From NCBI GenBank assembly GCA_023458215.1, contig JAEXAJ010000205.1, positions 1 through 30,178 on the forward strand: a stretch of DNA of 30,178 nucleotides, in the 5' to 3' direction. Positions 1 through 30,178 of this stretch are shown here, one piece after another. Each line of letters starts with the position of its first letter. Position 1 is the first letter of the stretch. The notes beneath the pieces were generated by a model, which did not search any database, was not told the origin of the DNA, and saw nothing but the letters and a program-made list of their open reading frames with translations. This DNA comes from Bacteroidota bacterium. Its GTDB lineage: Bacteria; Bacteroidota; Bacteroidia; Bacteroidales; Bacteroidaceae. A program made the translations under genes and the position numbers.

Positions 1-53
1 ATAACTTTAAGTTTTTAATTAATAATTAGTTTTATTTCTTTAAATTTGCGGTG

Positions 54-85
54 CAAAGGAATAAATATTTATTGTTCCTCGCAAA
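54..85 (-). promoter_or_regulatory. Candidate divergent promoter reading out of the window
   Basis: On the minus strand a TTTG (82-85) is followed after 20 bases by TTCCTTTG (54-61), one base off the Bacteroides -7 consensus TAnnTTTG and at the usual spacing. It would drive a gene lying left of position 1. In Bacteroides genomes I recall acpP-fabF divergent from purN, which would fit, but that gene is not in the window. A plus-strand TAAATTTG at 41-48 could serve purN with a leader of about 100 nt. Confidence 0.45.
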
Positions 86-151
86 TATTTGAGGAATTAA
101 ATGCACTGTTTTGCACATTTTTCACGAATTTGTGCACTGATTGGAGGAATT

Positions 152-724
152 ATGGAGAAAAAAATCGCAATTTTAGCTTCTGGAAGTGGTACGAATGCCG
201 AGAATATCATTCGTTATTTCAGAGAAAAGGGAACGGATTGTGTGAGTTTGGTTTTGACCAACCGGCAGAATGCGTTCGTTTTGGAGCGTGCAAAGGGCTT
301 GAATGTACCTTGTGCCTACTTTGGAAAGAATGATTGGGAAAATGGAGAGGCAATATTATCCATTTTACAAGAATATCATATAGACTTTGTAGTGTTGGCA
401 GGCTTCCTGGCGCGAGTCCCTGATAATGTTTTGCATGCTTATCCTAATAAAATGATAAATATACATCCTTCGTTATTACCAAAGTTTGGAGGTAAAGGAA
501 TGTATGGTGATCGTGTACACGAAGCAGTAATTGCTGCAGGCGAGAAGGAAAGTGGTATTACTATACATTATACGAATGAACATTATGATGAAGGGGCTAT
601 TATCTGCCAAGAAAAATGTATGGTAATGCCGAACGATACACCGGATAGCTTGGCTCATCGTATTCATGGCTTGGAATATGAATTCTATCCGAAGATCATA
701 GAGAATTTGGTATCTAAATTGTAA
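152..724 (+). CDS. purN: Phosphoribosylglycinamide formyltransferase (GAR transformylase)
   Basis: PurN transfers a formyl group from 10-formyltetrahydrofolate to GAR, the third step of de novo purine synthesis, in the cytoplasm. The 190-residue protein has the N-terminal phosphate loop ASGSGTNAENI (residues 8-18) and the formyltransferase signature HPSLLPKFGGKGMYG near residue 108, with the catalytic His. The Asp of the HYDEG segment lies further on. The length matches the family (about 190-215). The reading frame is open upstream to an ATG at 101, but the family begins with a short MxxKIAIL-type strand, so I place the start at the ATG at 152, which also follows a GGAGG (143-147), an unusually good ribosome site for this organism. 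The gene stands alone and converges with pdxB across a repeat array. Confidence 0.96.
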   Translation: MEKKIAILASGSGTNAENIIRYFREKGTDCVSLVLTNRQNAFVLERAKGLNVPCAYFGKNDWENGEAILSILQEYHIDFVVLAGFLARVPDNVLHAYPNKMINIHPSLLPKFGGKGMYGDRVHEAVIAAGEKESGITIHYTNEHYDEGAIICQEKCMVMPNDTPDSLAHRIHGLEYEFYPKIIENLVSKL

Positions 725-750
725 CTTGCCCTGGTTAGAGATAGCTGTAG

Positions 751-839
751 GGCTACATAAAAAGGGCTACACCCTTTTGTAAGTCAGGCTACACCCTTTG
801 CCTGGTATGGCTACACCTTTTAGTACAAAGGGTGTAGCC
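751..839. repeat. Tandem 22-bp repeat array ending in an inverted copy
   Basis: The word GGCTACACCCTTT recurs at 765, 787 and 809 (the last as GGCTACACCTTTT), a strict 22-bp period with about 13 conserved and 9 variable bases. A truncated GGCTAC lies at 751. A perfect inverted copy, CAAAGGGTGTAGCC, is at 826-839 and pairs over 14 bp with 787-800. The resulting hairpin between the converging 3' ends of purN and pdxB could end transcription from both sides. The inverted copy lies inside pdxB and encodes its last residues. Confidence 0.85.
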
Positions 840-1872
840 TTATCGAATAAGCTTCTTTTTCTCTTCTTAGTGGATAGTCTCCACGTAGTTTCTCGAAAAG
901 TTCAGGATGTGTTTTCAGAGCTTCACTGTCTTTTTGCGGATTGTACATTTGCAAATATGCCTCTGCTGTGCTAGTTGCAATAACTGCCGGATTTTTTGGT
1001 TGTGGAGGAGTAATTTGATAATCGGCTTTTATATTGAAAAAGTGGCAGAGTGCATCCAGTGACATACGCGTGGCATTTGCTTTGCCATCAGCAGAATATC
1101 CTGCGATGTGTGGCGTACCGATGAATACTTTATTTAATAAGGTGAGGTTGATATCCGGCTCATCTTCCCAAACATCGATAATTGCATCCGAAATAACCTC
1201 TTGTTCCAAAGCATTCAGAAGTGCGTTGGTTTCGATGACCTCTCCACGTGAAGTATTGATGATGACTGGACATCGTTTTAGTGAGTGGAAGAAGTTATCA
1301 TTGCCTAGATGAAGTGTTTTATATTTCCCTTCTTTATATAAAGGTACGTGGAAAGTGAGGATATCGCATTCTTCGGCAAGAGTTTGTAAAGGGCTGAAAT
1401 CTGAATTTCCTTCTTTGTCTTCGCGTGGCAAGTCGTTTAATAATATATGCATACCCATTTCCCGGGCAACTTCGCTCACTTTACTACCCACATTGCCTAC
1501 TCCAATGATTCCCAATGTTAATTCGGATAAAAGTATTCCTTTGGATTGTTGTAGTAGTAATAAAGAGGATTGCAGGTATTGAGCAACAGAGGCAGAATTA
1601 CATCCGGGAGCATTAGTCCAGGTAATTCCTGCTTTGCGGCAATAACCAGTGTCGATATGGTCAAAGCCGATCGTAGCGGTGGCGATGAAACGTACTTTAC
1701 TGCCTTCCAATAGTTCTTGGTTGCAATGGGTTCGGGTACGGATTATTAAGGCATCGGCATCTTTAACCTGTGAAGATGTGAAATCTTTACCCGGTAAATA
1801 GACTACTTCATCAGCTATCTTTTCAATAGCTTCCCGGATAAAGGGAATTTTGTTATCGACGATGACTTTCAT
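820..1872 (-). CDS. pdxB: Erythronate-4-phosphate dehydrogenase
   Basis: PdxB oxidises 4-phospho-D-erythronate with NAD in the DXP-dependent route to pyridoxal 5'-phosphate (cytoplasm). The 350-residue protein is a D-2-hydroxyacid dehydrogenase. The Rossmann motif GIIGVGNVG is at 121-129. The catalytic Arg209 is in NTSRGE, an acidic residue is in WEDEP (235-239) and His255 is in GTPHIAGYS. It is slightly shorter than proteobacterial PdxB (about 380), mostly at the C-terminus, as I expect for Bacteroides. The final residues LHPLY are encoded by the inverted unit of the adjacent 22-bp repeat array, so the stop codon may have been set by repeat insertion. It lies downstream of the licD-like operon but has its own -7 box. 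Its product PLP is the cofactor of the aminotransferase in that operon, although this may be coincidence. Confidence 0.95.
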   Translation of the reverse strand: MKVIVDNKIPFIREAIEKIADEVVYLPGKDFTSSQVKDADALIIRTRTHCNQELLEGSKVRFIATATIGFDHIDTGYCRKAGITWTNAPGCNSASVAQYLQSSLLLLQQSKGILLSELTLGIIGVGNVGSKVSEVAREMGMHILLNDLPREDKEGNSDFSPLQTLAEECDILTFHVPLYKEGKYKTLHLGNDNFFHSLKRCPVIINTSRGEVIETNALLNALEQEVISDAIIDVWEDEPDINLTLLNKVFIGTPHIAGYSADGKANATRMSLDALCHFFNIKADYQITPPQPKNPAVIATSTAEAYLQMYNPQKDSEALKTHPELFEKLRGDYPLRREKEAYSIRLHPLY

Positions 1873-1898
1873 CTTTTTGTATTTTAAGATAATATCTA

Positions 1899-1906
1899 CA
1901 AAGATA
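1899..1906 (-). promoter_or_regulatory. Bacteroides -7 box for pdxB
   Basis: TATCTTTG on the minus strand matches TAnnTTTG and ends 26 bases before the pdxB ATG. No clear -33 TTTG is seen. It suggests pdxB can be transcribed separately from the licD-like operon upstream. Confidence 0.5.
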
Positions 1907-1952
1907 CTACTGATTGATATTGAATGACTTTGATTAAACTAATTTTTTGCAC

Positions 1953-2765
1953 TCAACTCTTAAAATTCCGATAGGGTTTATCTAAATCTAAATAGTGGAA
2001 ATTATGCTGCCTCTGTTCATTACCTTTGGGGATGGTCATATAATCACCATACTTTTGAGCTAGATAGATTTGATAGTTTTCCACACCCCAGACTTCTTCA
2101 CCTTCAAATAGAATCGGTTTTGGACTGCCTAAAGTACTTTTTTGCATAATACCTTTCATGCCATCATCATAGTCACAAACAAGTTCGCTGCTGTCGAAAT
2201 CATGTTTTTTTAGTATCTTACGAATACTCTTTTGTACCGCATCCATAGTAAAAAGGGATCGGCATAACAATGGAATCCACGAACTTGGTCCCTTTCCGTG
2301 TTTATAAGGATCGCGATGGATGAAGTATAGAACTCTCTTGTAGAATTCATATCTAGCGAAATGCCAGCGTTGCGCCATCCTGCCCGCAGGTACGCCATCT
2401 ATTGGAAATACATCTAAATAGATACCTCCTAGATACTTTAAATGCATTCTTTCAATTAAAGTGGTATTTGCATCTTGTATTTTGGCAAAAGGTAAGGGGT
2501 ATTCTGAATCATTTTCAGCGCATACTGCTTCATAGTTTTCCGGCAACCATTCTTTGGAATGAGACATTAAGAGGTCGTAGTCCCTTCTTGGCATGCCAAT
2601 GTCCAGATCGTCGTCCCAAGGTATAAAACCCTTGTGTCGCACAGCACCAAGCATAGTTCCTGCCATAATATAGTACCGCAAATTATGTTCTTTACAGACC
2701 TTATCTACTGCAAGTAAGATTCTTAGGATACGGAGTTGTAGAGGGCGTATGTCATAAGTAGCCAT
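1953..2765 (-). CDS. LicD-family phosphotransferase (phosphocholine/phospho-alcohol transferase)
   Basis: LicD proteins transfer a phospho-alcohol, classically phosphocholine from CDP-choline, onto a cell-surface glycan. They belong to the nucleotidyltransferase fold. The 270-residue protein shows the defining block at residues 35-60: AGTMLGAVRHKGFIPW followed by DDDLDIGMPRRDY, with the paired acidic metal ligands. It has no signal peptide or membrane span, so it acts in the cytoplasm on a lipid-linked or nucleotide-linked glycan. It is the last of three genes transcribed leftward, 10 bp after the nucleotidyltransferase that probably makes its CDP-activated donor. The donor group (choline, ethanolamine, ribitol, glycerol or an amino-alcohol) cannot be read from the sequence. 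The family is certain; the exact acceptor and donor are not. Confidence 0.9.
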   Translation of the reverse strand: MATYDIRPLQLRILRILLAVDKVCKEHNLRYYIMAGTMLGAVRHKGFIPWDDDLDIGMPRRDYDLLMSHSKEWLPENYEAVCAENDSEYPLPFAKIQDANTTLIERMHLKYLGGIYLDVFPIDGVPAGRMAQRWHFARYEFYKRVLYFIHRDPYKHGKGPSSWIPLLCRSLFTMDAVQKSIRKILKKHDFDSSELVCDYDDGMKGIMQKSTLGSPKPILFEGEEVWGVENYQIYLAQKYGDYMTIPKGNEQRQHNFHYLDLDKPYRNFKS

Positions 2766-2775
2766 AAAATGATTG

Positions 2776-3507
2776 TTAATAGAGGTTTTGAGGAATACGT
2801 TTCTGTGCCTGATTAAAATCTTCTACGGTATCCAGCTCGGCAGAGAAGAACTCAGTCGTATCTATAACGTGAAAGTGGTAGCCTTGTGGTATCAGTCTTT
2901 CAAAAGCCCGTTCGTAGAAGATATTATCCAGTTTCTCTACGTTAATCATAGTCTCCAGTTCTTTGAATAAGGCTTCAGTGTACTGGGAAGACATTTTTTC
3001 GATACCTATAGATTCGCCAATGGCATCACTAATGGAACATACTTTGCTAATTTCTATTACTTTAGAGGCAGAATCAGCAATTACTTTTATCTCTTCGGTT
3101 CCCAACTCATGGCGGTTGAGCGCTAATGCATTGCTTCTGTCAGAGTGGAGTAATTTATCGACAATAAGAGGATCGAACAAGATGTCGCTGTCCAATAGTA
3201 AAACTTCTTCTCCATCAGCATATAGACGCGTGAGCCATAAAGAGTAGATATTATTGGTCGACTCATATTTTTCATTGTAAATGAAGGTAATATTCAGCGA
3301 TGGATATTTAGCGTGCAAAAAGTCTACAATCTGTTGCTGGCGATAGCCGGTAACAACTATGAACTCCTTGAGTCCGTTTTCTATCAAGGCGTCGAATGTG
3401 CGTTCCAACAAACTGCGTTCTCCTATTTTGAGAAGGCATTTAGGAGTAGTATCGGTAAGTGGACGCAGGCGGGAAGCTATCCCCGCCGCTAAGATAACTG
3501 CTTTCAT
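2776..3507 (-). CDS. LicC-like nucleotidyltransferase (NTP transferase)
   Basis: This is a 243-residue single-domain nucleotidyltransferase. The N-terminal signature AAGIASRLRPLTDTTPKCLL (residues 7-26) holds the NTP-binding loop and catalytic Lys. A metal-binding Asp lies in LLLDSDILFDP near residue 105, and the C-terminal segment ELDTVEDFNQ has the second metal Asp, as in LicC, the CTP:phosphocholine cytidylyltransferase. Sugar-1-phosphate nucleotidyltransferases share the fold, but a neighbouring LicD and a short length favour a phospho-alcohol substrate and a CDP product; that is inference. The start overlaps the end of the upstream aminotransferase by 4 bp (ATGA-type), so the two are translationally coupled. 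Confidence 0.88.
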   Translation of the reverse strand: MKAVILAAGIASRLRPLTDTTPKCLLKIGERSLLERTFDALIENGLKEFIVVTGYRQQQIVDFLHAKYPSLNITFIYNEKYESTNNIYSLWLTRLYADGEEVLLLDSDILFDPLIVDKLLHSDRSNALALNRHELGTEEIKVIADSASKVIEISKVCSISDAIGESIGIEKMSSQYTEALFKELETMINVEKLDNIFYERAFERLIPQGYHFHVIDTTEFFSAELDTVEDFNQAQKRIPQNLY

Positions 3508-4556
3508 CTTTTTGCGATTTCTTTAATGGTATCTATCACAAAGCGGTTGTGTTCCGGACGGCCGAAGGTAATACGCAAATGCATATTTATGTCAGGTTCG
3601 TTCATGAACTTTATTTTATAATGGTGCTGGGCGAAAGCTTCTTGTAGGGCTTCTTTTAGTTCTGTCGGATACTTAATCAGGATAAAGTTGGCTACAGACT
3701 CGTAGACTTTAAAGCCGGGTAATGAACCAATTTCTTTCTCGTAGCATGCACGGTCTTCATTCATTTGCTTTGCAATGTTACGGTAATGCCCGTCCGATTT
3801 AAGAGCGGCAATGGCAATATCTTCCGATATACGGTTGTAGCCTAGATACTTGTTACTGTATTTGCAGAACGGTTGTAGCTCTTTACTTATAAAGCCAAAA
3901 CCCATGCGGAGACCGGGGAGACCGTAGAATTTGGATAACGTACGTGAAATGATTATGTTAGGATATTGCTCCGTCAATTCTTTTATATAAGTTGTATCTG
4001 TTGAAACAAATGAGGCATAGGCCTCGTCAACCAAGACAATGGTGGTGGTTGGAACGAAAGACAATAAATGTTTTAACTCATCAGGTGTGAGTCCATTGCC
4101 GGTAGGATTATTGGGGGAAGCTAGGAGTAGAACTTTAGGGTTCTCTTTGTGCAGCATCTCTTTCAGTACATTGAAATCATATTTGAATGTATTTCCTTCT
4201 TCATAAAGAGGATATTGCAACGTATGTCCGTTTACCTCGTCGGCAATAGATTTATAATACCACCATGAGAATTTGGGGATCAGTATCGTTTTGTTACCGT
4301 CTTCCTCGGTCAGGAAATAGTGTACGGCATTTTTAAGAATATCTTCTCCACCATATCCAAGTAGCACTTGTTGTTCGTCTATATTGTATAATTCAGAGAG
4401 AAATACCGATAAAATGCTTTTTTTCCCTTCATCGTATATACGAGTATAAAAACATAGCTTGTTTATGTCGAAGTTTTTGAAAGCTTCTATTACTTCTTCG
4501 GAAGGTGCATAGTTAAATTCATTCCGGTCTAAAAAAATAGTCTTTGTTGACTCCAT
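3504..4556 (-). CDS. HisC/CobD-like PLP-dependent aminotransferase or decarboxylase
   Basis: This fold-type I PLP enzyme has 350 residues. The motifs are ASPNNPTGNG at 146-155, DEAY at 177-180, the Schiff-base Lys209 in SRTLSKF, Arg217 in YGLPGLRMGF, and a C-terminal LRITFGRPEHN that in HisC binds the substrate carboxylate and phosphate region. It would be labelled histidinol-phosphate aminotransferase by similarity. It is not in a his operon, however. It heads an operon with a LicC-like cytidylyltransferase and a LicD-like transferase. CobD, the threonine-phosphate decarboxylase that makes aminopropanol phosphate, and related serine-phosphate decarboxylases have the same architecture, so a role in making an amino-alcohol phosphate for CDP activation is plausible. 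Transamination of a keto-alcohol phosphate is the alternative. Fold and cofactor are certain; the reaction is not. Confidence 0.87.
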   Translation of the reverse strand: MESTKTIFLDRNEFNYAPSEEVIEAFKNFDINKLCFYTRIYDEGKKSILSVFLSELYNIDEQQVLLGYGGEDILKNAVHYFLTEEDGNKTILIPKFSWWYYKSIADEVNGHTLQYPLYEEGNTFKYDFNVLKEMLHKENPKVLLLASPNNPTGNGLTPDELKHLLSFVPTTTIVLVDEAYASFVSTDTTYIKELTEQYPNIIISRTLSKFYGLPGLRMGFGFISKELQPFCKYSNKYLGYNRISEDIAIAALKSDGHYRNIAKQMNEDRACYEKEIGSLPGFKVYESVANFILIKYPTELKEALQEAFAQHHYKIKFMNEPDINMHLRITFGRPEHNRFVIDTIKEIAKR

Positions 4557-4615
4557 ATCAGTAAATATAATATCTTTATAAAGATGCTTTTGGTAGCTTT
4601 TATCTTAATGACTCA

Positions 4616-4645
4616 CAAAGGTATGCATTTTGTTTGGATGTGACA
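4616..4645 (-). promoter_or_regulatory. Promoter of the aminotransferase/LicC/LicD operon
   Basis: On the minus strand TTTG (4642-4645) is followed after 18 bases by TACCTTTG (4616-4623), a full match to both boxes of the Bacteroides consensus, 59 bases ahead of the aminotransferase ATG. This is the best two-box promoter in the window. Confidence 0.65.
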
Positions 4646-4669
4646 AACATCAATGCTTTACTTGTCAGG

Positions 4670-5800
4670 TCATAGCAGCGAATGGTATACTTCCATCATC
4701 TGTGGTATCAGCTTGTTCTGTTCAAAGCGCGAGGCATATTCCAGCCCTTTACTTATCATTTCTTGCTGTAATTTTTCGTCACTTATCACTCTGTCAATGG
4801 CTTCTGCCAGTGCTTTAGGGTCTTCCGGGTTTACGTATAGCGAATGAGGTCCGCCGGCTTCTTCGAGGCACGAGCCTGTAGCGCCAATTACGGGAACTTT
4901 GCTATTGAGCGCTTCTAATAAGGGTATGCCGAATCCTTCAAAAAAGCTGGGATAAATAAACAATGAAGCCATTTGATAAAAAGCAAGCAGATGCTTGAAT
5001 TCGACATTGTGAAACATTAATAACCTTTCAGACAAGCCATGCTCTTTGGCATATTGAAGTACTTTGCCGGCATAAGGAGTGTATTTCCCTACCGCCACTA
5101 AAGGTAAGTTGCTCTTGCTTTCTTTTAATGCTTTTACGATTAATAAGAGGTTCTTGCGACTTTCAATGCTTCCTACACACAATAAATACTTTTCGGGAAG
5201 CGAATATTTATCTCTGACTTCTTGTTTAAGAGCGTCGTCTACCGGGTTGCAAAAACTTTCGTCACATCCTTGATAGATAACCTTTATTTTTTCTTCGGGA
5301 GTCCCGAAGTAATGCATAATATCTCTTTTGGTACATTCGCTGATAGCGATAACGCGATCGGCTACTTTACAAGCGTGTTTGAACTTGAACCTATAAATAG
5401 TTCGGTCTATCAATGGGAAAAATTCGGGATAGCGTAGAAATATCAGGTCGTGAATGGTAACAACACTTTTAGTTTTTTTTAGTTTGTTGATTCCGAAGGG
5501 TAGTTCATTGCTTAACCCGTGGTAAATTGAAACATTATCCGCTTTAATGAGCTTACAGATACCGCTGATACGCCATAATGAAGAGAGCCGTTTCCAAATG
5601 TAATTTTGAGGATAGCGGACTAAACAGTTCTTTTGTTTAGTAATAGTTCCGAGTAGCTGAGTCTTTTGAGTGATCGGAGTATAAAGAAGATAGTTGTTTT
5701 CAGGGTAGCAGCGACTAAATCCTTCAATTATTAATCGGCTGTAATTACCGAGTCCTGTACGGTTCTGTGCAGCTCTTTTGGCATCAAAGGCTATTTTCAT
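4670..5800 (-). CDS. Glycosyltransferase family 4 (GT-B)
   Basis: This is a retaining GT-B glycosyltransferase of 376 residues, normal for GT4. The N-terminal half starts with the acceptor-domain strand MKIAFDAKRA and the glycine-rich GLGNYSR loop. The C-terminal nucleotide-sugar domain carries the E-x7-E pair in EGFGIPLLEAL near residue 290 and the conserved GSIESRKN segment near residue 211. The absence of membrane spans suggests a cytoplasmic or membrane-associated enzyme. Resemblance is to mannosyl/rhamnosyl transferases of LPS or O-antigen loci, but the sugar cannot be read from sequence. It has its own -7 box, and 113 bp separate it from the next leftward operon, so it may be monocistronic. 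It is divergent from the heptosyltransferase gene. Confidence 0.9.
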   Translation of the reverse strand: MKIAFDAKRAAQNRTGLGNYSRLIIEGFSRCYPENNYLLYTPITQKTQLLGTITKQKNCLVRYPQNYIWKRLSSLWRISGICKLIKADNVSIYHGLSNELPFGINKLKKTKSVVTIHDLIFLRYPEFFPLIDRTIYRFKFKHACKVADRVIAISECTKRDIMHYFGTPEEKIKVIYQGCDESFCNPVDDALKQEVRDKYSLPEKYLLCVGSIESRKNLLLIVKALKESKSNLPLVAVGKYTPYAGKVLQYAKEHGLSERLLMFHNVEFKHLLAFYQMASLFIYPSFFEGFGIPLLEALNSKVPVIGATGSCLEEAGGPHSLYVNPEDPKALAEAIDRVISDEKLQQEMISKGLEYASRFEQNKLIPQMMEVYHSLL

Positions 5801-5835
5801 CGGATATTTTATATTTCAGAAAAATAATGTGTTGG

Positions 5836-5843
5836 CAAAGATA
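5836..5843 (-). promoter_or_regulatory. -7 box for the GT4 gene
   Basis: TATCTTTG on the minus strand lies 35 bases before the ATG at 5800. No convincing -33 TTTG was found. Confidence 0.45.
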
Positions 5844-5885
5844 ATCCTTTTTGTTTATTTTAGTGGAAGAATCGAGTGAAATAAT

Positions 5886-5893
5886 TAATTTTG
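5886..5893 (+). promoter_or_regulatory. -7 box for the heptosyltransferase gene
   Basis: TAATTTTG matches TAnnTTTG and ends 41 bases before the ATG at 5935. Together with the box at 5836-5843 it makes this gap a divergent promoter region. Confidence 0.45.
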
Positions 5894-5934
5894 CCGCTAA
5901 ATCATAGTGAGTTGGCAAACTTTATTCTGTAATT

Positions 5935-6933
5935 ATGACGAAATTTTTGATTATACGTTTTAGCTCGATAGGTGATATTATTCAGTGTATGGGAGTGATT
6001 GGTGGCATTCGCGAACGGTTTGAGGAGGTGGAACTTCACTGGATAACCCGAAAAGATATGGTGGGTACATTGTCTATAGACTACCGGATCGATAAAATTT
6101 GGGCTTTTGATAAGTCCACCGGATTCTCCGGATTACTGCAAATGGCGTCTGAATTGAAAAAAGAGAAATTCGACTATATCTATGATGCGCATAGTAATAT
6201 TCGTTCTAATCTATTAAAACTGATTTTGTCTCCTATCCCTTTTTGGAAACCCTATGTAGCTTTGCGAAGTAAGGAAAGAGGCAAACGCTTTTTGCTTTTT
6301 AACTTTGGTGTCAATCTCTTTGATAAACCTTTCAGGGGTGTTGTTTCGTTTCAAAAACCACTGAGGAAATGGGGCATTACTCATTTCCCTACGAATTTTG
6401 CAGATTGGCAATTTCCTGCTGAGATATGTAGTAAGTACGAGGATTTTATAGAAAAAAAGATGGTAACACTTGTACCTTCTGCCAACTGGGAGATGAAGCG
6501 CTGGCCGGTTATCCACTGGCAAACGCTTATCAAAAACCTTCCTGACTACAAATTTGTGATACTGGCCGGACCGAAAGATACTTTCTGCGAGGAAATTAGA
6601 AGCGTAGCACCTGAACGGGTGGTGAATCTGGCAGGTCGTACTTCGTTGATGGAATCTTGTTACATTGTGTCTCAGTCTAATATTGTGGTTAGTGCTGATA
6701 CCGGTTTTATGCATGCGGCTGATTTATTCCAAGTTCCGGCTCTTGCACTGATGGGACCTACTGCATTTGGTTTTCCTTCAGGACCTACGGTTGAGATACT
6801 CGAAAAAGACATGCCTTGCCGTCCTTGTACAAAGGATGGACGAGGGAAGTGTAAACAATCTGTTTTTCAGCAGTGTATGGTTGACATTACTCCTAAACAA
6901 GTTGCCGCTCGTATTATGGCTTATCTTGGTTGA
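5935..6933 (+). CDS. Glycosyltransferase family 9, ADP-heptose:LPS heptosyltransferase-like
   Basis: GT9 enzymes transfer heptose from ADP-heptose to the inner core of LPS at the cytoplasmic face. The 332-residue protein has the GT9 N-terminal motif FLIIRFSSIGDIIQ and the ADP-heptose domain segment LVPSANWEMKRWP near residue 181. The signature SADTGFMHAADLF lies near residue 255, with the invariant Asp and His. A Cys-rich tail (CRPC, then GKCKQ and QQCM, residues 297-320) is a form common in this family. Next to it, on the opposite strand, lies the gmhA-gmhB-hldE operon that makes its probable donor. Its last 20 bases overlap the convergent end of hldE. WaaF- or WaaC-like order of action is not decidable. 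Confidence 0.9.
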   Translation: MTKFLIIRFSSIGDIIQCMGVIGGIRERFEEVELHWITRKDMVGTLSIDYRIDKIWAFDKSTGFSGLLQMASELKKEKFDYIYDAHSNIRSNLLKLILSPIPFWKPYVALRSKERGKRFLLFNFGVNLFDKPFRGVVSFQKPLRKWGITHFPTNFADWQFPAEICSKYEDFIEKKMVTLVPSANWEMKRWPVIHWQTLIKNLPDYKFVILAGPKDTFCEEIRSVAPERVVNLAGRTSLMESCYIVSQSNIVVSADTGFMHAADLFQVPALALMGPTAFGFPSGPTVEILEKDMPCRPCTKDGRGKCKQSVFQQCMVDITPKQVAARIMAYLG

Positions 6934-8344
6934 TAGATTGGATTGTTTTGGTAGTCGAGTAACCATCTACAAATGGAATAGTCACCGTTTCTTTTGCATA
7001 CTCCCTACCTACAATGTTTTCTATCTCATAGTCTCCCCCTTTCACCAATACGTCCGGAGCTACTATTTTGATAAGGTTTAATGGAGTGTCTTCTGTAAAT
7101 ACTACAACGTAATCTACAGATTCCAGTGCTGCCATTACTGTGGCACGGGCGTTTTCATCATTGATGGGGCGCGATTCTCCTTTTAATCGTTTTACTGAAC
7201 TATCAGAGTTTAAACCTAAAATGAGAATATCTCCCATCTTTTTGGCTCTCTCCAGGTAGAAAACATGTCCTTTATGAAGAATGTCGAAACATCCGTTAGT
7301 AAATACTATTTTGCGCCCTTGTGCCCGTAGTTGCTTTAAGATATCTGCAAGCTGTTCTATAGGAATAAGTTTACTGTCCGGTTTATTTGTTTGCAGTTCT
7401 GCTTGCAGCTCTTTGAATAAGATGGGGCTGGTGCCTATTTTTCCTACAACTATGCCAGCAGCTTTATTGGCAAGATAAATTGCATCCGCAATAGAAATAT
7501 CAGCAGCCAAAGCGGCAGCTAATGTAGCTACAACTGTGTCTCCTGCTCCGGATACATCATATACTTCTTTGGCTTCAGTGGGTATGTCTTGGTAAATCTC
7601 CGGTGCTATGTAAGATATTCCTTTTTCCGAGCGGGTTACTAATAAAGATTTCAGATTGTAACTCTTTAATACTTTGCTGGCTGTATCATGAATATCTTTA
7701 TTTTCATTCCTTACCTCAACCCCCGAGACTTCTGAAAGTTCTTTTATATTTGGAGTGATTATAGTGGCAGAGCGATATTTCTGCCAGTTTTTTCCTTTGG
7801 GGTCGATGATAACTTTTTTCCCTTGAAGGTTGGAGGCTGATATAACATGTTGGCAAATAGTATCATTGCATACTCCTTTACCATAGTCAGAGATAACCAC
7901 AATGTCTACTTCGGGAAGAGCTTTTTCTACCGCATGTAAAATCTTTTGTTCAATCTCTTTGTCCAAACATTCTATTTCAGTCTCAAAGTCCAATCGTACA
8001 ACCTGTTGATTATTTCCTATTACACGGGTTTTGGTAATAGTGGGATGCTCTGTTTGAAATAAATCGTTTTTGATATTTAAGTCAGCAAACATTTCCAGCA
8101 TTGTTCTTCCATTGTGGTCATTGCCTAAGAGACTGATAATGTATGGCAAACATTCCAAACCTAATAAATTTCTTGCAACATTGGCAGCTCCACCCAGTAC
8201 GCTGTATGTGCGGTTGACACGTACAATGGGTACAGGAGCCTCCGGTGAGATCCTTTTTACATCGCCTATGTGGTAGGTGTCTAACATTACATCTCCTACA
8301 ACGAGTACTCTCTTTCCTTTCAGAATATTCAGTTCTTTGTTCAT
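6914..8344 (-). CDS. hldE: Bifunctional heptose-7-phosphate kinase / heptose-1-phosphate adenylyltransferase
   Basis: HldE phosphorylates D-glycero-D-manno-heptose 7-phosphate to the 1,7-bisphosphate and, after GmhB, adenylylates the 1-phosphate to ADP-heptose. The 476-residue length is the full bifunctional form. The kinase domain (about 1-315) is a PfkB/ribokinase fold with GGAANVARN at 51-59 and DVSGAGDT at 263-270, the catalytic base being Asp269. The cytidylyltransferase-like domain (about 340-476) has TNGCFDILHKGHV from residue 349, the nucleotide-binding HxGH-type motif. The fused architecture indicates the ADP (beta anomer) pathway rather than the GDP-heptose route, which uses separate HddA and HddC. 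It is the third gene of the heptose operon, overlapping gmhB by 4 bp, and its 3' end overlaps the convergent GT9 gene. Confidence 0.97.
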   Translation of the reverse strand: MNKELNILKGKRVLVVGDVMLDTYHIGDVKRISPEAPVPIVRVNRTYSVLGGAANVARNLLGLECLPYIISLLGNDHNGRTMLEMFADLNIKNDLFQTEHPTITKTRVIGNNQQVVRLDFETEIECLDKEIEQKILHAVEKALPEVDIVVISDYGKGVCNDTICQHVISASNLQGKKVIIDPKGKNWQKYRSATIITPNIKELSEVSGVEVRNENKDIHDTASKVLKSYNLKSLLVTRSEKGISYIAPEIYQDIPTEAKEVYDVSGAGDTVVATLAAALAADISIADAIYLANKAAGIVVGKIGTSPILFKELQAELQTNKPDSKLIPIEQLADILKQLRAQGRKIVFTNGCFDILHKGHVFYLERAKKMGDILILGLNSDSSVKRLKGESRPINDENARATVMAALESVDYVVVFTEDTPLNLIKIVAPDVLVKGGDYEIENIVGREYAKETVTIPFVDGYSTTKTIQSINQDKP

Positions 8345-8829
8345 AGTCTGTTGCTTTTTAGTTGATTAGCCCAGTACAGAAGAGAATGTTCGGGAGTAAT
8401 TAAGAAAGATTTGACACCACTATTCTCGCCACACTCAACGTCTGACTTTTTATCTCCGAACATATATGATTCGTCAGGAGTAATCTTGTATTGTTTGATA
8501 GCCTCCATCACCAGGTGAGGAGAGGGCTTGCGACATTCGCATTTTTCTTCGGGAGCATGGGGGCAGGTGAAGAAGTTGCTTATAACTATTCCGTGTTTCT
8601 TCAATTCCTGTGACATGGCTTGATTAAAGCCTTCTGCATCTTCCAATGTAAAATATCCACGGCCAATGCCGGACTGATTGGTTATGATAATCAGTAGATA
8701 ACCCAGTTCTTGAAAAATTTGGAGCGCTTCGACTACTCCGGGCAAGAATTCAAGATCTTCAGTTTTGTAGACATAACCAAAGTCAACATTGATTGTGCCG
8801 TCACGGTCAAGGAATATCGCTTTATTCAT
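8341..8829 (-). CDS. gmhB: D-glycero-D-manno-heptose-1,7-bisphosphate 7-phosphatase
   Basis: GmhB removes the 7-phosphate of heptose bisphosphate between the two HldE steps. The 162-residue HAD-family protein opens with the nucleophile motif FLDRDGTINVD (Asp8 nucleophile, Asp10 acid/base). It then has the ITNQSG motif and the zinc loop with CPHAPEEKCECRKPSP (four ligands Cys-His-Cys-Cys), and MFGDKKSD as the C-terminal acidic motif. All HisB-subfamily landmarks are present. It overlaps gmhA by 8 bp and hldE by 4 bp, so the three are one translationally coupled unit. Histidinol-phosphate phosphatase is the alternative by fold, but the neighbours exclude it in practice. Confidence 0.95.
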   Translation of the reverse strand: MNKAIFLDRDGTINVDFGYVYKTEDLEFLPGVVEALQIFQELGYLLIIITNQSGIGRGYFTLEDAEGFNQAMSQELKKHGIVISNFFTCPHAPEEKCECRKPSPHLVMEAIKQYKITPDESYMFGDKKSDVECGENSGVKSFLITPEHSLLYWANQLKSNRL

Positions 8830-9403
8830 GGGGTGCTAATTTATTGTCGACGATGCCACATAAAATATGTCCGATGGTAATGTGCACTTCTTGTATCCTT
8901 GCAGACTCAGGGTGGGGGATGATAAATGAATAATCACAAAGATCTTTGCACTTACCTCCGTCTCTTCCTAAGAGCCCGACTGTTGTGATACCCATAGAAC
9001 GTGCTTTTTGTAAGGCATACTCCACATTAGGGGAGTTCCCGCTTGTAGAAAGTCCTATAAGGATGTCTCCTTTTGATCCTAATGCAGCAATCTGGCGCTC
9101 AAAAATGCGGCTGAAGCCGTAATCATTGCTGACTGCTGTCAGGATGGAAGTATCTGTGGTCATTGCTATTGCGGGTAGCCCTTCTCGTTCGGTAACGAAA
9201 CGTCCTACAAGTTCGGCTGCAATGTGCTGAGCATCGGCCGCACTTCCGCCATTGCCGCAAAGTAGTACTTTGTGACCTTGCTGAAGAGTTTTTACCATCA
9301 AGTTACCAACGGCTTCAATGTCAGCCATCATTTGGTTATTGCTTAGGATATCCTTTTTCAGCTTGATGCCTTCTGTCAAAGACTGAGTGATATAATCTTG
9401 CAT
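8822..9403 (-). CDS. gmhA: Phosphoheptose (sedoheptulose-7-phosphate) isomerase
   Basis: GmhA converts sedoheptulose 7-phosphate to D-glycero-D-manno-heptose 7-phosphate, the first committed step of heptose synthesis. It has the SIS-domain signature LLCGNGGSAADAQHIAAELVGRF with the putative zinc ligands His and Glu, the GLSTSGNSPNV loop, and the C-terminal VHITIGHILC with the remaining His ligands. Family proteins are 190-195 residues. The frame allows an ATG at 9412, but the ATG at 9403 gives a family-like MQDYIT start (193 residues) and a more reasonable leader after the -7 box at 9425-9432, so I prefer it. It is first in the gmhA-gmhB-hldE operon. No hldD epimerase is in the window. Confidence 0.95.
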   Translation of the reverse strand: MQDYITQSLTEGIKLKKDILSNNQMMADIEAVGNLMVKTLQQGHKVLLCGNGGSAADAQHIAAELVGRFVTEREGLPAIAMTTDTSILTAVSNDYGFSRIFERQIAALGSKGDILIGLSTSGNSPNVEYALQKARSMGITTVGLLGRDGGKCKDLCDYSFIIPHPESARIQEVHITIGHILCGIVDNKLAPHE

Positions 9404-9424
9404 AATTCTCAAATTTTATATTTG

Positions 9425-9432
9425 CAAAGATA
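9425..9432 (-). promoter_or_regulatory. -7 box for the heptose operon
   Basis: TATCTTTG on the minus strand lies just upstream of gmhA and right behind the stop codon of the kinase gene (stop at 9435). This suggests that gmhA-gmhB-hldE can be transcribed independently. Confidence 0.5.
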
Positions 9433-9434
9433 CT

Positions 9435-10184
9435 TTAAAAGTGAAGTTTACTCTTGATATAATTCTTTATTTGCCTTTGCTTTTCCCATTTCAATCTGCT
9501 AAACAATATGAAAAAGATACATTCTTGAAGATCGAATCCTCTCTTCTCGGCATACCAAGGTATCACTTTGGTAAAATCACTGGCAAGAATACCCAACTGA
9601 CTGAATGCAGCCATAGACAGTCTGATTCCTGGAACCTTACCTAACTTTAAACGATTAATGTCTATCAAAGCAAAATTGTATTTGCCATCTTCTTTGTGGT
9701 AGAAAATGTTTTTGGGATTGTAGTCCAAGGGTAGAACCTTATTCAGGTGCAATTTTAAGGTGAATAAAACGAGATCATGCATTAATGCATCTCTTTCCTC
9801 AAGATTCATATCGGTTTTGTCCGCATTTGCAACAAGAGGGTAAGACAGAAATTCGGAAAGGAAATAGCCGGTGTGGAAAAATCCATTCTTTTTAATCTCT
9901 ATATAGGCTACAGGGGCAGCAGTCTCTATTCCACGTTGTAGAAATAACTCTGCATATTCGAAGGCACGACGGGCTTTACTTTTACGGAACCAAGTGTAGA
10001 TAAGGCAATTTATAAGGGCAGGTCTTTTGTATTTTTTGAGTACAAAAAACTTATCTCCCAAACGGATTTTCTCAACAGTGTTCCTCCGGTTGCAATACAC
10101 TTCTTCCCGTTCATATTCTCCGGCCGGGATGGCTCGAATCAAACTCTCGTAAGCTGCATAATGCGGATGAATATGTACTTTCAT
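9435..10184 (-). CDS. Lipopolysaccharide kinase, Kdo/WaaP family
   Basis: This is a 249-residue protein-kinase-fold enzyme of the kind that phosphorylates Kdo (KdkA) or core heptose (WaaP). Lys50 or Lys51 in FVLKKYKRP is the ATP lysine, and Glu in RRAFEYAEL is the alpha-C Glu. The catalytic loop is LPLDYNPKNIFY with Asp154 and Asn159, and Asp175 in ALIDINRL replaces the DFG-type metal Asp. The loop lacks the usual H-x-D, as is common in this family. It has no membrane span and is cytoplasmic. It lies directly upstream of the heptose operon and downstream of the LtaS-like gene, each with its own -7 box. Kdo versus heptose as acceptor cannot be decided. Confidence 0.87.
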   Translation of the reverse strand: MKVHIHPHYAAYESLIRAIPAGEYEREEVYCNRRNTVEKIRLGDKFFVLKKYKRPALINCLIYTWFRKSKARRAFEYAELFLQRGIETAAPVAYIEIKKNGFFHTGYFLSEFLSYPLVANADKTDMNLEERDALMHDLVLFTLKLHLNKVLPLDYNPKNIFYHKEDGKYNFALIDINRLKLGKVPGIRLSMAAFSQLGILASDFTKVIPWYAEKRGFDLQECIFFILFSRLKWEKQRQIKNYIKSKLHF

Positions 10185-10219
10185 TACTTCCTCTTCATTT
10201 TTACTTTTCTAGAATGGTA

Positions 10220-10250
10220 CAAAGATAGAGTATATTTTGCTATCTGACAA
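10220..10250 (-). promoter_or_regulatory. Promoter of the LPS kinase gene
   Basis: On the minus strand TTG (10248-10250) is followed after 20 bases by TATCTTTG (10220-10227), 35 bases upstream of the ATG at 10184. It lies in the 72-bp gap behind the LtaS-like gene. Confidence 0.5.
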
Positions 10251-10256
10251 GCTTTT

Positions 10257-12065
10257 CTATGGTTCCGCTTTTTCTGCATATTGCTTAAGGAAGTCAAATC
10301 GTATCATCATATCAGAGATATCATAGGCATTTTTTGCAAATTCACTTTCTTCCGGACTAACAGTTTCACCCTCTACATTCATTTGTGGATTAACAGCAAA
10401 TCCTTTTTTCTGTGGATCGAGGATGCTTTGTCCTAATCCCGTCCAAAAATAATCATCCAATTGCAGCAGGTTTAGCAGAGTTGGATACATGTCTATTTGT
10501 CCCATTACTTTGTCGTAACGCATTCCTATCGGCGAATTGACTACAATAAATGGAGTAAATGTTTTATCGGAGACAACTCCTTTTCCGCCGGGAGTATTGC
10601 ATAGCTCCGGGCGGTAATTGGCCAATCCTTCATGGTCTCCGGTAATAACTATCAGAGTTTCTGCGTATTCGGGACGTGTTCTTAAGAATTCTATAAATTC
10701 TCCAATCGCACCATCTGTATAGTGTGCCATTGTCATATAATCATTCATTTTTTGAGGGATGGCAGCTGAAAATGATACCTCCTTCAATTCTTCGGGGAGC
10801 TCGAAAGGAGCATGACCGGAATAAGTGATACATTGTATATAGGCATTTTCTCCTTTCTTCCATATCTCTCCATTCTCGATCTTTTTGCGGCATTGTTCTA
10901 AGAAAGGGCGGTCTCCAACCCGTTTATGAGTTCCGAAAGCTCCCGCTTGTTCAAAATCATGATAAGCAATAATAGAATCAATGCCGAAATTGTAAGCTAT
11001 AACACCTTGGTTCCAAGTAGAAACTTTGTCAATAGTTAAGAGATAATTGCGTGAATTCTTCTTCTGATGCATGGCTTTTTGAATAGTGCCGTATGTGTGG
11101 TCGGGGTACTGGCTGCTGTAAGTTCCACTATTGATTGGAAGCATGCCTGCGCAAAGTAACAATTGTGCATCGATGGAACGCCCGCCTTTTACTTGGGTTA
11201 ATACATGTGGGGCATATAAGGTGGTGGAGTCCTTCAATAGTTTGTTTAGATACGGAGTAATTTCTTGTCCCTCTATTTTTGTCTCAAGTACCCAGCTTTC
11301 TAATGACTCAGCCAAAATTACGATACAGTTATTGCGCGCAGATATTTTTTGAGCGAGAGCATGATGTTCGGGCTTCTGATTTAACCAGCTTTCTATTGTT
11401 TGTTGTATCTGTGGGGTGAGCTCTTGTTTTTGATTTATCAGATCATAATACAAGTTACCGAATACTGTGTATATGGAAGTCGTGTTTGCACATAAATAAG
11501 CTTTCTGACGTATTTTATCATAGGACTCTTTAAATCCACCTTTAAGAGTAATGGCTATAGCAAAGATTGCGATACTACCGCTTAAAAGTATCCAGTAGAG
11601 AGTATAAGATTTTCTCTCTTGTTTACGTTTGTAAAATCGGTAAAGTGGAATACAAACAAGTGTAGATAAAGGGAAGAATGTGTCGTACCAACAGAAAGAA
11701 TCATAAACACTTCCTTTGAAGTCAGCCAAATTTCCCGATAGCGCATAACTGCTTAGTGGAATGGCTGTAAAGTAGGTGCGAAAATACATCAAGTTGACAA
11801 TTAGAAGTATGTCCAATAGGAACATAATCACAATTTCCGTTTTCCAAAGTCTGAAAAAAAGGAAAGGAATGAGTAGTATCAGTGTAGCGATTAGTTTAGT
11901 GGTATAAAACTCAATAGTGGAGAACGAAGCAAATGTAGTCGACAGACTCCATATGAAGTCAAAAAGTAAGAATTTTAGAAAGATGGCAATTCCGAATAAT
12001 AAAGTCGTTTTGTCGGTTTTCTGGTGACGTTGCGGATAACTGTGCTGTAATTTACTTTTTATCAT
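10257..12065 (-). CDS. LtaS-like membrane sulfatase-fold phosphoglycerol/phosphoethanolamine transferase
   Basis: This 602-residue polytopic protein belongs to the alkaline-phosphatase/sulfatase superfamily. Five N-terminal membrane spans (about 21-41, 55-73, 76-95, 127-146, 153-174) are followed by an extracytoplasmic catalytic domain. Expected metal and active-site residues are seen: Glu253 in LAESLESWV, Ser297 in GGRSIDAQ at the position of the LtaS nucleophilic Thr, His418 in YSGHAPF, and Asp477-His478 in ITGDHEG. Such enzymes move phosphoglycerol or phosphoethanolamine from a phospholipid to a periplasmic glycan (LtaS, OpgB, EptA relatives). Bacteroides has no lipoteichoic acid, so a periplasmic decoration of LPS or another glycan is more likely. 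The Ser-for-Thr nucleophile resembles other Bacteroidetes members only as far as I recall. The donor and acceptor are unknown. Confidence 0.88.
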   Translation of the reverse strand: MIKSKLQHSYPQRHQKTDKTTLLFGIAIFLKFLLFDFIWSLSTTFASFSTIEFYTTKLIATLILLIPFLFFRLWKTEIVIMFLLDILLIVNLMYFRTYFTAIPLSSYALSGNLADFKGSVYDSFCWYDTFFPLSTLVCIPLYRFYKRKQERKSYTLYWILLSGSIAIFAIAITLKGGFKESYDKIRQKAYLCANTTSIYTVFGNLYYDLINQKQELTPQIQQTIESWLNQKPEHHALAQKISARNNCIVILAESLESWVLETKIEGQEITPYLNKLLKDSTTLYAPHVLTQVKGGRSIDAQLLLCAGMLPINSGTYSSQYPDHTYGTIQKAMHQKKNSRNYLLTIDKVSTWNQGVIAYNFGIDSIIAYHDFEQAGAFGTHKRVGDRPFLEQCRKKIENGEIWKKGENAYIQCITYSGHAPFELPEELKEVSFSAAIPQKMNDYMTMAHYTDGAIGEFIEFLRTRPEYAETLIVITGDHEGLANYRPELCNTPGGKGVVSDKTFTPFIVVNSPIGMRYDKVMGQIDMYPTLLNLLQLDDYFWTGLGQSILDPQKKGFAVNPQMNVEGETVSPEESEFAKNAYDISDMMIRFDFLKQYAEKAEP

Positions 12066-12093
12066 TACGCTGTGTATTTAAAATTTTCGGTAG

Positions 12094-12101
12094 CAAAGAT
12101 A
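12094..12101 (-). promoter_or_regulatory. -7 box for the LtaS-like gene
   Basis: TATCTTTG on the minus strand lies 28 bases before the ATG at 12065. No clear -33 box is seen. Confidence 0.5.
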
Positions 12102-12191
12102 ATAAAAAATAATCTACCTTAATTAATGAGGTTTTTAGGAATCAACTGCAAATAGTTATAAATAGTATGTGTGTTGATGCAGTAAAATATA

Positions 12192-12199
12192 TACTTTTG
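12192..12199 (+). promoter_or_regulatory. -7 box for the plus-strand glycosyltransferase operon
   Basis: TACTTTTG matches TAnnTTTG and ends 120 bases before the first gene of the operon, leaving a leader of roughly 110 nt. The -33 region is weak (TTG at 12174-12176, spacing 15). Confidence 0.45.
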
Positions 12200-12262
12200 C
12201 ATTTAATTATAGAAAGTGAGTTTTTTGAATAGAAGAGAAGACATTAATTGAGCCTAAACTAA

Positions 12263-12300
12263 ACTATTCTGTTTTTAATCTCGCGATTACAAAGAATAGT
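12263..12300 (+). promoter_or_regulatory. Leader stem-loop ahead of the glycosyltransferase operon
   Basis: ACTATTCT (12263-12270) pairs perfectly with AGAATAGT (12293-12300). Inside it TAATC (12276-12280) pairs with GATTA (12285-12289) around a TCGC loop. The hairpin ends 19 bases before the start codon at 12320 and would lie in the untranslated leader. It has no U-tract, so it is not a typical terminator; a translation or mRNA-stability element is more likely. Confidence 0.5.
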
Positions 12301-12319
12301 ATCGGAGACGTTTAAATTT

Positions 12320-13384
12320 ATGAAGAAGAAATATTTGTTTTTTGTATCGGTAGCATATTCATATCCTATTCTACGACCCTTGCAAGATGAAATTTTGCGT
12401 AGAGGTGACGAAGTAGCGTGGTTCGTAGAACAAGGTTGCCCGATATTGCTGGAAAAGAATGAAAGGTGGTTGCGGTCTGTACAAGCAGTTATGGAATACA
12501 ATCCCATTGCTGTTTTTGCACCGGGCAATTATATCTACGACTTCTTTCCGGGGGTGAAAGTCTGCCTTTTCCATGGATATCCCATCAATAAACGTGGAGA
12601 CGAGAAAGATGATCACTTCTCTGTTCGTGGTTGGTTTGATATGTATTGTACTCAAGGGGAGACTAGTACATTGACATTTAAAGAGCTTGAAAGAAAATAT
12701 GGTTTCTTCAAGGTTTATGAAACAGGATGGTGCAAAGCAGATGCATTTGTGAAAGAACGTGCTTCGTCTTCTCATAACGCCCGCCCGGTGATATTGTACT
12801 CTACAACATTTACAAAGACTATTACTTCAGCTCCTTATCTATTCGAAACCATTAAACGTTTGGCAAAAGAAAAAGAATGGGATTGGATTATTTCGTTTCA
12901 TCCGAAGTTTGCAAATTCTGATATACTCAAGAAGTATAAAGAATTGGCAAAAACTTGTTCAAATGTAGTTTTTCATGAGAGCGGCTTGGTAGATGCCAAA
13001 TTATTAAATCGTGCCGATGTGTTGTTATCTGATGCATCATCTGTCATTGTGGAGTATATGATGTTAGATAAGCCAGTAGTGACTTATTGTAATACGACGC
13101 CTGGCAGTCACTTACTGAATGTGACAGATGTAAATGAAGTGGAGTCTGCTTTAGAAAAAGCGCTTTCTCGTCCTGTGGCATTGATGGAGCAGATTCGTGC
13201 TTATGTTGATAAGCATGAGTCGCATTTGGATGGTGGTTCTTCTTCCCGAGTATTGGATGCTGTGAATAATTACATCTGGTATTATCAGGGAAAGACAAGA
13301 ACAAAACCGTGGAATTTGGTACGGAAGTTTAAACTGAGATGGCGGGTTGGGTATCCACTGATGGCTACACTACGATTGTGGTAA
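12320..13384 (+). CDS. CDP-glycerol glycerophosphotransferase-like protein (TagF/TagB family)
   Basis: This 354-residue GT-B-fold protein resembles the poly(glycerophosphate) glycerophosphotransferases. An FHG motif is at 84-86. The C-terminal half has SFHPKF at 192-197 (His194) and the strongly conserved LLSDASSVIVEYMMLDKP at 235-252, the place where TagF has its ligand-binding Asp-Ser-Ser-x5-E/D block. Teichoic-acid relatives move glycerol or ribitol phosphate from a CDP donor to a lipid-linked glycan on the cytoplasmic face. No membrane span is seen. In a Gram-negative LPS region it may transfer a polyol phosphate or act as a GT-B sugar transferase of unknown specificity. It is first in a seven-gene plus-strand operon behind a hairpin leader. 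Confidence 0.82.
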   Translation: MKKKYLFFVSVAYSYPILRPLQDEILRRGDEVAWFVEQGCPILLEKNERWLRSVQAVMEYNPIAVFAPGNYIYDFFPGVKVCLFHGYPINKRGDEKDDHFSVRGWFDMYCTQGETSTLTFKELERKYGFFKVYETGWCKADAFVKERASSSHNARPVILYSTTFTKTITSAPYLFETIKRLAKEKEWDWIISFHPKFANSDILKKYKELAKTCSNVVFHESGLVDAKLLNRADVLLSDASSVIVEYMMLDKPVVTYCNTTPGSHLLNVTDVNEVESALEKALSRPVALMEQIRAYVDKHESHLDGGSSSRVLDAVNNYIWYYQGKTRTKPWNLVRKFKLRWRVGYPLMATLRLW

Positions 13385-13418
13385 TTTACTTTCGCAATCT
13401 ACTATATTTTATAAAAAC

Positions 13419-14384
13419 ATGGACGAATTTCCCTTAGTAAGTGTAATACTTCCTAACTATAACCATTCTTTGTTTCTTAAAGAGAGAATCGAAAGTATTC
13501 TTAATCAAACATATCAGGACTTTGAACTGATTTTGCTAGATGATTGTTCGACTGATAAAAGCAAGGATATTTTGTTTTTATATAAGGAACATCCTAAAGT
13601 TTCAGCATTAATATTAAATGAACAGAATGCTGGTAATACTTTTTTGCAATGGGATAAAGGAATTCGTCTTGCTAAAGGAAAATATATTTGGATTGCTGAG
13701 AGTGATGATTCCGCTGATGTGCATTTTTTGGAAACGACTGTCACTGCTTTAGAAAAAAATTTTGATGCTGTTGTATGTCTCACCGGATCTATTTTAATAG
13801 ACGAAAGTAGTCGAAAGATGAGAAAGAAGAGCAGAGACCGATGGAATGAGACAGACGAATTAAAGAAATTTGATGGAAAAGAGTATATTAAGCACAATTT
13901 GTTGTATCGGAATTATGTTTATAATGCAAGTATGGTACTCTTTAGAAGAGATATTTATGATAGGTTAGATAAAAGTTTTCAGCACCTTCGTTGTGGTGGA
14001 GACTGGCGGTTTTGGGTTGAAGTTATTCAGGAGGGGAATGTTATTGAAGTTCGTCAAAAGCTTAACTATTTCCGACAACATTCCAACAAAGTAACTAGCA
14101 GAGCAAAAAAAACTGGTGAAGGAGTATCTGATGTGATAGATGTTTTGTGCTATATACTTGCACATACGAAGATCTCTGTTTATAAACGTTGGATGGTATT
14201 AGGGGAGTGCTATCGAACTATTAGGAAGGCACCTGTTACAGCAGAAACACGTTCACGATTGTACCAGAAAGCTCATGAAAGATTAAATGTGTCGGCCATG
14301 CATTATTGGTTAGAACGTACAAATCGAGTATTGGCTTTTGTTTTTCCTTTTCTTTCAACGCATCGGAAGGACAAATTGAAGTAA
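13419..14384 (+). CDS. Glycosyltransferase family 2 (GT-A), paralog of the one at 15727
   Basis: This is a 321-residue inverting GT-A glycosyltransferase. The N-terminal domain shows LVSVILPNYNHSLFL, the LLDDCSTDKS nucleotide-binding segment near residue 45 and the DxD-type metal motif AESDDS near residue 95. A shared block YVYNASMVLFRR, then GGDWRFW and LNYFRQHSNKVTSR, matches the GT2 encoded at 15727 almost position by position (roughly 40-50% by eye), so the two are duplicates that bracket a GT4. It is cytoplasmic and membrane-associated, with no membrane span. It sits 34 bp after the TagF-like gene. Sugar and linkage are unknown. Confidence 0.9.
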   Translation: MDEFPLVSVILPNYNHSLFLKERIESILNQTYQDFELILLDDCSTDKSKDILFLYKEHPKVSALILNEQNAGNTFLQWDKGIRLAKGKYIWIAESDDSADVHFLETTVTALEKNFDAVVCLTGSILIDESSRKMRKKSRDRWNETDELKKFDGKEYIKHNLLYRNYVYNASMVLFRRDIYDRLDKSFQHLRCGGDWRFWVEVIQEGNVIEVRQKLNYFRQHSNKVTSRAKKTGEGVSDVIDVLCYILAHTKISVYKRWMVLGECYRTIRKAPVTAETRSRLYQKAHERLNVSAMHYWLERTNRVLAFVFPFLSTHRKDKLK

Positions 14385-14408
14385 CTAATAATATAGGGAA
14401 GTGTTGTG

Positions 14409-15704
14409 ATGAGAAAAATTTTATTTATTATACCTTATATTCCTTATCCTTTGAACTCAGGAGGAAATCAGGCCTTTTTCAATATGGTGGATTATATCCG
14501 CCAAAAATATTCAGTGTCATTGTTGCTTTATCCTAGATCGAAGAGTCAAAAGAGCAATGTACAGAGTTTGAAAAAAATCTGGTCTAATGTAGATTTCTTT
14601 ATATTTGAACCGGATGGTAGTAAGAAACAACATTCTTTATATTATAAATGGCTAAAGAAGATTCAGGATTCTGTTACTCGAAAAATAAGAAGATTGAAAG
14701 CTCGCGATAACCAATATAGGGGTTCTGATATTGTGCATGAGAAGTCTGTACTATCTCGTTCTATGTTTGAACGACTTGATTCAACTTATGTGGAGTATGT
14801 TGCTAAGGTTTCTAGATTAGGTTTTGACATAATACAAGTAGAATTCTATGATTTGATTAGTCTAGGGTATTTGTTGCCTGAAAATGTGCAGACTGTTTTT
14901 GTGCATCATGAGTTGATGTATATTCGAATAGAAAAAGAAATGTCTTTATTCCAAGAGGTAACTGAAGAGGAGCGCATGTTATCTCGCCTTGCAAAGGATT
15001 ATGAGCGAAATGCACTACTTTCCTATAAGCATGTAATTGCATTAACTGAAATTGATCGTTCTCTATTGATAGAGTTTTTGGGGCGCAGAGAACAAACTTA
15101 TAATTCTCCTGCGGTGGTAAAGATTGCAGAGGATTCAGAGACAAGATTTGTTACAGTAAAGAATAATCGTTTAACATTTGTAGGGAGTAAGGCTCATTTC
15201 CCTAATTTGGATGCTGTAGTATGGTTCTGCAGAGAGATTGCTCCTTGTTTGCGTAGGCGTGGTTTTCATTTTACTTTTCAAGTTGTGGGACAATGGAATG
15301 GAAGTTCTGTAAAACAAATGCAGTCAACTTGTCCGGAGTTAGAACTGGTGGGCTATGTAGAGCAACTTCATTCTTTTCTTAACGGTAGTATTTTTTTGGT
15401 TCCTATTCGTATAGGCAGTGGAATGAGAATGAAGATTTTGGATGGAGTTTTTGCTAAAAGTCCATTTATTACTACTTCTAAAGGAGTTGAAGGCATTGAT
15501 TTGCGTAATGGAGAAGAATGCTTGGTAGCTGACGATGCAGAAGATTTTGCAGATGCAATTATTAGACTGGCTGGTGATGAGGTTTTGCAAGAAAAATTAG
15601 CTTGTCAAGCAAATGCAAGATTGCGTGAACTCTATGAACCAAAAAAGATGTTAGAACAGCGATTGGCAGTATACGACCAAATATTAGAATATAAAAATAA
15701 GTAA
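14409..15704 (+). CDS. Glycosyltransferase family 4 (GT-B)
   Basis: This is a 431-residue GT-B glycosyltransferase. The N-terminus has FIIPYIPYPLNSGGNQAFF, the glycine-rich acceptor loop typical of GT4. The C-terminal domain has FVGSKAHFPNLDAV near residue 257 and LVPIRIGSGMRMKILDGVFA followed by TSKGVEGIDL, the nucleotide-sugar site, which aligns with E-x7-E enzymes although the first Glu is replaced by Gly-Ser-Gly-Met. That variant is frequent in the EpsH/PEP-CTERM-type GT4 group. A GTG codon at 14406 is in frame, but the adjacent ATG at 14409 is the likelier start. It lies between the two GT2 paralogs with 24-bp and 22-bp gaps. Specificity is unknown. Confidence 0.88.
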   Translation: MRKILFIIPYIPYPLNSGGNQAFFNMVDYIRQKYSVSLLLYPRSKSQKSNVQSLKKIWSNVDFFIFEPDGSKKQHSLYYKWLKKIQDSVTRKIRRLKARDNQYRGSDIVHEKSVLSRSMFERLDSTYVEYVAKVSRLGFDIIQVEFYDLISLGYLLPENVQTVFVHHELMYIRIEKEMSLFQEVTEEERMLSRLAKDYERNALLSYKHVIALTEIDRSLLIEFLGRREQTYNSPAVVKIAEDSETRFVTVKNNRLTFVGSKAHFPNLDAVVWFCREIAPCLRRRGFHFTFQVVGQWNGSSVKQMQSTCPELELVGYVEQLHSFLNGSIFLVPIRIGSGMRMKILDGVFAKSPFITTSKGVEGIDLRNGEECLVADDAEDFADAIIRLAGDEVLQEKLACQANARLRELYEPKKMLEQRLAVYDQILEYKNK

Positions 15705-15726
15705 AATTTTAAATGTTTCTATAAGA

Positions 15727-16656
15727 ATGACCCCGCTAGTATCTGTTATTGTCCCTAATTATAATTATGCGAATTATTTACCGCAACGCATAGATTCTAT
15801 TTTGCAACAAAGTTATAAGAATGTGGAGTTGATAATACTTGATGACTGCTCTGTGGATAATAGTAGGGACATTATTGAAGAGTATCGTTCGGAAAGTAGG
15901 GTGAAATGTATCTTGTTCAATGAAGAAAATAGTGGTTCTACTTTTAAACAATGGAAGAAAGGTTTTGAAAGAGCAGTTGGAGAGTATATTTGGATTGCAG
16001 AGTGCGATGATTATTCAGATAAATATTTTCTTGAAAAAATAATAGAGAAAATGTGGGCGGATAAAGATATAAAGATTGGATTCTCTAATTCCTACTGGGT
16101 CACATCAGATTCTAAGTTTATAAACAGAGACTATACCATCCGGAATGCTATGAAGATTTATAACGGCAGATATTTCGTTAAACGGCATTTACTTAAAGAA
16201 AATTATATTTATAATGCTAGTATGGCTGTTTTTCGTAGAGATGCTTTAAGTTCCGTAGATACTGAATTTGAAATTTATAAGTCTTGTGGAGACAAGTTGT
16301 TTTGGACTTCAATGGCAGTTACTGGAAAGGTACTTTTTATATGTGAGCCTCTTAATTATTTCCGTATTCATGTAGATAAAGTGACATCTAGGTCAATTAT
16401 AAACGGTACTTTGTTTAAAGAGGAATATGAATTGTTTAAAAAAAATATAGATAAAGGGTACATTACTTTGTTTAATCGGTGGGGGATTGTTCGTTATTTT
16501 ATTAAATACGTGTATAGAACAAAGTCTTCCTTTCTTACAAGCTCTATTTTTGAAGAGTGTATGAGGCTTTGGAGCCACGAAATGGATTTTCGTAATAAAG
16601 AGCTACCAGTGCTATATAGAATAGAATGCTTAGTTAGAAAAGTAAAGTTAAGATAA
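15727..16656 (+). CDS. Glycosyltransferase family 2 (GT-A), paralog of the one at 13419
   Basis: This is a 309-residue GT-A enzyme with VSVIVPNYNYANYL at the N-terminus, LDDCSVDNS near residue 38 and the DxD-type ECDDYS near residue 98. The downstream block YIYNASMAVFRR, SCGDKLFW and LNYFRIHVDKVTSR repeats that of the GT2 at 13419, indicating gene duplication with later divergence, probably giving two related but successive transfers. The stop codon shares a base with a possible ATG of the next gene (TAATG), indicating translational coupling. Sugar specificity is unknown. Confidence 0.9.
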   Translation: MTPLVSVIVPNYNYANYLPQRIDSILQQSYKNVELIILDDCSVDNSRDIIEEYRSESRVKCILFNEENSGSTFKQWKKGFERAVGEYIWIAECDDYSDKYFLEKIIEKMWADKDIKIGFSNSYWVTSDSKFINRDYTIRNAMKIYNGRYFVKRHLLKENYIYNASMAVFRRDALSSVDTEFEIYKSCGDKLFWTSMAVTGKVLFICEPLNYFRIHVDKVTSRSIINGTLFKEEYELFKKNIDKGYITLFNRWGIVRYFIKYVYRTKSSFLTSSIFEECMRLWSHEMDFRNKELPVLYRIECLVRKVKLR

Positions 16657-16667
16657 TGGTATTTTAT

Positions 16668-17747
16668 ATGAAGGTTTCAATTATTATTCCTGTTTATAAT
16701 GTCGCTTCTTATATTAGCGATTGTCTACGTTCTGTACTTAGCCAGGTTTATCAAAATATAGAAGTAATCATTGTAAATGATAAGACAGAAGATGATAGTA
16801 TGGCGATAGTTGAGGCGATGCTAAAACAGAATGCAACATCTTTTGATGTTAAGATTGTATCCCATCAGGAAAACAGAGGACTTTCTGCTGCACGTAATAC
16901 AGGTATAAAAAATAGTACTGGAGATTATTTGTATTTTTTGGATAGTGATGATGAAATAACAAAGGATTGTATTGAAAGATTGGTGTGTGATGCCATAGAT
17001 ACCCACGCGGATATAGTTGTTGGGGATTATCTCGTTCAAGGATCTGAGGAATTTTATCCTCCATTGAAACTGAAGAATTCATTTATTAATGGAAATAAAA
17101 AGATTATCAATGCTTACATGCGAGAGAAGATATATGTGATGGCATGGAATAAGTTGGTAAGAAAAGATTTTATTACTGAAAACCAACTTTATTTTAAAGA
17201 AGGGCTGATACATGAAGATTGTTTATGGAGTTTTCAATGTGTATGTCAGGCAAAAACATTAGCGGTTGTCAAATATGTGACTTATATCTATAAAATAAGA
17301 AAGAACTCTATAACTTCATCTATCTCTTTTGATAAAGAATTTTCTTCTGGAATAACAAATCTGACTGAAATGGTGTGGTATGCTGATAATCTCTCTATTT
17401 TGAAAAACTATAATGTGTCTTCTTTTCTTGAAGAGGAAAAGATTCGTTTACTTCGTAAATGTATGGCGCACGGTGAGCGTGTTAACGTTGGTGAATTATA
17501 CCAACTAATACGCACTTTACCTCATTTGGGGCGTTGCGACATATTCTTTTGCGAACTCTTCAAATGCAGGAAACTGATACGCGATGCCCATTATTTTTTA
17601 TCTTCTAATGCTGGTGAAAAGTATTATCAAAATGTACCGTTTTACCTTAAACATAAAAAACAAATAAAATGTCGTTTTTATAAATGGTTTGTTTATGTAT
17701 TGTTTTGTGTGCTTATAAACAAGCAGCCTGTTGTATCTCTAATATAA
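16668..17747 (+). CDS. Glycosyltransferase family 2 (GT-A)
   Basis: This is a GT-A glycosyltransferase of about 359 residues with the classical start MKVSIIIPVYNVASYI, the segment IVNDKTEDDS, SAARNTGI, and the DxD metal motif LDSDDE near residue 90. These features are of the WcaA/EpsJ type often found in capsule and LPS loci. I chose the ATG at 16668 because it gives the family-standard N-terminus. An ATG at 16656, overlapping the previous stop codon, would add only MVFY and cannot be excluded. The C-terminal 70 residues are basic and hydrophobic (FYKWFVYVLFCVLINKQ), probably a membrane-associating helix. The donor sugar is unknown. Confidence 0.9.
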   Translation: MKVSIIIPVYNVASYISDCLRSVLSQVYQNIEVIIVNDKTEDDSMAIVEAMLKQNATSFDVKIVSHQENRGLSAARNTGIKNSTGDYLYFLDSDDEITKDCIERLVCDAIDTHADIVVGDYLVQGSEEFYPPLKLKNSFINGNKKIINAYMREKIYVMAWNKLVRKDFITENQLYFKEGLIHEDCLWSFQCVCQAKTLAVVKYVTYIYKIRKNSITSSISFDKEFSSGITNLTEMVWYADNLSILKNYNVSSFLEEEKIRLLRKCMAHGERVNVGELYQLIRTLPHLGRCDIFFCELFKCRKLIRDAHYFLSSNAGEKYYQNVPFYLKHKKQIKCRFYKWFVYVLFCVLINKQPVVSLI

Positions 17748-17800
17748 GTTTATGACACAATTTGTGTTATCTGCATTTATGAAATTGTCATTTTTGATTT

Positions 17801-17830
17801 ACTATTTCAAATCTCAATATTCGAAATAGT
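17801..17830 (+). promoter_or_regulatory. Stem-loop in the gap between two glycosyltransferase genes
   Basis: ACTATTTC (17801-17808) pairs with GAAATAGT (17823-17830) over 8 bp with a 14-nt loop. It lies in a 116-bp gap, the only long gap inside the plus-strand operon. A second small palindrome, ACACAA-T-TTGTGT, is at about 17756-17768. There is no U-tract, so a partial terminator or a processing site is only a guess. Confidence 0.3.
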
Positions 17831-17863
17831 GAATGTTGTTAAATATTGCTAAATAGATTAATT

Positions 17864-18739
17864 ATGCTGTCAATTGTGATTTGTTCGATTGCTCCTGAAC
17901 TTTTAAAACAAGTCTGTCAGAATATACATGATACGATTGGGGTTGAACATGAGATTATCTCAATAGATAATAGGGATAAAAAATGGCCGATAGCAAGAGC
18001 TTATAATGAAGGCGCACGTCAAGCCCACTTCCCTTTTTTGTTTTTTGTGCATGAAGATGTTAGGTTTCATACACAAAATTGGGGTCAGTTTATTGAAGAT
18101 AAGTTACGCGAACCGGATTGTGGGGTCATTGGTTTTGCAGGGAGTAAAATCAAGTTTAAGGCTTATTCTGGTTGGTCACAATTTGCAAGATGGAAAAGAG
18201 CGCTTTTATTTCAGGGAGGAGAGGATAGTACTAAGTTAGAAGTAATAAACGTTGTTTTGGAGAGGCCTTTTGAAGAGGTCGTTGCATTAGATGGATTAGG
18301 TCTGTTTGTTCCCCAAAAGGTATGGGATAAGTATCCTTTCGATGAAGAAATGTTGACTGGATTTCATTGTTACGATTTGGATTTTAGTTTGCAGATAGCA
18401 GCAACAAAACAATATAAAAATTACGTTTGTTGTTCGCCAAAAGTCATGGTAGAACATTTTTCAACAGGAACTTACAGTCGGAATTGGTATCAAGAGACGA
18501 TACGGATGCATAAGTTGAAATGGAATGCTTTCCTTCCACTGAAGGTAAAGGACCTTGTTATAAGTAAAAAAATGCTTAAGAGGTGTGAAGAGAGATCTTT
18601 TAATACATTCATGCGTTCGCTTTTGAAGACTGATTATCCAGAGAAAAAGGTTGTTTTAGGGGAATTTCTAACTTATTCTTTTTCTTGGAAACACTTGGGA
18701 CATTCAGTTTTAAATGTGTGTAGATATATTGTGTCTTAA
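17864..18739 (+). CDS. Glycosyltransferase, GT2-like (StrF/Glyco_tranf_2_5 type)
   Basis: This 291-residue GT-A-like protein differs from the other GT2 enzymes in the cluster. It starts MLSIVICSIAPELL, then has EIISIDNRDKKWPIARAYNEGARQA in the nucleotide-binding half and FLFFVHEDVRF near residue 60. In this position HED replaces the usual DxD, the hallmark of the StrF-like subgroup. A later segment GLGLFVPQKVWDKYPFDEEM with GFHCYDLDFSL resembles the acceptor-side part of GT2 enzymes. A TTG at 17846 is in frame, but the ATG at 17864 fits the family start. It is preceded by a 116-bp gap with a hairpin and followed 12 bp later by a GT4. The substrate is unknown. Confidence 0.82.
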   Translation: MLSIVICSIAPELLKQVCQNIHDTIGVEHEIISIDNRDKKWPIARAYNEGARQAHFPFLFFVHEDVRFHTQNWGQFIEDKLREPDCGVIGFAGSKIKFKAYSGWSQFARWKRALLFQGGEDSTKLEVINVVLERPFEEVVALDGLGLFVPQKVWDKYPFDEEMLTGFHCYDLDFSLQIAATKQYKNYVCCSPKVMVEHFSTGTYSRNWYQETIRMHKLKWNAFLPLKVKDLVISKKMLKRCEERSFNTFMRSLLKTDYPEKKVVLGEFLTYSFSWKHLGHSVLNVCRYIVS

Positions 18740-18751
18740 ATTTGCTTAAGT

Positions 18752-19891
18752 ATGAAATTATTATTCCTTTCCCATACAAGTGATTGTTCAGGAGGAGCTC
18801 AGAAATGCTTGTTAGACTTGTTGAAGGGTATCAAGCAGATTTATCCAGATTGGCAAATTTTTATGGTATTTCCCGGTGCTGGTGATTTGGTTGATGCTTG
18901 TTCTTCTTATCTTGACGGATATACATTTCTCCAAATGGAATGGTGGTTGATAGGGGATGAGGAGCATATAACGCTACGAAAAAAAGTCTCGTATGTTTGT
19001 AATTTGCTTAAGTATTCTATGAAATTGGTTTCTTATTTGAAGCTAATAAAACCTGATTACGGAATTACGAATACAATTGTGTTGCCGCATTTGGCATTAT
19101 CATGTAAACTGTTAGGGGTGAAACATTGTTGGTTTATTCATGAGATGCCAGATTTGACTTGGCAGAATATCACTCCTATTTTTAAATATCGATTTATTTA
19201 TAAAGTCGTAGATCGTTTTTCAGATAAGATATTGGTGACTTCAGAATGCGTTAAATGCCATTATAGAAATCTTGTGGCTAATGATAAAGTGAGTGTAATA
19301 AACCAAGCTGTAGATTTACCCTTGATGCCTGATATGAATTATGCTCAAAAGGTTCGCAAACGATATACTATATTGTTGGTAGGAGCATTTGATTCAAATA
19401 AAGGTCAATTAGAACTTTTGCAGGCGGTAAAAAAAATCATTGTAGAAGGAAGAGATATTTTTTGTTATTTGGTGGGTCCGGATACTGGACTTATGTCTGT
19501 TTGCCAAGATTTTGTGAAAGATAATAGGTTAGATGGAAATGTGGAAATAGTTCCCTATGTGAAGGAGATAAGTTCGTATTATTTTAAAGTTGACGCACTA
19601 TTGGTTTGTTCTGCTTTTGAGACGTTCGGTAGGGTTGCGGTTGAGGCTCAAATGTGTGGACTACCAGTAATCCTTTCTAATGTCGGAGCTAATCCTGAGC
19701 GTATTGAAGATGGGAAAAATGGTTTGCTTTATCAAAAAAATAATATTATGGATTTAGTCGCAAAGATAGAAATGCTAAGAGATGATATTACTCGAAATGT
19801 GTTTATAGAAAATATTGATTTGGATGCTGTTCGGAAAAAGTATAGCACAGTACGTTTTGCATCACACTTTAGCCGGTTATTAAGTGAGTAA
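18752..19891 (+). CDS. Glycosyltransferase family 4 (GT-B)
   Basis: This is a 379-residue retaining GT-B enzyme. The N-terminal motif LFLSHTSDCSGGAQKCLLDL is the glycine-rich acceptor loop. The C-terminal domain has LLVGAFDSNKGQLELLQAV near residue 210 and CSAFETFGRVAVEAQMCGLP near residue 290, containing the E-x7-E pair, then DGKNGLLY. It is the last gene of the AT-rich glycosyltransferase run; a 12-bp inverted repeat follows 23 bp after its stop. Specificity is not readable. Confidence 0.9.
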   Translation: MKLLFLSHTSDCSGGAQKCLLDLLKGIKQIYPDWQIFMVFPGAGDLVDACSSYLDGYTFLQMEWWLIGDEEHITLRKKVSYVCNLLKYSMKLVSYLKLIKPDYGITNTIVLPHLALSCKLLGVKHCWFIHEMPDLTWQNITPIFKYRFIYKVVDRFSDKILVTSECVKCHYRNLVANDKVSVINQAVDLPLMPDMNYAQKVRKRYTILLVGAFDSNKGQLELLQAVKKIIVEGRDIFCYLVGPDTGLMSVCQDFVKDNRLDGNVEIVPYVKEISSYYFKVDALLVCSAFETFGRVAVEAQMCGLPVILSNVGANPERIEDGKNGLLYQKNNIMDLVAKIEMLRDDITRNVFIENIDLDAVRKKYSTVRFASHFSRLLSE

Positions 19892-19914
19892 AGCAAAATG
19901 TTACTGTTACATAT

Positions 19915-19965
19915 ACAAATTCAGTTGTAAGTCTAAATTTTTGTTACTTTGCAAACTGAATTTGT
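19915..19965 (+). terminator. 12-bp perfect inverted repeat behind the glycosyltransferase operon
   Basis: ACAAATTCAGTT (19915-19926) and AACTGAATTTGT (19954-19965) are perfect inverted copies with a 27-nt loop. The pair sits between the end of the last glycosyltransferase and the protease start at 20000. It could end the operon or be an operator for the protease gene; the loop holds TTACTTTG (19944-19951), one base off the -7 consensus. The AT-rich stem without a U-tract makes the terminator call uncertain. Confidence 0.4.
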
Positions 19966-19999
19966 CTTAATGTTCAACTTACCCTAATTTAAGTAAACA

Positions 20000-21643
20000 A
20001 TGATGCAATTTAGGCTCTTTTTATATGTTATTTCGGGAATATTATTTCTGACGGCTTGTCAGAAAGATAATGAGGAAGAAATTCCTCCTGTTCGAGATGA
20101 GCTGACAATTGAGCCGGCATCGGTTGAATTGGCAGTGGGTGAATCGTGCCAGTTGTTAGTTAAGTTGAATGGAGTACTATTGGAAGGAAGCAGAGTGCGT
20201 TGGAAATCAAACAGTAATATGGTCAGCGTAGATAATAATGGTAAAGTTATAGCTATTTCCCAAAATGAGTTTATTTCCGGATTACAAGTTGAAGCTTTTG
20301 TGCAAGGGCTTTATGCTGTATGTCCAATTACCATCTATCAGGAGTATGATTATAAACTTCGCCTGATTCTCAAGAGTAAAGGAAGTGCAGACTATTCGTT
20401 AAATCAGTCGGGAAAGTTCTTATCGCCCAAAGCTATTGAAAGGCGACAAAAAATGAATATTGCCATAGATGATTTAGACTTACCTATATCTAAAGATTAT
20501 CTAAAACAGATTGAAAAGGTTGGAGGTAAAATTGTTTCCCAAAGTAAATGGTTGAAAACAGTCTGTGTTCAATGTGAAGATGAAAGACTGATTGACGAGT
20601 ATAAAAGATTACCTTTTGTTGAAGATGTTGTAAAGGTATGGCGAAGTGAAAAAGGAAAGCGGAGACCTGTTATTTCTTCGATTAACTCTTCTGTAAATAG
20701 AAGTGTGGCAGGTTATTCTTCCGAAGATTATGGAGAAGCGTGGACAAATATAGCTCTTCATAATGGGCAAATATTGCATGAACGTGGATTTAAAGGAGAT
20801 GGTATTGATATTGCGGTGATTGATGCTGGGTTTATTGATTTATTAAGTAATCCTACTTTAAATACTATGCGGATTCGAGGTGCCAAATCTTTTATATATG
20901 AAGATTTGAATCCTTATAATGTGGATGAACATGGTGTTTGGGTTACAGCCTGTATGGCAACAAACAAGCCGGGATACTATATAGGGACTGCTCCGGAAGC
21001 TAATTATTGGCTTTTACGTTCGGAAGATTTGTCCGGTGATTATCCGGCTGAAGAAGATTATTGGGTAGCAGCCTTGGAGTATGCCGATAGTGTGGGAGTA
21101 GATGTCGTGAATTCTTCATTATATTATGTTACGAATGAATGGCCCTTTTCTTCACATAAGTATGAAGAGATGGACGGGAAAACTGCATTGCCAACACGAG
21201 CTGCTAATGTAGCCGTAAGCAAGGGCATCTTTATTGTATGTTGTGCCGGTAATCATGGGAGTTGGGTAGGAACTCCGGCCGATTCTCCTGATGTGTTGGC
21301 AGTAGGTTCTGCTACTGCTGATGGTGATATTGGTAGCTTTACGGCTTATGGTATGACTGTTGATGGGAGAATTAAACCTGATGTTGTAGCTCTTGGATCT
21401 TCAGCGTGTACAATAGGTATTGATGGAAAGATTGATTTTAGAAGTGGTACGTCGTATGCAAGTCCTATTATATGCGGATTGGCAGCTTGTTTATGGCAAG
21501 CTTATCCTTGGCTAACTAATCAGAATTTATTGGAGATTTTAAAAAAATCAGCTAATAAATATGCTACTCCGGAATTACCTTTTGGTTATGGAGTTATTGA
21601 TATTGAGAAAGCCATAAAATTGATAGAGGGAATGCAAGAATAA
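20000..21643 (+). CDS. Lipoprotein subtilisin-family (S8) serine protease
   Basis: This 547-residue protein has a type II signal peptide: a hydrophobic stretch ends in LTAC with Cys20 as the lipidation site. An Ig-like (BIG2-type) domain follows at about 35-110 (LTIEPASVELAVGESCQL), then a region at about 115-215 that resembles a subtilase propeptide. The S8 catalytic domain has Asp275 (AVIDAGF), His311 (DEHGVW), oxyanion Asn418 (AGNHG) and Ser485 (SGTSYASP), so it should be active. It is probably attached to the inner or outer membrane facing the periplasm or surface. The gene is alone between the glycosyltransferase operon and the ABC exporter, and its role in a glycan locus is not obvious. 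The substrate is unknown. Confidence 0.92.
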   Translation: MMQFRLFLYVISGILFLTACQKDNEEEIPPVRDELTIEPASVELAVGESCQLLVKLNGVLLEGSRVRWKSNSNMVSVDNNGKVIAISQNEFISGLQVEAFVQGLYAVCPITIYQEYDYKLRLILKSKGSADYSLNQSGKFLSPKAIERRQKMNIAIDDLDLPISKDYLKQIEKVGGKIVSQSKWLKTVCVQCEDERLIDEYKRLPFVEDVVKVWRSEKGKRRPVISSINSSVNRSVAGYSSEDYGEAWTNIALHNGQILHERGFKGDGIDIAVIDAGFIDLLSNPTLNTMRIRGAKSFIYEDLNPYNVDEHGVWVTACMATNKPGYYIGTAPEANYWLLRSEDLSGDYPAEEDYWVAALEYADSVGVDVVNSSLYYVTNEWPFSSHKYEEMDGKTALPTRAANVAVSKGIFIVCCAGNHGSWVGTPADSPDVLAVGSATADGDIGSFTAYGMTVDGRIKPDVVALGSSACTIGIDGKIDFRSGTSYASPIICGLAACLWQAYPWLTNQNLLEILKKSANKYATPELPFGYGVIDIEKAIKLIEGMQE

Positions 21644-21829
21644 TCATCCAATCATTCCACTTTAAATAACTGATAGCTTTTATTTGCCGCGACATGGAAT
21701 TTTACTTATTTGGCATTTTCAGTACATGCTGCCTCTAAAAAAGAAAGATTCTTGTTGATTTGTCTTGTTCTTAGACTTCCTTTTATTGAGAATTAGCATG
21801 TTTTCTTTCCTCATTCCCCGCTTTTCTCG

Positions 21830-21837
21830 TATCTTTG
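21830..21837 (+). promoter_or_regulatory. -7 box for the ABC exporter
   Basis: TATCTTTG ends 28 bases before the ATG at 21866, the most typical Bacteroides position. No clear -33 TTTG is present. Confidence 0.5.
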
Positions 21838-21865
21838 CCCCCTCAAATTCATTTAATAATATCCA

Positions 21866-23704
21866 ATGAAGGAATTCCTGCAACTCATGCGACGTTTTGT
21901 GTCGCCTTATAAGAAGTATATTGGCTGGGCAATTGTGCTTAATGTTTTATCGGCTATATTCAATGTATTCTCATTTACTTTATTGATTCCTATTCTGAAT
22001 ATTCTCTTTAAGACTGGTGATAATACTCAGGTTTATACTTTTATGGAGTGGGGAAGCGGCAGCCTGAAGACGGTGGCGGTGAATAACTTCTACTACTATG
22101 TGACACAGATGATTGAAACGCATGGACCAACTATGACACTGCTTTTCATGGGACTGTTCCTGGCTTTCATGACGATGCTGAAGACATCCTGCTATTTTGG
22201 CTCGTCGGCTATCATGATTCCGCTTCGCACAGGCGTTGTGCGCGATATTCGTATCATGGTGTACTCTAAAGTGATGTATCTTCCGCTCAGTTTCTTTTCC
22301 GAAGAACGGAAAGGAGATATCATAGCTCGTATGAGTGGGGACGTGGGCGAAATAGAAAACTCTATAACCAGTTCGCTGGATATGCTGCTCAAAAACCCGA
22401 TTTTGATTCTCCTCTATTTCTCGACATTGATTATTACTAGTTGGCAGTTGACGTTGTTCACTATACTCGTATTACCTTTTATGGGCTGGCTGATGGGTAA
22501 AGTGGGCAAGAAACTGAAACGTAAGTCTTTGGAGGCACAGGCCAAGTGGAGTGATACCATGTCGCAGTTGGAAGAGACTTTGGGCGGACTACGCATTATC
22601 AAGGCGTTTATTGCCGAAGATAAGATGGTGAACCGTTTTACTCAATGCAGCAACGAATTACGTGATGCTACCAATAAAGTAGCTATACGCCAGTCATTGG
22701 CTCATCCGATGAGTGAGTTCTTGGGTACACTGTTGATTGTACTGGTGCTTTGGTTCGGGGGTATCTTGATTTTGGGGCAGTCTTCTTCTATCGAAGCATC
22801 GACATTTATCTTTTATATGGTGATTCTGTATAGCATTATCAATCCGTTGAAGGATTTTGCAAAAGCAGGGTACAATATTCCGAAGGGATTGGCATCTATG
22901 GAGCGTGTCGACAAGATTCTGAAAGCCGAAAACCCGATAAAGGAACCCGCTAATCCATTGCCGTTGCATGGAATGAATGATAAGATTGAGTTCAAAGATT
23001 TGACTTTCAGCTATGACGGGAAGCGGGATGTGCTGAAGCATGTCAGCTTGACCGTGCCCAAGGGCAGAACTATCGCTTTGGTTGGTCAATCCGGTTCGGG
23101 TAAGTCTACGTTGGTCGATCTGCTGCCTCGTTATCATGATGTGCAGTTAGGGGAGATTACGATTGACGGTGTGAATATCAAGAACTTCCGTACACACGAT
23201 TTGCGTGCGTTGATAGGGAATGTGAATCAGGAAGCTATTCTTTTCAATGATACTTTCTTCAATAATATCTCGTTCGGAGTGGATAACGCCACGATGGAGC
23301 AGGTGATTGAAGCTGCGAAGATTGCTAATGCGCACGATTTCATCATGGAGACTGAACTGGGCTATCAGACGAATATCGGTGACCGGGGTGGTAAACTTTC
23401 CGGTGGTCAGCGCCAGCGTATCAGTATTGCGCGTGCTATCTTGAAGAATCCTCCTATATTGATTCTTGATGAGGCTACCTCCGCACTTGATACTGAGAGC
23501 GAACGTCTGGTACAGGAAGCTTTGGAAAGATTGATGAAGACCCGCACTACCATTGCTATTGCACACAGACTTTCCACCATCAAGAATGCAGATGAAATCT
23601 GTGTACTTTACGAAGGAGAAATTGTGGAACGTGGTAAGCATGAGGAACTGCTGGAGAAAGACGGTTACTATAAGAGATTGAATGAAATGCAATCACTTAG
23701 CTAA
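21866..23704 (+). CDS. ABC exporter, fused permease and ATPase (MsbA-like)
   Basis: This 612-residue half-transporter forms a homodimer in the inner membrane. The N-terminal half holds about six membrane spans of the exporter type. The ATPase domain has Walker A GQSGSGKST (407-415), the Q-loop region NVNQEAILFND, the signature LSGGQRQR from residue 511, Walker B ILILDEATSALD and the H-loop AIAHRLST. MsbA, which flips lipid A-core across the inner membrane, is the obvious candidate given the core-sugar genes next door, but other lipid-linked glycan or peptide exporters have the same layout. Base composition is higher in GC than the glycosyltransferase run just upstream, suggesting that this gene belongs to the conserved backbone. 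Confidence 0.93.
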   Translation: MKEFLQLMRRFVSPYKKYIGWAIVLNVLSAIFNVFSFTLLIPILNILFKTGDNTQVYTFMEWGSGSLKTVAVNNFYYYVTQMIETHGPTMTLLFMGLFLAFMTMLKTSCYFGSSAIMIPLRTGVVRDIRIMVYSKVMYLPLSFFSEERKGDIIARMSGDVGEIENSITSSLDMLLKNPILILLYFSTLIITSWQLTLFTILVLPFMGWLMGKVGKKLKRKSLEAQAKWSDTMSQLEETLGGLRIIKAFIAEDKMVNRFTQCSNELRDATNKVAIRQSLAHPMSEFLGTLLIVLVLWFGGILILGQSSSIEASTFIFYMVILYSIINPLKDFAKAGYNIPKGLASMERVDKILKAENPIKEPANPLPLHGMNDKIEFKDLTFSYDGKRDVLKHVSLTVPKGRTIALVGQSGSGKSTLVDLLPRYHDVQLGEITIDGVNIKNFRTHDLRALIGNVNQEAILFNDTFFNNISFGVDNATMEQVIEAAKIANAHDFIMETELGYQTNIGDRGGKLSGGQRQRISIARAILKNPPILILDEATSALDTESERLVQEALERLMKTRTTIAIAHRLSTIKNADEICVLYEGEIVERGKHEELLEKDGYYKRLNEMQSLS

Positions 23705-23855
23705 TATTAGATTTCAATAAACCAAGAAATGCCTCGTACCATTAACTTTATATTCACTCACTAAATGAGTGAGCAAGAAAGATTACACACAGAAGTTGTT
23801 TTTTGTCGATTTGCTTTCACTTTTTGGCTATTGCACTGATAAGAAGTAAATTACA

Positions 23856-23945
23856 AGTGTAAGCAAGATTTTTTACCTACACTGCTGTGCTTGCATATCT
23901 TTGATTATCAGGTATATCAGTAGTGTAGGCAAAAGTGTAGGCAAA
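23856..23945. repeat. Cluster of 12-bp words around an orphan -7 box
   Basis: AGTGTAGGCAAA occurs twice in perfect tandem (23922-23933, 23934-23945). A related AGTGTAAGCAAG is at 23856-23867. An inverted copy, TTTACCTACACT, lies at about 23872-23883 and pairs with the tandem copies. Between them TATCTTTG (23896-23903) matches the Bacteroides -7 box but has no downstream gene on its strand. Possible readings are a small RNA promoter with operator sites, or a decayed repeat. Confidence 0.45.
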
Positions 23946-24087
23946 CTTAACATCTCTATTTTGCTACCACTCACAATCCTTACCAATTATGTAAAGCGCA
24001 TTTTATGCTTACGTTTTATGGTGCTTTTATATGATCCTTTTCCTATGAAAAAGCAGTTTGTATCTTATTGAAGTACTGTTGTTTACT

Positions 24088-24266
24088 GTTTCCTACTGGT
24101 AGGAAACGTTCGTTTCTTGGTGTAGAAACCGCCGTTTCTTATGGCAGGATACATCCGTTTCTACTAATGGGAACTCCGGTTTCTGCTAATGGGAACGCTC
24201 GTTTCTACTAGTGGAAACGGACGTGACTGCTTGTAGTAACAAGCGTGCATGTTTGTAGAAAAGGAC
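24088..24266. repeat. Eight-unit degenerate tandem array, 22-bp period, of quasi-palindromes
   Basis: Units begin at 24088, 24112, 24134, 24157, 24179, 24201, 24223 and 24245; lengths are 24, 22, 23, then 22 five times. Most start with GTTTCT and carry GGAAC or GAAAC before a 4-base variable spacer. The approximate core is GTTTCTACTAGTGGAAAC, nearly its own reverse complement. The first unit has perfect 9-bp arms, GTTTCCTAC and GTAGGAAAC. The last two units are decayed. It ends 11 bp from the RNase H stop codon. Confidence 0.85.
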
Positions 24267-24277
24267 ACCGATACTGC

Positions 24278-24913
24278 TTATTTTCGTCCGAAGTCGGCGG
24301 GAATCTCTCCCCATTGTTTGGTTTCCCACTTCAAAATAGGGGTAGTGTAGGTATTTTCGCGCAACCATTTCTCGGCGCGCTCTATTAATTTGAAGAGTTC
24401 TTCGGTTTTGGCATCACGCGGTAGCTTCGTTTTACACTTCTTCTGCTTTACCCAACTGATGGCATTTACGCTATCGCTATAAATAGGCATATCAAAACCT
24501 TTTTGTTTTAGCAGGGCGAGGCCATGGACTATGGCAAGAAATTCTCCGATATTGTTGGTGCCATACATCGGTCCGAAATGAAAAATCTGTTGGCGGCTGG
24601 CAACGTGTACCCCCTGATACTCCATTGCACCGGGGTTGCCACTACAAGCAGCGTCTACTGCCAGGCTGTTGTCTATCACTGAGGCGGGCAGGGGAGCGTC
24701 AGCACTGCTTTTTTCTTTAGTTTTTGATGCAGAGTTTTTACCGATATAGGCATACGGGGAGGATGCAAAGGCTTTTTCCGCTTCTTCGTGTGTTTCGAAC
24801 GACTTGTACTTTGCGCCTTCGTACCCTTTAATTTGCAATTGGCAATCCGTCCATGAAGTATAAATACCCGGATTGACACCTGTCCAAACGACGTAAAACT
24901 TTTCTTTCTTCAT
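24278..24913 (-). CDS. rnhA: Ribonuclease H type 1 with N-terminal viroplasmin domain
   Basis: This enzyme cleaves the RNA strand of RNA-DNA hybrids in the cytoplasm. The 211-residue protein begins with a viroplasmin/RHBD-type hybrid-binding domain at 5-50 (KFYVVWTGVNPGIYTSW, with the THEEAEKAF helix) and has a Ser/Lys-rich linker at about 60-80. The catalytic domain's four carboxylates are all present: Asp87 in VDAACSGNPG, Glu124 in NNIGEFLA, Asp147 in IYSDSVN and Asp207 in the C-terminal EIPADFGR. This two-domain form is common in Bacteroidetes and resembles eukaryotic RNase H1. It is monocistronic, with its own -7 box 11 bases before the ATG, and its 3' end abuts a 22-bp repeat array. Confidence 0.94.
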   Translation of the reverse strand: MKKEKFYVVWTGVNPGIYTSWTDCQLQIKGYEGAKYKSFETHEEAEKAFASSPYAYIGKNSASKTKEKSSADAPLPASVIDNSLAVDAACSGNPGAMEYQGVHVASRQQIFHFGPMYGTNNIGEFLAIVHGLALLKQKGFDMPIYSDSVNAISWVKQKKCKTKLPRDAKTEELFKLIERAEKWLRENTYTTPILKWETKQWGEIPADFGRK

Positions 24914-24924
24914 AATTCGGAGGA

Positions 24925-24932
24925 CAAAGGTA
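24925..24932 (-). promoter_or_regulatory. -7 box for the RNase H gene
   Basis: TACCTTTG on the minus strand ends 11 bases before the ATG, which implies a very short leader. No -33 TTTG is seen; that region is occupied by a heptamer repeat. Confidence 0.45.
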
Positions 24933-24941
24933 GTATAAAAT

Positions 24942-24976
24942 TAGTTGAAAGTTGAAAGTTGATAGTTGAAAGTTGC
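24942..24976. repeat. AGTTGAA heptamer tandem repeat
   Basis: About five consecutive copies of AGTTGAA (two copies read AGTTGAT and AGTTGCT) fill the upstream side of the RNase H promoter. Such low-complexity repeats are frequent between Bacteroides genes. Confidence 0.7.
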
Positions 24977-24986
24977 TGTGCAGGGT

Positions 24987-24995
24987 GGGGGGGGG
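24987..24995. repeat. Nine-G homopolymer in the RNase H / nitroreductase divergent gap
   Basis: Nine consecutive G bases, preceded by GGGT, lie 66 bases before the nitroreductase start. Tracts of this length are prone to slipped-strand length change, which could alter promoter spacing. Confidence 0.6.
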
Positions 24996-25061
24996 CAAGT
25001 TGTATCTTCTAATGTACTCGAACAATTTGTGTTTGTAAGTTGTTATCTCTAAAAAAATAAA

Positions 25062-25679
25062 ATGAAAGATAGAGCCATGAGACGAACATTTGAAGAAGCA
25101 ATGGAGCATCGCCGCTCGTATTATTCAATCGGCAGTGATTCTCCTGTATTGGATGAAGAAATAGTACACATCATCCGTCAAGCTGTAAAGAACGTGCCTT
25201 CGGCATTCAACTCTCAATCGACGAGAATTGTGTTGCTGCTAGGCGATGAACATAAGAAACTGTGGAATATTGTAAAGGAAACGTTGAAAAAAATGATCTC
25301 TGCCGAGGCATTTGTGCAAACAGAAGCGAAGATTGACGGCTGTTTCGCAAGCGGACACGGTACGGTGATGTTTTTTGAAGACACATCCGTTGTAAAGAAG
25401 TTGCAAGAAGCATTCCCCGCCTACCAGGATAGATTCCCCACTTGGTCGCAGCACACCTCTGCCATGCACCAATTTGCCATTTGGACTATGCTCGAAGATC
25501 TTGGACTGGGTGCCACCCTTCAACATTATAACCCGTTGATTGATGAGCAGGTACGCCATGCTTGGAAACTGCCGAAAGAGTGGGAACTGATAGCTGAAAT
25601 GCCATTTGGTACGCCTACAGCCGAACCGGGAGGAAAAGAGTTCCTGGATTTGAGCGAACGAATTAAAATTTTCCGCTGA
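25062..25679 (+). CDS. Nitroreductase-family FMN oxidoreductase (HBN1/YdgI-like)
   Basis: This is a 205-residue flavoprotein of the nitroreductase family. The N-terminal HRRSYYSIG segment supplies the FMN-phosphate-binding Arg-Arg-Ser. NVPSAFNSQSTRIVLLLGDEH (from about residue 46) is the conserved FMN-pocket block. SAMHQFAIWTMLEDLGLGATLQHYNP follows near residue 130, and the PFGTP segment near the C-terminus is typical of the HBN1-like subgroup. These use NAD(P)H to reduce nitro compounds or quinones; the natural substrate is usually unknown. The first ATG (25062) is used here. ATGs at 25077 and later would shorten the non-conserved lead. It is divergent from the RNase H gene; no clear -7 box was found. 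Confidence 0.9.
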   Translation: MKDRAMRRTFEEAMEHRRSYYSIGSDSPVLDEEIVHIIRQAVKNVPSAFNSQSTRIVLLLGDEHKKLWNIVKETLKKMISAEAFVQTEAKIDGCFASGHGTVMFFEDTSVVKKLQEAFPAYQDRFPTWSQHTSAMHQFAIWTMLEDLGLGATLQHYNPLIDEQVRHAWKLPKEWELIAEMPFGTPTAEPGGKEFLDLSERIKIFR

Positions 25680-25708
25680 TTGTAAACGGCTCGCAACATA
25701 GAATTGCT

Positions 25709-25748
25709 TACCTTTGCCGCAAAACGAAGATAGACTGAACTATCTTTG
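25709..25748 (+). promoter_or_regulatory. Two -7 boxes upstream of aroK
   Basis: TACCTTTG (25709-25716) and TATCTTTG (25741-25748) both match TAnnTTTG; the nearer one ends 19 bases before the ATG at 25768. The second lies within a short direct repeat context (TGTAAACGG at 25681 and 25750). Confidence 0.45.
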
Positions 25749-25767
25749 CTGTAAACGGTAAGCCGAT

Positions 25768-26295
25768 ATGATACGTATTTTTTTAACCGGCTACATGGGA
25801 GCCGGTAAGACAACTTTAGGAAAGGCTTTTGCCCGCGAACTGAATGTGCCGTTCATTGACCTGGACTGGTACATCGAAGAACGTTTTCACAAATCGATTA
25901 GTGAACTGTTCACCGAGCGGGGAGAGGCCTCTTTTCGTGAATTGGAACGAAGCATGCTGCACGAGGTAGGGGAGTTTGAAGATGTAATCATCTCTACCGG
26001 TGGAGGCACACCGTGCTTTTTCGATAATATGGAGTATATGAACAAGACCGGGCAGACTGTATGGCTCGATGTTCATCCGGATGTCCTGTTTCGCCGCCTT
26101 CGTATAGCCACCCAGCAACGACCCATCCTGCAAGGCAAAACTGATGAAGAATTGCTTGCTTTTATCATCGAAACAGTCCGAAAACGTGCACCCTTCTATA
26201 CCCAAGCACGTTATCGTTTCGATGGAGGACATTTGGAAAGCCATCATCAGATCGCAGAATCCGTGCAACAATTGCGTAACCTGCTGGGAGTATAA
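25768..26295 (+). CDS. aroK: Shikimate kinase
   Basis: AroK phosphorylates shikimate at the 3-hydroxyl, the fifth step to chorismate, in the cytoplasm. The 175-residue length is standard. It has the P-loop GYMGAGKTT (8-16), Asp31 and Asp33 in FIDLDWYIE for shikimate and Mg binding, an Arg in SFRELE, and GGGTPCF around residue 79. The lid Arg lies in QQRPILQG. It is probably monocistronic: own -7 boxes upstream and a 106-bp gap to speA downstream. No unusual features. Confidence 0.96.
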   Translation: MIRIFLTGYMGAGKTTLGKAFARELNVPFIDLDWYIEERFHKSISELFTERGEASFRELERSMLHEVGEFEDVIISTGGGTPCFFDNMEYMNKTGQTVWLDVHPDVLFRRLRIATQQRPILQGKTDEELLAFIIETVRKRAPFYTQARYRFDGGHLESHHQIAESVQQLRNLLGV

Positions 26296-26351
26296 TTCCT
26301 TGTAAATGTGCAATTTTCGATAAAATCAGCGAAAGATATTAGATTTATATG

Positions 26352-26359
26352 TATTTTTG
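26352..26359 (+). promoter_or_regulatory. -7 box for speA
   Basis: TATTTTTG matches TAnnTTTG and ends 42 bases before the ATG at 26402. No clear -33 box is seen. Confidence 0.45.
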
Positions 26360-26401
26360 TCCCCCTATTATTAAATTACATAAACCGCAGAGTAACAGAA
26401 A

Positions 26402-28294
26402 ATGAGAAAATGGCGTATTGAAGATTCAGAAGAGCTTTACAACATAACAGGTTGGGGCACTTCGTACTTTGGTATCAATGACAAAGGTCATGTTGTGGTA
26501 ACACCCCGTAAAGATGGAGTTGCCGTCGATTTAAAGGAATTGGTGGACGAGTTGCAGTTGCGCGATGTGACGGCTCCCATGCTGGTTCGCTTTCCCGACA
26601 TCCTTGACAATCGTATTGAAAAAACCTCTTGCTGCTTTAAGCAAGCCGCTGAGGAATATGGCTATAAAGCCGAGAACTTTATCATCTATCCTATCAAGGT
26701 AAATCAGATGCGTCCTGTGGTTGAGGAGATTATCAGTCATGGAAAGAAATTCAATCTGGGATTGGAAGCCGGTTCCAAGCCGGAGTTGCATGCTGTAATT
26801 GCAGTCAATACGGATTCCGACTCGCTGATTATCTGTAACGGTTATAAAGACGAGAGTTATATAGAGCTTGCTTTGCTTGCTCAGAAGATGGGTAAGCGCA
26901 TTTTTCTTGTAGTAGAAAAAATGAACGAGCTGAAGTTGATAGCTAAGATGGCGAAGCAACTTAATGTCAGACCTAACATTGGCATTCGTATTAAGCTCGC
27001 TTCTTCAGGAAGTGGCAAATGGGAGGAATCCGGCGGTGATGCCAGCAAATTCGGACTATCATCCAGTGAATTGCTCGAGGCACTCGACTTTTTATCCGAC
27101 AAAGGGCTGAAAGATTGTCTGAAATTGATACATTTTCATATCGGTAGCCAAGTTACAAAGATACGCCGCATCAAAACTGCTCTGCGCGAAGCATCGCAAT
27201 TCTATGTGCAGTTGCATGCTTTAGGTTTTAAGGTGGAATTTGTAGATATTGGTGGTGGCTTGGGTGTAGATTATGACGGCACCCGTTCTTCCAGCAGTGG
27301 AAGCAGCGTGAACTACTCCATTCAGGAATACGTGAACGACTCCATCTCCACCATTGTCGATGCCAGTGACAAGAACGGCATTCCGCATCCTAACATCATT
27401 ACTGAAAGCGGACGTGCACTGACCGCCCATCACTCCGTACTTATCTTCGAAGTGTTGGAAACTGCCACCTTGCCCGAGTGGGATGATGATGAGCAGGTAA
27501 CAAAAGAGGACCATGAATTGTTGCAAGAACTCTATGATATTTGGGATAAACTCAACCAAAACAGGATGTTAGAAGCTTGGCACGATGCGCAGCAAATTCG
27601 CGAGGAAACTCTCGATTTGTTCAGTCACGGTATTGTTGACCTGAAGACACGCGCCAAGATAGAGCGTCTGTATTGGTCCATTATGCGTGAAGTCAATCAA
27701 ATATCCGGTGGATTGAAGCATTCGCCCGACGAACTTCGCGGACTTTCCAAATTGCTGGCTGATAAATATTTCTGCAACTTCTCGCTCTTCCAGTCTTTAC
27801 CGGACTCTTGGGCGATTGACCAGATCTTCCCGATCATGCCTATCCAGCGTTTGGATGAGAAGCCCGACCGCTCTGCAACTTTGCAAGACATTACCTGCGA
27901 CTCCGACGGTAAGATTGCCAACTTTATTTCGACCAAGAACGTGGCGCACTACCTGCCTGTGCACTCCTTAAAAGGTAAAGACCCTTATTACGTAGCTGTA
28001 TTCCTTGTGGGAGCTTATCAGGAAATCCTGGGTGATATGCACAACCTCTTCGGCGATACCAATGCCGTACACATCTCAGTCAACGATAAAGGATACTCCA
28101 TCGATCAGGTTATTGATGGTGAAACCGTTGCCGAAGTGCTCGACTACGTACAATATAGCCCCAAGAAGTTAGTGCGTACCCTTGAAACTTGGGTAACCCA
28201 ATCCGTCAAAGAAGGACGTATCTCCCTCGAAGAAGGAAAAGAATTCTTGTCTAATTATCGTTCGGGATTGTACGGGTATACCTATTTGGAATAA
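26402..28294 (+). CDS. speA: Biosynthetic arginine decarboxylase
   Basis: SpeA decarboxylates arginine to agmatine, feeding putrescine and spermidine synthesis. The 630-residue protein is the large PLP fold-III (alanine-racemase-like) type. The cofactor Lys99 is in IIYPIKVNQ. The barrel residues include LGLEAGSKPEL, and IHFHIGSQ and VDIGGGLGVDYDG form the phosphate-binding part. The C-terminal beta domain has ESGRALTAHH and DITCDSDGKI with the active-site Cys contributed across the dimer. The length is typical (630-660). The gene is followed within 6 bp of its stop by a long inverted-repeat element that separates it from argB. Confidence 0.96.
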   Translation: MRKWRIEDSEELYNITGWGTSYFGINDKGHVVVTPRKDGVAVDLKELVDELQLRDVTAPMLVRFPDILDNRIEKTSCCFKQAAEEYGYKAENFIIYPIKVNQMRPVVEEIISHGKKFNLGLEAGSKPELHAVIAVNTDSDSLIICNGYKDESYIELALLAQKMGKRIFLVVEKMNELKLIAKMAKQLNVRPNIGIRIKLASSGSGKWEESGGDASKFGLSSSELLEALDFLSDKGLKDCLKLIHFHIGSQVTKIRRIKTALREASQFYVQLHALGFKVEFVDIGGGLGVDYDGTRSSSSGSSVNYSIQEYVNDSISTIVDASDKNGIPHPNIITESGRALTAHHSVLIFEVLETATLPEWDDDEQVTKEDHELLQELYDIWDKLNQNRMLEAWHDAQQIREETLDLFSHGIVDLKTRAKIERLYWSIMREVNQISGGLKHSPDELRGLSKLLADKYFCNFSLFQSLPDSWAIDQIFPIMPIQRLDEKPDRSATLQDITCDSDGKIANFISTKNVAHYLPVHSLKGKDPYYVAVFLVGAYQEILGDMHNLFGDTNAVHISVNDKGYSIDQVIDGETVAEVLDYVQYSPKKLVRTLETWVTQSVKEGRISLEEGKEFLSNYRSGLYGYTYLE

Positions 28295-28299
28295 AGAGT

Positions 28300-28476
28300 A
28301 GCCTCACCCCCGACCCCTCTCCGAAGGCGAGGGGAGGAGGGAGTGGGGCTGTTGAAGATTGAAGGGTGTCTCAAACACATCATTATTACAAATAATAGCT
28401 GTAGTTAAATTTAGAAACTTAAAATAACCCCACTTCCTCCTCCCCTCGCCTTTGGAGAGGGGTCGGGGGTGAGGCT
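28300..28476. repeat. Long inverted-repeat element between speA and argB
   Basis: Two 49-base arms (28300-28348 and 28428-28476) are reverse complements with two mismatches, separated by a 79-base AT-rich spacer. The outer edges read AGCCTCACCCCCGACC and its complement. Each arm also folds on itself (CCCCTC paired with GAGGGG). The element starts 5 bases after the speA stop and ends 9 bases before the argB ATG. It has no reading frame and no TAnnTTTG box. It looks like a MITE/REP-type repeat; I recall very similar C-rich arms elsewhere in Bacteroidetes, but this needs a genome-wide count. Confidence 0.85.
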
Positions 28477-28485
28477 GCTTTTATT

Positions 28486-29259
28486 ATGAGAGAAAAACTA
28501 ACAGTAATCAAAGTAGGTGGCAAGATTGTAGAAGAAGAAGCCACCCTCTGCAAGTTGTTGAATGACTTTGCCTCCATCGGGGGATATAAAGTCTTGGTTC
28601 ACGGAGGTGGACGCTCGGCAACGAAACTAGCTGCCCAACTGGGCATTGAAAGCAAAATGGTAAATGGCCGCCGCATCACGGATGCCGAAACCCTGAAGGT
28701 GGTAACGATGGTATATGGCGGGTTGGTAAACAAAAACATCGTGGCCGGCCTTCAAGCGCGCGGCGTGAATGCGCTGGGACTTACGGGTGCCGATATGGAC
28801 GTGATCCGTTCCGTAAAGCGTCCCGTGAAAGAAGTGGATTATGGCTTTGTGGGCGATGTAAAGCAAGTGAACGAAACGTTCCTTGCCGATCTGATCCATA
28901 AAGGAGTAGTTCCTGTAATGGCTCCGCTCACTCACGACGGCAACGGACACATGTTGAACACCAACGCCGATACCATTGCCGGAGAAACGGCGAAAGCCTT
29001 GGCAAAGGAGTTTGATGTCACACTCGTCTATTGTTTCGAAAAGAAAGGAGTGTTGCGCGACGAGAACGATGACGACAGCGTAATTCCGCAGATCACACCC
29101 GAAGAATTCCGGCAGTACGTGGCCGAAGGAGTGATTCAAGGAGGCATGATTCCGAAGTTGGAGAACTCTTTTGAAGCAATTAATGCAGGTGTTTCCGAAG
29201 TGGTAATCACTTTAGCATCAGCCATTAATGGGGATGGTGGAACCCACATCAAAAAATAA
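28486..29259 (+). CDS. argB: Acetylglutamate kinase (N-acyl-glutamate kinase)
   Basis: ArgB phosphorylates the gamma-carboxyl of N-acylated glutamate, the second step of arginine synthesis. In Bacteroides the later carbamoylation step is known to use N-succinyl-ornithine, so the natural substrate may be N-succinyl-glutamate. The 257-residue amino-acid-kinase fold has VIKVGGKIVE at the N-terminus, VHGGGRSATK (about 38-47) for the phosphate-binding loop, GLTGADMDVI in the substrate region, and LNTNADTIAGETAKAL plus GGMIPKLE at the ATP site. All family landmarks are there. The leader is occupied by the inverted-repeat element, ending 9 bases from the ATG, with no evident own -7 box. Confidence 0.95.
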   Translation: MREKLTVIKVGGKIVEEEATLCKLLNDFASIGGYKVLVHGGGRSATKLAAQLGIESKMVNGRRITDAETLKVVTMVYGGLVNKNIVAGLQARGVNALGLTGADMDVIRSVKRPVKEVDYGFVGDVKQVNETFLADLIHKGVVPVMAPLTHDGNGHMLNTNADTIAGETAKALAKEFDVTLVYCFEKKGVLRDENDDDSVIPQITPEEFRQYVAEGVIQGGMIPKLENSFEAINAGVSEVVITLASAINGDGGTHIKK

Positions 29260-29285
29260 TTCAAAAAAAAGTGCAACCTCGCTGT

Positions 29286-29308
29286 AACTTTCTCATTACT
29301 GAACCGTC
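29286..29308 (+). promoter_or_regulatory. Candidate ECF-type promoter of the sigma factor gene
   Basis: TGTAACTT with AAC at 29286-29288 is followed after 16 bases by CGTC (29305-29308), the arrangement typical of ECF promoters (AAC near -33, CGTC near -10). No TAnnTTTG box is present here. It would make the sigma gene self-activating, but the resulting leader to the ATG at 29322 would be only a few bases long. Confidence 0.4.
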
Positions 29309-29321
29309 AATTTATTAAGAG

Positions 29322-29831
29322 ATGCAAGAAATCAACTTTCGTAATGACATTCTCCCCCTGAAAGACAAACTCTTTCGGGTAGCCTTGCGGATTACGTTCG
29401 ACAGGGCAGAAGCGGAAGATATCGTGCAAGAAACGTTGATCAGGGTTTGGAACAAGCGTGAAGAGTGGACGCAGTTCGGTTCTATAGAAGCCTATTGCCT
29501 GACAGTGGCAAAAAACCTCGCAATAGACCGTAGCGAAAAGAAAGATGCTCAAACCGTAGAACTGACCCCTGCCATGGAGCAAGCCTCCGAAGCATCGAGC
29601 CCTTATGAAAAACTGGTGACCAAAGAACGAATGTTGTTGATTCACCGGTTGATGAATGAACTCCCTGAGAAGCAGAAACAGATTATGATGCTTAGGGATA
29701 TCGAGAATAAGAGCTACAAAGAAATAGCGGTCGCCTTGAACTTGACCGAGGAACAGGTAAAAGTGAACCTCTTCAGGGCGCGGCAAAAAGTAAAACAAAG
29801 GTTTATAAATATAGAAGGTTATGGACTCTAA
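29322..29831 (+). CDS. ECF-subfamily RNA polymerase sigma factor
   Basis: This 169-residue sigma-70-like protein of the ECF class has only regions 2 and 4. Region 2 (about 8-70) contains LFRVALRITFDRAEAEDIVQETLIRVWNKREEW, with the RNA-polymerase-binding and -10-recognition helices. Region 4 (about 105-160) is LPEKQKQIMMLRDIENKSYKEIAVALNLTEEQVKVNLFRARQKVKQRF, a helix-turn-helix for the -35 element. The gene overlaps the next one by 11 bp, which encodes a probable membrane partner. It may be autoregulated (see the candidate promoter upstream). It is not linked to SusC/D-type genes in the window, so its regulon cannot be guessed. Confidence 0.93.
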   Translation: MQEINFRNDILPLKDKLFRVALRITFDRAEAEDIVQETLIRVWNKREEWTQFGSIEAYCLTVAKNLAIDRSEKKDAQTVELTPAMEQASEASSPYEKLVTKERMLLIHRLMNELPEKQKQIMMLRDIENKSYKEIAVALNLTEEQVKVNLFRARQKVKQRFINIEGYGL

Positions 29832-30178
29832 ATATATAGAACAACTCTTGGAACGCTATTGGCAGTGTGAAACTTCCTTGGAAGATGAAGCCCGCCTACG
29901 TGCTTTCTTTAGCGGAAACGATGTTCCCGAACATTTACTTCGTTACAAAGACTTGTTTGTATATCAGCAATTCTTGCAAGAAGAGCACCTGAGCGAAGAT
30001 TTCGACGCACGGGTACTTGCTGAGGTTGAAGTTCCGGTTGTTAAGGCACGCCGCCTGACGTTGACCGCACGCTTTATGCCATTGTTCAAAGCCGCCGCAG
30101 TAGTGGTAGTGGTTCTTTCACTGGGCAACGTAATGCAACATTCGTTCTTCTCGGATGTGAAAGAGATAGCCGCCGCCG
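29821..30178 (+). CDS. Membrane protein co-transcribed with the ECF sigma factor (partial at window edge)
   Basis: The frame opens with an ATG at 29821 that overlaps the sigma gene's end by 11 bases and runs open to the window edge (119 codons visible), so the C-terminus is missing. The first 80 residues are acidic and presumably cytoplasmic (MDSKYIEQLLERYWQCETSL at the start, then an Arg-rich stretch near 85). A hydrophobic segment, FKAAAVVVVVLSLGN at about 93-107, is a likely membrane span. Translational coupling to the sigma factor and this topology suggest a membrane-anchored anti-sigma or sensor partner. No zinc-finger anti-sigma motif or FecR domain is visible in the part present, so the role is inferred from position. 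Confidence 0.75.
   Translation, partial: MDSKYIEQLLERYWQCETSLEDEARLRAFFSGNDVPEHLLRYKDLFVYQQFLQEEHLSEDFDARVLAEVEVPVVKARRLTLTARFMPLFKAAAVVVVVLSLGNVMQHSFFSDVKEIAAA

Follow-up and report, generated by a model that had tools for sequence, protein, structure and literature searches.

A Bacteroidota operon that may make, activate and attach an amino-alcohol phosphate

In the licABCD phosphocholine pathway, a LicC-like cytidylyltransferase and a LicD-family transferase are encoded in one operon, and the same pairing occurs in the operon described here, which lies in a 30,178-nucleotide stretch of Bacteroidota DNA (the window). Here, however, a PLP enzyme stands in front, and a licA-type choline kinase (PF01633) was found in only 1 of 17 carrier genomes (G189) and among none of the listed window ORFs; the head group is likely to be something other than choline. 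All genome-wide tests were run in operon-carrying relatives of the window, and the lack of a match in 16 of the 17 agrees with an earlier, sequence-only reading of this DNA, in which no choline kinase was needed.

The PntC-AEP transaminase fusion of Treponema denticola likewise couples a LicC-type nucleotidyltransferase to a PLP enzyme and, in the part of its description cited here, has LicD-like phosphotransferases or glycosyltransferases nearby, as in our case (PMC6697681). According to the same partial account, the phosphonate route needs a PEP mutase (PMC6697681), whereas a search with TIGR02320 at E 1e-20 gave no match in the 17 carriers, although 5 of 14 control genomes matched, none above the cut-off, and thus offered no true positive control. 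We set the phosphonate route aside on this result. The PLP domain of PntC (6pd1) is also deposited as an aminotransferase of class V, and the PLP enzyme here belongs to PF00155, class I and II.

In the capsule cluster of Campylobacter jejuni, Cj1436 and Cj1437 are PLP enzymes that supply ethanolamine phosphate or serinol phosphate from within the cluster; there, as far as the cited sections go, the amine enters an amide bond in an ATP-dependent step and the phosphate is removed, whereas a CDP-activated phosphodiester would be expected here (PMC12409886, PMC12096443). CobD and SMUL_1544 share the fold of our PLP enzyme, and their conversion of a phospho-amino acid to an amino-alcohol phosphate is the reaction we favour for it, but it belongs to a separate clade, scores far below the CobD cut-off and has no cobamide context that we could see. 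In an alternative inositol-lipid cluster of Bacteroidetes, a phospho-alcohol is made, cytidylylated and moved by a CDP-alcohol phosphotransferase; the supplier, in the portion of the study used here, is an inositol-phosphate synthase rather than a PLP enzyme (PMC9246714). Finally, CpgD of Caulobacter is a cytidylyltransferase of the same broad group, and a ceramide head group depends on its CDP product, but the enzyme uses phosphoglycerate, and the cited part of that report mentions no PLP supply enzyme (PMC12275187). None of the papers listed from the open-licence literature describes the three-gene operon by title or abstract, and PADLOC gave no match. By combining a probable built-in substrate supply with tagging of the LicC/LicD kind, the operon is, as we see it, a new variation on the LicC/LicD scheme.

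The operon and its three proteins

The operon consists of three minus-strand ORFs of 350, 243 and 270 aa, encoding the PLP enzyme, the nucleotidyltransferase and the LicD protein, respectively. Its features are:

4616..4647, minus strand: Bacteroides-type promoter TTTG-N20-TACCTTTG (pattern match upstream of the operon)
3504..4556, minus strand: PLP enzyme, candidate phospho-amino-alcohol synthase, with O-phosphoserine decarboxylase favoured and DHAP transaminase possible (PF00155, own clade)
3504..3507, minus strand: 4-bp overlap of the PLP and LicC-like genes (ORF coordinates)
2776..3507, minus strand: LicC-like nucleotidyltransferase, putative CTP:phospho-amino-alcohol cytidylyltransferase (profile of 20 family members)
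2766..2775, minus strand: 10-bp gap between the LicC-like and LicD genes (ORF coordinates)
1953..2765, minus strand: LicD-family phosphotransferase, putatively to glycan (PF04991, conserved HKGFIPWDDDLDI motif)

These coordinates agree with the three genes, overlap and gap described earlier, and a spacing of -4 between the PLP and LicC-like genes recurs in many relatives. The two-box promoter proposed earlier corresponds to TTTG-N20-TACCTTTG, which we take to be the Bacteroides -33/-7 type motif, about 60 bp ahead of the first ATG. Because the pattern matches twice in the window against 0.96 matches expected from a shuffled window, the case for this promoter is one of position, not rarity. The PLP protein of the window shares 83-85% identity with its counterparts in five named or numbered Bacteroides isolates (L001, L002, L004-L006) and clusters with Bacteroides rows in the tree, which makes a Bacteroides the most probable source of the DNA.

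The PLP enzyme matches PF00155 at 144.9 bits, above the gathering score (Pfam). Its top NCBIfam score is to hisC (TIGR01141), at 215.5 bits where the cut-off is 276.55, and it reaches 121.7 bits on CobD (TIGR01140; cut-off 290.55). The HisC/CobD resemblance noted earlier thus stands, at a level below the cut-off of either family. Five other members of its clade score 199.0 to 242.9 bits on the hisC profile, on which the HisC of one genome (G004) reaches 344 bits; a local CobD-like protein (L097) also falls below the CobD cut-off, at 269.3 bits. In a tree with 46 sampled rows of this group, the PLP enzyme is a member of a separate, well-supported Bacteroidota clade. Arg11, Lys46, Ser47, Trp98-Trp99-Tyr100-Tyr101 and Lys316 are common to all 46 rows, with Lys316 at the equivalent of HisC Arg322, where 8 of 10 HisC rows have Arg. 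Tyr180 is also kept in 46/46, as in HisC, and Salmonella CobD, SMUL_1544 and three local CobD-like proteins have Phe at this position. Tyr or Phe at 180 is not a clean rule for telling transaminase from decarboxylase, however, as the CobD-like 3fkd of P. gingivalis has Tyr.

The match of the PLP enzyme to the hisC profile begins at profile position 21, and the N-terminal arm of the HisC rows, which in HisC binds substrate, has no counterpart in the alignment. HisC ranks above the decarboxylases both by scores and by folds (predicted structure, pLDDT 90.2), with CobD 1lc5 at most 2 Z units from the best HisC in the fold comparison and SMUL_1544, a decarboxylase by title, one of the solved structures closest in sequence. 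Several sources name the family histidinol-phosphate aminotransferase. The tests made on its sequence place the PLP enzyme outside both HisC and CobD.

The nucleotidyltransferase matches PF00483 (51.1 bits) and PF12804 (46.3 bits), both above their gathering scores (Pfam). Searching with a profile of 20 family members, we obtained 107 bits for LicC (1jyk) and 101.9 for PntC (6pd1), with the next solved relatives, inositol- and sugar-phosphate enzymes, at 58.2 or below. LicC 1jyk came first among 11 distinct solved sequences at E ≤1e-10, and it shares an N-terminal motif with the nucleotidyltransferase. Given this kinship, which upholds the earlier LicC-like assignment, the enzyme should yield a CDP-linked small phospho-alcohol. 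Exclusive use of sugar-1-phosphates, which would have spoken against the earlier reading of the operon, is not what the profile suggests, as the nearest relatives, LicC and PntC, are not sugar-1-phosphate enzymes. The LicD protein is equally recognizable, with 147.8 bits on PF04991 against a gathering score of 22.6 and a conserved HKGFIPWDDDLDI motif (GFIPWDDD) whose core is invariant in 16 aligned members.

Conserved neighbourhoods with putative glycan and lipid transferases

To compare neighbourhoods we used 67 window-type loci (L001-L061, L071-L074 and L087-L088), a set that includes near relatives and leaves out the fragment L062. A PLP gene followed by a LicC-like gene at most 1.2 kb away was present in 67/67, some of the LicC-like genes being cut by contig ends. 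The third gene was LicD in 36 loci, a PF04464 CDP-glycerol-phosphotransferase-like gene in 18 (PF04464 confirmed in 5/5 that were Pfam-tested), neither of these in 6, and lost to a contig edge in 7. LicD is more than 1 kb distant at L009 and L029, has an identity of only 30-32% at L009 and L031, and is found upstream instead at L011, L012 and L047.

The window operon lies near HldE-like (PfkB plus cytidylyltransferase-like) and GmhA-like (SIS) genes, a Kdo-kinase-like gene and several glycosyltransferase-like genes. We counted such neighbours in the 34 window-type loci of the L001-L061 set with at least 20 kb of sequence, in 20 random regions from three carrier genomes, and in 14 lipid-type loci. 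Glycosyltransferase matches were found in 20/34, 2/20 and 0/14, respectively, and LPS-kinase-like matches in 19/34, 0/20 and 0/14. These searches started from proteins of the window itself, and matches may therefore have been missed in the lipid-type genomes, which are more distant. We conclude that loci of the LicD and PF04464 types lie in glycan/LPS surroundings, above controls, in keeping with the attachment to a glycan that had been suggested.

Pairing of a LicC-like domain with a PLP domain also occurs outside this clade. In Phocaeicola sartorii (L063) and Xylanibacter rarus (L064), one protein combines a LicC-like domain with a CobD-like PLP domain (for L063, 171.2 bits on CobD and 148.7 on hisC), and the fusions adjoin an octopine-dehydrogenase-like gene (Pfam for L063) and a LicD-like gene. 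The fused versions anticipated earlier therefore exist beside LicD, but their PLP domain comes from a different branch of the tree, that of a very large family in which at least 8000 candidates reach E 1e-40. That LicC/LicD-type genes have twice been joined to such a PLP enzyme backs a logic of making, activating and attaching. Both domains also occur in a single protein in 20 among the 120 proteins listed. The junctions of P0007, P0012, P0016, P0026 and P0077 differ in otherwise near-identical metagenome proteins, and we therefore treated these five as frameshift joins rather than natural fusions.

Relatives at E ≤1e-60 were present in 12/295 Bacteroidales genomes, and a more distant probe (from L082) matched in 17/395 Bacteroidota genomes. 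The older part of the PLP clade is represented by 21 distant neighbourhoods (L082-L086 and L121-L136). All of these but L127 (20/21) have a PF01066-like CDP-alcohol phosphotransferase in the set, with PF01066 confirmed in 6/6 that were Pfam-tested (L082, L084, L085, L125, L129 and L136), and 16/21 have a LicC-like gene, the exceptions being L085 and L125-L128. At L126 and L128 the PLP gene stands directly behind gap-pgk genes (Pfam check for L126).

Serine palmitoyltransferase scored above its cut-off in 5/5 Bacteroidales genomes of this PF01066 type and adjoins the set in three of them. At L082, L083 and L086, serine palmitoyltransferase and two GNAT-family genes precede the PF01066-type set, and genes like those of the alternative inositol-lipid cluster follow directly downstream. 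Together, these findings suggest that the PF01066-type Bacteroidales sets serve a ceramide head-group pathway. A sphingolipid link for all PF01066-type carriers fails, as only the five Bacteroidales genomes fit and serine palmitoyltransferase exceeded the cut-off in 0/16 other, non-Bacteroidales carriers. Across the phylum it did so in at least 17/395 genomes, a lower bound because the top four candidates per genome were scored and a partial match in G001 was missed. In the cited portions of the literature, ethanolamine phosphoceramide ranks among the main sphingolipids of Bacteroides and is abundant in vesicles of B. thetaiotaomicron, a species in which BLAST with the Drosophila enzyme gave no ceramide phosphoethanolamine synthase candidate (PMC8791184), and PE-dihydroceramide was produced by every Bacteroides species tested (PMC10191378). 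We also considered whether the operon replaces the usual PE route. PF01066-type carriers would then be expected to lack PS decarboxylase, yet it is present in 27/27 carriers examined (and in 392/395 phylum genomes), and we rejected this idea; with PS decarboxylase in place, an extra ethanolamine route is unnecessary for PE.

The probable product and its alternatives

The exchange of LicD, PF04464 and PF01066 transferases behind the same two enzymes makes most sense if what these two provide is a small alcohol in CDP-activated form. We consider it probable that the operon follows a make-cytidylylate-transfer logic, whatever the amino-alcohol. Whether it is a self-supplied glycan-tagging operon that uses ethanolamine phosphate from phosphoserine is a narrower proposal, to which, reading from sequence, we give an even chance. 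The PLP enzyme would decarboxylate O-phospho-L-serine to ethanolamine phosphate in the cytoplasm, the LicC-like enzyme, by its kinship with LicC and PntC, would convert this with CTP to CDP-ethanolamine, and LicD, given its family and surroundings, would move phospho-ethanolamine onto the LPS core or another surface-glycan sugar. We put ethanolamine phosphate first on account of the sphingolipid-linked relatives and of the precedent of Cj1436, which, in the part of the report cited, makes it from serine phosphate (PMC12409886). Several results count against this proposal: the ranking of HisC above the decarboxylases in score and fold, the HisC-like Tyr180 in 46/46, the PS decarboxylase of 27/27 carriers, the 0/16 other lipid-type genomes with serine palmitoyltransferase, and the different third gene in 6/67 window-type loci. 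The internal supply of a phospho-alcohol proposed earlier is supported as far as the operon, with its own supply enzyme, LicC-like enzyme and phosphotransferase, is concerned, but sequence and fold lean toward HisC over a decarboxylase.

That leaning fits the main alternative, a serious one although less likely than ethanolamine. Here the PLP enzyme would aminate DHAP to serinol phosphate, from which the LicC-like enzyme would form CDP-serinol, and LicD or the PF04464 enzyme would add phospho-serinol, an amino analogue of glycerol phosphate. The substrate of HisC is a DHAP-like ketone phosphate, Tyr180 is kept in the clade, a CDP-glycerol-phosphotransferase-like partner is found in 18/67 loci, the PLP genes of L126 and L128 follow gap-pgk, and PE is presumably made otherwise in the 27 carriers examined. 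Against it, the sphingolipid-linked relatives would need a serinol ceramide, of which we know none, and the equivalent of HisC Arg322 is Lys316 in 46/46. Serinol phosphate does have a precedent in Cj1437, which, in the sections cited, makes it from DHAP (PMC12409886, PMC12096443). A different phospho-amino-alcohol, such as aminopropanol phosphate from phosphothreonine, or amination of another ketone or aldehyde phosphate, seems to us rather improbable: CobD, a fold relative, uses phosphothreonine (structure titles) and substrate range is not readable from sequence, but the CobD score is far below the cut-off, although that of the CobD-like L097 also stays under it.

Two further alternatives depart from a small amino-alcohol. 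It is very unlikely that the LicC-like enzyme activates a sugar-1-phosphate, with the PLP enzyme aminating a sugar precursor and LicD adding the sugar phosphate. Several sugar-nucleotidyltransferase families do reach similar low scores with the nucleotidyltransferase, but its profile is closest to LicC and PntC, the partners include PF01066 and PF04464 enzymes, and the relatives of the PLP enzyme by score and fold use small phosphates rather than nucleotide sugars. A second, ordinary histidinol-phosphate aminotransferase that stands beside LicC/LicD genes by chance is what the name given by several sources and the top hisC score would imply, and we regard it as extremely improbable. The score is below the cut-off, the N-terminal arm is missing, the family has invariant residues of its own, and the gene is linked to a LicC-like gene in 67/67 loci. 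A separate HisC above the cut-off is present in 9/11 carrier genomes, with none passing in 2/11, so that in relatives the PLP enzyme is generally not the only HisC candidate of its genome; had it been, this would have counted against the sequence-only reading.

Extending the phospho-amino-alcohol reading to the whole family, we propose tentatively, and at somewhat less than an even chance, that the PLP enzyme is the founder of a new family of enzymes that make phospho-amino-alcohols de novo, forming with its LicC-like partner a portable CDP-amino-alcohol module of Bacteroidota used for lipid first and glycan later. The module would have served with a PF01066 transferase for membrane lipids, in sphingolipid-making Bacteroidales as the missing route to ceramide phosphoethanolamine, and would later have been re-aimed at LPS/glycans when LicD or a PF04464 enzyme took the place of this transferase; import of choline or ethanolamine and a kinase would be dispensable. 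If true, this would give a function to a PLP family now labelled HisC by several sources, and would single out specific genes as candidates for making ceramide phosphoethanolamine, at any rate in the five Bacteroidales genomes with a PF01066-type set and serine palmitoyltransferase. It would also mean that gut commensals tag their LPS or glycans with an amine-bearing phosphate without a kinase, and such a phosphate would change surface charge and host recognition.

Insertions and neighbouring genes at window-type loci

Two loci of the window type carry extra genes between the PLP enzyme gene and the LicC-like gene:

L014, 3569-4292: small gene and PIN-domain gene
L020, 11029-11777: small gene and PIN-domain gene (PIN domain by Pfam)

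These inserts look like a toxin-antitoxin pair. The gaps between the PLP and LicC-like genes of L022 and L023, also window-type loci, are similar in size. Within the LPS-type region of the window's operon, we found two further genes:

10257-12065, minus strand: sulfatase-fold protein (PF00884)
12320-13384, plus strand: PF04464 protein

Both proteins may be additional head-group transferases.

Fused and HisC-like proteins

Fused LicC-like/CobD-like PLP proteins, adjoining octopine-dehydrogenase-like and LicD-like genes, lie at these two loci:

L063 (Phocaeicola sartorii), 2276-5652
L064 (Xylanibacter rarus), 196-4095

The family of this fused protein is very large, and its NCBI name describes a PLP enzyme only. 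The HisC-like protein of Hoylesella marshii (G006), L100, scores 238.9 bits, under the HisC cut-off (TIGR01141, 276.55 bits), and has His in place of the catalytic Lys of HisC; it may be a HisC that has degenerated or an enzyme of another kind.

Older-branch loci and sphingolipid genes

In the distant loci L126 and L128, genes for GAPDH and phosphoglycerate kinase (by Pfam for L126) are followed a few bases on by the PLP gene and then by a PF01066-like gene; no LicC-like gene was found within the sequence stretch covered.

In Bacteroides xylanisolvens XB1A (G001), the serine palmitoyltransferase match at C1:612499-613119 spans just half the length of the enzyme (187-393 of 395), and the gene may therefore be cut or frameshifted in this assembly.

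At three older-branch loci besides L126 and L128, serine palmitoyltransferase heads a row of consecutive genes, with two GNAT genes behind it and then the genes for the PLP enzyme, the PF01066 transferase and the LicC-like protein:

L082, 5969-12307
L083, 6319-12652
L086, 5787-12008

An inositol-lipid-like cluster comes after the row in all three, and we consider the row a candidate ceramide phosphoethanolamine operon.
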